Positions 1-64,000 of a stretch of DNA of 64,000 nt are shown here, one piece after another. The position numbers and the translations under genes are program-made. Every line of letters starts with the position of its first letter. The first letter of the stretch is position 1. The stretch comes from Trichosporon coremiiforme. Lineage: Eukaryota > Basidiomycota > Tremellomycetes > Trichosporonales > Trichosporonaceae. The notes below the pieces were generated by a model. It had not been told where the DNA came from and did not search any database. It saw nothing but the letters and a program-made list of their open reading frames with translations. The stretch is taken from positions 62,001 to 126,000 of the forward strand of contig BCJJ01000012.1 in assembly GCA_039545355.1 (NCBI GenBank), read 5' to 3'.

Positions 1-854
1 GTCCGTGTCGTTGCTCCATTGGAGGGGCTTCTCGAAGCACGACTTCTTGTCCTTGGTCTCGAACGCGCAGTTGTTGCTGTTGCGCACCCGGAAGCCGCGC
101 ACGAGCGGATAGTCGTTGCCCGTCGTGTTCAGGTACATGGCGCGCTGGCGCTTCCACATGTCGTTCGCGAGGTCCTGAATCGGGGAAACGATGTCGTTCG
201 ACTCCTTGCTCTCGGGCTGGATCACGTCGCCGTACCAGAGCGAATTGTCGATGCCGGCGGCCGAGTTGACCGAAAACTTGACGTCGGAGCGAAGCAGCGC
301 CGGCCACGTCGGGTCGATGCATGTCGCATAGATCTGCACCGCGACCTCGGCGCCGCGGAGGTCCATATCGATCTGCACTGAGCGCGTCAGTAACCAAAGG
401 CAACGCGTAACTCACGTCCAGAAACATCGCAATGCGACAGCGTGTAGTCCGAGTACTCCTGCAGCGTCGAGTTGAAGTTGACGGAGGTATCGTTATTACC
501 AAACGCTTTTACGGCCGACACGTTGAAGCCCTTGCCCATCTGCCAGAGGAAGATGCCGTTGGTCGTGTAGAACTCGGAGCCCGTGTTGATGAACGCGGGC
601 TGGCACAGGGGCGGGGGACGCGGCGGAGTGAACTTTGCGAACCAGTGGTCGTTGTCCGTCATGTTCCAGTCGGGCGACATCTTGGATGCCGTCTCATAGC
701 CTGCTGTTGCGGCGGCCCACAAACCGATAAGAGCGAGCACGATCAGGGAGAACAGCAGCGACATCAGCATCTCGCCCCACTTGCGGCCCCGGAGGTGGTG
801 CGACACGGGGTGGTCGCCGAGCTTGTCGGCGATCTTGTCCGTGAACTTGGCCAT
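1..854 (-). CDS. Single-pass membrane glycoprotein, 3' end beyond the window
   Basis: Exons 854-416 and 377-1; the coding sequence is still open at base 1. The 38 nt intron has a GTGAGT donor, an ACTGAC branch site and a CAG acceptor. I chose the ATG at 854 because it sits in a strong context (GCCGCCATGGCC); an upstream in-frame TTG is unlikely to start. A short cytosolic N-terminus (about 25 residues, basic) is followed by one strongly hydrophobic helix at about residues 31-52, then a long non-cytosolic part with at least five N-x-S/T sequons (NMTD, NDTS, NSTL, NTTG, NDTD) and several cysteines. This suggests a type II membrane protein with a glycosylated lumenal or extracellular domain. I do not recognise the family. 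The GA-rich stretch at 855-1080 (CT-rich on the coding strand) looks like its leader. Confidence 0.75.
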
Positions 855-3235
855 GGCGGCGGGGCCTGAGTCAGGCAAAGAGGAATGTGAGGAGAAAAGG
901 AGTTGAGTGGTCGAAGTAGGTCAGGAAAGGGGGTTGAAGGAGGGCGCGTCCGCGAAGAAGAAGAGGAGGAAGGGGGGTCTGTCGGGGTCGCGTGTCGGAC
1001 GGCGGAAGGGAGGAGTCGAAGGAGTCGAAGGGGACGAAGGAGTCGAAGGAAGTGAAAGGGTAGTGTTACAGAAGCGGCCAAGGTAACTCTTGCGCGGCGG
1101 CCAAGCCAGCGATGGATGATGAAAAGAATAGTTGGAGTTGGAGATGCAAGTCACCCGACAAGACTAGGGCTGGCTGGCTCGAGGTAGGACACTGGGCCCC
1201 TCGCTGGTGCTCGCTGGTTTGGGTCGTTGTTCCGTTGAGGCGTTGGGCCCTGAGCAGTGATGCGCGAGGCCAATTGTAGTACATCCTTTTGCTGCTCCGC
1301 TGATCCAGAGCGTCAAAGCGCCTGCACGACTGACTCCTGGCGCAGATGTTCGGCCAGGAGCATGCCAGGAGTAGGCAAGGAGCTAACCCTTTGCATGGTA
1401 GGGGGGTTCGTGGAGTCGGGGTGGAGGACGATCAACTTTTGCAGCAGCTGGACAAGGTGATGCGCCAGGCACGCGAAGGAACATCCAGACCCTGCAGTCC
1501 AGGGTCTCTCGTAAGCCAAGCTCCTTGTCCCTCCCTCGACCCGACTCGACGTTGCTGACTGCCCACTGGAACCCACTTGACTGCTACGCTGCAACAAAAG
1601 TTTTCCTTCGAATGCTTCGCAACGTACCCCAATGCATAATGGAGTTAGGCTCTCGGGACAGCCGGCCGCACCAAGTATAGGGCGCCAGTCCGCAGCCAGT
1701 GCTATAAAGAGATCCACTCCAACAAGCGCACTTTCATCAAGCGCGTCAGCGGCTCAACGGCAGCGGGAGCACAAGCATGGAGCAGCATGGGTCCCATGGA
1801 CCCAGGTTGGCCCAGGTTGCATGCAATGGGCGAGCGAGCGCCGAGCCGCGCCAGTGAACGCCATGAGTTATCGTCCGTGCCACCCGTGCCAGGAGTGACG
1901 GTCAGCCGGGTGCACCACTGCGACGCCGGAAGAACAAGGGGGAGCCAAGTTGAGCTAGGGGCCTGGCCAGCCTTGCCTCAGCAACTCAAAGAGCCTGGCT
2001 AGCCCGGAGGCGGTGTGGCCATTAAGCGGGAGTCTCAAATGGCTCCAACGAGATGCACACTCCCTTACGAGTCCTGAAACCGTATTCATCCAGTGGACGA
2101 CCTTGGTATGCATTGGAAGAGAACAAGAACCTGCCAACAAGGCGCCCACCCACAGGGTCACTTGCGAGCAGCTGGAGCAAACTGACGACACTGACGGCAT
2201 GCTGCATTTCTGCATGTCTGCTAGACCATCTTGCTGGACTCGCTGTCGGGTCGAAAGAAGCGCAAGAGCCGACACAGAATGTCCGTCTGCCCGACGCCCC
2301 GACGCCCCGTACGCCATGAGCCCAAACACCCAGCAGAACATCCAGTAGAATGCAGGAACACACCTCTATTCGAGCCCCTTCCCAGCTTCTGCAATTCTGC
2401 CACCCCGCAGCCGCTGACGCTGCCAACCTTTCAACCTTGCGCCAAGCACACCCGCGCTTCCAGCGAGCCCAAGTGGCGTTGCTGCCTGCTTCCGACTGGC
2501 CGCGGAGGGTGTAGCCGGTACCGGCGGCGGAGGCGCGACATGCGGCCCCTGGTGCGTCCCTGGGCCGCAGGGCAAGCAGGCGTTCACCGAGCTGCACCAT
2601 GCACCAAGCAAGCTCGAGCAAGCTGGGCTCGATCATATCAAAGCCCTACGAAAACGCCCTTGCGGCCACGCGGCCGCTCCCTGCCCGCTCGGCGCAGGCG
2701 CAGCCCCCAGCGACGCCAGGCCGGGGAGCGCCGCAGACAACAGCGCGGATTACTGGACGGGATTGCCTGAAAACAGTTTTGATCTCTGCCCGAAAAACTT
2801 GAAAACATGCTCTCCCACTACAGCCCGTCAACCCCGAGTTGAGCGCCAGAGGACTGTTCCGGTGTAGGGGTACGCCATCCGGCAGTGCCAGCCTCACTCG
2901 CCTTCGCAGAGATGTCACACGAGCCACGAGCCAGCTACAGGCGGAGAAGTGGCCGCGTCGCCAGACTGCACGACATGCATACTGCATTCCTCTCAGACTT
3001 ACGCCGCTTTGAATGGAATATGCGCAGTGGGCTCCGCGGCCCCGCCGAACCCCACTCGGCGGCTCGGCAGCGGAGACATTCTGGATATATCTCGAGCCCG
3101 CCGAGACCGGCGAGTGGGCTCAATGAAGCTCGGCAGGCTCTGTGCAGTCATAGAAGGCTCCAGACGTATTTCTCGGTCTGTATCTGAATACGCTGAATCC
3201 TGTAAACCTTTCAAGTCGCCATGGTGGGTTCTTCG

Positions 3236-3251
3236 CCCCCCCCCCCCCCCC
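3236..3251. repeat. C16 homopolymer
   Basis: Sixteen consecutive C bases inside the gene-free region. Simple-sequence tract; no function inferred. Confidence 0.9.
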
Positions 3252-3648
3252 TCCCCTTCGGCCACGGAGTAAATTCGGGCCAGCCCCCCGGTGCTCAATT
3301 GAAGCCACACAGTGTCGCCGAGCTGGGGAACGAGACAGAACGCCGAGGCTGCATAGTTGGCGGATGCACAGACTGGGAGAGAGCGGATATGCGCCGCTCT
3401 TTGCTCGGTCAGGAGGCCCCAGTCGCACATGGTCGCACAGAAGGACAGACAAACATGACGGTCTCAGGTTGACGGGCGAGTGCGACATTAAGTCTCATTA
3501 CGCACGCCCGAGGACTGGAGCAGAGTGACATGTGCCAACATGCATAACGAGGTGGGGTTGAGCAGTACAACAGCGCAAGCGAGGGGAATGAGAACCCCTT
3601 GCACCTGACAAGCTGCAATTCTACGGAATTGGCTGCAATCGACAACCC

Positions 3649-3680
3649 AAACGTGCCCGCAAACGTGCCCGCAAACGTGA
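3649..3680 (+). repeat. 12 bp tandem repeat, about 2.6 copies
   Basis: The unit AAACGTGCCCGC is repeated head to tail, the last copy ending AAACGTGA. Small minisatellite in non-coding DNA. Confidence 0.8.
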
Positions 3681-6600
3681 CCACACCGAACATCTGCATG
3701 CCACGCACGATCGAGACATACCCCGGCGATCATGGCTGATCAGGTTTGAGCTCTGGAATGGAGGGGGAGAACGGCTGCCTGACACCGAGGAAGTCGGGAT
3801 GTTCCTGATGCAGCCCGGCATGTTGCTCGAAGGCACAAGCCTGTCGCGTATGAAGGCACACGGATGCTCTCGGATGCAACATGTCTCCAGCTAGGTAGGA
3901 GCTTGAACTTGCCGCTGTGTCTTCTAGATGCAGACAAAGAGGGAGAGACTGACACAGCGCGATACGTGTGTGGCATGAGCGGAGGGATGCTTCCGAGTGA
4001 TCGTCCCGCACTTTCATCCCCTTCATCCCTTTCATTACTCGCTTAGGAACTTCATGCAGACCAATCTGGAACAGAGGTCGTGGCTGCACATGTCCGCAAA
4101 TGGCCCCGAGGGCTAGTTCAGCTACTCTATGTCCTGTATGTCCTGCTTCCCACACTTGCGCAATTCATCAGTATGGGTTATATACATTGACCGTAGACAG
4201 GCCTGACGTCGAGTCGCAATGGCGCAATGCCGCGATGTCGCGTTGAGTTATGCTATAGGCTGTTCGAATCAGAGTACTGCTCGGCCATCCAAGAGCGCCA
4301 GAGGCAGGCTGCAGATTGCCGTACGCCCGAATCTAATGTGGCTCATTAGAAGACAATGGCGCGCTGGTGTTCTTGTAATGGTCACCTGTTGACACACTGA
4401 AGGGTTGTCATCGATACCAGAGCCACCCCGGCGAGAATAAACTGGGAACTCGGCGATCCTGGGTGCAGAACGTGTGCGACTGCATGTGGCGGACGCTGGC
4501 CTCGCCGCGACAGGGCAGGAAGGGCGTAGAAGCGGGCACCCACCGCGCTTACCGTCCACTAGGTTGAAGCACTACCACTGTGTAGGGTTGGGTGTCCAGG
4601 AAGCAACTTCAATGTTGGGATGCGGCCAACAGTGTGATCAGGTTTTGCAGGCATCCACCTAGAAGAGTACGCTGCAGTCCCCCGCGTGAGCCGAGTTCAC
4701 GGAGCGCTCAGACGTTGTTTGAGTCTCCTGACGAACTCCATCACGCATGGCAAGTGGTTTCGAACTGGCGAGGGAACTACACTCCGAACTCAGATGGCCA
4801 CCTCCACATGCTGCATAGTTGCCAGAGATCTCGGGAGGACCTTTACCGGGAAGCTGCTGCGTGGCGAACGCATACGAGAGCTTTACGAGGGCGATTGAAG
4901 GTAATTTGATCCCCCTGCTGCTGCGCCACTCCCGACAGAGGCATCCGCTTTGTGCGTTTCGAGGACCGATCCCTCGCCGTTCCTCCTGCGCAAGGGAGGC
5001 GGTCAACCCAGCGTCACGCAGAGCCCATTGCTGTCTTGGAGCGAAGTCGATCCAGAGACCATGCAGCCTGCGCAGGGTTCAAAAGGAAGTTAGGGGACCG
5101 ACCGCTGACGCTCGATGCCACTTCTCTGGGATCTGCCGGCAGCCTGGACATGTAGCTTGACGTTTGGCAGAGGAGTAGCGACTTGTACGACAGTATCTCA
5201 ATCCAATCCGATAAGCTACCCTGCCTGCGTTGTCTGTAGAGAGTCTCAAGCAAGGAGATGTCCGGAGCTTGCCATAAGGGCTGAAAGTGACTTGTAGAGC
5301 CGTAGTCGAGTCTGTTCACCATCACTGCGTCACCCCATCACCCTCTCTTAGACTGCGGACCAGCCCAAGTGTCTCGGGGCATGAGAGCAACACGTTTCCT
5401 GTTAGTGCCTGGAGGAGATGAGTCGCGTAGGTAGTCACGCACGGCCAAGCACGACGGAACACTGACAAGTGCCATCTTCAGCACTCCCCGCTTAGTATGG
5501 CGAATTCGAGCAAGTGAAGAGAGAGGTTGCATGAATAGGCGAGTCCCAGTGAACTCCGTACATCCTTGCATAGGTTGAGAGTGGGGTACAAGTCCTACAC
5601 TCGCCCAAGACAATTCCGTGCGGCCACACGACCAAGAGGAACCCCCCCCGCAGCTCATCATGTGACAAGACGGACAACTCTCCCGCCCCGGGTAGCTTCC
5701 ACACCCATAACTCGCAGATAAACATGGGTCAATCCCAAAGGAGGGACCAGCACCCATACCCAAGGAAGAGTTGGACATCACTCGCGCAAACACTCTCCGC
5801 TCGAAACGGACATCCGCCACAGACACTCTCCACTTATGTTTCTTACGTAACATATTTGCTTGCTTCATCCGCACTTTCACAGCTGGCTGCGCCCCATCGA
5901 GCCAAACGCCGTTCCTCTTCTCGTCATGCATACCACAGAGTTTACGCATAGAGCATACAGCAACCCCATCGTCACGTCAAGCTCAAGCGCAGCTCGAAAG
6001 TCATGGCACCAACTTTTCGACTCCCGAGGGCCATCCTTCCTGCGGAGCGCACTGTCTCCGCCTAACTCTGCTGCGTAGACTACGTACTACGGGTCCCTCG
6101 CGTGCGACTTTTGCTTCCGTCGCTGTGTTGGGTGCTTGTGCTATTTGAGAAGATCAAGTTTCCCACGGTGCGAGTCACTGCGGATGGGGGTCATGCCTGC
6201 GGAGGAGACCGAGAGTACGCAGTCCACAGGATACGCCGAGCTTGTTCCGAGACCAGCGCGAGGGCCTTGTCTTGCTTCCAACCTCTATGTATACGGCTTT
6301 GATACGGAGACAAATCTCGAGAGAAGTCAAGATGCAGAAGCCTCAGAAGCGATAACGACGATGGCCGAAGATTGGCGTCTTGAAACTCGCTCTTCACGTA
6401 AGCTCTGAATCTCCGAAAAGGTCTGAGACCAGCCAGGGTGGGGGGGTGGTGCCGTCATCTTGCTGTCATCTTGCTGGCATGGTCGTGCGTCAGATCATCT
6501 CGTGGCCCCGAGCTCAGGCCCTCAGTTTGTTATCTGCCAGAGAAGATTTTCATGACCTTTGAACTCTCTGAAGAGAGTGTGTGGAGTACGCAGGAGAGGC

Positions 6601-8181
6601 GCACGTTCACGAGCTTGTCCTGTTTGTTTGTTTACGTGTGAATGCGACCTTTTTGGCTGAATGCTGAATACAGCGCGTGGTATTCAGTAGAGTATCGCGG
6701 CCTTCTATCGATAATCGCCGCGGAGGGCTCGGGACTGGCATACTCAGGAGGGTCGGAATCGGCCTACAAACCCACTTGGCCCAGTCAGAGCCCTCCCTCC
6801 CCTTCCACAGTCCAGCTCTCGACATCAGCCCAGCAGCTAGTTAGTCGATAGCAAGAAGGCACAGAAAGTCCATCGAAATTTCGCCATACGACGAATTCCC
6901 CTCCTTGCTCTGAATTCAGAGATATGGGCCATCGTGTACCTTGCATACCTTCACCTTTTTCCTCCTGCTGCGTGCTGATTGCTCAAAGCACGGAGGGGCG
7001 ACTCACCATGAATGTGCGGGAGGTCCAAAGCGCAACATGACCCTAGCGATGTCATTTACACTTGCACCCGATGCCGAGCCTAGCTGAGTCCGGGGTCATG
7101 ACATCGCTCATCGCCGGGCACAGACAGGCGCATCAAGCATCACACTGCGGTACAACAGCGGCCTCGCATGCCTCGCAGCCGGGCGGCCACGGTCATCGCA
7201 GCGGTGAGCCTAAAGAACCCCGGCCCGCCCACGCGACAGAGCATGGACGAATATAGAAGTTTACGCGAAACTGTAATTTGGGGTGCTGGCCAACTCTACG
7301 TTCCTGAACACTGTTGTGGTGGTGGGATATACAGTTTTTTTTCTTTCGCGCATGGGAGCAATGGCCAAGTCGATCGCGTCTAGGGCCGGAAGAGGGTCTG
7401 GAGGGTCCGGAGGGTCCGGCCCTGGGCCTTCCACAGCTCTACACCCACGGCGCTGCCCGGCAGAAGGGGAATGCACACCCGGACAGCGTGTCTCTTGACG
7501 GTGTCTTGCTGCGCCGCGTGTCGTTGCCTTCGTCGCCTTCGTCGCCTTCGCCGCCCTCCATGGGTACAGGGAGAAACAGGAAAAGACAGGCGTTTTCCTC
7601 GGAATGTAGGGTTCATCGACGATGATCCTTTGGGCGTTGAAGGCGTGAGGCGTTCCGGGTGTATTTTGCGCGCCGCAAAGGCAAAGAGAGCTAGCTGAGA
7701 CAGGGCACGGCCAGAACATGCAGAGAAACACGGGACGCGCAGATGACGTTAGGAGAGGTGTTTGTGGTAGCTTTTTGCTCCGGGCTCTCCGGGCCTTGGT
7801 TTCTCAGCCCGGGTAGCTGCCTGCATGCGATGCCAGCTGCGTGCGTCTGGCCCACCTTTTCCCGGTCTGAGACCGCGCCGTGCCGTGTGTGCTCCGGATG
7901 CATCGTTTAATGATGGAAGAGCAGTCGTGTCTTCCCAGTCATCTCATATTCTTCATTCTCCATTCATCTTCGTTCTCTAAACAACACGTCCACACGCTCT
8001 GGTAGCGACCGCGCTGTGCGCCGACTCTCACTTGTTTACCGACCCATCGACCACCGGCCACCGACTGCCGCGACGACCATCAACCGTCCGCCGATCAAAA
8101 GAACCCATAGCCTTGTCTAGAAGCCAAGGCAATCCAACTACCACACATCCGTTACGCCAACTGAACCACTGTCCCAGAACC

Positions 8182-8980
8182 ATGGGCTTCCTCTCCTTCA
8201 CGCGCAAGCGCAAGACGAGCGAGCATCTCTCGCAGTCTCCTCCCAAGAGGAACTTCAGCTCGTTCTCGCTGCGCCCCCGCTCCTTCTTCGACAGCAACGA
8301 GCCCCCCACCAAGCTCGAGCCTGCCAACCCCCGCCCTCGTGCGCCTCGTCAGAGGAGCTCGGCGCGCGACACGCGTGAGCGCGCCGCGCTGCTGCACGAC
8401 CTGAACGCAAACTACTTCTCGCAGTCTCTCCCCTCCACCGGCAGGGGGGCGACGTTCCATCCCGGCCACTCCGGCGGCTGCATGGACTGGCGCGCCGGCG
8501 CTACCGCGGAGGAAGCGAGCCGTCACGACTTCACAGCCTTCATGGAACGCAACGGCCTCTCGGACGACATGGACGGCGAGGAGGAACTCCTCCCGCCTCC
8601 CACCCGCCGCGCGCCCCGGGCCGACGGCAGGCCGATTGGACTCGGCGAGTTTGGGCGTCACTCCATGTTTGACGCGCCCTGCGCGCCCGTCGAGCCGCTG
8701 AGCAAGGTGCCCACCAACGCGAGCCTGGAGCTGCCGCCGGGCGCGATGCACCCGACCCCGCCCCGGATCGACTTCACGGCCGAGGTGTTCCGCCCCATTG
8801 ACTGGGGGTTCAAGAAGAGGAACGCTGCTATGGTGAGTTTTTGCGTTCTTTGATGTCTGGTCTGTTCTCGTCTTCTTTTCATCGCGTCTCGTGTGTGTGG
8901 TGTGTGTGGTTCTGCCTCGTGTGTCGTGTGTTCTCGGATATCCGACGCGCACATGGCCTGTTCAGCATTATGAGCGGTGA
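8182..8980 (+). CDS. Basic and proline-rich hypothetical protein
   Basis: Exon 1 is 8182-8832, exon 2 probably 8966-8980 (intron 133 nt, GTGAGT donor, TTCAG acceptor), giving about 221 residues ending HYER. The start is the ATG at 8182 (context AACCATGGG), which begins MGFLSFTRKRK; the same frame is open further upstream but only with TTG. The first 80 residues are rich in Lys, Arg, Ser and Pro. The middle has an acidic patch (DDMDGEEE). No transmembrane segment or catalytic motif is visible and I do not recognise it. The short second exon rests only on splice-site reading, and this intron lacks an obvious CTNAC box, so the C-terminus is uncertain. Confidence 0.6.
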
Positions 8981-9957
8981 TCGCGCCGTTGATCGCCGCT
9001 AGCCCAGGCAGGATGGTCATGGCCAGCCACTTGCAGTACTGGCAGTACGCATGAGTGATCGGCGGTGGATGAAATGATTCCCGCGGATGACCGAGTGGGA
9101 TGGGCATGTCGGACGAGACTCGAGTGTGCATGTGGGACGCGCATGTGGTATGTTCTCTCTCTCTCTCTCTCGTGCGTCCATGCGCAGCAGGGTCCACGCA
9201 GAGGAAGCAGAGTGCGCGCAGTCGTTCGTCTGCAGTGGGGATGCTGTCATTGCTGTACAATGGTGGACCGCAGTGGAGGCTGTTAAGCGCCTTTGGGTCG
9301 AGAGTACCCTGGTGGTTGTGAATTAGGAGGCGTCGCTAGTGCCCTAAGAGCCCTATAGGCTCAATTAACCCTGACAGGCTGGGGCTTTACACCGATTAGC
9401 CCAGCTGCTGCCCAGCTGAGCCCCGCGGGTTTAGCCGCCACTGATTCATTACCACCAACTGTCGTTGTACGGCATCCAGCATCCAGCGCAGTCGTCGTCG
9501 TTAGCTTTCACCTGCTACGCCGGGACAACTCCAAGCCTCAGCCTCAGCCTCAGCCTCAGCCTCTCTCTCTCCTACGCAACCATCGCGCCACTGCGGCCAC
9601 CTCTGCATCGAACCGCGTTCCCATCATCAGATTCCTCCTCCTCATCGCTGTCCTCTCTCTCTCTTGTTCTCGTCACACTCCAAAAGATAACTCCACCGCT
9701 CCACCGGCAACTTAATCACACGGCGACCCTGGCGTCTCTCACTTGGCATACTCTCCCTCCACCACACACACCCTACACACCTACGCATACACTGCACCAG
9801 CAAAAGAGAGACAGAGAGAGAGAGAACATCTGTCACGCACCACCTACCACCTTCATTCCCTGTTCCTCTTTCACAGACCAGACGTCACTCTCTCACTCTT
9901 GCCACTTTACTCTTTCACTCACACCCCCGCCAGTCATCGACCGACAACCTCGCAGGC
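8981..9957 (+). other. Intergenic region with CT-rich leader
   Basis: No gene seen. It holds (CT)n runs near 9155-9172, GCCTCA hexamer repeats near 9537-9562 running into (CT)n, and a long pyrimidine- and ACA-rich stretch up to the next ATG, typical of promoter and 5' UTR in this genome. Confidence 0.6.
9537..9572 (+). repeat. GCCTCA hexamer microsatellite followed by CT repeat
   Basis: About four GCCTCA copies continue into a CT dinucleotide run. Part of the presumed leader of the gene at 9958. Confidence 0.8.
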
Positions 9958-10896
9958 ATGATCAGGCAAAACGTGCCCCCGCCCATCGTGCCCCCCCGCT
10001 CTCACCTGCGCACAATGAGCGCCCACCCCATGTCCCCCTCGAGCTCGGCAAGCTCTTCCTCGGCCCACTCCCACTCAAACAACGGCAACGGAGCCTCCCA
10101 GCAGCAGCGCCAGTACGTCCTCGAGGTCGCGCCGCCCATGCCTCAGCGCCCGTCCGCCCCCGACGAGGAGGTCGAAGTTATCAGCTTCGGATCTTCGGCC
10201 GCGCCCAAGCGCAAGACGGAGCGTGCAGGCTCCTTCCCTTCCCAGAGCCGCGACCCGTTCAAGGTCCGCGACGGGCTGCAGCCGCGCAAGGCGAGCAGCG
10301 GGGTGTACACGCCCAACACCTTCCCCGGCGCGCGCACTGAGGCGAGCGGTCTTTCTCGCACGCCCTCCAACGTCTCGACGGCTAGCAGCCAGCTCTCTCC
10401 CCCGCCCATGTGCAACAGTAACCGCACGTCGCGCCTGTCTGGCCTGAAGCGCATCAGCGTCGGCTTTGGCCATGGCCAGCACGGCCAGCGCAACAGCGTC
10501 ATCAGCTCGCCGACCGTGATCTCGGTCCCTTCGTCGCTGGGCGAGCGCTCTCTCAACCCTGTTGCGCGCCAGGCTTCTTCTTCGTCTGGTCACACGGACC
10601 GCACTTCGACTTCGTTTACGACTTCTTCGGCCACGGACCATTCCGGGCGCCGATACGGGCACTCGCCCACTAGCAGCACGCACTCTGCGTCCTCGATCAG
10701 CCCGCCCGCGACACCCACGACTCCCACCGAGTCCAAGGCCGGTATCGTCGACCCGAACAACTCGTCGCCCGACCTCGACAAGGCGAGCAGCTCGTCGTCA
10801 CCGACCGGGCCGAAGCGTACCCGCCGCAAGCCGGTGCCGCAGATGGACGTCGACCTCATCACGCGCCTCGAGCAGCTCGAGATGGAGTCGAAATAA
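9958..10896 (+). CDS. Ser/Pro/Thr-rich disordered protein
   Basis: Single exon, 312 residues. The ATG at 9958 follows the pyrimidine-rich leader; a second in-frame ATG lies 20 codons on (MSAHP). Composition is dominated by Ser, Pro, Thr and Gln with poly-Ser runs (residues about 26-35 and 277-283). Many S-P and T-P dipeptides could be proline-directed phosphorylation sites. Short recurring basic clusters (PKRKTE near residue 83, KRTRRK near 290) could be nuclear localisation signals. A small conserved-looking C-terminal tail (MDVDLITRLEQLEMESK) may form an amphipathic helix. No catalytic or membrane domain is visible; function unknown. Codon use is strongly G/C-ending, supporting real coding. 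Confidence 0.75.
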   Translation: MIRQNVPPPIVPPRSHLRTMSAHPMSPSSSASSSSAHSHSNNGNGASQQQRQYVLEVAPPMPQRPSAPDEEVEVISFGSSAAPKRKTERAGSFPSQSRDPFKVRDGLQPRKASSGVYTPNTFPGARTEASGLSRTPSNVSTASSQLSPPPMCNSNRTSRLSGLKRISVGFGHGQHGQRNSVISSPTVISVPSSLGERSLNPVARQASSSSGHTDRTSTSFTTSSATDHSGRRYGHSPTSSTHSASSISPPATPTTPTESKAGIVDPNNSSPDLDKASSSSSPTGPKRTRRKPVPQMDVDLITRLEQLEMESK

Positions 10897-11468
10897 TGTT
10901 GTGTCTGTCCGTCTGGTCTGCCTGGCGCAGGCGTTGTAGCGAGTCCCTTGTCATTACGAGTAGACGTTGTCCCCAATCATCTGTTGTACATGTCCTTAAC
11001 CCCCCCTAACCCTCCCTCCCTCTATAGTACGCAGATGTATCCTCTCTCTGCCTGTAGACTGAAAACGACGCTGCGAGAAGTCCCCCTCGTTGGAGCTGAT
11101 GAGAAAGACCGAGGGGGCGCACGTCGCACGACGGACGATACACGAGATGCGAAAGAGCACGCGTGGGTCAATGGCACTCTGGGTGCCGGCTTGCCTTGGT
11201 ATGACGTTAAGGTACGCGGTGCTTGGACGAGATCAAAGACGGGCCTTGGATCTTGTGAGAAGGTGGAGGACGCGCAGCTGGCAGGCACGGCTGCGAAAAA
11301 GGCAATCCTGAATACTAATAGATTATTACCGGCTCTTTCTAATCCATTTTCCTAATGTCGTCTCAATGATCACGTGACGGCTTGCGCGTCGGCAGGGCGA
11401 GTGTCAATGAGCGCATCGTCAACTGGCCGTCATTCGTCCTTAATCAGCACACTGTACATCACCACACC
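10897..11468. other. Intergenic, 572 bp
   Basis: 3' region of the preceding gene and promoter of RPN3. No further gene or clear element seen. Confidence 0.6.
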
Positions 11469-13120
11469 ATGACGACGGAGAAGAAGGACCCCAAGCTCGA
11501 CCCGAAGGACAAGAAGGACGGCGAGAAGCCCGCCGACGAGGAGAAGAAGGAGGAGGTCGTCGAGGAGAAGCCTGAGCCGCTCAGTGTCGAGGATGGTAAG
11601 CTGTCACACAGTCTGTCCAGTTCAGCTGCTAACAACTCGCAGAGATCCTCAACAATCTCCAGCTCATCGGACGAGCTGTCTCCACGATTGAGCCGCGGTT
11701 TACGACCCGTGTTCTGCGCACGCTGACGACGCTGCGCAAGCGACTCACGAAGCGCGAGCTCGCCGATGCCATCAACCGCGCCTTCCCCAAGGGCTCCAAG
11801 GTGGGACAGCAGCTCATTGCCTCGGACCTGTTCCAGGGTCTGCCCGATGTTGCCCCCGCGACGGAGGGCGAGTCGATGGACGTCGACGAGACCTCGAAGG
11901 GCGAGGACGCCAAGGACGGAAAGGACTCGAAGGACGGAAAGAAGGACGCCGTTGCGAAGAAGTACCAGCCACCGGTCGACCAGAACGGCGAGCTCATCCC
12001 CGAGGGCGTCGTGTACCTCCGCCTCCTGATTATTCTGGCCGGCATCGACGCGGGTCTCATCGAGAATGCGTCCGCCTTTGCGCTCGAGACGACGGAGCAG
12101 ATCCAGGCCGCGAACCGGAGGACAATGGACCAGATCGCGGCCAAGGTCTACTTCTACCTTGCGCGGTGTTACGAGTTGGAGGGCCGTCTGGCCGAGCTGC
12201 GGCCCACTCTCCTCGCCGTTCGCCAAACCGCCAAGCTGCGCAAGGACGAGAACCTCGAGATCACTGTCATCAACCTGCTCCTGCGCTCCTACCTCGCCTC
12301 CAACCTCTACGACCAGGCCGACAAGCTCCTGTCCAAGATCGAGATGCCGACGAGCAGCAACACGGCGCAGACCGCGCGCTGGCTGTTCTACACTGCGCGT
12401 CTGCGCGCCGTCCAGCTCAACTATGCCGGTGCCGCCGACCTGCTGCTGACGGCCATCCGCCGCGCGCCCAAGGACGAGGTCGCGCCTGGTTTCGTGCAGA
12501 TCCTGCACAAGTTCTACATCGTGACCGAGATGCTGACGGGCCGCATCCCCGACCGGGCCATGTTCCGCCGTCCCGTCCTGCAGGCCGCGCTCGCGCCGTA
12601 CTTCCAGATCGTCCAGGCCGTGCGTGTCGGCGACGTCGCCGCGTTCCAGCGCGCCTTCACGACGCACGAGCAGGCCTTCCTGGCCGACAACACGCACTTC
12701 CTGATCCTCCGCCTCAGGCACTTCGTTATCCGCACCGCGCTGCGCACGATCACGCTCGCCTACTCTCGCATTTCTCTGCGCGACGTGTGCCTCAAGCTCG
12801 GGCTCGACAGCGAGGAGGACACCGAGTACATTGTCGCCAAGGCGATCAAGGACCGCGTCATCGATGCCACCATCGACCACAAGGGCGGATACATGCAGAG
12901 CAAGAGCAAGAAGAACATCTACGAGACGTCTGAGCCCCAGGAGGAGATCAAGCAGCGCGTCAAGTACGTGCTCGACATGCACCGCGAGGCGCTGCAGGGC
13001 ATGCGCTTCAGCGGAAACGTGCACAGGAAGGAGCTCGAGACGGCCGCTGATGCGCGCGAGCGCGATCGTGAGATTGCCCAGTTGATCCAGGAGACGGAGG
13101 ATGACCTGGATGACATGTAA
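11469..13120 (+). CDS. RPN3: 26S proteasome regulatory subunit Rpn3 (PSMD3)
   Basis: Exons 11469-11595 and 11643-13120 encode 534 residues, close to the family's usual length. The 47 nt intron has a GTAAGC donor and a GCTAAC branch site and rejoins VED-EILNN. The N-terminus is a Lys/Glu-rich charged tail (residues 1-42); a second charged insert (about 110-145, repeated KDGKD) is probably disordered. Helical TPR-like repeats follow (for example YFYLARCYELEGRLAEL and LLLRSYLASNLYDQADKLL). The C-terminal PCI domain includes YSRISLRDVCLKLGLDS, an isoleucine- and glycine-rich winged-helix part (IDATIDHKGGYMQS), and ends in an acidic DDLDDM tail. In the proteasome lid Rpn3 is a structural PCI subunit next to Rpn7 and Sem1. 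Other proteasome genes in this window are RPN11 and POC4. Confidence 0.95.
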
Positions 13121-13482
13121 GCCTGCGAGCAGGCGAGCAGGCGTGGAGAGGGAGTGGGAGAGGGGTCAGTAGAAGCGGTGTAGATAACTAGTAGACGTAG
13201 AATGCAGTCTGTGAAGTATCCCCTAGCTTTGTGCATGCTTGCATGCCTTGTCTGCTCGCCGTTACCCACCCACAAGCACATACAGCTGGTACAGTACGGA
13301 CAAACGCTGTGGATGGGTGTACGGGAATCATGCGCTTGGCGGTGGGTGGGACGGGACCAATCGGCTGTCCGCGAAAACACTTTCCATGGTTGCGTCATGA
13401 CCCAAGCCTCTGGCCGGCGATCATGTATCTTTTTCCCTTTTGACTACCTGACAACCACACACACGCACAAACCGATAGAGAC
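13121..13482. other. Intergenic, 362 bp
   Basis: RPN3 3' region and DOM34 promoter. Nothing else recognised. Confidence 0.6.
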
Positions 13483-14995
13483 ATGAAGCTCGTCGGGAAA
13501 CAGATCGAGAAGGATGGGTCGGTACGTATTGCTTCTCTCCCTTACTCCTGCTAGGCAGCCGGACAGCTCATTGTGCTCGTACCTCCCCATCAACGCTGAC
13601 TCGCTCGCGGTGATCCCTCGCTCTCGCTCCGCCCGAGCTCGCATGCTAACGGACAGGGCTGGGTCGACCTCATCCCCGAAGACGAGGAGGACATGTGGCA
13701 CGTGTACAACCTCGTGTCAGCCGGCGACACGGTGCGCGCCAAGACGGACCGCAAAGTGCACACACAGTCGTCGACGGGCACAACCTCCTCGTTCCGCGTG
13801 ACCATGTCGCTCGCGATTGTGGTGAAGAAGACAATGTTCTCGGCCGCCGCCTCCTCCGAGACGACGGGGGACAAGTCGGAAGCCCGCGCCGTGATGAGCA
13901 TCACGGGCCAGGTGACCGAGGCGAACGACTGGGTGCGTGTCGGCGCGTACCACACGCTGGAACTGGAGAGGGGCAGGAAGTTTAGGTTGAGCAAGGGCAC
14001 GGGGTGGGACAGTGTGGCCCTCGAGCGGATCGAGGACGCAACGAAAGCTGGCCGGGGGGCCGAGATTGGCGCCGTGGTGTGTGGCGAGGGCACGGCGGCC
14101 ATCTGTCTTCTCTCGGAACACATGACAGTCGTCCGGCAAAGGATCGACGTGCCTATCCCGCGCAAGCGCTCCGGAACCAGTGCCCACGACAAGGCCATGG
14201 CCAACTTCCTCAGCACCGTGTATGCGGCCATTCTGCGCCTCATCCCGTTCGACAGCCTCAAGGCTGTCGTCATTGCCTCCCCGGGGTTCACGAAGGAGAC
14301 GCTGTACGACTATATCTTCCAGCAGGCGACGGAGACGGGGAACAAGGCGTTGTTGAACTCAAGGCCGAAGTGGGTCAAGGTCCACTCCAACACGCACCAT
14401 GTCCACAGTCTCGTCGAGGCGCTGCGTGATCCGGGCGTGGCCAAGATGCTCCAGGGGGCCAAGTTTGCGCGCGAGGGTGTGGCGCTGGACAAGTGAGTAC
14501 TCCGAGCGGCGAACGGAGTGAGCCGTGAGCCGCGAGTCATGGGGTCGTGTCCCTTTTCTCACCCACTCACCCACTGAGCCTCGCCTGGCCTCGCTACGCT
14601 CAGCTCGCTCAGCTCGCTGACAACCCAGGTTCCACAAAATGCTCGCCACCGACGAGCTCCGCGCCTGGTACGGGCCGCAACACGTCGCGCTCGCAGTGAA
14701 CCGTGGTGCGGTCGGCACGCTGTTGATTTCCGACGATCTGTTCCGCAGCAGCGACCCCGAGACGCGCAACAAGTACGTCGACATGGTCGAGGCTGTGCGG
14801 GCACGCGGCGGCGAGAGCGTCATCTTCTCCTCGATGCACGAGTCGGGCAACCAGCTCAACCAGCTGTCTGGTATTGCGGCCGTACTCACGTATCCGCTTG
14901 ATATTGAGATTGTGGAGATGGAGGAGAAGGAGGAGGCGGAGCGCCTCGCGAGGGAGGCCGAGGAGAGCGGGGCGAGCACGCCGAGGACGCAGTAG
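13483..14995 (+). CDS. DOM34: Ribosome rescue factor Dom34 (Pelota)
   Basis: Exons 13483-13521, 13657-14492 and 14629-14995 give 413 residues, slightly longer than the usual ~385-390. The first coding exon is only 39 nt ([13 protein letters not shown]). Intron 2 begins AA|GTGAGT, so reading through it meets an immediate TGA. Visible family features are the Sm-like N-terminal domain ([19 protein letters not shown], then [11 protein letters not shown]), the central eRF1-2-like part ([38 protein letters not shown]) and the C-terminal eRF1-3-like part ([27 protein letters not shown]). There is no GGQ motif, as expected for Pelota rather than eRF1. With Hbs1 it splits stalled ribosomes in no-go and non-stop decay. 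The C-terminal Glu-rich and Ser/Thr tail is an extension. Confidence 0.95.
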
Positions 14996-15319
14996 AATGT
15001 CTGCGATGGATCTTTGCAAATACCTCGCCCTCGCTCTCGATCGCACGCACTACGCGCCAGCCGCAGATGGCCGACGTACTGGCCGACGTGCAGCGCCGCC
15101 GCCCCCCTACCGACCTGCTGTTGGGCAGTGCCGACGTGCCACGGCTCCGCGCATGCGCCATGCACTGTGCGCCCGTAGAGTCTATATCGTGATGCATGAA
15201 ACATAAATGCTCATCTACGCTCGTCGCACTCCTTCACCGTAGGCGCGGCGCTCACGGCGCGCGCGACCTTTCCTCCCTTGCTATGCGGCGACTCGCAGCG
15301 CTCGCGGCTGGCTCGCGCC
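14996..15319. other. Intergenic between convergent genes, 324 bp
   Basis: Shared 3' region of DOM34 (plus) and KEI1 (minus). No gene seen. Confidence 0.6.
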
Positions 15320-16374
15320 TTAGTCCCAGCTAAACTCATCGCTGTCTCTTGACTTGCCCGGCCTGCCGGCTGCGCCGCCGGCGCTACCGTTACCTGCCGT
15401 CGTCATGCGCGGCGAGGTGCGGGGCGAGCCGACGGCCTCTTCCGAGGCGCGCGCGCCGCGCTCGATCCGCTCCACATCGGCCAGGGCGCGCTCCATCTCG
15501 ATCTCCTCGTCGAGCGCTGTTGCGGCCAGGGAGGCGCGGCGGGCCTCGATCTGCGTCACTTGGTTCGCGTGCGTGGTGAGGGGCAGCTGGTGGTAGGTGC
15601 CCGAGCGGAGGTGGGCCGCGTAGCTGTACATCAGGAAGATGAAGTAGACCTGTGCGTTAGCTTGGCCTGGAGGAGGATCTCGCGCAGCTCCGTGTCTCGA
15701 TACCGACGGACTGTCCGCAGGGGGGTCGAGACACGACACTCGCTCCTCGACTCAACTCACCTTCAGCAGGAAGCCCACGGCAATAACACCAAGGGCATAT
15801 CCCTTCTCCTTGTTCCAGATATCGTGCGCGAGCTGGGCCTGCTTGTCCCGACCCGCATCGAGGGGTTCCGTCTCTCCACGGCTGAGCGCGAGTTCAAAGA
15901 TATCCTTCTGCGCCTGCGAGTTGAGGACGCGGGTCCCGTCGTGCTTGAGCGTGTACCAGTAAGCGTAGTAGAAGATGTAGTGGAAGACCCAGGCGATGGC
16001 ATGGTCGATGACGTAGAGGTGCGCGACGAAGAGCGACTTCTTGGCGACCTCGAGCTTGATCACGCTCAGCGCCCAGAGGAACGCCCACAGCGTCGCAAAC
16101 GAGTAGGCGTAGTACAGGAACTGCCAGAACGTGCCGCCGACAATGACCGTGATCAGGCCGTACACTCCGGCGACCTTGTTGATCAGCTGTAGTTGTTAGT
16201 TCTTTCTCTGCCTCTGTGTCCTGGGCTCGCTCACGCCGAACAGAAGCACGATCTCGCAGCCTGGGTGTCAGCACAAGGCAAGTGATGCTTTAGCTTACCC
16301 AGCTTCAGATCGAGGATGCCGAGGAAGGAGTTGAACACGGCGCCCGGCGTCATGCGGCGCATGTTGACCCTCAT
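15320..16374 (-). CDS. KEI1: Inositol phosphorylceramide synthase subunit Kei1
   Basis: Four exons: 16374-16299, 16260-16235 (26 nt), 16186-15761 and 15649-15320, giving 285 residues. The start MRVNMRR is followed by the conserved sequence around FLGILDLKLGCEIVLLFG, then INKVAGVYGLITVIVGG, YVIDHAIAWVFHYIFYY and VYFIFLMYSY, matching the order of membrane segments in yeast Kei1. Kei1 is the Golgi partner of Aur1 and is needed for inositol phosphorylceramide synthesis, a fungal-specific sphingolipid step. The C-terminal ~100 residues are Ser, Glu and Gly-rich and cytosolic-looking, longer than in yeast. All introns have GTRAGY-type donors and CTGAC or CTAAC branch sites. Identification is by pattern of hydrophobic segments and short motifs, not by alignment. 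Confidence 0.8.
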
Positions 16375-16815
16375 GGCGGCGTGCGGAGTTGGGTCGTGTC
16401 GGTCGGGGTTGTTGTGGAGAAGTCGGCGACGTAGAGACGCGCCATCGACGACACACCCAACGCTAAGGCCCCGACTGGAGCCGCGCGCAGCCTGGCTGCT
16501 GGCTACGATAGCGGTGCGGACGGAGGCACGTGGTCTGTCTGCGTGCCTGTTTGCTGACGTGGGATGCAGGTCTCAACTGATAAGCAGGACCTTCATCTCT
16601 GTCACGTGAATTCACACCCAGAGTGCCACACTCCAGCCAACTCCGGCGATACGACGGTGCGAGGCAAAACTGGGACGGGAGCAAACGCACGCGAGCCAAC
16701 CGCAAAATTCGTTGCACGCAACCAGACCCTCCCAGCGACGCTCGCCGGCCTGGTATTGCTTTATTCACGACTGTGTTGCATTCTCTAACCGTCAACCTCA
16801 CCTGCATCGATCAAA
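16375..16815. other. Divergent promoter region, 441 bp
   Basis: Lies between KEI1 (minus) and RPL30 (plus). No additional gene seen. Confidence 0.6.
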
Positions 16816-17569
16816 ATGGCCCCCAAGAAGTCCAAGTCCGCCAAGTCCTCGGAGAACATCAACTCCCGTCTCCAGCTCGTCGTCAAGTCGGGCAAGTACA
16901 CCCTCGGCTACAAGCAGGCCCTCAAGCAGCTCCGCAACGGCAAGTGTGAGTAGACTTTTCCGACAAAGTCCACTCTCGACCAAGCAACCGACACGACGGA
17001 AACCAGCAAGATCCTCAGCAGCATGCCCGACACAATGTGCACTTACCCTTTGAATCGTGCGGGGGTTTGGTTCTGGTCCGCGGCGTTTGGCAATGCTGGA
17101 GCGACGGCGCGAAGAATTTTCCGAAGGGGGTGGTAGATTGGGCCGCCAGACGCTGGCTGGATCGCCTCTACACCTCGTACCCGTTTCGCTGAGAAGGCAA
17201 CGCCGACGCCGCGCTGCAGACCTACCCGCATGGGGACCGGAGTCAAGCTGAGATGGAATCCCCGGAGCTTGGCCGAGATGGCACCCCGTCTATCTGTTAC
17301 TAACCCCTTCGCAGCGAAGCTCATCCTCATCTCCAAGAACTGCCCTCCCCTTCGCAAGTCGGAGCTTGAGTACTACGCCATGCTGTGAGTTGTGCCGTCT
17401 TCTTCCATCATAGAACTCCGCTAATAATTTCAGTTCGAAGACCTCTGTCCACCACTACGAGGGCTCCAACGTCGACCTCGGCACCGCTGCCGGTCGTCTC
17501 TTCCGCGTCGGTGTCATGTCCATCCAGGACGCTGGTGACTCCGACCTCCTCCAGGTCGAGACCGCCTAA
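16816..17569 (+). CDS. RPL30: 60S ribosomal protein L30 (eL30)
   Basis: Exons 16816-16945, 17315-17384 and 17434-17569 encode 111 residues, the usual length. Hallmarks are [26 protein letters not shown] near the N-terminus, [34 protein letters not shown] in the middle (split here by intron 2) and [25 protein letters not shown] at the C-terminus. It belongs to the L7Ae-type kink-turn-binding fold. Intron 1 is 369 nt, far longer than most introns in this window, and ends ACTAACCCCTTCGCAG. In budding yeast L30 binds its own transcript at the first intron and blocks splicing; whether this long intron carries such a site is not decidable by eye. I looked for C/D-box snoRNA motifs in it and saw none. 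Confidence 0.95.
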
Positions 17570-17737
17570 ACGCACCAAAACCTTGGGACTTAGGTCGATC
17601 TGATGCATGTATAACAGGCATTAATCCTGGGCGCAGTGTTGCAACTTTGAGATATCATGAGATAAGGAACTGACGAGGCTCGTGTGGTAGGGAAATGTGA
17701 GGCGATGGGAAGTACGATGTGTGCAAGAGAGTACATG

Positions 17738-20342
17738 CTAGATGCGAGTGATACGAACGACCTCGACGGGGGCGCCAAGATCCAGCGCTGTGTCCCAGAA
17801 CGTCGGGTTCTCCCTACTCATCGGCTCGAGGGGGAGGAGCTTAGTCTTGAGTCCAGCCTCGTCTGCTGTTAGCTATCACCGCAATGCGCCACAGCTAGAC
17901 CCACCACACCGCTGCAAGAACAGCTTGAACGTCTCCTCATTCCGCACCGTTGCTGCGAGGATGGCCTGTCGACCTTCCTCGAGCAGCGCGGAGAGCGCGT
18001 CCACGAGCAGAGGAACGATGTCCGGGTCGTAGATCTGATGTCAGCTAACACACCATACCGCTGCAGCTGGGCAGACTCACCACATCAGCAGCGACAATGT
18101 CCCGTCCCTTCGCCTCCTCCCACGCCGGCGGGCGAGTTTCAGCTCTCGCATCAGCCCAGTCGAGAGCCTGCGCCCTGTTCTCCGGAATGCCGTCTGCTGG
18201 TCAGCTCCTTAGCAGTCCGCCGGGAAGCTCACTGATCTCAAAGTTCCGACGCAAGCGGGCGAGAGGCGTCTGCCTCGCTCCTGGCTCGTCACAGGGACAC
18301 TCGGCGCCGTCACAGTCACCCAGGTCGGTCGCGAGTACGTCGTGTCCCAACTGCGTCAGTAGCGTGCTCAGGAACCCAGTTCCTGCGCCGAGCTCGATAA
18401 CTCGAGGGGATAGACGCACGGCACTGCGCAGTAGGTGGTGGCCTAGATGAAGGGAGGCTGTCCAGGTTCGCAGACCTGTGCTGCCTGAGGAGACGGCAAC
18501 TTGCTCCTCGAGCAAGGTTATGCGGCCCTCGCGCGAAGTGCTGGGATTAGCTAGGTAACGGGGGAAATGTAGCTTTACGTACGCGGTTCTGACTGTCAGC
18601 TACCCATCCGCCCGCTAGCTGGTGTACTCACGAGTCGCTCAGTGCCGGGCTGAAGGTCAGCTGAGGCCGTACGACACGAAGCTGAGACTCACGTAGTCCT
18701 GCTCGTTAGTTTTCTGTTGCCACTCTAACTCACAAATCATCATCCTGCGGTGGCCTGGAAGTCAGCTACCCGAAAAACCTGGTCTGCTCGACGCACGAAT
18801 GTCTGCGAGTCAGCTCTTGGGGGCAGTCTTCGAAACTGGGAGACTTACAATGAACTCTGCTCCAGACTGATGGTCAGCTAGGGCGGCAATGGCAGGGGAG
18901 CTGGACATACCCCGTTCTGAGGTCAGCCGGGCCAGACGGCTGGAAGCTCGTGGACCTACGTCTCAGTCTGTCTGTTGCTGGTCGTTAGCTCGGGACCCAT
19001 GCGCACTAGCTAGCGCGTACATTCTGTGGGTCAGCTGTTGCCATACACCCGGCCGCTCACGTATCTCTCGGTCCGGTCCTGGTGATTAGCTTGGCAGGAG
19101 CTCTTGAAGCTGGTACGTACGCAGATCTGCTTGTTAGCTATGCGGCGAGAACGACGTAGCTCACTCCGCGTTCCCTCTTTGTCTGAAAGTCAGCTTCTCG
19201 GAGACCTGGTTTGCAACTGAGACATACCCCGGTCTGCTTGTCAGCTCCGCAAGCGGCTTCCGAGCGACTCACCCTAAGCTCGTGGGTCTGGATGTCAGCT
19301 TAAAGAATCCCGGATAGCTGAGACGTACCCTCTGTCCGTCAGCTCACGCGGTGTTTCAGGAAGCTGAAACTCACGCGTCTTCCCCTCCAGGGCTGCTGTC
19401 AGCTCGAAATGCTTGCAGCTGGAAACTCACTGTCTGCTCGTCAGCTATATCTCGTGTACAAAGCTCACGTCCCCCCCTCTTCCAATCTGCGAATCAGCTC
19501 ACATCTACAAATGGCTAGCTGGACATACCCCTTCCTGCTTGTCAGCTTCCGCGGAAGCGGTCAGCTGATGAGAAGACTTACACTGTCGTCGGTGGACTGG
19601 ATCTCGTCAGCTCGGTCTGTCAGCATGTAAGCTCACTCGTAAAGGAACGTCTTGAAGCTCTGTTTCGGTCTGCTCGTTAGCTTGTCTCGGATCGAGATAG
19701 CTCACGCTCCGGCGTCGCCTGCGCCTACGGCGAGAAAGGCGACGGTTTCGTAGATCCGCTCGTCGACCTGGCGTTAGCTACAGTTGGGGCAATACTAGCA
19801 GAACCCGTGTCTCCTTGTGTCACTCCACGTAGCACAATTTCCTTAGAGGACAGTTGCGTTGAGTGCATTAAGCGTGAAAGTCTGATGGTAGTGTGGAATG
19901 AAGGAGGGAAGACACATATCAGCGGGGAAGACCGACTCACCTCCTCCACACCTTCACCGAGCATGACCCCCTTCTCCAGCGCAGGCAACACCCTCCTCCA
20001 AAACTGCCTCGCGTACTCCCTCTCGGGCGCTGGCGGGTCGTCGTTGAGCAGAGACAGGAGTGTGTCGTGACCTTCCTCGCTCGCCAGCGTCGAGGGTGTC
20101 GGCACCGAAAGCAAATATGCGGGACAGAGGGCGTAGTACTGTCGCCGGAGCAACGTCAGGCCGTCCATGTTGCCGTTCGTCGCCTTGCTTGTTGACTCGT
20201 CGCCAGGGCTGGTGAGGTTAGTGAAGGAGAGGAATGCCTGGAGATGGAGAGAGACGGTTGGTGGACTCGGAATGTCGGTGAGGTCATGCCATAATCTTGG
20301 ACTTGCGGTCATGTCCGCAACATTTCTGGTCCCTGACGACAT
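17738..20342 (-). CDS. EFM3: EFM3/FAM86-like eEF2 lysine methyltransferase with a microexon array
   Basis: The model has 27 exons and 466 residues. Conventional exons are 20342-19941, 19767-19706, 19669-19637, 18540-18233, 18193-18081, 18034-17905 and 17862-17738; twenty microexons lie between 19596 and 18583 (separate entry). The N-terminus (residues 1-165) carries the FAM86-type sequence REYARQFWRRVLPALEKG, EEVDERIYETVAFL and KQSFKTFLY. The C-terminal class I methyltransferase fold has ITLLEEQVAV, GSTGLRTWTASLHL, SAM motif I VIELGAGTGF (from about 289), VLATDLGD and DIVAADV-IYDPDIVPLL. The known EFM3/EEF2KMT enzyme trimethylates a lysine of elongation factor 2. An alternative start is the downstream ATG at 20312. 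If all microexons were skipped, LY-D-TSREGR would join in frame with the spacing expected for the family. Confidence 0.8.
18541..19636 (-). repeat. Tandem intron/microexon array, ~10 units of ~105 bp
   Basis: On the minus strand, 21 consecutive GT-AG introns of 35-47 nt separate 20 microexons: 19596-82, 19534-29, 19486-69, 19433-31, 19392-75, 19331-29, 19287-73, 19233-28, 19182-65, 19126-21, 19078-61, 19023-21, 18977-60, 18916-11, 18866-49, 18802-797, 18754-34, 18698-93, 18649-32, 18588-83. Lengths alternate long (15, 18 or 21 nt) and short (3 or 6 nt), and all are multiples of three. Every intron is phase 2. Starts of successive short exons are 98-114 bp apart. Introns after long exons mostly open GTGAGY; those after short exons mostly open GTAYGT and carry a CAGCT near base 8. 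Nearly all end AGCTGAC or AGCTAAC plus 3-7 bases plus CAG. The 76 encoded residues contain no stop and are hydrophilic (Gly, Glu, Ser, Thr, Pro, Asp). Splicing is inferred from sequence only. Confidence 0.85.
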
Positions 20343-20763
20343 TGGCGCGCGAGCAAACTGGCGCGCGCCTACCCACCCAGTCCCTGTCGAGTGGCCCCGA
20401 CATGGCCCCCGCTGACCCGCCCCGCCTCCCCCGCTTCACGCTTCGTCCGCTGCGTCCGCGCTTCTTCTGTCCGGCCGCTCCGGGCGTCCTCGGTGAACAT
20501 TCATCCTTCTGTGCACATGTGGGTTCCTTTGACCCAAACCATGCCCACACGCCCACCACATCCATATGCTCCTCCTAGCGTGTCCGAATAGATTGCATAA
20601 ATCGTGAGATGTAGGGGGGTGGAAGCTAGTTTTAATCGCTGCTGCGACGGGGATACCTGGCCATGCCCGCCGCCTGTTGCGTTCACTACGTTGTCTGTGT
20701 TGGTTGCGTTCACGGCACTTGCGGTATTCGTTGCGCTCATGCCGCTCACGCTCACATGCGCGC
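20343..20763. other. Intergenic, 421 bp
   Basis: Between PEX11 (upstream on the minus strand) and the EFM3-like gene. Holds their 3' UTR and promoter; no gene seen. Confidence 0.6.
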
Positions 20764-21751
20764 TTAGGCGCTCTTGGCGCGGACGCCGGCGGCCTGCTTG
20801 GCCCAGACCTTCTGGAGGGCCATGTACGAGGTGATGGTACCGCAGAGGCCGACGAAGCCCTCCGACATGTGCGTGTAGCCGAGGTTGTTGGCGGGGATGA
20901 AGATGTCGAGCGAGTCGCCGATGAGCTGGCTCATGATCTGCTGGCGCTGCGCGAGAAGGGCACGGCCCTGCTTGCGGCGTTCGGCCTCGTCGGCCGCCGC
21001 GTCCTCGGGCGCCTTCTCCGACGAGGCGGCGCGGCCGGCGTCCGCACGGACGGCGAACCGCCTGGCCTGAGCGCGCAGGTTGGCGAGCGAGGCAAGAGAA
21101 GAGATGATCGAGAGTGTGAGACCGCTGATCCACGCCTTGTTCGAGATACGAGACACCTTGGCAGCCTTCCTGTGACGAGTCAGTACGGTCTGGGCTGCAA
21201 AACTTACTCCTTGTCGAACTGCAGGAACTTGATGCTCTGGAGCCAGACAAGCGTGTCAGTCGACAGGAACACGGCGTAACAGAGCTGACGGGCGAACTGC
21301 GTCGTCTGCGCGATCCTCTGAGTGCGGGGGATGCCAGCGCTGATCATTAGCTGGTACTCGCAGTGCGCTTAGCTTACAGAGGCTGCTCGCTGATGTTGAG
21401 GGCGGAGCGGAGGTTCTCGAGTGGCTTGAAGATACGCATCACTGTCGCGGGTGTCAGTACGTGTTTTACCGGATTCCAGGAATTTTGCCACGCTCGAGCA
21501 CTCACTCTTACGGCCCATGCCGAGGCCACCCTTGAGGGCATTGAAGCGGGCGGCAGCCTCGACGAGACCACGGCGACCGTACGACCAGGCAAGGATACGC
21601 GAAATGTACTGGATAAGACGGTAGGTCTGGGAAGCGTAAGCAACGGAATCGCGGGTAGGATACGGACCTTATCACGGCCGATGGTGGTCGCGAGGACGGC
21701 GAGGAAGGTGGAGATCTGGGGGGAGTAGAGGACCTTCTGAGCGATGGTCAT
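20764..21751 (-). CDS. PEX11: Peroxisomal membrane biogenesis protein Pex11
   Basis: Five exons: 21751-21668, 21626-21506, 21441-21378, 21339-21208 and 21169-20764, giving 268 residues. The N-terminus contains the conserved membrane-bending region (TTIGRDKTYRLIQYISRILAWS), followed by FKPLENLRSALNI, DTLVWLQSIKFLQFDKE, AWISGLTLSIISSLASLANL and, near the C-terminus, a glycine-rich amphipathic end (PANNLGYTHMSEGFVGLCGTITSYMALQKVW). Pex11 elongates and divides peroxisomes and forms a pore-like conductance. Residues about 175-205 are a charged Ala/Glu/Arg loop. The first intron uses a GTCCGT donor, unusual for this window, but it restores the family sequence RDK-TYRLIQY exactly. The gene is divergent from the kinesin-8 gene. 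Confidence 0.92.
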
Positions 21752-22513
21752 GGTGGCTGAAGTGTGTCGGGGGGAGGGAGGACGAGGAGGATGGAGAAGA
21801 GTAGGGAAAAGGAGCGTGGAAAGGGTGTGATGGGGTTGCCAAAAGGTGTGGATGTGGGTGGTGGGAGTGTGGGTGGAAGTCGAAGCGACGGAGCGCAGCG
21901 TGCAAACGACGAGCCGGGTCGGCTTGGGAGGCTCCTATTACCCGGTCGGTTGCGCGGTTGCTCGGGTGACCGAGTTCTCAGTTCGCGAGCGTTGCACGTG
22001 GGACTCTCGTGGACCTAGAGCAAAGTAAAACAGGGTGACGCAGATAAAGAGTCGGACGCGATTGACTTCTCTTCCGTCCGGCGTGCGGCCCCTGGAACGG
22101 CTGATGGGTGCCCTGGGAGTGCGTGCCTGTCTGAGGGCGGTTGCCTTTCAGGTGACATGACGATGGCAGGAACACAACAACAACATTCGTCCACTCAAGC
22201 TCAGTACGCACAACACTACACTCAACATACGACCATACATAACCTTAGTCCTCCCACAGCACCCATTCCTCACCACCACCGCACACATCTCTCCGTTCCT
22301 CTTGACAGCTTGTCCGGTACAACCTATCTCACCGATACCTTCAACCCGCATCGCTCTCCTCTCCGCGAGGCGAATGCTTGCGACGACCACGGCGCTTCCC
22401 CTGCGCCCCTAGGCCTTCCGACATCTCACACATAAACACCCACAGCCCTTCCGCAACCTCTTTCTCTCAACTCTTCCCCATCACCCGCCTCCTGCACAAC
22501 ACCACCACACACC
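21752..22513. other. Divergent promoter region, 762 bp
   Basis: Between PEX11 (minus) and kinesin-8 (plus). CA- and CT-rich toward the kinesin start (leader). No gene seen. Confidence 0.6.
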
Positions 22514-25500
22514 ATGGCGTACCTCGCTGACGAGAATGCCATGCGCATTTGTGGTGCGTCTACACTGCCACTTGGTCGCTTATTCGTGCGCTGACGTCCC
22601 TAGTTCGACCAAGACCTTGGCACCCGGAGAAAGAAGCCCCGTTTCTTGCGCAGCACGTTGACATGCCCTTCTTCCTCGGAGAGGGCAACTTTGCGCAACC
22701 CAAGAAACCCCCAACGAACGGCTCGCTGCGCGAGATCGTCGGTGAGTCCTTGTTTCGAAGGCTGGTCTGTGCATGGATCCGTGCTGATGCAAACACTCAG
22801 AGGTCATCGACAACCGTCAGCTCGACTTTGACAAGCCGCCGCCAGGCGGACTGTCTAAGAAGGGAGAGGTCGGCGCCAAACGCTACAAAAACCGAAGGTG
22901 GGTTCATCGTCACGCTTGACCTAACGCGACAGATACGTCTTCGACCATGTGTTCAAGATGGCTGCGTCCCAGGAGGAGGTGTACGAGAACACAGCGAAGC
23001 CTCTCCTTGAAGGTGTCCTGAAGGGCTTCAACGCGACTGTCTTTGCTTATGGAGTGAGCTGAACGGTCATTGACTCAAGCTAACCGCAGGCCACCGGGTG
23101 CGGTAAAACACACACGATCTCTGGCAACGAGAACGACCCCGGAATCATCGTTCGAACCATGCGCGACCTGTTCACGATGATCGAGGAGACCAAGGACAGG
23201 TTTGAGACGCGTGTCGAGCTTTCCATGGTCGAGATTTACAACGAAACGATCCGCGACCTCCTTAGCGACGGCTTCCCGGCGATGCCTGTCCACGGTTTGA
23301 AACTCATGGAGAACGAGAAGGAGCGAGTCACGATCGCCAACGTTACAATCAAGGCGCCCACCACCGCGGACGAAGTCATGGATCTTGTCATGTTAGGCAA
23401 CGAGCGACGAAGCACCTCGTTCACAGCTGCCAACAGCCAGTCTTCGCGATCCCACGCCGTCCTCCAGATCAACGTTACGCGCAGTGCGCGGCGAGCCGAC
23501 GTTGACTTTGAGCGGGAAGAGATCAGCTTGGACACCAACTCAGCCACACTGTCGATCGTTGACCTTGCCGGAAGTGAACGTGCGTCTGCGACGCACAACA
23601 TGGGCGCACGCATGAAGGAAGGAGCGAAGATCAACCAGTCTCTGCTCGCCCTCAGCAGCTGTATCGGTGCACTCTGTCTTGCCCAGCGTCGAGGCTCGCG
23701 ACCGCACGTGCCATACCGCAATTCCAAGCTCACTCGACTTCTCAAGTTCTCGCTCGGTGGCAACTGCCGCACTGTCATGATCGTCTGTGTGTCGCCCAGT
23801 TCGCGCGACATTGAGGACACAAGCAACACGCTAACCTGGGCGAACAAGGCGAAGGACGTCAAGACGACAGTGTCGCGCAATGTCGGCGGTCACCAGGTTT
23901 CGGCTCGTCAGTACCTCGAGAAGATTGCCGAGTACTCGGAGCGTATCAAGCTGCTCGAGGCGCAGCTGGAGAAGCGCGATGCCGAGCTAAACGGCGTGCG
24001 CAAGGTCAAGCAGAACGAGGCGCAGCAGCGTATCCGCGACGCCGTGCGCGTCATCACGGACCGCATTGAGACCGACATTGCCGCTATCAAGGATGGCGCC
24101 GAGCACCGTGCGCTTTGGGATATCGCTGATCTCGGTCTCACCTACATGGGCAACCGCAAGGACGAGATCGACGTCGACGAGGCTTCCATGGACCCCGAGG
24201 CGGAGAAGGCGCAGTGTCAAAAGGTCATCAACCAGTACAAGAACGCCTACGTTGAGAACCGGAATGTCCAAGCCAAGGTCCGCCGTGAGCACGAACTGGC
24301 GACCGGCATCGAGGCGCAGATCCAGCAGACCGAAACGAGAACGTTCTCTGGCCTCGACGACGTCAACATCCGCAACCTGCACCTTGAGCTTGCTGCGCAG
24401 CGCCACCGCATCGCCGACGCTGTGTCAGATGCCCGCCAGCGCGGGTATCGCACATCTGCCGCTCGCCTGCAGGACATTCTCGCGCGCTGCATCATCGCGC
24501 TCTCGCGTCAGGATACGATGATCCGCCGCAACAAGAGCGACATCGGCGCCCTCCTGACTGCCACAGCAGCGCAGCAGCCCGATCTCCTGGCACAGATTGC
24601 TCGCCGCATCACCGGCGCCGCCGACATCAGCAGCAATGAGCTGCGAGCCATTGTTGACTCGATCGGCACTATGGACAGCCTCCCACCCCAGTCTCCCGTC
24701 AAGCCTGTCGTGCCTCCTGTTCTTGCCGCTCTCCGCTCGCCGGACAGCTCATTCAGCAGTCTGTCGCCTGGCTCGCCCCGTGCCAAGCGTCTGTCGAAGG
24801 GACATGTCGCAGGTAAGCTGAACTCGCCTCGCAAGTCTGCACCGCGCGCACTGCGTCGAACATCGCTCGGCCCCACGACAAAGCCGGCACGGACAGCGCG
24901 CTTTGCCGACGAGATGGACCTCGAGACCGTGCACCACTTCACTCAACACGGCAACGATACCTCCAATAGCATGGAGGTCCTCGACGATTCGGGAGACTGG
25001 GAGGAGATCTCCGAAACGGTGAAGCCGATCCCAGCGAGCAGGTTGCGTGTCTGCTCGACCCCGGCTCCGTTCACGGTCAGCGAAGAGGCACCAGCCCCTC
25101 CCCCCCCAACATCTACGCCTGCTCTCGCACCCATGCCTGCGCCGGCAGCGAAGCCTTCCCCATCGCGACCGCCCTCCTCTGCTTCTAACAACGAGCCGAA
25201 GGCGTCCCCGATGTCCGATTCGATCCCGGAGTGGAAGAAGAACCGCATGCTTCTCGGCAAGTCGTCCATGAGCAGCCTGAACGGCGGCGGGCCGCCATCC
25301 TCCCCCAACACATCTGTACAGGACGGGTCTCCGATGAACCGCTCCATGGCTGGATTAGGCTTAGGTCGCCCCGTGCGCCGCCCGGGTGCGCCTCTCGGCG
25401 AGCTGAAGCAGTTACCTAGTTTACGAGCTTCGGTGGCGTCGCGGCTGATGGAGCCGACTGCGTCGTCAGCGGCCCGTAACAAGGGAGCTACGGAGACGCC

Positions 25501-25813
25501 TTCCCCTGCCCCTGCGCCGGAGAGCAGGCGCATGAGCATGAGTGTGCGCAACGAACGGAAGAAGCTGCACAAGGCGGCCCCTTACGGTCGCAAGGTCAGC
25601 CTGATCCCCTCACCCGTCAACTCGCCCGGCACGTCGCCACGCGGCTCGCTCACGGGCAACGCAGGCAACAACAAGAAGAGCCCGCCCAAGAACAAGACGG
25701 CAATGACACTCAGCCTCGGTCCTGGTGCCGCTACCGCCGGCCTGAGGAAGAGGCCGAGCATGGTCCTAGGCGCGAGCCAAATGGGAAACACGTCCCTCCC
25801 GCCCTGGAAGTAG
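22514..25813 (+). CDS. KIP3: Kinesin-8 motor (Kip3/Klp5/Klp6 type)
   Basis: Exons 22514-22553, 22604-22741, 22801-22897, 22933-23053 and 23090-25813 give 1039 residues. The motor domain is N-terminal: VRPRPWHP, FDHVFKMAASQEEVYENTAKPLLEGVLKGFNATVFAYG, P-loop GATGCGKT (about residues 132-139, the kinesin-8 variant of GQTGSGKT), switch I NSQSSRSH, switch II DLAGSE and LTRLLKFSLGGNCRTVMI. A neck and coiled-coil region (about 395-590) is Glu, Arg and Gln-rich; the remaining ~400 residues are disordered with many SP sites and basic clusters, typical of tail regions that bind microtubules. Kinesin-8 motors walk to plus ends and control microtubule length and spindle size. Assignment to kinesin-8 rests on the P-loop and overall layout. 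Confidence 0.9.
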
Positions 25814-25893
25814 ATTGTACTATAGTGTGACATGATAGATATGATATATACGCGAGCTGTGGCGCAGCGAGCAGTGAGTAATGGACTCTGTGC

Positions 25894-27346
25894 ATGGACG
25901 ACGAGCAGCGAAAGTACAGCGGACGAGAATGGTTGGAATTTGCCACCCACGCGCCAGAAAGGGTTAGCCGTGTTTCGGCCAGGCCTGGCGGGGCCGATTT
26001 GTTTACACGCGTTTCATCGCGACTTGCTTCCTTTCTCACCGTCCTCTTTGTCTTCCTCCTTCTTCCTTCCAGCCTACTACGCTCGCTACCAACAAAGACG
26101 ACCGAAGGACGCGATGAGCGCGATGAGCTTCGCCCCCCGCCGGCCATACATCCTCCTCGCCCCGGCGGCGCTGGACCTGCTCCTCCTGACGCAGCCTGGC
26201 CCACATACCTTCGATTACTCTGCCTCGCGCGCGCCAGTGTGCTGATTGGGCTGACTTTTGCGGCACGATGGCGGAAACGCACACTCTCACTCGTCGTGCC
26301 TCTCGCTAGCGTGCTGGCTTGTGTCTGGGAGAGCTGCAAGAGCACGCTGTACAAGTATCCCGGCGCGCCGGGCGGCGGTGATGGAGATGGAGGAGGGAAG
26401 GGAGACTGGGACGAGTGGTATGGGCCCGAGGCGAGCGCGACTTACTTGGCTGAGGTGAGCTTAGATGTTCGTGCGCGTAGCTGATGAGACAGACCTGCGT
26501 TCTGGCTCTAGGAGAGATCGTGAGTATCGCGCATTGCAAGACAGCCCTTCCTTCTGTGCTCAGCTTTGAGTTCCCTCTTGATGGGGCTAACCCCAGCTTC
26601 TATACACGCTCCTGCTCCGCTTGACGCCCCACTTCCCTCCTCCGCGCCCACCGCAGCACCGGCTCCCGCACAGTCCCCAGACCCCGTCGCCCTTACCCGC
26701 CGACCGGGGCTTCCTCTTTGGCTCCCTCCGCTCCGCAGCAGCGTTACGCAAGCCCTCGCCTCTCGGTCCGGGACGGTCCTGCTCCACCCCCGCGCCTCCC
26801 TCTGCTCTGCGCTCCTCGGAACCACGTGCGACACTCGGCGAGAACTTGGCGCCGAGTGCTTCGTCCGCGTCGCTGTCCTCCGTCTCCGAGGCTGGGTCGT
26901 TAGGCACCTCTCCCTCGCCCGTGACCGGTCCCAGCCCCGAGCGCTTATCGCCCCACTCCCAGCGCGTAGTTAGTGGCTCCTCGTCTGGCTCGGCAGCCGG
27001 ACGCGCAAAGGAGATCCGCGACGAGGACGAGCAGGCCGACCTAGTGGGACCGCTGCGCGTCTCCCCGCACACGCTGTACGCCGACCTGCCCCCACACACA
27101 ACCGTGGACATCGAAGCTGGAGCCTACGATGACGGGTACGAGAGCAGCAACTCGGAGAGTAGCATCATCGACATGCCCCGCCGTCGTGTGGCTCCGTTGG
27201 ACGCGGAGAGTATCGGCGAAGTGGCGGAGAACGCTTCAGCCAGCGTGATCAGTGTCGTGGCCGGCATCGGGGGCATTGTGAGGCGCAGTGCAAGCAGAGG
27301 CCTGTTAGGGACGAGTCCGGGATACGGCACTTTTGACCAGTCTTGA
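25894..27346 (+). CDS. Multi-pass membrane protein with disordered C-terminus, start uncertain
   Basis: The supported parts are an exon ending at 26454, a 27 nt exon 26493-26519 (TCVLALGEI) and an exon 26597-27346. With the ATG at 25894 the product has 445 residues. Hydrophobic helices include YLRLLCLARASVLIGLTF, TLSLVVPLASVLACVW and ATYLAETCVLALGEILLYTLLLRL; the last ~220 residues are Pro/Ser-rich, then acidic. The N-terminus is unclear. The 25894 start is only 80 bp after the kinesin stop, while a second frame starting at 26114 (MSAMSFAPRRPY, then ILLAPAALDLLLL) follows a CT-rich leader and has better G/C-ending codons, but needs a frame change near 26200-26240 that I cannot explain by a good intron. 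Family not recognised. Confidence 0.5.
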
Positions 27347-27504
27347 GGACGAAATTACGATTAAGACGACGACGATGACGACTTTATGACCATAGGGATG
27401 ACTTCTACGCTCTGCATTTTTAATGACTACATGCGCGGCTGGCTACTTTATGAAACAGACCGGAATCCTCTACTAACGCCCTCCTCAGCTCGCCAGCTCG
27501 CCGC

Positions 27505-28979
27505 TTACTCCTTCGGGATAGCTCCCAGCTCGTACAGGTACGAGCCGAGGAGCTTGGTGCCGTTGATGTAGTTGCTAGTGTCGATCTTCTCGTTGGTCGA
27601 GTGGGCGCCGTCGTCACCGCGTCCAACAGGCAGGAGGAGGATGTTGATGCCAAGCTCATTGGCAAAGTCGAGCGTGACGGGGATGCTTCCTCCCTCGCGG
27701 GTGTAGTCGGGCTCCTGGCCGTAGACCTCCTGAGTGGCCTTGTGGGCCGCGCGGTACGAGTAGTGGTTGGGGTCGGCGATCCAGGGCTCGCCGCCGTGGT
27801 TGGAGATGACGCGGAGACGGTTCTTGGAGCCGAGCTTCTTGAATTCGGCCTGGAGGTAGTCCTCGACGAGCTTGTTCGTCTCGTCGACGGTGAGGTTGGG
27901 CACGAGACGGATCGAGAACTTGCCCTTGACGCTGCAGGGGATGACAGTCTTGGAGCCGGGGGCGTAGAACGCGCCCTCGATGCCGTGCAGCGAGAGCGAG
28001 GGGTTGCGCATGCGGCCCATGAGCGTCTTGACCCTGTCGTCCGTCAGGGTCTGGTCGCCGCCGACGGCGCCCTGGATGTCGCTGATGGCAAAGTGGATCT
28101 TCTCAAACTTGCTCTGCTCGTCGGCCGTCACGGGCGCGATCAGCTCCTTGATGCCCGGGACGAGGATCTCGCCCTGCGGCGTCACGAGCTTGCTCATCAG
28201 CGCGATGAGGTCGGTCATCGGCTCGTGGATCGTGCCGCCGAACACGCCCGAGTGCAGGTCACGGTCCGGGCCGTCAACGCACACCTCGAAGTAGCAGATA
28301 CCGCGCAGGCCGTAGGTGAGGCAGGGCGTCTTGGTGTCGAGCCAGTAGTTGTCCGAGATACACATGCAGTCCTGGTTGGCGAAGAAGCCGTCCTTCTCCT
28401 TGTGGATGAACTCGGCGAGACCCTCCGAGCCGCTCTCCTCCATGCCCTCAAAGACCATCTTGAGGTTGACGGGGAGCTCGAGGCCGAGCTTCTTGTGCGC
28501 GTCCAGCACGTTCAGCCACGCCATGACGGGGCCCTTGTCGTCGGTCGCGCCGCGGCCGTACAGGCGGCCAGATCCGGAGGGGTCGGGAGTGAGGGTGAAC
28601 GGCTCGTAGTCCCAGCCGTCCTCCTTGAGCGCGGGCTGGACGTCGTAGTGGCCGTAGATCAGGAGGTTCTTCTTCTTGGGGTCGTTGCCAATCTGGCCAA
28701 TGACGACGGGCGGGAGAGCGACCTTCTCGCCGTCAATCTCGTGCTCGCCGATCGGGCACTTCTTGACCTCGACGCCGAGGTTAGTGAGCTCTTTCACGAG
28801 GAAGTCGGCCATGTTCTCGACATCCTTGACGTACTGCAGGTTGCCCGAGACCCTGGGCGTCAGCGACCCGCCCTATCTGTAGCTACTCACGAAGGGATCT
28901 CGACGGCAGACTTGAGACGCTGGATGAAGTCGTCCTGGTGCTCGTCGACGTACTTGAGGAAGTCGGGGTTGGCTGCCAT
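27505..28979 (-). CDS. DUG1: Cys-Gly metallodipeptidase Dug1 (CNDP2-like, M20 family)
   Basis: Exons 28979-28891 and 28852-27505 give 478 residues, near the yeast length (481). The start MAANPDFLKYVDEHQDDFIQRLKSAVEIPSVSG fits the family's N-terminus. Metal ligands and catalytic residues are visible: GHYDVQP (His ~98, Asp ~100), GRGATDDKGP, the EGMEESGSEG pair of glutamates, DLHSGVFGG, and the late GRGDDGAHSTNEKI histidine. The enzyme cleaves Cys-Gly and other dipeptides in the cytosol, the last step of glutathione breakdown by the Dug pathway. The 38 nt intron has a GTGAGT donor and a CTGAC branch site. A closely related M20 dipeptidase other than Dug1 cannot be excluded. Confidence 0.92.
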
Positions 28980-30204
28980 CGTTGCTAGCTTCAGTGGCGA
29001 AGGGGGTAAATGGATTAGAGAGAGTGTAAAAAGAGAGCAAAGGGACCGACGGACAGCGCGAGATGAGCACGGTGGTAACGGACACGCAGTGACTGGCTGG
29101 TTACACCGTTACCGCATGGGCGATAGGGGCCGACACGTGACGTCGCACCCGTCCATTGCGGGGTCTCCGCCGGCCTCATGCGACGTCGGCACGGAGCTTG
29201 CCAAGAGCCGCATCGGATGGCAGAGCAGGAATAGCATGCATACCCATTGAGGAGAGGAATGTGCAAGCATGCGTCTTTGTGTGATAGCGAACAGTGGGCT
29301 GACCGCAGACTGGGCCGGGATGTCTGGCCGCTGGTTGCGGTGTCGTGTGGAGGACGGCCCCTGACGCCATCGGTGGCTGAGCTCGTCGGTGACCACCGGC
29401 GACTGACCCGGAGTGGCGCTCCGTCTGTCTTCGTCAACCTTGTCGTCTTACCAGATACCTTTATGACTCTGCAAAGCTATGCAGAGATATAGTGTGAGCA
29501 GGGCGTAGCGTCTATTGAGCGAGCGACTCTTCAAGACGCATGTATTGAGGCAGAAAATGCTATAGAGTGGCAAGTGCGAGTGCGCCATTTCGTGCGGCAG
29601 CGTCGTTGACGAGCCGGCAAAGAGTGGGCGACATGAGCACCCGAAATGCACTAGACGTTCGACAACGACCGGAGCCCTGCGCTACGATGATCCAGGTGCG
29701 AGGCTAGAATCGTTATCTCACGCACGGCCCAGCGATCCGGCTTTGAGTCCCAGATCCTGCTCGGCTCACTGTTCAGAGAGCTGCGATAGCGCAGGGCAAC
29801 GCGACATTAGCGCTAAGCAAGTACTCTACAAACGGTGCCGATGTGCTGGGCCATGAAGCGTCAGAGCCGGTACCTGGTGCGAGACCTGCGACGCGACTGA
29901 TTTCGTGCTGCGGCACCAAAGAGCGTGAGGACATCGTTATGACATGACCTTCCTCGCCACCGGCACTGGCGCTGCTGCGTCTTCCCCCTCAGCGTCCACG
30001 CACCGCGCTCTCCACATAAACAGATCTTCTTGATCGTCTTCTCGTCTTCTTTCTTCTCCTCAAGACGGTTGCACCTAATTCACCTCCCCATCCACGAGAC
30101 CGCATCCCGCTCCGTCCACCCCTTCCTAGTAGAGTGCTGCTTCCACCTTTCCACTAATTCACACTCCCATTCTTGTCCCGCCTTTCTTGAGTCAAGCGCA
30201 CATC
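28980..30204. other. Intergenic divergent region, 1.2 kb
   Basis: Promoters of DUG1 (minus) and the RING-RRM gene (plus). The last 200 bp are CT-rich. No gene or tRNA recognised. Confidence 0.55.
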
Positions 30205-32085
30205 ATGTACCCCCAACACGGTCGCCACGTCTCGTACCAGGGCCAGCCTTCCTTCACCCTCGGGAAGGCGCCCATGATGAGGACGCACTCGACCCCGCAG
30301 GCACAGCTGCTCCAGATGCAGGCTGCGCAGGTCATCAACGGCCGCTCGACCAAGCACAACCTGCACAGGTCCACTCTGTCGCAGGGTGGCAAAGCCTTCA
30401 AGGTGAGCTCACACGGGGAAGATCAAGCTGACATCAAGCCCCGCTCCCAGGTCGAGATCGTCGGCCCCTTCAAAACTCAGGTGCACAACTTGTCCAGCAG
30501 CGAGTACTCTGGCAGCACCGAGAGCTCGCCCGAGCAGCATGTCTCGCCGGCGGCTTCCCTTCTCGCCACCCACCGCGTGGTTCAGATCAAAACTCCCGCT
30601 TTCCCCCCCAAGACACCCACTCGCAAGGGCCCCGTCCCTTCGGCCCACCCCCTCGAATCGCCGGCCAACGCCACCGACTGGGTCGCCTACTCTGCCCCCA
30701 TCCCCGAGCTCGACGACATTGATCTCGACATGGGTGACCAGAGCTTCGAGAGCTACGTGACTGAATCGACTGCAAGCCGTTCTTCCACCCCCGACACCAT
30801 GATCGAGCGCACGCTCGATACCGAAAATGGGTCAGCTTCTTCGTCTACCGAGAGTGATGATGAACAGGCGAGTCGTTGTCAGTTTCCAAGCAACTGACTC
30901 CAGCCCTCTAAACTCGTAGAGACCAAGCGCTTGCTCATGCAGAGCACCGTCGATACCCCGGAGTTCACGCCCGCCGCCTCGCCGATTCCCATCCTAGTAC
31001 CTCTTCCGATTCCCTTCTCCCCTGAGAGCAAGAAGGTCGTCGAGATCTCCCTTGAGCCTGCAAACGTCGCGCCCCCTGCGTTCACTTGCGACGCTTGTGG
31101 CGGCGAACACGCTCGCATGATGCTCTTCCAGCCTTGCGGCGACCTCGCCTGCCCCTCGTGCTTCTCGTCGAGCCTCGCCGCGGTGTCCGTCACTCAGTCG
31201 GCTGCTAGATGCCCTTGCTGTCTGACTGAGGTGAGCTCGTTTGACGCGTACAACCCCAAGGACCATGTTCCCCTGCGCCGCGTTGCTCGCCCCTCCAAGG
31301 CTCAGCAGGAGCTCGAGCCTGTGTACTGGTCCTTCGCGAACAGCCACAAAACTGTCGTCATGCGCATCGACAACGTTGCCTGGGACATTGAGCCCCACCT
31401 CGTTGAGAGCTGGCTGCCCAAGAACACGCTCCCCGTCGACCACCCCTGTCCCGTCCACATCTGCATCAATCGCAAGGACGGTCGTACCAAGGACTACCTC
31501 TACTTTGAGGCTGCGTCCCAGGACGCCGCCCGCCGCGTTCTGCAGAAGTGCCAGAACACCTTCATGCCCGGTGGCCGTGTCACGTCTGGCCGCAAGCGCC
31601 CCGTCACCGTGTCCCAGGTCTCCCACTCTGAGCTCCTTCGCGAGGTCTCCCCGACCACCAAGGCTGAGCTCACCTCGCTTCTCGAGCTGTGCGAGGCTGC
31701 GCTCTCGACTCCTCCCCCGAAGCTCCGTGTCGACTCGTCCGGTCGTGGTCGCCTGCACGCCTCGGTCGGCACCAACGGCAAGGTCCACTACCTCAAGTAC
31801 CGCCACGCCCCGTTCCACTCTCTCATGTCCCTTATGTGTGAGCTTCGCGGTGACCCTGACTCTCCCGCTTACTGGGACCTGTTCCACATTGCGTCGGGTG
31901 CGATTGCGGCGCTTGCGGCGGCGATTCGCGTCCGCCTGCACCACCCCGATGACCACACCCTCATGAAGCAGTTCAAGTCGCTGTTCAACGAATGCTTTAT
32001 TCTCGTGCAGCTGGACGCGAGTGCGATCACTCCGACTCGCCCTCGCGGCCGCACGTCGCGTCGCGGGTCGCCCAGGAAGCAGTAG
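30205..32085 (+). CDS. RING finger plus RRM protein
   Basis: Exons 30205-30402, 30451-30867 and 30904-32085 give 598 residues. Residues 1-250 are disordered (Ser, Pro, Thr, Gln). A C-x2-C zinc finger of RING type starts about residue 267 (CDAC, then CGDLACPSC, then CPCC). An RRM-like domain follows at about 350-440 (VVMRIDNVAWDIEPHLVESWLP as RNP2 region, DYLYFEAASQDAARRVLQ as RNP1 region). The C-terminal third is helical (LTSLLELCEAAL, FHSLMSLMCEL) and ends in a basic tail. This suggests an RNA-binding ubiquitin ligase, broadly reminiscent of Not4 but with the RING internal; I do not assign an orthologue. Intron 1 (48 nt) is a multiple of three without stops; intron 2 (36 nt, 30868-30903) appears to use a GC donor (GCGAGT), the only choice that keeps frame. 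Confidence 0.82.
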
Positions 32086-32500
32086 AGCAAAGATAGATTG
32101 ACTTACACATAACCCGATTTCCCCATATACCCTGGAAAAGGCTAGCTGAAGTTGTCGCCGGTCGTGTGCATGACGCACACTCGACTCGCTGTTGATTGTA
32201 ATTGCCCACATTAGAATGTTGTACAAGTTCATGTATCCAATGGTTTGTTGTGAAATGGGAGCGGAACACCGATGGTGAGTGCAGGTGAAGAATCCGGGGC
32301 GAGGACAGGCAGGTGCCGGATAACCGGAATAAAATGGGATGGTGATTGGTCGAGCTGATAACGTCAAGTCCGGTCCCACCTGGCAGTTGACCGATATGAG
32401 ACGCACATCGTCGCGCGTCCGTCACCTTTCACATCCACTCACTCAACCAAAAGCACTCCAGAACAGTGAGATAATCAGTCTCGTCACAAGCTAACTCCAG
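32086..32500. other. Intergenic, 415 bp, with a probable 5' UTR intron
   Basis: Contains the RING-RRM 3' end and the hydrolase promoter. A GTGAGA at 32466 and GCTAACTCCAG ending at 32500 could form a 35 nt 5' UTR intron whose acceptor directly abuts the ATG at 32501. Confidence 0.5.
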
Positions 32501-33454
32501 ATGTCCGCTGTCACTTGCCACGGTATGCAGCTCTGCTGGTCCAGATGCTCTAGCTAACGCCAGTCCTCGACACCACCCGCGGCTGCCCCGCTCAGGGCAT
32601 GGACATTGCCCTCCTCAAGCTTGAGGGAACCGGCGTCAACGCCAAGACGACGCAGGTCGGGTCCGGGTAAGTGTAGCGAGGCGTGCGAGCCGTGGTGATG
32701 TCGTGCATTTCTCATCTGCCTCTGCCTTCCGGAGACGTAGTTCCTCCCATCCCACGCATCTGCCCGCTCCGTCGTCCGGAGGGTGCGCACTTGGTGTGGG
32801 GACAAGGCAAGACGAGTTCGGAGAGGCAGTAGATGGAAGAAAGGCGGCGTGATTCAGACAAGCTGGGAGACAGGGATTTGTGAGCTGACGATGCAGAACG
32901 ACGGACGCCGCCGGCCGCTGCGACACGCTCACCAAGGGCCCGTCGCAGAAGGGCGTGTACAAGCTCGTCTTTGGCACGGGGGACTACTTCAAGGCGCTCA
33001 AGATGGACACCTTCTTCCCGCTTGTTGAGGTGAGTTGCACCTGAGCCGGGCGCGGGGTCGGAGGGCGAGCGCGAGATCTGCAGCCGGCATTTCCCCCACA
33101 ACTCGATGCTCCATAGCTCCCCCCCGCACTTCGCATCGTTTCGCCGCTTCCCTGCAGAGAGAGGGCTACGTGTCCTCAAGGGGACGGGCTGGTATGGGCT
33201 GATCGGAGTCACGGGGATAATGCTCACTGGGGCAAAGCGATGCACTCGCTCCAATTGCTCCGCACTCGCTTCTCTCGTGCTAATGACAGATCTCCTTCAA
33301 CCTCGCCGACGAGGACGAGGCGTACCACATCCCGCTCCTCGTGTCGCCCTTCTCCTACACGTCGTACAAGGGCCAGCACGGCGGTGCCAAGAAGAAGTGA
33401 GTGAGTAGACGTTGCGTGCCTTCAGCGCTGACGGTTAGGGAGGCCAAGCTCTAG
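32501..33454 (+). CDS. 5-hydroxyisourate hydrolase with a spliced PTS1 (AKL) C-terminus
   Basis: Exons 32501-32522, 32564-32666, 32897-33029, 33290-33396 and 33439-33454 give 126 residues. This transthyretin-fold enzyme hydrolyses 5-hydroxyisourate in urate breakdown. Visible hallmarks are the N-terminal active-site stretch [23 protein letters not shown] with the catalytic His, [44 protein letters not shown] (equivalent of the C-terminal YRGS). Exon 4 ends AA|GTGAGT. If the 42 nt intron (33397-33438, CTGAC branch, TTAG acceptor) is retained, translation stops after GGAKKK at 33400. If spliced, the end becomes KKKEAKL, a canonical type 1 peroxisomal targeting signal. Urate-pathway enzymes are often peroxisomal in fungi, so the spliced form is biologically sensible; both forms may exist. 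Confidence 0.85.
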
Positions 33455-33778
33455 AACCGCCGATGTGAGGAAGATCTTGTAGCCGTGTTGTCGTAACGCC
33501 GTCTCTGAGAAAGATGGCGAAATAGAAAGTTTTACGTTGTACAAAAATGCATCGTGCTGAGTTCTTGTCTCTGTCTGCTTCTACTCCCTCTACGCGCTGC
33601 TCCGTCTATGTCTGTACTCTACCTGCGGACAATGGGACGGGTGGCTGTGGCCTCCCGAGGTCCAGTTCCGCGCACGCGATCACTCCACTCGTCTGCTGCA
33701 TCCGCTCCGTATGAGCTAGGCGCACACGTCAGCGATACGTCGTCGCTTGCACGCGTGCTGGCTTCGCTCGCAGTTGGC
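33455..33778. other. Intergenic between convergent genes, 324 bp
   Basis: 3' regions of the hydrolase (plus) and RPN11 (minus). No gene seen. Confidence 0.6.
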
Positions 33779-34848
33779 TTAGAGCTCGGCGAGCACACCC
33801 ATGGCAAGACCCTGGGTGACCTGGTCGCCGAGGTTCTTCTCGACGGCCTCCTCGAGATGCCTCTTGGGGTCAAGCTTTCCGACATGGCGAGTCTTGAGCT
33901 GTTCGGGGGTCATGGTGGCCTCCTCCTGGACGCTCTTCGTATACGCCTCGGCGAGCTTGAGCATCTGCTTGGCCGTGTCCTCGTTCTTCTCCTCGGTCTT
34001 CTCAAAGTCATCGAGCTTGAGGCCCTCAGTCCACCCGCGCTTGTGCAGGTTCAGAAGCATGCCCTGCTCCGCCTCGCTCTTGCGGTACTCGATCGCGAGC
34101 GAGTAGTAGTGTCGGTTCAGGCCGTGGATCAGCGCCTGGATGGAGGGCTTGTTCAAGTGGCCAATGTTCGAGGTCGTCTGTCGCGACTCCTGGCCCGTCA
34201 TCAGCGACTGGGGGGAGATCGAGCGGAAGGCGTCGATCACGACCTTGCCGCGCACGGACTGGATCGGGTCGATGACCACGGCGACGGCACGGGGGTGCAG
34301 CTGCTCAAACGACTGCTGCGTGTTCACGTCCACGGACGAGAGCCAGCATCCGAATCCGGGGTGCGAGTGGTACCATCCGACGACCATCTCCGGACTGTGA
34401 ATGTCAGCTTTGCACTCACGGAAGGGTCCAGCTGAAGAAGCTCACCGTCCAGTCTGCTTCAGCATGTCGAGCATCTTGGTCTGGAAGACGTGGTCGACCG
34501 ACTCGACCGTCACCGTCGTTCCGGACTGCGGCATAGCGAAGACATCGACGCAACGGATTGTGTAGTCGTCAACGAACTCGCCGAGCATCAGGCCCATCAC
34601 CTCCATGGGCACACCGGCACGGCCGTGCTTAAGCATCTGTGTTGTCAGCTAACGGAGCGCGCTGTGTAAGCTACCTTGAGGAGAGCAAGGGCCGAGATCT
34701 GAACAGTCTCTCCGCTGGTTGTCAGCTTGCAGCCAAGTCGAGTTCGAGCTTACTTGTCGGGCAGGACAATCTCCTCTCCACGAGCCTGGCTCATCTGGCC
34801 TCGCATGAGCGCCTCCATAGCCATGGCGCGCGAACTCATGTTCTGCAT
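33779..34848 (-). CDS. RPN11: 26S proteasome lid deubiquitinase Rpn11 (PSMD14)
   Basis: Exons 34848-34754, 34714-34675, 34636-34446 and 34394-33779 give 313 residues (usual ~306-310). The MPN+/JAMM metalloprotease domain is intact: [34 protein letters not shown], and the zinc-binding H-x-H...D motif [14 protein letters not shown] (His118, His120, Asp131) with the upstream catalytic Glu in [24 protein letters not shown] and the C-terminal helices that bundle with Rpn8 follow. Rpn11 removes ubiquitin chains from substrates as they enter the proteasome. Exon 2 is only 40 nt. The gene is divergent from SPT2 (427 bp between starts). Confidence 0.96.
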
Positions 34849-35275
34849 GTTCTGAGGGGGGTAGGTTCTTGAATCAAAGGGTTGTGCGTGTGTCGGGTCG
34901 TGCGGAACGAGTGGTCACAGGCGTGGGGATCTGTCCGAAGTTGTTGTTAAAAGTCGAAAGCGATGTAGCTTCAGTGATGAGTAAGGAAGAGTGAGTGATG
35001 GCGAGGTCGAGAGTGAACATTCGATGGCTCTTCATGTTCCTCACCGCGTCGCCTCTCTCCGCGGCGCTGACGACACTCAGCGAGCAGTTACGACACGGAA
35101 GCGTAACTGGTTGAATGCGCACCCGTGGGAATTTTACCTAATCACGTGATGTGACCCAGATTGCCCGCCGCCCAGGCTGCCAGGCTGAAGCCGCGTTTGA
35201 GTTGGCCACTAGACCGCCGTCTCCAACCTGTTTTGAGTCCTGTCCATCCCCCGCCAGCACGGCATACACACCACC
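34849..35275. other. Divergent promoter, 427 bp
   Basis: Between RPN11 (minus) and SPT2 (plus). I did not recognise a PACE-type proteasome element by eye. No gene seen. Confidence 0.55.
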
Positions 35276-36676
35276 ATGTCAGAGGTAAGCTGTCCGTTGG
35301 CTTGTCTTAGCTAAACCCACAGTACCAGCGCCAGAAGGCGCGGGCGCTCGAGCTGCAGCGCAAGAAGGAGGAGCAGCTGAAGCGCGACCTCGCAGCAAAG
35401 GCGGAGCGAGAGAAGGCTGCGGCAAAGGCTGAGGAAGAGGTGAGCTAACATAACTGCGCTTACAGCTGACGATTCAGCGCCGCAAGAGGATAGAGGAAGC
35501 TGGGAAACAGGCACGCCGCCTGGAGTTATTGAGGGCTAACAGCGCCTTAACTCAAGCGGGGAACAAGTCGGCGAGTGCATTCGAGTATAACCCCTTTGCC
35601 GAGGACGCCGCGCCTCCACCACCTGTAAGTGTCAATATCGGCAGGTTGCGCTGTCGACACCATTGCAGCTTTATGTACTCGGGGACGAAGCTGACCTCCA
35701 GCCCAAGCCCAGCAAGCCCATCCCCAAGCCGGCGGCACACCGCGCTGCTGCCGCGAACGCCTCCCGTGCCTCTGGTTCTTCCTCGGGCTCGCGCTCAACC
35801 GGCGGCGGGAGCAGTTCCGGCTCTCGCGCCAGGAAGGCGTCGCCACCAGCGCTAGGACGAAAGGAGAAGGCGGCGCTCAAGCTGCAGCGTGCAACGAAGG
35901 CGTCGAAAGTCGAGGACTCGCTGTTCAGCGTGCGCGCACTCGTGGACGGGGCAGAGGGGCGCAGCCACTCGTCTTCACCTGCGCCGCGGCGTGCGCCGCC
36001 CGCTCCTCGTCGGGCATCCTCCGCCGGTGCGGGATCGGGATCGGTGCGAAGCGTGTCGGGCGCAACTTCGGGTCCGAAGGGCCTCGCGGCGATGAAGAAG
36101 AGCGTCGATGTGTCGGGGCTGCGCAAGCTGTGTCCTGATCGCGCAACGCGGGATAGGCGCACGATCGACGAGATCCAGCGCGACCTCCGGGCTCGCAAGG
36201 GTGGTCCCACCTCCGCGTCTTCGTCTTCTGCGCGAGATCGAGACCGCTACAGCGACCGAGACCGAGATCGCAGCCGCGACCGCGATCGCCTGCCCCCTCC
36301 CAAATCATCGTCGTCCAAGGCGCGCCGAAAGTCCTACTCATCCGACTACGACAGCGAAGACAGCTACGACTCCCCGCCGCGGAAGAAGCGCCGCGACGCG
36401 CGTGACGTCGAGGAGCCGTCGCGCAGCGCCGTGTCGGCCATGATCCAGAGCATGTTCTCGCGCGGCCGCGAGCCGCGGCAGCAGTACGACGACTACGACT
36501 CTGACGACATGGAGGCGGGTCTCGAGGACGTGGAGGCCGAGGAGAGGCGGGCGCTCAAACTCGCCAAACTCGAGGACCAGAAGGAGGAGGCGCTCGAAGC
36601 GCAGCGTAAGGCTGAGAAGGAGCGCAGGGCGAGGGAGCGCGAGAGGGAGAGGGAGCGCATCATGCGCACGAGGTGA
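35276..36676 (+). CDS. SPT2: Chromatin protein Spt2
   Basis: Exons 35276-35284 (9 nt, MSE), 35323-35439, 35478-35624 and 35669-36676 give 426 residues. The N-terminal part is a highly charged helix (residues 4-60, alternating Lys, Arg, Glu, Gln and Ala). The middle is Ser/Pro/Ala-rich and includes an Arg-Asp repeat block (RDRDRYSDRDRDRSRDRDR). The C-terminal SPT2 domain is recognisable: TRDRRTIDEIQRDLRARKG, then SAMIQSMFSRGR and the acidic-to-helical YDSDDMEAGLEDVEAEERRALKLAKLEDQKE. Spt2 binds H3-H4 tetramers and DNA and restrains cryptic transcription. The stop overlaps a GTGAGC, but I saw no good acceptor within the short gap to the next gene, so I keep this end. Confidence 0.88.
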
Positions 36677-36810
36677 GCGCGAGCGAAGCAGCGCAGTTTC
36701 GTGTTGCCCAGGCAGCGGGCCAGAGCAAAGGGGCGAGACACATGTCCTATCAGAGAAACCCACAACCGACTGTTGTAACCATTATGCATGCACCACCCTA
36801 TATATCACGT

Positions 36811-38607
36811 CTAGTCTTTCGGGTACACGAGCGTCTCGCCAATGTCGGCAATGACGAAGCAGTTCCTGTCCGGCCACCGTTTACTGAGCCCCGCCTCCCT
36901 CCTCGCCCTTCCGAACGTGACTCGACTAGCCCTTGTCTCGCTCACGTCCGAGAACGTGCCCCAGTGAATACCGAAACTCCTTTTGGCGGGGAGGAGTTTG
37001 TGGATCTCCACACTGTCCTCGGGGCTACAGTGCATGGCCGACGTCATGGTGTACTGATCGAGGGAGATATTCAGCGTCTTGCGGAGGAACGGCAGGCTGC
37101 TTCCCGTGCTCAGCGGCAGCAGTGCCAGATCGAACGGCCCATACAGCTCGGCAATCTCGCGGAAGGCGGGACACACGGCCTCGGGGTCGTCCTCGGCGCC
37201 GGCGTAGCGGTATCCCGTGTCGCCGCCGAAGAAGGCCTTCCACCCCTTCCAGTCCAGCATGCCTGGTTCCAGCGGGTCCGGGGTCGATTGCGAGGGATCA
37301 ATGACGCCGACGACCCAGGATCCCCACAGCGTCGTCATCTGGTCGAAGAGCCCGCGGCCGGAGCGGTGTTGCGCCGGCGTCAGGACGATTTTCAGGTTCA
37401 GGCTCGCGGACGCGTCGACTTGCGCGTCGGCGTCCACTTCCGGCGCATCGAGGGGCCCACTGCCGGGCTGGGAGGGCGGGTGCTGCGTCGTAGGCTTGGC
37501 TGCCTCCGCGGTCTCCGTACCCTCACCATCACCCTCGCCCTCTCCCTCCCCGGTCAGGTCCTCCTCGCCATCAGGCGAACCCGGAGTCGAGGAGATGGAT
37601 ACGAGCGTCTCGTGCCACCAGTCCAGCTCCGTCACGCGGTGCGCGGGAACACCAGAGTAGTAGTGGAACCACTTGCCGAGCCCGAGGGGCACGAAGAACT
37701 GGACCGTGCGGTGGTGGAAGGCCCACAGGTCCAGGATCGTGTTGTAGTCGAGGTGGTCGTAGTGATCGTGACTGATCAGCACGGCGTGGATGGGAGGCAG
37801 CTGGTCCACACCGCACGGCGGGTCGAGGTATCGCGCCGGTCCGAAGGACTGGACGGGCGAGCAACGCTGTGAGAAGATCGGGTCGAACAGGATCGAACAC
37901 ATGTCCGCTGGCGGTTGGGAGGAGACGGGGTCCGCAGCCGGAGGAGTCTGCCACGGGATACGCAGGAGGACGGAGGCGTGGCCGAGCCAAGTCACTGCCG
38001 GAGCTGCACACGGCGCCCACGCCGGCTTCACGACGCGGAGGGGTGGCTCGCGCCAGTCGTCCGCCTCATCGTCGGCTGCCATATCCTTCAGCTCTGGGCG
38101 GATGTAGCACGTAATCTCCTCAGCGGGGTGTTGGCTGTTCAGCGTCTCGCCGCATTCCTCGGCGTAGCTCTTCACCGCGTCTTCCTCACCCTCACCATCA
38201 CCTTCCTCCTCCGCTCCGTCCTCGCCGTCCTTCTTCCCTATCGCGGCGCCCTCCTTGGTTGCGTCCTTGCTGCCACCAGCCGAGGTAGAGCCCGTGTCAA
38301 CGAGAGTCGCCTCAGACATGCTCGCGTCCTTGCTTTGTCCCTCAGCGGTGGGCGCGCTGGCGAGATCAGCAGAGTTGCGCCCCGGCGTCTGCGCAGGAGA
38401 GCAGCATGACTGGGCGGGAGCCACAGCCGCGCCCTTTTGGTACGCCGTCCAGAGGTCCGTGGGTGTGGCCATGCGGAAGCTCTTCCATGGGTTGTGGAAT
38501 TGGGTGGGGGTGTCGAAAAGCTTGATCCCGCTTGCTTGGGCAGGGCCGTGGTGCGCGTTATCGAGCCCCGGGCGGGGCGGGAGGAGACTGACGCGGGGCG
38601 CGCTCAT
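36811..38607 (-). CDS. NAPE-PLD-like metallo-beta-lactamase hydrolase (Fmp30 type)
   Basis: Single exon, 598 residues from the ATG at 38607 (MSAPRVSLLPPRPGL); an upstream in-frame ATG at 38793 would add 62 low-quality residues. The fold's signatures are present: AVTWLGHASVLL, ILFDPIFSQRCSPVQSFGPARYLDPP, metal motif HDHYDHLDYNT (H-x-H-x-D-H), LTPAQHRSGRGLFDQMTTLWGSWVV, FFGGDTGYRY and near the end FGIHWGTF. This pattern is that of N-acyl-phosphatidylethanolamine phospholipase D, a zinc enzyme releasing N-acylethanolamines; the yeast relative Fmp30 is mitochondrial. Two acidic low-complexity segments stand out: an N-terminal one (about 145-185) and an insertion within the catalytic domain (about 375-430, Gly/Glu/Asp-rich). 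Both are probably disordered loops. Confidence 0.85.
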   Translation of the reverse strand: MSAPRVSLLPPRPGLDNAHHGPAQASGIKLFDTPTQFHNPWKSFRMATPTDLWTAYQKGAAVAPAQSCCSPAQTPGRNSADLASAPTAEGQSKDASMSEATLVDTGSTSAGGSKDATKEGAAIGKKDGEDGAEEEGDGEGEEDAVKSYAEECGETLNSQHPAEEITCYIRPELKDMAADDEADDWREPPLRVVKPAWAPCAAPAVTWLGHASVLLRIPWQTPPAADPVSSQPPADMCSILFDPIFSQRCSPVQSFGPARYLDPPCGVDQLPPIHAVLISHDHYDHLDYNTILDLWAFHHRTVQFFVPLGLGKWFHYYSGVPAHRVTELDWWHETLVSISSTPGSPDGEEDLTGEGEGEGDGEGTETAEAAKPTTQHPPSQPGSGPLDAPEVDADAQVDASASLNLKIVLTPAQHRSGRGLFDQMTTLWGSWVVGVIDPSQSTPDPLEPGMLDWKGWKAFFGGDTGYRYAGAEDDPEAVCPAFREIAELYGPFDLALLPLSTGSSLPFLRKTLNISLDQYTMTSAMHCSPEDSVEIHKLLPAKRSFGIHWGTFSDVSETRASRVTFGRARREAGLSKRWPDRNCFVIADIGETLVYPKD

Positions 38608-39179
38608 ATCGCTTGCTCTTCTGATGCCGTGCGTTGAGAAAGTAAGGGAGATTGTGGTGAGGATGACAGATGTGTGCTTGCAAGAGGGAGTGTGTGGAGA
38701 GTGAAGAGGGGATGAGTGGAGACTGTTCGTTGTATAATCGGTTGAAGCACGTAAACGAAGGGCGCGACAGCGAGTTGTCACTTTGAAACCCACCCAAATA
38801 CGTCACTCACCCGCTCCAGCGATCCAGAACCCGTCAGGCACGGACAGCGCCAAGCCCAACACGCCCAAGCCACCCACTGACGACAGCTCCATTCATTCAA
38901 AGAAAGTCGAAAGATCGAGGAGACTTCATGCGCAGAGAGCACATGTACAGCGCTGCTAGCCAGAGATTTGTTTGGTCCCGATCTCAGTAATCATCAGCAA
39001 GTGCAAAGCAGTACTGCTTGCAGCAAGTCGCTGCGACAGGCACACGGAGCGCACGTGTCTTTGCTTCTGACGAAGACGAAGCGAGGATGAGTGAGCTGCA
39101 GCTTCAATGTCTGATAAGTAGCTGCGCAGATACAACATGACATCGCGTCGGGTCTCTATACAAAGCATGCAGGGTGAGA
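38608..39179. other. Intergenic, 572 bp
   Basis: Promoter of the NAPE-PLD-like gene and 3' UTR of the SNARE gene, both on the minus strand. No gene seen. Confidence 0.6.
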
Positions 39180-40080
39180 TCACTTGCCGCCGCAGTGGCC
39201 GAGTGTGAGCCCGCACCAGTTCGCGAACAGGAGGTAGAGGATGAACTGGGTGTCAGTTACGCGAAGGGATACTGGGAACTCACGACACACACGACGCCGG
39301 TGAGGACGGTGATCTTAGTGTTCTTCCACCACTGTTGGCGGCGAACGGCGCGCGCTCCGCGACGGAAGGCGTACGCCTGACCCGCGAGCGTGTCCGTCTT
39401 GTCGACGAGGAGGTCGAGCCGCTCTCCGCGCTGCAGGATCGAGTCGATGTTCTGCACCATGATGTCCTTGCTGCGTGTGTCAGCTGCAGGCACTGCTTGA
39501 GTAAGCTGTACAGGTTACGCACACATTGTCGAGGTCGCTGCGCGCCTGCTTCAGCGGGTCGGCCGGCGGCGCCTCAGTGTATTGCTGCATAAGCTGGATG
39601 TCAGCTATGGTCGAAGATCTTCAGCTCACCTTGGACAGCTCGCTCTCAAAGTCGTCGAGTCCATGGTCACCTGCAGCCTGAACCGTCTCCGGCGAGTACT
39701 GGTTCGTGAACTGCAGTCAGCTAAGGTATTCCGTGGCTTCAGCTCACGCGACGCTCGACCTCGGCGAGGAAGGCGAAAGGCATGCGGCGCCCGACACTGT
39801 CGTCCGCCATGACGAGGTACACGACGCCGTCCGAGGAGACATAGTGGATCAGGCGGTCCTGCCACACGTCTGGGCGTCAGCTTGGCTTCTGGTTGGGGGA
39901 CAGCTCACAGGTAAGCTTGGAGTTGTTCGGCGGGATCTTAGACAGAATGGTGATCTTGGCAGCTGATCGTTAGCATCGCCGGCTTCCAAGCAACGAACCA
40001 GGCTTCAGTAACGCATCGCCGGAGGAGTGCTCCGCGAGCACGGTCGTTCCGCGCGCAACGAGCGCTTGGAGGAGGGACAT
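39180..40080 (-). CDS. VAMP7-type longin R-SNARE
   Basis: Seven exons: 40080-39999, 39962-39909, 39869-39748, 39710-39630, 39593-39523, 39470-39284 and 39245-39180, giving 220 residues, the same length as VAMP7. The longin domain occupies residues 1 to ~115 (LVARGTTVLAEHS, ILSKIPPNNSKLTYVWQDRLIHYVSSDGVVYLVMADDS, PFAFLA). The R-SNARE motif follows, with the zero-layer Arg in NIDSILQRGERLDLLVDKTD, then a basic linker and a C-terminal membrane anchor (ITVLTGVVCVFILYLLFANW). It should mediate fusion at endosomal or vacuolar membranes (yeast Nyv1 is a functional relative). The first intron uses a GTTCGT donor and another uses GTGCGT; both restore family sequence. Confidence 0.9.
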
Positions 40081-40423
40081 TGCTGATGAGGAGTGTGGTG
40101 CGGTGCTGAGCTAGCGGCGACGATCATCTCACAGGTGGCCTTCATGACGCTGGGTGGCGGGATGCATCCGTCCTTATGCGGCCCACCACTAAGCACCAAG
40201 GCGCGACTAACTTGTTCACACCCTCGCGCCCTCAAACATCCTCCCACTTCGTCCCTCCCTTCGTCGATACATACACTACAACGGCAACGGCCAACCCAGA
40301 GGCCAGATCGAGTGAGCCGCAAGCGGCTCGACGCTCGATCCGACCTGCCCCCCCTATCGCCTTAAACTCTACTCGCCGACACCAACCTCGACCCCTATTG
40401 TTGATCTCGCACTGAATTCGATC
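40081..40423. other. Divergent promoter, 343 bp
   Basis: Between the SNARE gene (minus) and the gene at 40424 (plus). No gene seen. Confidence 0.6.
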
Positions 40424-41410
40424 ATGGAGACACCGAACACGCGCAGCACCCGGCGGCGGAAACGTACCGACGACACGCCCGGGAGTCAAGGCTCCCAACC
40501 CAACTCTCAGGAGGGCAGCGGTATCACCTGGTCCCGCGACACGGAGCTGCTCGACACGGTGCTTGCTGGTCCGTCACGTCCGCTGCCGCTTCCGTCGCCG
40601 ACCCAGCGGCCGCACGCGTTCTCGTCGCGCTCGACTGGCGGTCCTCGCAAGCGGCCATGTCGCATGCGCTCAGCCACGCCGTCACTAAGCTCGACCTCGC
40701 TGTCGACAAGCCCCTGGACGTCACTGTCAACGAGCACATCATCCAAATCGGCAGAGAGCAAGACGGCTTATGACGGGAGGAGGTTGGACGAGCTCCTGGA
40801 GCAGTTCGACCTCTTCCGAACACCGTCGTCGAGCTCCTCGGCGCGTACCCAACGGAAACCGCTCGGCGAACGCACCAACCGCATCCAGTCTGCGCAGAGC
40901 CTGCCCAACGTCAAGATCGAGAAGGACGTCAAGCCCGTCATCCCCCGCGAGCCCGTCAGGGGTACGCCGGTTGGCAGTGCCCAGAGTCTTCCGGACGTGA
41001 AGCCCGACGGGCGCGCGCTCGCCAACATCGCTCGTCCTCCGCCACTTCCCCGTGTCCAGCCGAGAGTGAAGAAGGAGCCGGAGGAGGTCGACCCGCGCCG
41101 GCCCTTCCGCACGCCATGGGCCAAGCCGGCGGGCGTCTCACCCTCCACAAGTGCCGCGGTCAGCACGCCCGTCCGCTCGTCACCTCGTCGCAAGCCGCCA
41201 GTCGACTACAGTCCCCGCTCTTTGCGTGCACCCGCTGCGCGCGCGACGCCCTCACGGTTGCGGCAAGCACACCCGCCCCCACCGCCGCCGCCAGAGGAAC
41301 ACATGCCCAGCTCGGAGGGCGACACGAGCGTCGACTCGTTCGACATGCTCCTGAACGAGGGCGGGGAGGACGTGCAGGACCTCTTCTCGATGATGGACGC
41401 GTACTCGTAG
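40424..41410 (+). CDS. Disordered basic/Ser-Pro-rich protein
   Basis: Single exon, 328 residues. It starts with a basic cluster (RSTRRRKR, a likely nuclear localisation signal) and is Ser, Pro, Arg and Thr-rich throughout. A short motif is repeated: SAQSLPNVKIEKDVKP at about 164 and SAQSLPDVKPD at about 189. VKIEKD, VKKEPEE and similar stretches fit the hydrophobic-K-x-E sumoylation consensus. The C-terminus has a poly-Pro run (8 Pro) and a conserved-looking acidic tail (SFDMLLNEGGEDVQDLFSMMDAYS) that could be an activation domain or a short interaction motif. These features suggest a nuclear regulator, but there is no recognisable domain and I do not assign a function. Confidence 0.7.
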   Translation: METPNTRSTRRRKRTDDTPGSQGSQPNSQEGSGITWSRDTELLDTVLAGPSRPLPLPSPTQRPHAFSSRSTGGPRKRPCRMRSATPSLSSTSLSTSPWTSLSTSTSSKSAESKTAYDGRRLDELLEQFDLFRTPSSSSSARTQRKPLGERTNRIQSAQSLPNVKIEKDVKPVIPREPVRGTPVGSAQSLPDVKPDGRALANIARPPPLPRVQPRVKKEPEEVDPRRPFRTPWAKPAGVSPSTSAAVSTPVRSSPRRKPPVDYSPRSLRAPAARATPSRLRQAHPPPPPPPEEHMPSSEGDTSVDSFDMLLNEGGEDVQDLFSMMDAYS

Positions 41411-41617
41411 CGTAGCGGAGCGACGCGCAGCGACGCGGAGCAGGGCAAGGCTAGCATGTCCCCGGTTGTATCATAGTCTTCAGTATTCATAGCAAAGTAA
41501 ACACTCATACTTTCCTCATTCATTCGTCCCTGTACAATTCTTCTGCATTCGCATGCATTTCTTCGGCCACTAGGTATATTGTCTATGGATCTACGATGGG
41601 GCGTGCGCCGTGCTCGC

Positions 41618-43107
41618 TTACTGCTCCTTCTGCTCATCCAGCGGCTTGACGGGGGGCACGGCACTGACAGCGGGCACATGCTTGAGCATACGTCCCCAAG
41701 CGCGCTCATACTGCACAGCGGGGGCGGCGGCAACGCCAAGCTTGACAGCGGCGTCGAGGGGGAAGTCGATGCCGCGGAGCACCTCGCGGCCAAAGAGGAC
41801 GACGTCGGCCTGTCCCGTGCTCAGAATAGTCTCGGTCTGTTCCGGGTCGGTGATGAGGCCAACGGCACCGACGAGCAATTCGGGGACATTCTTCTTCACG
41901 TGCTCAGCGTAGGGCACCTGGTACCCGGGGCGGACGTCGATGCGGCCCCTGCCGTCGTTGCCGCCCGAGGAGACGTCGAGGAGGTCGACGCCCGCATCGC
42001 GCAGCTTGGCGGCGAACAGCGTCGTCTGCTCGATGCCCCAGTACGCCCACTCCTCCTCGCCCTTGGGGGTCTCGAGCTTCTCCGGGCCAGTGTACTCGAG
42101 CCAGTCGGTCGCGGAGACACGGTACAGGAGCGGGCCGGACCAGCGCTTGCGCACCTCGGCGACAATCTCGAGCGGGAGGCGGGTGCGCTTCTCGAAGCTA
42201 CCGCCGTACGCGTCGGTGCGGTGGTTGCTGACGGGGTCGCAGAAGTTGTGGTTCCAGTACCCGTGCGCGCCGTGGATCTCAATGTAGTCAAAGCCGATGG
42301 CCTTGCAGCGCTCAGTCGCGGCGCCAAAGGCCTCGACAATGCTCTGGATGTACTCGACGGTGGCCTCCCGGGGGTCGGGGTTGTTGTCGTCGTACGGAAT
42401 CGCAGACGGGCCAGTGACGATCTCGGGGAATCCGCCGACCGAGGCGGGGGCGACCTCGCCGCCCTTCCACCCGTTCTCAACGGCGAGGCGCTGGATCCAA
42501 GGCGCGTTGGTGGAGGCCTTGCGACCAGCGTGCGCGAGCTGGATGCCGATCTTGGCACCCTGGGCGTGGACGAAGTCGACGACGCGCTTCAGGGGCGCAA
42601 TGTGCTCGTCGGACCAGAGACCCATGTCCTGCGGCGAGATGCGGCCCTCGGGGACCACGCCAGTCGCCTCGACCATGAGGTTGCCCCAGCCGCGGAGGGC
42701 CATGGAGCCGTGGTGCACGAGGTGGAAGTCGGTCGCCTTGCCGTCGTCAGAGGAGTCTGGGGGATTAGCACTAGTCGAGTCGCTAGATAAGATAAGGGCG
42801 CGGGTAGTCGTACCAATGGGCGCAGCCCAGCTTCATCGCTCGCGCGATACTCACACATGCACATGGGCGCGACCCACATGCGGTTCGGCCAGGTGACGCC
42901 ACGGATAGTGATGGGCTTGAAGAGCTCGGACTGGCGCTCAGAGCCCTCCTGCTTGAGCTCGCTGCCGATGGTGACGGGCTGGAGGGGCATGTAGGTCGGG
43001 TACTCGGCGCTCTGGGCGGGGAAGGGCGCCATGGGCTTGGGCGCCTCAGGCAGGGTGCCGGTCTGGTAAGCCGCAATGTGGTTGGGAAGCTGCTTGATGT
43101 CGCCCAT
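41618..43107 (-). CDS. NADH:flavin oxidoreductase, YqjM-like old yellow enzyme
   Basis: Exons 43107-42855 and 42756-41618 (98 nt intron) give 463 residues. After an ~60-residue N-terminal extension the TIM barrel of the YqjM class is clear: [29 protein letters not shown] (redox Cys in PMCMYS), FHLVHHGSMALRG, GRISPQDMGLWSDEHI, IGIQLAHAGRKAS, FDYIEIHGAHGYWNHNFCDPVSNHRTDAYGGS (His-Ala-Ala-His variant HGAH), PLLYRVSATDW, DLLDVSSGG, PGYQVPYAE, VGLITDP, VVLFGREVLRG and the C-terminal AVQYERAWGR. It should bind FMN and reduce activated double bonds of enones using NAD(P)H. Substrate in vivo unknown. Convergent with the gene at 40424 (207 bp between stops). Confidence 0.92.
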
Positions 43108-45799
43108 TGTTGCTGTGGGGTTCTTGTTGTTCTGAATGTGATGAGGAGAAGACAGCAGCGTTCGTTGCGAGGCTTTATAGTCTGTGAAAGATGTCGAAAT
43201 AGTGTCCACATTGTTACCTCCACCTCGAGCCGGCGGCTTACAAACCACCACCCTGCGCACCCAGGGCCGTCACGTCATAGGCGGAGAATCCCGTCGATGC
43301 AATCTCTGCAGCGTTTTGTCAACAAAGGGTTAAGATCTCAAAAATTGCCGGCGTACGGTGTCTGGGAAGAACATCCCAATCTGACAAAGCATACTCCAAT
43401 GCATGAGTGCGTCTACCGCCGCGATCCACGGAGTAGATCCGTCCCGCTGCGGCGCTACGTGACATGCTTAGCGAGCAGAACGTGGCCGCCGATCGAAGGA
43501 AAAGCGGTAAGGTGGCGCGCCCAAGGCTGGAATGGAGATCAGCCGGCCGGCACGGCCGGTCGGTATCTTCGTCTTTGGGACCAAATATTTGGAGCGAGCA
43601 ACGCAGCACGAACAACATATACATAGCTGGCGTGAGAGGAGCTCTTCGCCCCCCGCCCCTCGTACTTACTCAGCTGTCGGCTTACTTCATGCTATCGCTC
43701 TACCCTCCACTATCGCGCTCTCACACGGCTCCACACGACTGTCTCGTTAAACCTCGACGGCAAAGACACAGCAAAGCCCTCCCGACATCTCAACTAGAAC
43801 GAGCCACAGTGACCACTCTCCCATCTCACTCAACCCCCTCTCCACCACGCCCAGGCCCTTCCACGCTAGCCCCACTTCTTACCGATCGCACCTGAGCAGA
43901 AGGGCAGGTCAGGCGGGCGACACAGAGTGGGGGAATGATGTCTTGGTGCAGATCGGACCGACGCGCAGGAATTGATAACCGACCGGCCGGTCGGCCGGCG
44001 ATGAATCTCAGAAAGCTCGGTAACGTCACAGCTGGAAGTTTGCAGTTGTGGCTGTCAGATGAGCTGCGCCGGGCGCTGCACATGGCGCACAGCGTTGGGA
44101 GCATGTACATGTCAGACAGATTTCGGCAACGCTCGGTACAGTGATCGGACGGTTTCTCGAGGCCATTTGATGATTCAGCAAATGTGCCGATGCCTGGGGA
44201 GGATGAAGGGGTCTGTCTGAGGTCGAATGACTTTCCGATGCAGCGGAGAACAGCAGACTCGAAATTGCTCGTCTTCCGGCCCACAGCATGCGTTTTGCAG
44301 CCCTCCATCACCGCCACTACTGCTCTACGCTGCACAGATATTGAGCGTATACAGAGTGCGCCCAAGTAGCCCCCACTGACTGCAGTGCCACAGATTACGA
44401 GAATCGCGAAACCTCAACAAAGCAATCGTCGGCTGGAAGCAACGGAGTCCGCGACAGGAACGCCGTGTGCCGAGCTTGCGGAGGAGATACAACTCCGCGT
44501 TCCATCTTGCTTGGCTCGTGACGTCCGCTTCTCTGCTCGCTACGGTCCCGTTTCGTTCCTGTTCAATTCCGCTGCTGTGCTCTGCCTTGTTCCTGGAGAC
44601 GACTACCTTACGCTTTTCGAGAGCGCAGCATCTCGCGAGGATGTGGAGAGGAAGAACAAGTGCGGATGCAGAGGAAAGGGGAGTGGGAGGAGGCAGAGAG
44701 AGGGACAAGGGCTATCTCGGCAATGAGAAAGTTATTGCGGTGCCTTCCCTTGAACCACCCACACCTTAGTTGTCGAGCTCTAGTGGCTTGGTTCGTCTAT
44801 CCCGTCGCTTCACCTCAACTCACTCGTCTAGGGGACACGCCCACGAGCCACGCGTTGTGCAAAGCCCAGACCCGTGAACAAGCATAGCGGCACGTGAGCC
44901 TCATGCACTGCTTAGTACCTGGGGTACCTTGCGCTAACTCACACTCTTACCCTCAGCCTATTCTTTACTTCTTGTCCACTGAAGTAGTTTGCCGGATTCG
45001 GCGGCCATCCGAGCGAGCCGCAACTAACCGCAACTGACCGCAGTCCCCGGCTTCCGTGTCATCGGAGAGCTACCAAGGTAGAGGGAGGGAGTTCGAGTTC
45101 AGGACGGTAGCACGTTGTCAGGACGGAAACGCGCCCAATCCCGAGATTGTGTGGCGGTGTACGCTGCAAACTTTACTCGCAGGCGCCAACTTGCCAAGTC
45201 GCGTGCGTATCGCGTACGTACGACGTATGGCTGGATTCCGTTACCCGGAATCTGGGGCTCTGACCCTCTTCGACCTTGCTCCCCATTTGCTGCGGACCGG
45301 CGCGTTCTGTGGAGTAATGGAGCATTCAGTGCATCGGCGCACCGGTGCAACGGTGGGTCCTTCCACTCCCTCGGGAAGGGGGCAGGGTCGCGCGAGGGTC
45401 CAGACTCTCGCTTGCTTCACGGGCAACAAACACGTCGTCAATGCGACTTACCACAACACTGGAGCGACACCACAACACTGGAGTAGACAGGAGCATGTTT
45501 GGGTACGAGTTTCATCTGGCCGGACCATTCTACAGGAGAGATCGAGTTACAAAGATTGGAGAGAATCTATCCACAAACTGGGGGTCATTGTCCTTGGTTG
45601 CAATGTGCTGCTGTGCTACTCCTACGCTCCTCCTACTACTGTCTTTCTGTTCTGTGATGTGATGGAGATTGGATCTGAGAAGATGATCGCAAGTCCGATC
45701 GATGCTGCCGATGCGCGCACGGCGCAACACGGCGGTGCGGGGGGCGGAGGCGGAGTGCTGGATCGCGGTGGTGGAGGGAGTGCCGACGCGCCCCGCGGG
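43108..45799. other. Gene-poor region, 2.7 kb
   Basis: No convincing coding frame. It includes the promoter of the flavoenzyme gene, CGG-rich palindromes near 43540 and 43979 (separate entry), and the CRZ1 3' side. The longest frame (plus 45056-46012) owes its second half to being antisense to the CRZ1 zinc-finger exon. Confidence 0.55.
43539..44002. promoter_or_regulatory. Two CGG/CCG palindrome clusters
   Basis: GCCGGCCGGC followed by ACGGCCGGTCGG at about 43540-43562, and GACCGGCCGGTC followed by GGCCGGCG at about 43981-44001. Inverted CGG triplets are typical of Zn2Cys6 factor sites. They lie 430-900 bp upstream of the flavoenzyme start, with CRZ1 converging from the other side. Regulatory role is inference. 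Confidence 0.35.
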
Positions 45800-48498
45800 C
45801 TACGCTGCAAGCCCCTTCTCCTTGCCCTTTTGCATCTGGTACGCCTTGTACTGGCTCTCGGACATGGGGCTGCCATCCGGGTTGGTCGGGAGCGGATGGG
45901 AAATCGCGCACTCCTGTCCCTGCTCGCTCTTGTGGTGTCGTGTGAGGGCGTCGAGGCGGGCAAACTTCTTCCCACAGCCCTCGCACTCGAATGGCCGCAC
46001 TCCGTCGTGTAACAGCATGTGTCGCTTGCAGTCGTGCTGGCGTGCAAAGCCGACAATGCTCTTCGGGCACCCTTCGTATATGCACTTGTATGGCCGCTCG
46101 TCGTTGTGGCTGCGCAGGTGGCCCTTGAGGTTGAAGTGTCGCGTGAACGTCGACCCGCAGCCGGGGATCGGGCACTTAAAGATGCCGCTGTTGGTTCGTC
46201 GGCTTTGCGAGGCGACCTCGGTGGCTTGGCTAGTAACCCGCATCTTGGCGACCTTCGGCTGGCCGTACATGTCGCCGGGGAAGTAGGCTCCTTCGGGCAT
46301 GTCCATGTGAGAGTGATGGGAGAAAGAACTTCCTTGCGACGAGATAGATAAAGCTGGCGAGGCAGAGCGGACAGAGGACGCAGAGCTGTGTCGGGAGTGA
46401 GACATGGACCTTCCTCGCATCGACGGAGGAAGCAATGTTCCATCGTCGGGATTCGTAATGCTCTGAAGGAAGTCGGCACTGCCACAGTCAGCATCGTGAT
46501 CAACAAGCATGAGAACAAGCAGCTTTACACTCACGTTGAACCTCCCGCACCAACACCCCAACCAGTGCCCATAGCACTGAAGTCCTCGCTGCGTACCGCT
46601 CGGCGATGACCCATCGCAGAGCCGAAGGATCCGCCCCTCAATCGGCCCTGAGGCACGACACCGCCAGGAACGCTGAACTCTACACCGTATCCTGGGGTTC
46701 CAGCTCCTGCCGCGGGATGGACGCCGTCATTGAACGACCTGCGCCGGGGCGCCGACTGTCCCGCATCCAAGAATCCTCCTCGCTGCGGCTGCTGGTACAT
46801 CTGCTGCTGGCCCATGGCCTGGGGGTTGAGGCCAAGCTCGCTGTAGAAGCGCATCGAATCGGGCGAGATCTGGCCGGGCTGCTGAGGCTGCTGCTGGATG
46901 TTTGTGTTGATCTGACCGAGCTGCTGCCTGCGGATGTCGTGCTCCTGGAACTGCTGCATCGGCTGGCCGTAACCGTTCCCAGGCAGCTGGCGCGGGTCCA
47001 TCGTGCTGTACTGGTCCTCGCCGCCAGCCGCCTGTGTTCGCCAGGCGTTGATGTCTCGCCACTGCTCGTCCGCTACTGCGCTTCCAGACTGGTCCATGAC
47101 GAACCCATCCGGTCCAGCGATGCCGCTCGCCTGCACCTGTGCGATCGCCTGGCGCTCAAAGGCATCGCCTCCCGAGGCGTAGGACTCTGAGCGAGCTCGC
47201 GGGCGCATCTGGGGGTGCCCCGTTTCAAGGGCCATGCCGTTGAGATCGACGGACTGGGACCAGGCTTGGGCGTTCGCGATGAAGGTAGCAGGGTCCTGGT
47301 TCGAAGACTGGCTTCGCTGATCTTGCTGCAGGTTGTTCTGCTGCTGCTCCTTCCACTGGGCGTTCGCGGCGTTCGCGCGACGGAGGGCATCGTCGAAGAT
47401 CCCCTTCTGGTCTCGCAGTCCGCTGATCGGGGTACTGGGCTGAATGGTGATCATCGGGCCATCTGCGTTCGGGGCGATCGGCGAGATGCCAGCCATACCG
47501 GTCAAGTGCTCGAGGGCAGGATTGGCTGGCGGCAACAGGCTGTTGCCAAAGTTGCCGGCTCCCTGCTGCTGCTGTTGCTGGAGCTGGTGCTGGTCCATGC
47601 TAGTTCCAACGAGCGAGTTCATAGATGGCGAGCTGGAACTGTTAGGAATGACGAGGGCGGGTGGAGACTGGGGCTTCGAGAAGGAAGGCGAGTTCTGGTC
47701 GGGCGAGATGACGCTAGAGCGCTGCGTGCCGGGCGAAGGGGCGACAGCGCCAGGCGTGCCCACGCTCGAGTTGCCGCCGTAAGGGCTCGCGGCGTTGTAC
47801 GGGCTCGGCGCCTGATAAGGACTCGGCGCATTGTAGGGACTCGGACCTCCGTACGGGCTCGGGGACCGCGTAATGTTGTTGGACGCCGTGTTCAGCTGCT
47901 GCTGGTTCGGCTCCATAAAGGGCGAAGCAACGCGCGAGACATTTCCCGGCGTGCTGGGGCGAGAGTTGGGGTTAGAAATGCTGGAATAGTCAGTATGGCG
48001 CTTCTAGCGCGTTACTCACATCTGGTGCAGCTCATCGAGCTGCTGCTGACTACCATGCCAGCTGCCGGGGCGGCTATTGTTCATGGGGTCCAGCATGTTA
48101 TTGTGCTCGGCAGATCCCAGGTTCGGGTCAATCATCTGCTGCTGCTGCAGATGCGGCTGGAACTGTCCTTGGAAGCCGCCGTTTGCCTGGGTGGCCGACG
48201 CAATGAGGGTACTGCTGCTCGTCGGGTCAAAGGGCACAGACTCCTTGCGGTCGATGCTGCCGCCCGTGTTGGGATGCAGTTGTCGCTGGGGGTGCTGCTG
48301 GTAGTCGCCACCGCCCTGCTGCCATCCGTCGTCTCCAGCCAAGCCCTGGGGCTCCTCAGAGACATACATGGTGCCGTACTGCTGGTCACCCTGCTGTTGA
48401 GCGTACGTCGGGTTGGTGGATGGGTAATCGAAGGATCCCGAGGACTGTTGCGGCTGCTGTTGCCCGTAGAACGTATCGAAGGAGGGTGGAGACGCCAT
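45800..48498 (-). CDS. CRZ1: Calcineurin-responsive C2H2 transcription factor Crz1
   Basis: Exons 48498-48020, 47980-46535 and 46478-45800 give 867 residues. About 740 residues of Gln/Ser/Pro/Asn-rich disordered sequence precede the zinc-finger cluster near 742-830. Two C2H2 fingers are clear (FKCPIPGCGSTFTRHFNLKGH and YKCIYEGCPKSIVGFARQHD plus KRHMLLH), followed by a third (FECEGCGKKFARLDALTRH). The order and the FARQHD/KRH and FAR-DAL-RH signatures match Crz1. It enters the nucleus when dephosphorylated by calcineurin. The N-terminal half has a run of SPYxxP repeats (residues about 195-230: PSPYGG, PSPYNA, PSPYQA, PSPYNA, ASPYGG) and a PMITIQ motif near 320 resembling the PxIxIT calcineurin-docking consensus. 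Many SP sites fit kinase/calcineurin control. Confidence 0.88.
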
Positions 48499-50012
48499 GT
48501 TCGCTCTGCGGCCTGTGGCCCTTGAGGAGAGTCAGTTTCTGAGACGAACGTGTGGAAGACAGGGGGGGGGTTAAGGGGGAGGGGAAGACGGATGAAAAGA
48601 GTTGGAAAGGAAGGGGACGACTCACTGGATGGAAGTTATTGTTCAGTGAGGGAAGAGCGAGGTCGAGAACGCCCTGTTGCCGTGGATGCAGACAGATCCT
48701 TTGTTGGCGGGGAGGTTAGTTCGGGATGCAGGAATGGATGGGGATCGGAATGCAAGAGAGATGTCGGATGGATAAGTGGGGGGACTTGACTCTGGCTAGA
48801 GTGACGGTGGACAATCGGATTGTGACGGTGACGGTGACGGCGGGTGTGCGGCCCAGGGGGGTTGCGGCGGAAGCGAGGTGCGCCGAGTGGTTGGTGACAG
48901 AGTCGGGGAGAGATGCAAGATAGGCAGGGAAGGTGTGTTGTTAACGATGACGAAGGGAAGTGGGTGCAGGTCGTCGAAATTAGGCTAGACGGTGGGCTGT
49001 TGAAGAGTGACGACGGCGATGAGGGGGGGCTTATACGTGGTGGGTGGATGGATGATTGTTGACAGGTTAAATGAAGCTGGCGTGCGGGGGAGTGACGAGA
49101 TGTTGAGAGCAGCTATGAGTAAGGTAGGCAAGTCAGACAGACGCCTGTGCCGCTGTGCCCGGTGCCAGGCGAGTGAGCGTAGAGCTCGAGTGTGCTGCTC
49201 GAGTGAGTGAGTGGCCTGCGTCCTGCCGTCCTGCCGTCCTGCGTCCTCGAGGCATGCAAGCTCCGCCTCTTTTACGCCAGCCCTGCCTGGATGCCTCGAA
49301 CCCCTGAGGATACGCTCTCCCAGCTCGATCCTGGCGTCCTGGGCCTGACTGGCGCTTGGTGCTGGGTGTGCTCTGAAGCAGCAGTGCCTGGGCGGCCACC
49401 AGAGGGGCACGCCGAGTACGACCCAGGGACCATTAGGCTACAGTCACCCACCCAGCCTATCGCAGCCCCCGACAGATACCAGCTTCAGACCAGAGCCTAG
49501 GGGTCAAGGCACCCATCACCAGCCAGCGATTACACCTCCATATCATGGCTGCAGAGGTGCATGCATACGGCACAGACGCCACGGACTGACCAAATTTCAG
49601 CGGTACAGTGTACGGCACTGGGCACTGGGAGACACGCATGATCGCAGAGCACGCAGGAACTGCAAGGGGACGTCCAAGCTCTGGTTTCGTGCTATTGCAA
49701 CGCTGAACGGCGTGCCTGAAGGGCTGTTCCACGTGACCCAGGTCCATGGCCTGCCAAAAGGCTCTCGGAATATCCGTGCCTGGACAATCTGCAAGGGGTT
49801 AAAGCCCTCCACAACCGGGCACGCAAGGGGAAGCAATCAGTCTCATCTCGTCTTGGGCCTTGGGTCCATTTTGATCCCGTCCACCTGTGTGGTCCCTCCA
49901 CCTTCCGATAACCCGCCGCCGCCTCCACCTTGCGAGCCAGACGAGGAAGACGAGTTCCGAAACATAAACCGGTGCAGCGACAAACCATCCCTACACCGCC
50001 CGCTAACTCAAC
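48499..50012. other. Long intergenic region, 1.5 kb
   Basis: Promoter and leader of CRZ1 on one side, promoter of the gene at 50013 on the other. G8 run near 48561. No gene seen; long upstream regions are common for transcription-factor genes. Confidence 0.55.
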
Positions 50013-50453
50013 ATGAATTCTCCCAAGTCCGTCGCCTACGGATGGGCCGTGAGTCACTGATCGCCCTACTGATGCTGACAGAGCAGGCTCTCATCGTGGC
50101 TACCGGCATCGGATACTACTTTGCCAAGGGCGAGAACGAGAAGCGCTGGAAGGATCAGCGTGCACGCGGCCTCCGTTCCCCGGAGCACCAGGACTGTGAG
50201 TGGGCCTGCAGCTTGGGTTGGCTTTGCCCGCCTTGCCCGCTCCGAGATTGAGCTTTGGGCTTTGGGCTGGAGCGAGCTTGGTGTCCCGTGCCGCTCACCC
50301 AAGCGACACAACTGACCGAGCCTCTCGCTGACATGACCAGGGAAGGACAAGCTCGCGGCTGCCGAGGAGGAGATGCGCGCGGAGATCCAGGTCAAAGCGG
50401 CCCAGGAGAGGGCAGCCAAGGAGGAGCGGCAGGAGCAGCGAAGAAGCGTATAG
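50013..50453 (+). CDS. Small single-pass protein (85 aa)
   Basis: Exons 50013-50048, 50087-50195 and 50341-50453. Splice sites are canonical (GTGAGT donors, CTGAC branch sites). The N-terminus MNSPKSVAYGWAALIVATGIGYYFAKGE is a single hydrophobic helix with Gly-x-Gly, followed by a highly charged amphipathic helix (KDKLAAAEEEMRAEIQVKAAQERAAKEER). This layout is typical of small inner-membrane mitochondrial proteins such as assembly factors or ATP synthase accessory subunits, but I cannot name the family. Coding status is supported by three exons that keep frame. Confidence 0.65.
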
Positions 50454-52177
50454 TGTATAGCCGGCCAAACGTGCAGAACGTTTCTGTACATCTCATTCCT
50501 TCCCTTCGCATGGCATAGCATCGTTTCACCACCGTGTTTCGCCGTTATCAGCGGTACTACCTCCTGCTTCTCCTGGCGGGCTTGATTATCAGCCCGTCAC
50601 TGAAGGCCGCTGCCCGTCTTTGCTTTCCTCGTGGTAGGGATGTGGTGTGGCCGTGGTCATCCTGTTCCGAGCGATATCCTGGTGTTCCCCCCGATTCCAC
50701 GGCCCAGCGAGGTGGAAACAGCGACACTAACGATGATCCTGAGAGTGCGCGCTCTATCGTTCAGAACTGCGCCTGTTTCAGAATGAGCACGCAAGAGCCT
50801 TGCACAGCAGTCACTACGGCCCGAAAGCTTACAGCTAACAGCCTCGAGGGCTCGAGGGAGCCGGTATCAATAGAATGTCGGCAGAAGCAGCATTCGTTAC
50901 GGAACCACTCCGTCATGTTCACTCCCTGTCATGGCTGCCTGCATGTGATCATCTCGCCTTCTGCCACTGGACGGAGGGTCCGGAGCGTCCAGTGGCCCAT
51001 AGAGGCCCATGGGGATCTCCACAGCCCCGCTTCGGAATTCGGACGCTTCAGATGTCTCCTGGCCGTTGGCCATGTGTGCCGATCAGACCGCATCGCACAC
51101 AGTGCGCATGAGTGAACCTTGTTGCCAGTATGAATGGGTAGAGTGAGCGTACGTGAGTCTCCATCATGCGAGCGGAGCGAGCCTGGTCTCGTCCGTCATG
51201 CCATCTCATGTCAACCTATGTCATCGTCAGGAGGCGGCCAGGTGCAAGTGCAAAAGATGCGACGCGCGATGCCTCCGCCGAGGCTTTCGAGGCAATTGAC
51301 GACTATTGACGACGGCGCGCGATCCGCCCCCCAGCTTGCCCCCAAGCTGCCGCTCAGCCGCGGTGCAATGTCAGCGATTGAGGACTGTTAGGATAAAAGA
51401 ACATTTAAGCCTTCGGAACACAGCACAGGATCCACAGGATCGCCCTTAAGCATTCGGGAGCCGAGTATCGGAGGGCCGACAGCAGGACTTGCTAGGACGG
51501 AGGAAAGTCAGCCAAGTCAGACGAACAAGCGTCAAGGGTAGAGCGAGTGAGGCGGTGCAAAGACATCCTTATTCCTTGCATTTGATGAATCCCCGATCCT
51601 GGGTACTCAAAGTTGCCTGACGCGGTGCGTCCTTAACGCTATGGCGGTGCAGCGCAGGGCCCTGACCTGTCGTTCATTTTGCGTTCATTCTCTCCCGAGG
51701 ACATGGGACATGGGACAAGTGGGTACCGCCGAGCTGCCGACGTACCGACCGACGGTGGAAGACGTTTCAGCGTTTCATGTTCCGCCCTTTTTTTTGGGAT
51801 CCTAGGCGAGATTTGGGCACGTTTCTTGAACATGCAGCTAGATGCTCGATCAAACGCAGTGTGCCTTGGGTGGAGGAGTGGGCGGGCCTGTCCTGGGACC
51901 TGAGGTTGGGCCAGGATGGACCTGACGACAGACTGCTGCTTGTTACTCATCCTTCCCAAGTTGGGCGATACTCGCGTGGCATGCAGAGACTCCGACGGAT
52001 CCGCGGTGGAGAGGGTGATCTCCGCCTGTCTCCGAATTGCAACCTCCACTTCTCTCCACACCTTGTCTCCGAAGTTCCAACTTGTCTGACCCTTCCCTCC
52101 ACCTCCAGCGATCAACCCGGTCGACCTCCTCGCCACCCCACTTCGGATACCAGCGACTCGAGGAAGAAGAAGCAGCC
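50454..52177. other. Gene-free region, 1.7 kb
   Basis: No convincing gene on either strand; frames present have random composition. CT-rich leader begins near 52020 before the ATG at 52178. A GGTCCGGAGCGTCCAGTGGCCCA-like imperfect inverted repeat lies near 50960-51000. Confidence 0.5.
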
Positions 52178-52375
52178 ATGGCCCCCATCAAAGCGCCCAA
52201 CCCCTTCCTGCTCCTTGGCGTCTTCACCGCTTCCATTGTCACCTTCGCCATTGTGACTGAGCGCCGCGCGATGGACCCGAGAAACAAGCGCAAGGAGTCG
52301 GGACCCAAGACGTCTTTGAACGCGGAGAAGATTGAGATGCCGCAGAAGCAGCGGGTAGTCGAGGGGATGAACTAG
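52178..52375 (+). CDS. Small single-pass protein (65 aa)
   Basis: Single exon starting at an ATG in strong context (GCAGCCATGGCC) after a CT-rich leader. MAPIKAPNP is followed by one hydrophobic helix (FLLLGVFTASIVTFAIVTE) and a basic, Lys-rich tail. Size and layout suggest an organelle membrane protein, for example a mitochondrial assembly factor, but no family is recognised. Codons are strongly G/C-ending, unlike the flanking DNA. Confidence 0.55.
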   Translation: MAPIKAPNPFLLLGVFTASIVTFAIVTERRAMDPRNKRKESGPKTSLNAEKIEMPQKQRVVEGMN

Positions 52376-53874
52376 ACGCGGGCGGGCGGAGCGAGCGCGA
52401 GTATTAGCAGTGCCGCACGCTCGGCAAAACTCGAGGACGAGGCTAGCAAGCACAGCGTGTCGCTCAGATGACCGACGAGCCAACGACTGGGCAACGCACC
52501 ACGGTCATCCAACGAGCAGGAAGAGGAGGAGCAGCAGCAGAGGCAGACAGTGAGTACTCCCAGCCTACTGATCGGCCCGCTGCCCGCAGCCCATGTGCTG
52601 TATGGCTTAGCTGACTCTCCCAGTTTGCCGTCATCATCACATTGTACCTATGCATACACATTCATCGCCTCCACGGTCGCCGCTGTCCTCCTTCTCGTGC
52701 AGAGACTCGGGCCAATTTCCGCCGGAGCCTGCCGGGGTCTCCTTTCGAGCGGACATGCGAGATATCAGTGACCCAAAGGATCAGCGGAATAAAGTTCATG
52801 GAGCCAACAGCGTGTTGGAGCATGATCGCGTCTGGCCAGCTGGAACGGACAAGCCGCGAGCAGTCCGCAGGCGAGCGTACGCAAGCTCAATCGCGACCGT
52901 TTGCAGGAACGAGTGAGGAATGTAGCGGTCGAAACGTAGATGGACTGCGTATGAGGAACGAACAGGAGGGGGGGCTTGCAATCGCCGTTGAGGCTGCTAC
53001 AGGAACGGGGCTTGCTGAGCTTGATCTCGGCGGCGTCATCTGAAAACTAGCCAGCGGCGTGCTGCGGACATTCACGATGAGGTGCCCGATTCGCAGTATG
53101 TAGTAGCAAAGGAGTAGCGAGACAGGTCGTGCGCAGGTCCTTCGTGAGGAAGGAGGAAGGTGTGGCGACCTCGTGCTCCACAAGTGAGGAACGCAGGAAC
53201 GAGCGTCAGAGCTTTAGAGTCAACCGCACACAAGCTCACGCTAGCCACGGCTAGCTCAAGGAGGAGTCGTACATGACTCTCGCCGGAGATCGCTGACCGC
53301 GCTATCGCTGGAATCACGAGCAGGTAGACCGTTGCAGAGACGCTGATCCTGACGGAACTCCGTACTTCGCTCGACGTCTGCGATCGCGAGCAGGAACACG
53401 GGCGTCGCATGGGAACGCTTGAGCATAACTGCACCGCAGAGACGTAAGCAGGACGTAAGCTGGATCTATAAACCTCGGTTGCAGACCGACTTGCCTTGCG
53501 TTCACTGCATTCTGCCGCGATGCTGAAGGAAGTTGGTAAGATAAGAGACAGGCCGGCGAGAGCGAGTGAATAGGCGTCCCCCTCCCTGACGTTGAAAGCC
53601 GCACGCCTGCCCCTTGACCCGGACGCGTCTTCCGGTCGGCTACCAATCTAACCTGCGGTACCATGTGCGGTGACGACACCAGGTTTCAACCGATCCAAAG
53701 GGATGCACAACTTCGATCCGCTCCAGCATCCATCCATCCGATCCATCCGACCAACCATCGCATCTGACATTGACTCGACCATCTCTTCCGACTACACACA
53801 CACAAACCTTCCAAAATCCCAACGCCAACACACCCGCACACGACCCACAGCATCCACAACGAGCAGCATCCGCC
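52376..53874. other. Intergenic, 1.5 kb
   Basis: No firm gene. A possible short exon at 52468-52549 (MTDEPTTGQRTTVIQ...) ends at a good GTGAGT donor, and a hydrophobic stretch FAVIITLYLCIHIH lies at 52624-52665, but I could not join them in one frame with confidence. CATC/CCAT-rich simple sequence at 53728-53765 lies in the seipin leader. Confidence 0.45.
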
Positions 53875-55659
53875 ATGTCCACGTCCTCCCAACGCCGGGA
53901 CGTGAGGCGGCCGACGCCCCGGCGCCGCACACTCAGCACGCAATCTCAGCCCAACTCTGACTTTGTCGACTTCCTGCATCGTCTCCTTGACATTCTCTTC
54001 ACGCCGTGGGTATCTCCATGTAGCGGAGGCGTATGCGCGCAATACTTCTGTGTTTCGTCCCGGTGGAAATGCCGGACTATTGCCGGAATGGACCAGTGCT
54101 AGGGTCAGAAGTAGTGCAGGAGCAAGAAGCAGGACCGCGCACAGCTAGTAGATTCTTAGGGAGCTGACAACAGAATAACCTACCCGCTACGCCTCATCCG
54201 AGATGTGATAACGTCGCCACTCACGATCAGCGTCGTGGTGAAGACGGCGCTGCTGGCATTGCTGCTGCTGGCAAGCGCGGCATTCAGCTTCCTCGCCGTC
54301 GGCGCCTTCTGGTGGAGCTGGGGCACGGGCGGCAGCGTCGAGACAGAGGGGTGGCTCGTGTACGGCTCGCGCACGCACCGCACGCCCCACGCCGTGCTCC
54401 CCATCAACCTCGACCGCTTCCAGGAGGACCTGCCGTACGACGTGCAGGTCGAGCTCGAGCTCGTCCGCCCGCACTCGGACGCCCCCGAGACCGGTATGCC
54501 GCGCGCTCTGCGCCTGCGTCCCGCTGACAACAGCAGCTGACGATCCAGGTAACTTCATGGTATCCGTCGAGCTTCGCTCGGTGCGCAATCCAGAGCACAT
54601 CGTCATCGCCGCCGCGCAGCCGGTAAGTTGAGCCAGTGCTGCAGTAATTGACCCCAGTCTCTTCCTCCTCCCCCGCTCTCGGCCGGTCTCGTCAGCCTCC
54701 CGCCCTATCCCGCCTCGCTCCTGCCGCCGTGCATCATCCCGTGGCCGTTCCGCTTCCTCTGCCCGTCTCGCATCTTCGGTTACGTCAGCGTTCCGAATGC
54801 GAAGATCAAGGAGCGCCGGCGCAAGGGCTCTCTCATCCCGCCCGCCCGTGGCAACGAGGTCGTCCTCATGACGAAGGAGCTGCTTGAGGGTGTTGTCGTG
54901 CGTCCGGGTCGTGGCGATGGCGGCGTCGGTGCCGTCTTCGTCAGCATTGGTGAGTCCACCTATTGTCTTTTAAGCTAGATCGAGTCGCTGCTCGTCAAGC
55001 TGACCCCAGGCCGCGAGGACACGCACGACAACGCCGGCTACCACCGCGAAGTACGCACGACAGGCTGGGTCGTAGTCCGCTTCGTGCCGCACCCGACGGG
55101 CGTGCGCTGGTTGCTGACTTCGAATCCCCTGCCGCCGCTCCTCATCCTGCCCCCGCTCAGCCTCGTGCTCACAATCTCGAGCGCGCTGCTCGGCTTCCTC
55201 ATCATCTCCTGCTGCTCGCGGAGCGGGTATCAGAAGCGTGCGCGCGCGATTGCAGAGAAGGAGAAGCGCGACGAGGACAAGAAGAAGATGCGCGGCGAGG
55301 TCGAGGGCAAGCTCGACTTTGAGGTTGGGGACCACGCCGAGCCGTTCCGCGGCGGAGCGCAGTGGCAGAAGTTTGCCAGTGCCACACCCTCTCGTCCGAG
55401 CCATCTCAGGAATCGCACGACGAGCCGCGGAAGCGTAGAGGTGAGTTTGGGCTCACTATCATGGAGAACGAGCTGACTGCAGGTCGAGCTTCCCTCCCGT
55501 GCATCCGAGGGCACGCCGACGAGCAGCACGACGACGACTGGCCTCACCGAGAGCGCGCTGGGCAGCATGGCAAGCCTCGACTCGACAGTCACGAGCGAGA
55601 CGGCGACGCAGACGGCCGCAAGCGCCACGAGCAGCGGGGCCGAGTGGGACTCGGAGTAA
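53875..55659 (+). CDS. SEI1: Seipin (lipid droplet assembly protein)
   Basis: Exons 53875-54005, 54174-54493, 54549-54622, 54658-54949, 55010-55440 and 55483-55659 give 474 residues. TM1 is at about 60-90 (ISVVVKTALLALLLLASAAF and onward). The lumenal domain has the family signature VLPINLDRFQEDLPYDVQVELEL, NFMVSVELRS, then YVSVPNAKIKERRRKG and GWVVVRFVPHPTGVRWLLTSNPL. TM2 follows (LLILPPLSLVLTISSALLGF). The cytosolic C-terminus is Lys/Glu-rich, then Ser/Thr-rich. Seipin is an ER oligomer that marks sites of lipid droplet formation. The N-terminal cytosolic segment is basic (RRDVRRPTPRRR). All junctions restore frame; intron 2 has several nearby CAG acceptors, so minor alternative forms are possible. 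Confidence 0.88.
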
Positions 55660-55777
55660 GACTCCATTCCAATGCGCTAGAGGCGCCAGAGATGTATTTG
55701 TTACAGCATGGGCCGAAGGCGGTGTTGCACTGATTTAGTCTGCATACAAAATGTCCATGATACAACAACAACTGAGC

Positions 55778-56735
55778 TCAATACGCGACCCGCGTTCTCG
55801 GGGCATTGTACGTCTCCCACTCCAACGACTGCTTGGGCGGCAGCCGGGCTCGGTCTAGGCGGGGATACGTGCGTGCCGGCGCCGCGGGCACCTTCAGCAG
55901 GAGACTCGTATTCAGCGCGACCTCCCACTGCACGCTGCCCACTTCTCTGCCCTGTCTCCCAGCCAAGCCGCACACTATGCCCCGGTTAGACTCAAGTCTC
56001 GGGTCGCACTCTCCCAGCATCTCCCTCGGCACGGGTTTGCGGAGGTTGTAGCCCGGCGGAGGCGGGGCGGAATCATGCCACGGGTTCCAGGTATAGTTCA
56101 TTACGGTGCGGCAGAGGCGGCCCACTGTCCGCACGTCTGTCGGCGATCTAGAGGCGGGAAGCGATTCCATCGCCGCCTCCCAGGCGTCGAACACGAGCTG
56201 GTCTGTCTGGTACAGCCACTCGTTCCAGGCTGGCAATGACGGCGTCCGTCCTCCTTTCGACTCCTGCACCACTCGAGAGCGATAGTTCGTCAGTCTGCCG
56301 TCAGTCCTTCTTCATTCTTGAGGGCAATACGCACCGGTCCAGCACCGAGTCGACAATCGCCCACGTGAACAAGTCCGCGGCCACCGAGCCGGAGTGCCGG
56401 TGCCAGCGCTCTGAGCCGATCCTCGCCGCCCACAGCGCCGGCCCGATGCCGCCAGAGATCGGGAGGGAGGGGATCTGCCCATTCTCCGCCGGTCGGGGGA
56501 AGGAGAAGCTCCAAGCCGGGCGGGGACGGAGCGGTGCGTCCTTGCTCAAAGCCGCTGGGGGAGGGTACGTCGGTGAGCTGGGCGGGGAGCTAGAGCTGAA
56601 TGACCCGTGCGAGCTGCGCGAGCCCGTTGAGTACGCCGACTGCGCTGATCCGGCACTCGAGGCCAAGCTGCTCGTTGCGATAACGGTCGCGTGTAGCCTG
56701 TCATGGGGCGTGCAAGGACGAGAGAGGGGGGAGCA
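55778..56735 (-). CDS. Conserved-looking hypothetical protein, 5' end unresolved
   Basis: Two exons are supported: one ending at 56335 and one at 56294-55778 (41 nt intron, GTGCGT donor, CTGACGGCAG acceptor). The upstream exon is open back to a TGA at 56736-56738 and has no in-frame ATG, so at least one more 5' exon must exist; I could not fix it. The readable part has a Ser/Pro-rich stretch (SSHGSFSSSSPPSSP) then a more globular region: WAIVDSVLDRLTNYRSRVVQ, LPAWNEWLYQTDQLVFDAWEAAM, RTVMNYTWNPWHDS, and a C-terminal Arg/Pro-rich tail. No family recognised. Convergent with seipin (118 bp between stops). Confidence 0.55.
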
Positions 56736-57949
56736 TCATGTCCACGGTCCGGAGGTTCGTGTTATGTACGAAGGCGCAAGACGCTGGACCGAACTAGACG
56801 AAGATTAGTGCTCAGTCGTGTGAACGCTAGGGCACTAGTCCATCCGCGTCCCCACGTCCCCATGATCCGTACTCCACTCTGGCTGCGCTTGCGCTCCACA
56901 CAAGCCCTAGTCTATCTACCGAGATCTGCGGACAGGGCGGAGATTCCATGTCCATGCGTCCGTGGGGGTGAGCAGGGCGAGAAGCATGCGAATGCGCAAG
57001 GCCGCAAGGCTCGTAGTAAATTGTGAGAAGCAAGGCAGAAGCGAAAAACGATTCAGTTCGATGACTCATTTGCGCAATGTGTACCTGTCCGCCTCTAACG
57101 CCTCTTGCGCCTCAGTCGCCTCACTTAATTGCGGCATACGCGCACGGCACTCGGCTTCCCACGACGCATAATCTCGGGCGACACCGAGAGATTTTTTCTG
57201 TGCGGCGGCCCACAGTGTCGCTGACTGATCCTTAAGAGATCTTGGGTCTACGATGAAGGCTTAGGCGGCGTCTCAGCCCGGGCGAGGATCTGCGGTTGCC
57301 TACCAGCCGCCAAGCCGGACCTCTATAAAGACATAAGGCTTTTGCTGTCGCGTCCGGCCGGGTCACACGAGCGCGTTTGTTCGAGCTCCGCCTTGTAGAG
57401 CCGCGCGCTCTTGACACGATCCCAGGCGTCGGGAAGCGAAGATGCGCGCGCGATGAACTCGATCCTCGATCGCGTCGAAGTAACTCACCTGCTTGTGACT
57501 CGCCGGATAAAAGGAGTTCACAGGAGCCAACGTGGCCCCGAGAACACTTCCACCTCGGGAACTCACAGTCAGCCTTTGCGGGCTCGCCCGCAAGTCTTGC
57601 AGCACCCGGCCGTGACTAGAGAAGAGCGATACATATAATAACCAAAACGTAATGTGTGTACAGGCGAGCAGTGCTCGCCGCGGGCGTCTATCCCCTCTCT
57701 GTCCCGGCGACTCTCCACAGTATGGTCGCGCCGCAGCCGCGTGCGCCTTCCCCCTTCTCCTACCACCGCGTCTCGCAACCGCAGCCGCAGCTGTCCGCTG
57801 TCCCGCGTCAGACCCGCGTCCTTGACCCCGTCGATCATCTCTCCGCTCCTCACTGCCGCGCTTCTCGTCCCTCGTTCTTTCAAGTTTCCGATGGGGTTCA
57901 GGACAGTGACAGTCGGTCACAACGCAGCGGCGGGCCCCATCGCTGTCGC
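56736..57949. other. Mostly non-coding, 1.2 kb
   Basis: Probably contains the missing 5' exon of the preceding minus-strand gene and the 3' region of the DUF1748-type gene. Frames at 57363-57920 (minus) and 57654-57953 (plus) are Arg-rich and look non-coding. Confidence 0.45.
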
Positions 57950-58467
57950 TTAGTCGTCAAGCTGGCGGCGGAAGTAGGAGCTCGAAACAGCGAAGCCGCA
58001 CACGAACGCAAAGATGTTCTCGCCGAAACCGAGGTAGCTGTCGAGCAGCGAGCGGAACGTCGTGTCCTTGATGCGGCCAGTGTAGATGCTGTTGTCAGCT
58101 GAGAATCCTTGCAAAGCTGAGTGCGGAGTGTGTGCGGAAGCCACAGAGCGATGTTTGGCTCGTGTGATCGGTGCACAGTGCTAGACCTCGTCACCCGACA
58201 CCACATCTTCGCAGCCCGGCGACAACGATGCGGCCAGAGCATTTATACCTCTTCCTGAAGCCGCCAAGGCAAGCCGGGTCGGCGGAGGTCGAACAACACA
58301 GCGCTGCCTGAAGGCAAGCAAGAGCTGAGCGCGAGACCAGGGGGCCGCGCGGCTGTCCCCGATGTAGAAGAGACAACTCACGAGTATCCAGTCGCGCGCT
58401 TGACGCCGCCGAGAATGGTCGAGATGGCGACAAGGTTGATCGCGATCTGCGTCAGGCGGCCGAACAT
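57950..58467 (-). CDS. DUF1748-type small mitochondrial protein
   Basis: Exons 58467-58382 and 58088-57950 give 74 residues, the size of this fungal family. The start MFGRLTQIAINLVAISTILGGVKRATGYS, the middle FRSLLDSYLGFGENIFAFV and the end SSSYFRRQLDD fit the pattern I recall for DUF1748 (one N-terminal hydrophobic helix with a GVKR-TG motif, a GE-F pair and a terminal S-YFRR). Members are tiny mitochondrial proteins of unclear role. The intron is 293 nt, long for this window, and includes a GGTATAAATGC box near 58240; this could be a promoter-like element or chance. Confidence 0.7.
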
Positions 58468-58777
58468 GATGCTTTGCCTGTTGTTGTTGGCGTGAGGAAC
58501 GGTAAACAGATGAACAACTGATAGGGGGACACTACACGCGGACGACACTCGACCGGCTCGGCAGGCCAGGAATTTGCCGCCGGCCCGGATTGTGAACAGT
58601 GATCGGGTAGGTGGAGGGATTCGAACCCCTGCCTGGGATTGGGACTCCCGGCCTCCCCAGTGTAATCGTGACAGACGCTGCTAAAGGTGAAGGACCAGAC
58701 AGCACCAATACGAATGGCACAGGAGTGACTATGTACATGCATTCAGTGTCATGGTGGTTATACAACAGAGACGGAAG
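58468..58777. other. Intergenic, 310 bp, with a tRNA-like B box
   Basis: Separates two minus-strand genes. It contains the tRNA-like fragment described separately; nothing else seen. Confidence 0.5.
58607..58672 (-). tRNA. tRNA-like fragment (perfect B box), probably a relic
   Basis: On the minus strand GGTTCGAATCC is a perfect polymerase III B box / T-loop, with flanking GGGG and CCCT that can pair, followed by CCACCTACC like a 3' acceptor strand. Upstream CTGGG and CCCAG can form another stem. I could not find a matching 5' acceptor strand (GTAGGTG) or a good A box, so this is not a complete cloverleaf by eye. It may be a 3' tRNA relic or a coincidence. Confidence 0.2.
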
Positions 58778-59314
58778 TTACTTCTGCGGTTGGGATTGGG
58801 CTTGAGAGGATCCGGAGGAAGAGGACGACTGCGCGAATATGTCGCCGATCTCTGTCTTGTCAGCTTGGAGGGGCATGCTTAACTCACCTCGGTTCCAGCG
58901 CTGAACGATCTCACTCTCGTACAGGCCGTCCTTGGGGCGGCGGGCCTTCTTGGACTGCAATGTCAGCTCGTCTACAGTAGGCTAGCTGCCGTGGCTCCCA
59001 TCCCCCTTTTTCTATCTCTGCCTGATTTGCGAGCGCACGAAGAGCAAGGTAGAAAAGCCAGTGGGACTGGAAGCCATGTGGAAGCGGTAGTCACTCACAG
59101 TACTTGTGCTGGGTCCTGCCTCGCCCTCGACGAGCGGCGGTGTCGCCTGCCCCGTTTCAATGTGCTCAGCCTCGTCGAGCTCCGTGTCGCTGGCGCCGGG
59201 CTCGCCCTCGTCCGAGCCGGAGGAGTAGGGTCGCTCGTGCTCGTCGTGCTCGTCGATGTCCATCTCGCGCTTGGGAGTGTTCGCGCTGCTCGACGGCGGC
59301 GTCAAGTCGACCAT
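58778..59314 (-). CDS. Small acidic hypothetical protein (118 aa)
   Basis: Exons 59314-59099, 58954-58888 and 58851-58778. The N-terminal two thirds are acidic (MDIDEHDEHE, SDEGEPGASDTELDEAEH) with TP/SP sites near the start (LTPPSSSANTPKRE). The middle has a basic patch (SKKARRPKDG) and then a short helical segment (LYESEIVQRWNRGEIGDIFA) that looks conserved. The tail is Ser/Gln-rich. Layout suggests a nuclear protein; family not recognised. Three canonical introns and kept frame support it. Confidence 0.65.
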
Positions 59315-59603
59315 AACTGTTGGGTGATGGGTTGAGCGGAGGTGAACGAAGGTGAGTGTGCGGATGTAATGTCGACCAGATGGTGACGACACGCGGTGGA
59401 GGTCCGATCAGTTTCAGATGTTGACGCTCGTCTTTCTTCCTCTCAGCCATCCTCGTGAGTCACCACCTTCCCTCCCTGCTCAGAACTGGCTGAAGAGTGC
59501 AGTGGCCGCAGAATCGACCTTTTACGGATTCTTGTGATTGAGCAGTGTATTGTGTGTGCTGCTAGGGCTGCCTTGACGTTACAGCTGACAACAGTCCAGC
59601 ACC

Positions 59604-60219
59604 ATGGCAGACCTCCCGCCGCAGATCAGCAGGTACCACACCTCGCTTCCGCCGCCCTTCCCCGGCGCACCCGGCTTCACATTCCATCTGACGCGGCTGA
59701 AAGACACGCTCATGATCTGGGTCGGCGGGCAGACGCTCGACGAGGACGAGGCGCGCACGCGGCTGGCCGCCGAGTGGGCTGTCGCGATGCCAGGACGCGG
59801 CGTGAGTTGACAAAACCATGAACATAACTGACAAGCAGAACCTCCCCACGACGGCAACACACATCTTCCGCTCGGGGGCGAACGATGTCGCGCTCTCCAT
59901 GGCGGGGCGGCTAGGTGAGTGGTAATCCCATGACGTCTCCTACTGCTCAGCGTGGCCGTGAGCTCTAGCAATTGTAGCAAAACCCTGCTCTCTCGGCTGG
60001 AACTGCCTTTCGAGCTTAGGTCTCCTAAAGAGCCAAGCTGACAGACCAGCGATGCGCTTCGCCCCTAACCAGGTCCACCTTTCCATGTCGCTGCCGGCGT
60101 CACTCACGACGGCGAGCAAGCAGACGATGGACCCGTACACCTCCAAGGCCGTGCTTGTCTTGGAGAAGAAGCTCGGAGCGTGGATCGACGACATCCTTGA
60201 GAAGAAGAAGAAGGCATGA
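59604..60219 (+). CDS. POC4: Proteasome assembly chaperone 4 (Poc4/PSMG4)
   Basis: Exons 59604-59801, 59839-59914 and 60050-60219 give 147 residues. The sequence follows the PAC4 pattern: FTFHLTRLKDTLMIWVGGQ, LAAEWAVAMP, ATHIFRSGANDVALSMAGRLAMRFAPNQVHLSMSL, and a C-terminal helix (SKAVLVLEKKLGAWIDDILEK). With Irc25 (Poc3) it guides early assembly of the 20S alpha ring. An AGCTGACAACAG acceptor-like sequence at about 59582-59593 suggests a 5' UTR intron just before the ATG. Together with RPN3 and RPN11 it is the third proteasome-related gene here. Confidence 0.8.
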
Positions 60220-60595
60220 GGACGCAGTAGAGCAGCCTAGAGACTAGAATGCACTGTATCATAGAGTACGCATAGTATCTCCGACAGGAACGACCGCTGT
60301 TAACCTGGCGGCTCGCAGAACTATTCAGGAAGAGCGAGATACACATGCTCCGTCGCAGACATCAGATCTCCACAAACGGGCACACCTCTGCTGACCTGCG
60401 CATTGATCGTCTGCCCAGCAGGTCTGTGGCAATGATCTGCACTCTTCACGCTCAGTTAACTCTCCTCCGCAAACATTGCAACACAACAGCATTATCGTCA
60501 GTAATACATAGCACTGCAAGCTAAGAGCGTGCGTGAAGTAATCCATCGCAAAACCGTAACTACGCGAAGATACCTCGAGCGTCCGGACAGGGCAC
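60220..60595. other. Intergenic between convergent genes, 376 bp
   Basis: 3' regions of POC4 (plus) and RPS3 (minus). No gene seen. Confidence 0.6.
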
Positions 60596-61495
60596 TTAAG
60601 CCTGCTCGGTCTGCTGCTCGGCGGCGGCGGGGGCCTGGACCTGAGCAGGGGGGACGTCCTTGTGGACGGAGTGGATGGTGATCTCCGACTCGGGCTTGGG
60701 CTCGATGAGGGTGACCTGGTCGGGGAGGGGGTGGGCGGGGCCCATGCGTCCCTCGGGGTCGTGGGGGCGCATGATCTTGACCTTGATACCAAGGACACCC
60801 TGACGGAGGAGGACGTGGCGGACGGCGTAGTCGATGAAGTCGACCGAGGGCTGACCGGAGTGGATAAGGAAGCCGTCGGAGAACTTCATGGACTTGGCAC
60901 GGGCAGCACGGAGCTTACCAGAGACAACGACCTCGCAACCCTTGGCGCCAGACTCCATAACGTAACGGAGGACACCGTAGCAAGCACGGCGCATGGCAAG
61001 ACCACCGAGGAGCTTGTAGCGGAGGGACTCGGCCTGAGCGACGGCGGAGAGACCACGGTACTGGACCTTCTCGGCGTAGAGCTCAAGCGAGTTCTCGGGG
61101 AAGCGGAAACGCTTCTCAACAAGAGCCTTGAGCTCACGGATGCGGCGGCCCTGGTGACCAAGAACCTCCTGGGTGTGGGTGGCACGGATGATGATCTCGG
61201 TGCGGGCGTGGGTGACACGGACCTCACATCCGGAGTAGCCCTCCTCGGCGAGCTCGCGAGTGCTGCAGAGTCAGCGGTTGTCCTCGTCCATCGTCCGCGT
61301 TCCCATCTCGAACAACCAAAGTCGGAACTCGATTCTTTGCGCGCGCGCACCGAATTTTCGTTTCCGAGTCGTCTTTGTACGTCGTCGTTGGGCCGGTCGT
61401 CGCGTTGACACTTACAAGAACTCGCCAAGCTCAGCCTGGAAAACACCGTCGGCGACGAACTTCCTCTTCTTGGAGACCTGGTGGGCGACCGACAT
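60596..61495 (-). CDS. RPS3: 40S ribosomal protein S3 (uS3)
   Basis: Exons 61495-61416 and 61262-60596 give 248 residues. The sequence is unmistakable: [56 protein letters not shown] (KH domain), [72 protein letters not shown]. uS3 lines the mRNA entry tunnel of the small subunit. The C-terminal ~15 residues are Ala/Gln/Glu-rich. The single 152 nt intron splits the conserved EFF-TRE junction. As with other ribosomal protein genes, codon use is strongly biased to C- and G-ending codons. Confidence 0.97.
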
Positions 61496-62238
61496 GGTGA
61501 TTTTTTTGATGGATAGAGAAGTGAGTGCGTGCAACTTCAAGGTCACAAGGGCGCCCGCCAGGCCCAGCCAGTGGGAAGTCCGTGTTGCCACATTGAGACA
61601 GGGGTTGTCGGAGTCTCGGAGTTTCGTAAATTTGTGGAACCATCTTATCTACGCCTCCCGCTAAGCACGCACAATCTCGGACTCGTGCCTAGATGTCACC
61701 ACCTGCTCCACCTGATCGTGGATGCTTGGGGTCGTTGTCAACAATGATCAAGTTGTCTCGTCGTCGGACCCGGTCTAATTCATCATCGAGTCGAACGGCA
61801 ATAGCCATGAACCTAAAGAGGATGACACGTTGAGGGCTCCCCATTCCGTAACCTGAGAACCGTTGTGCTTGCATGACCTGGCTCGCTTACTACTCTGGGG
61901 CACTGACAGATACCTTGGCCCCGTCTCCCTTTCCAGCGCGAAAAGGTCATCGTCCGCCATCGTCGGCAGACCAGTGACACTTTGCCTAGTATCTCGATAA
62001 GTCTCGGCGCGCTTTCTGCGCGTCCCGCATCAGCAGTCACCTCCGAACGCATGTATGTCGTGGCCATGGCTCATCGCGGAGACCTCCACCTTAACGCCCT
62101 CCCAACGTCTGCTAAGTGGAGGGCTCTAATAAATCGCTCGGGCGAGCGATCAAGCTCGGTAAGGATAGTCCGACTCCTTCTCTCGACATTTCGAGATTCC
62201 TTTCCTTCATTGATACCCCGACTCCACACGCATACACC
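61496..62238. other. Divergent region, 743 bp
   Basis: Between RPS3 (minus) and PAM18 (plus); holds the possible small minus-strand gene described next and the PAM18 leader. Confidence 0.5.
61689..61960 (-). CDS. Possible 56-residue protein
   Basis: Exons 61960-61914 and 61812-61689 join in frame across a 101 nt intron (GTATCT donor, CTCTTTAG acceptor). The product begins MADDDLFALERETGPR, continues FMAIAVRLDDELDRVRRRDN and ends LIIVDNDPKHPRSGGAGGDI. The donor is weak, and an alternative donor (GTAAGC) leads to early termination, so this is tentative. No family recognised. Confidence 0.3.
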
Positions 62239-63079
62239 ATGTCTACTCTCGCCTACGGACTCGGCCTTCTCGGAGCCGGTTTTGCTGGTCGCGTCGCCTA
62301 CCAGATGATGAGGGGAGCGAAGGGAGCCGACAAGTTCCTCAAGGGCGGTTTCAAGCCGAAGATGGACAAGGCCGAGGCTGTCCAGATTCTTGGTCTTCGG
62401 TGAGTCAAAACGCTTCGAATGACATTGAAAAGGAGAAGGGGGATTGCTGTGCGCTTTTCCAGGCTTAGGAGAAGCGTTGGCCCGACTGCCGGAGCTGAGA
62501 GACTCGGACGAGAGCTTGGGTGGCAACGTTCTTCCGAAATCATTTCTTCCCTCGTTCTATCTCAACCGAGCAAGACGCGCTAGTCGCGGCTAGTATTCGC
62601 CACGTCTCTGTCGCGTCGTACGGGCGGCCCCCACAATCTTCTCCGTCTTCCCCCCCTTCTCTGCTTCTCGCTCTGTTGCTAACTCCTCAGCGAGCCCCTC
62701 ACGGCGAACAAGCTCAAGGATGCGCATCGCCGCCTTATGCTGGCTAACCACCCCGACCGCGGGGGTTCTCCGTTCCTTGCGGGCAAAGTGAACGAGGCCA
62801 AAGCCCTTCTTGAGTGAGTAAGAGACGAGAAAAACGAGTGAGAATCTCGTGGGGAAAGTAGCGAGTGTTATGGCTGGTCGGTGGCAAACATCTGTGTTTA
62901 GTCCGATTGCCACTCCGATCTGGCCCGCCACACGCCTAGTCTCACTGTTCTGCCTCCTCTCTCCTCCTGAGAGTGACCAGAGTGCACGAACAGACCCACG
63001 AGAGTCGTAACTCGCCTCCCAGCGCTTCCGTTGATGGACCTTCGCTAACATCCTCAGCAAGCAGGTCTCGCGCCGATAA
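62239..63079 (+). CDS. PAM18: TIM23 import motor J-protein Pam18 (Tim14)
   Basis: Exons 62239-62399, 62691-62813 and 63058-63079 give 101 residues. An N-terminal hydrophobic helix ([20 protein letters not shown]) is followed by the short, C-terminal J-like domain: [56 protein letters not shown] with the HPD motif intact. Pam18 sits in the mitochondrial inner membrane and stimulates mtHsp70 (Ssc1) at the import channel. Exon 2 ends GA|GTGAGT, so unspliced RNA reads an immediate stop (LLE then TGA); splicing the 244 nt intron 2 adds LLDKQVSRR. Both introns are long (291 and 244 nt) compared with the window's norm. Confidence 0.9.
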
Positions 63080-63389
63080 ATCAATTGTAGCACTGTATCA
63101 ACACCATATGCATCTCACCACTTGCTAGACTGATTTGCACAGGACAGCGCGGGGCTGTACGTCATACGAGGACAGCGAGGAAGGTCGATACAGCGGCCGC
63201 GGAGAGAGTGCCACGAGCCACACTCGGAGGGCACCAAACGCGGATCGGTTGACGCGACTGTCTCACGTCCTGACGATATCTCTGACTCCCTCTCTTGCTC
63301 ACTCACACTTTCAGCTCCGATTTCTCGAGTCTCACCACTACTACGGCCAACGCGCAGCCGTGTTTCCGCGAACGACAGCAGCAGCAACC
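63080..63389. other. Intergenic, 310 bp
   Basis: PAM18 3' end and promoter of the F-box-like gene. No gene seen. Confidence 0.6.
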
Positions 63390-64000
63390 ATGCCGGCCAC
63401 GTCGACCGCTCCACAACTGCCAGCCGAGTTGCTCTTGTCGGCCGTCAGTCATCTACGACGCCATGATCTCGCCCAAGTCTGCAAAGCAAACTCGTACATC
63501 CGGTCTCTCGCTCGACCTTTGTTCTATCGATTCGGCACCATCACCAAGTTCGGCCTCCACTTTCCCGGCGCGCCGAGTCCATACCCCTTCCTCGACTTGC
63601 CGGAACTTGGCTACGCCAGTCTCTCCAGCGACACTCTGGAGCGCATTACTTCCTGTCTCAGACAGGTTGATCTGCCGACATATGCGGCATCTGACTGCGC
63701 CGCCTATTGGAACTTGGGTTTGGAGGATAAGGTTTGGAAGCCCTTCTCCGTATCCAGTGCGCTAGTCGAGTTCTGGTGGGACCGGAAGACTACGAATGCG
63801 AGCCAAGTCGTGACTTCCCTCACACAGAGGCCGATCCGGCCAGACAATGTGACCGCTCCGCAGATGGCTCGTGCGCATGCGACCAGTCCTGCGACAGCTG
63901 ACTATGCGAGCACTATTGTACATTTCGGGTGTCCTGACGTCCGACAAGACTTTCGACACGGTGGTGCTCAGAGATGCCCCCATGGGAACGATGTGGTACG
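63390..64000 (+). CDS. F-box-like protein, 3' end beyond the window
   Basis: The frame from the ATG at 63390 stays open to the window end (203 codons). The N-terminus fits an F-box: APQLPAELLLSAVSHLRRHDLAQVCKANSYIRSLARPLFYR (LPxELL...V...L...DL...C.....L..P.LYR pattern). Downstream sequence (FGTITKFGLHFPGAPSPYPFLDLPELGYASLS, CLRQVDLPTYAASDC) looks like the leucine-rich or otherwise irregular substrate part of fungal F-box proteins. Such proteins link substrates to SCF ubiquitin ligases through Skp1. Introns further on cannot be judged from this window. Confidence 0.65.
   Translation, partial: MPATSTAPQLPAELLLSAVSHLRRHDLAQVCKANSYIRSLARPLFYRFGTITKFGLHFPGAPSPYPFLDLPELGYASLSSDTLERITSCLRQVDLPTYAASDCAAYWNLGLEDKVWKPFSVSSALVEFWWDRKTTNASQVVTSLTQRPIRPDNVTAPQMARAHATSPATADYASTIVHFGCPDVRQDFRHGGAQRCPHGNDVV

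Follow-up and report, generated by a model that had tools for sequence, protein, structure and literature searches.

A tandem array of frame-preserving microexons and putative introns of about 41 nt in two homeologous copies of a predicted EEF2KMT/FAM86/Efm3 gene

A gene on the minus strand of the analysed window (the whole stretch of DNA under study, 64,000 nucleotides) contains a tandem array of 20 microexons, none longer than 21 nt, and a diverged copy of this gene on another contig of the same genome carries a similar array with 12 microexons. We read the array as a series of genuine introns, each spliced out on its own, and of translated microexons within an orthologue of EEF2KMT/FAM86/Efm3, probably formed by duplication of a repeat unit and coding for a probably disordered linker; based on the sequence of the two copies we put the probability of this reading at roughly 0.86. 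The microexons would very probably be both spliced and translated, and most transcripts would presumably contain all of them. In the following we describe the array and its host gene, the evidence that the reading frame has been held, the alternative readings, and the relation of the array to other genes.

Anatomy of the array and of its host gene

The array was parsed with a rule that makes no use of the reading frame, namely a donor GTRNGY, a branch site CTRAY and the next YAG. This frame-blind parse returned 20/20 microexons, and the coordinates, exon lengths, number of introns and 76 stop-free codons given in the preliminary description were all reproduced. The features are listed below in the direction of transcription, the array and its microexons as obtained from the frame-blind parse.

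19941..20168, minus strand, exon 1 of the EFM3/EEF2KMT-like gene, likely start ATG at 20168
19706..19767, minus strand, exon 2, with a phase 2 end
19637..19669, minus strand, exon 3, encodes ...PKQSFKTFLY, the final ordinary exon ahead of the array
18541..19636, minus strand, array of 21 introns (35-47 nt) and 20 microexons
19582..19596, minus strand, microexon 1, 15 nt
19529..19534, minus strand, microexon 2, 6 nt
19469..19486, minus strand, microexon 3, 18 nt
19431..19433, minus strand, microexon 4, 3 nt
19375..19392, minus strand, microexon 5, 18 nt
19329..19331, minus strand, microexon 6, 3 nt
19273..19287, minus strand, microexon 7, 15 nt
19228..19233, minus strand, microexon 8, 6 nt
19165..19182, minus strand, microexon 9, 18 nt
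19121..19126, minus strand, microexon 10, 6 nt
19061..19078, minus strand, microexon 11, 18 nt
19021..19023, minus strand, microexon 12, 3 nt
18960..18977, minus strand, microexon 13, 18 nt
18911..18916, minus strand, microexon 14, 6 nt
18849..18866, minus strand, microexon 15, 18 nt
18797..18802, minus strand, microexon 16, 6 nt
18734..18754, minus strand, microexon 17, 21 nt
18693..18698, minus strand, microexon 18, 6 nt
18632..18649, minus strand, microexon 19, 18 nt
18583..18588, minus strand, microexon 20, 6 nt
18233..18540, minus strand, first methyltransferase exon, encodes TSREGRITLLEEQVAVSSGSTGLRTW...ELGAGTGFL
18081..18193, minus strand, second methyltransferase exon after the array
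17905..18034, minus strand, third methyltransferase exon after the array
17738..17862, minus strand, terminal exon including the stop codon

Pfam reports the Methyltransf_16 domain (PF10294) in both gene copies, with 40.1 and 43.7 bits against a cut-off of 21. The N-terminus had been described as FAM86-type in the preliminary description; Pfam reports no FAM86 domain for either protein copy. With the protein of the copy on contig C6 as the only query, the best solved relative was human EEF2KMT (PDB 8fzb, E 2.2e-11), with METTL21B as the runner-up (E 3.1e-5). The alignment of the C6 protein to 8fzb sets in at HEGRITL, three residues past the array, and the linker and everything N-terminal of it lie outside the aligned part. 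Based on PF10294 and the closest structure, the array-bearing gene is predicted to be an orthologue of the eEF2 lysine methyltransferase EEF2KMT/FAM86/Efm3. In the window protein 76 of the 408 residues come from microexons, and the insert forms a degenerate repeat just N-terminal of the methyltransferase core.

Two details of the gene model needed attention. The preliminary description had let the gene start at the ATG at 20342, which is indeed in frame but has no counterpart in the homeolog; in that copy no in-frame ATG precedes the point corresponding to 20168, and the ATG at 20168 (MDGL...) is therefore favoured as the likely start codon. For the intron that precedes exon 3 we used the donor GTGAGC at 19705, which matches the exon end of the homeolog; the parser had also taken an upstream GTAGGC at 19728.

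A similar rule applied to both strands of the 64-kb window found the same 20 microexons and two further gaps of at most 30 nt (27 and 26 nt). A 200-kb sample from two other contigs of the same genome held three gaps of at most 40 nt (37, 24 and 23 nt), in a total of 149 intron-like matches of which a part is due to chance, the reversed control giving 54. No inter-intron gaps of 1-30 nt were seen in twenty 64-kb first-order Markov sequences (one strand each), and a chance origin of the array was rejected since random sequences yield no such array.

The window microexons strictly alternate between long (15-21 nt) and short (3-6 nt), which only 2 of 184,756 arrangements do; this suggests two microexons per repeat unit. 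Two simpler descriptions of the repeat were tried and rejected. An ordinary minisatellite was one of them: Tandem Repeats Finder (minimum score 40) reports none within 18541-19636, and the likeness between units is only statistical. The other was a nucleotide family dispersed in the genome; in a search that skips very common words, the array DNA matched only itself and its homeolog.

The homeologous copy and the reading frame

The second copy of the gene was found on contig C6 in a search of the genome (42.04 Mb in 134 contigs), which may be that of a hybrid within the yeast order Trichosporonales, as suggested by its size, homeologous pairs and intron signals. This copy lies at G000:C6:125713-127273 and its array contains 12 microexons, compared with 20 in the window, with lengths of 15, 6, 18, 3, 18, 3, 6, 18, 6, 18, 6 and 24 nt. 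All 12 are multiples of three, every junction is in phase 2 and no stop occurs; the alternation of long and short is broken once, where a 3-nt exon adjoins a 6-nt exon. The frame-blind parse recovers 10 of the 12. The parser misses the intron that follows ACACAT, an exon of 6 nt; this intron, whose branch site reads CTTAC, was placed by eye, and the parser fuses ACACAT and the next exon (18 nt) into a 65-nt piece. The window from 15174 to 23440 is collinear with the C6 copy (L016) over approximately 8 kb at 73-83% identity, and only one long part of it, 18711-19275, fails to match; this part lies inside the array. An assembly artefact was rejected as an explanation of the array, because a diverged second copy on another contig also carries one.

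It is clear from the lengths that the microexons follow a rule of threes. All of the 32 microexons in the two copies are multiples of three, compared with 11 of the 34 array introns (Fisher 9e-10), which are distributed 11/11/12 by their remainder on division by three. Among 77 other small exons found genome-wide, which include members of irregular clusters and of homeologous pairs and where a simple score was applied to several possible donors, with the result that some lengths may be off, 26 were multiples of three (7e-12 against 32/32). The pieces found by the frame-blind parse alone gave 30 multiples of three out of 31 (3e-10 against the genome control). This control was made with one strict splice pattern that occurred in 99 places, and in none of the reversed control; 14 of the places fall in the EFM3 pair and 8 in an array on contigs C2 and C4 (see below), and the remaining 77 were all counted. 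Of the EFM3 microexons the strict pattern detects 11 of 20 in the window and 3 of 12 in C6, so other arrays may have been missed.

Duplicated lengths are not independent, and a figure such as (1/3)^32 would overstate the case for the frame. Because the repeat units share ancestry, a test on length changes is safer. All 10 exons that depart from the modal length do so by a multiple of three, as do 5 of 28 introns (6e-6), and when departures common to both copies were counted once the figures were 7 of 7 exons versus 3 of 16 window introns (5e-4).

The composition of the joined inserts points in the same direction. The 76 codons of the window and the 47 of C6 contain zero stops, while the other frames contain 4 and 3 (window) and 1 and 3 (C6); the lack of stops alone is weak evidence, as 5.9% (window) and 11.7% (C6) of base shuffles of the inserts are also stop-free. 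Both inserts are in addition devoid of Phe, Trp, Tyr and Cys. Counted together, stops, aromatics and Cys amount to 0 in frame against 7 and 10 (window) and 5 and 7 (C6) in the other frames, and zero was reached in 30 of 5000 within-exon shuffles for the window and in 50 of 5000 for C6. Retention of an intron would keep the frame without a stop for 5 of the 34 introns (4/21 in the window, 1/13 in C6). The claim of the preliminary description that the frame has been selected and the microexons are used is thus supported: a diverged array of another copy number is again built from multiples of three, in phase 2 and without stops, unlike the array introns and other small exons.

Divergence, unit duplication and alternative readings

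The array introns resemble ordinary introns in length (mean 41-42 nt vs 39 nt) and in their branch sites, when compared with a set of 34 introns of at most 50 nt with the AGCTRAY motif from the 200-kb sample. Donors of the form GTAYGT are rare in ordinary introns, yet they follow 6 of the 10 short exons of the window. The motif CAGCT occurs within the first 20 nt of 14 of the 34 array introns but in only 1 of the 34 ordinary introns, and in the window such introns come after 6 of the 10 short and 3 of the 10 long microexons. The shorter motif AGCT near the donor had been considered as a mark of the array; it was dropped because 22 of the 34 ordinary introns have it, and only CAGCT is enriched. 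As a separate observation, these 22 ordinary short introns (from the set L017-L036) have AGCT soon after the donor and once more in the branch site AGCTGAC, and as the motif is self-complementary the two could pair.

Likeness among the units was measured against shuffles and ordinary introns. Among the seven 18-nt exons of the window the likeness is 39%, compared with 28% in shuffles (0/5000), and among the seven 6-nt exons it is 43%, compared with 26% (1/5000), where the shuffles ignore splice-boundary preferences that may add to the likeness. Introns that follow short exons resemble each other more than ordinary introns do (0 of 300 ordinary sets), while those after long exons do not, since 262 of the 300 ordinary sets score as high.

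A comparison of the two copies shows how differently the parts of the gene have evolved. The microexons taken as orthologous are the first six and four near the far end; DNA matches cover both ends of the array, and microexon 17 was paired by eye. In the flanking exons dN is 0.038 and dS 0.86, as compared with 0.42 and 0.40 in the first six microexons, which together provide only 65 nt, and 32% of the bases differ in orthologous microexons. Because dN is close to dS in the microexons, the amino acids of the linker appear nearly free to change while the reading frame is held. In ten pairs of introns taken as orthologous, differences were counted at 10 of 150 positions in the splice signals and at 108 of 247 in the interiors, the low figure for the signals being partly circular as the C6 introns were found with the same patterns. 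The linker is hydrophilic, with a hydropathy of 0.38 in the window and 0.36 in C6, which is under the Uversky boundary of 0.46 and 0.44, respectively, and it is probably disordered in both its 76-residue and its 47-residue form.

Three other readings of the array have to be weighed against splicing and translation of all microexons. Variable skipping of microexons as a source of protein variants is the proposal for schistosome micro-exon genes, and the present array could likewise be kept because each in-frame subset of microexons yields a working protein that differs in its linker. All possible junctions within the array are in frame and form no stop (231/231 in the window and 91/91 in C6), and with branch sites that are similar from unit to unit some rate of skipping is plausible. 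That skipping would be harmless to the frame allows variable splicing, however, and does not demonstrate it: in-frame junctions also follow from constitutive use after unit duplication, given phase 2 throughout, and exon ends TA or TG would make stops at most adjacent junctions anyway. Moreover, the gene codes for a housekeeping enzyme, and its linker, in this small sample, bears no sign of sequence conservation or positive selection. We therefore consider it unlikely that protein diversity is what keeps the array.

Far less probable is that the stretch 19636 to 18541 forms one large intron, or a small number of large ones, in which the internal splice-like sites are idle and the microexons never enter the mRNA. 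It is true that direct joining of the exons on either side would likewise be in frame and without a stop, and that the genome has other clusters of intron-like units with gaps that are not multiples of three. Unused sites give no reason, however, why 32 of 32 pieces in two diverged copies should be multiples of three and should be free of stops, aromatics and Cys in one and the same frame, while no rule of threes holds for the array introns or the irregular clusters. It has also to be asked whether the multiples of three could be a mere relic of the tandem duplication of a founder unit, with no selection on the frame. The units are indeed related, at least in part, but all ten length departures (seven with the shared ones counted once) are of 3 or 6 nt while the intron lengths have drifted freely, and a 32% base difference in orthologous microexons implies time enough for other changes; we consider this reading very unlikely.

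Under the preferred reading, with individually spliced introns and translated microexons, the array probably originated and expanded as units of two introns and two microexons, typically of 6 + 2 codons, i.e. an octapeptide, were duplicated in tandem. All introns would lie between the second and third base of a codon and the length of every microexon would be a multiple of three, and with this common phase a unit that is gained, lost or resized therefore keeps the downstream methyltransferase domain in frame. Unit duplication would account for the alternation, for the phase that the introns have in common and for the raised likeness among 18-nt and 6-nt exons and among introns that follow short exons, but not for the introns after long exons. 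Descent of every unit from a single unit is only partly supported, because the introns after long exons are not alike and the alternation is broken once in C6. The spliceosome would recognize such a gene by intron definition, because its introns measure approximately 41 nt and an exon of 3-6 nt can hardly hold U1 and the 3' splice site factors together, and adjacent introns would presumably be removed one after another. The expected product is the full linker just ahead of the methyltransferase core, 76 residues here and 47 in the homeolog.

Other arrays in the genome and relation to known systems

The genome contains one further pair of arrays and a number of intron-dense loci:

G000:C2:1241000-1244500, plus strand, second array (L040), 11 array exons
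G000:C4:804500-807500, minus strand, homeolog of the second array (L041), 9 array exons of 21-93 nt
G000 C48:75000-77500, intron-dense locus L042
G000 C22:562000-564500, intron-dense locus L043
G000 C12:442800-445500, intron-dense locus L044
G000 C9:939500-941500, intron-dense locus L045
G000 C39:85500-87000, intron-dense locus L046

The protein encoded by L040 and L041 begins MGLFSKKSSDSVKEAADAVRKLS, and most of the array exons encode one short repeat each, e.g. AEPVAEKQ. All of these exons (11 and 9) are multiples of three, 21-33 nt long apart from one of 93 nt, and in L041 they share a single phase; for L040 the evidence consists of the exon lengths, as its translation is in the wrong frame, probably because the first intron was missed. 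The array region looks disordered as judged from its sequence, and a Pfam scan of the L041 protein gave nothing above the cut-off. Like the EFM3 array, L040 and L041 form a homeologous pair with exons in multiples of three and short peptide repeats; unlike it, they have one intron per repeat and no exons of 3-6 nt.

One strand of the loci L042-L046 carries between 10 and 20 intron-like units per 1.5 kb and the other strand 0 or 1, compared with at most 7 per 1.5 kb in the 200-kb sample; two more loci, L047 and L048, have 7 and 6 units and are not exceptional. In L042-L046 the gaps are irregular in length, some being 0 or 1 nt, and over L042-L048 28 of the 71 gaps of at most 60 nt are multiples of three. 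No Rfam family reached the gathering score in L040 and L042-L048, and no DNA matches of L043 and L044 were found elsewhere in the genome. The loci L042-L046 are possibly noncoding, multiply spliced transcripts.

Viewed together, these loci allow a more general reading that we offer tentatively and regard as possible but rather doubtful, namely that tandem intron-microexon units are a self-extending coding repeat, in which exons multiply along with their introns and encode disordered linkers split into pieces of as little as one codon, the length of a linker being free to differ between lineages and possibly, through in-frame skipping, between transcripts. The EFM3 array would then be the extreme case beside the coarser array of L040 and L041 and the frameless intron-dense loci.

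Exons of 3 nt between introns of 40 nt, in repeated succession, are close to the limit of what the spliceosome should handle, and the array makes it possible to test splicing without exon definition, the order of intron removal and its accuracy. The homeologous pair, with 20 and 12 microexons in one genome, constitutes a natural experiment in the growth or shrinkage of an array, and it shows how introns could spread through tandem duplication in coding sequence provided that the phase is kept. Genes of this kind are probably missed or truncated by gene predictors.

To our knowledge there is no comparable fungal gene. The micro-exon genes (MEGs) of schistosomes encode short secreted proteins, with a coding sequence that is mostly microexonic, long introns and alternatively spliced microexons. 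They share with the EFM3 array the runs of very short symmetric exons that can be joined or skipped without loss of the frame, and the many successive symmetric exons of about 36 nt or less that characterize MEGs are found here as 20 and 12 exons of 3-24 nt. Unlike in MEGs, where microexons make up most of the coding sequence, they account for 76 of 408 residues in the window protein, and the array lies inside a conserved enzyme, has introns of approximately 41 nt and repeats a unit of two microexons; the likeness to schistosome genes would be one of architecture and not of kinship. In genes for repeat proteins such as collagen, each repeat corresponds to a single symmetric exon, and in genes of this type, as in the EFM3 array, tandem-duplicated symmetric exon-intron units lengthen a repetitive region of the protein. 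The EFM3 array differs from them in that its octapeptide repeat is cut twice, into pieces down to a single codon.
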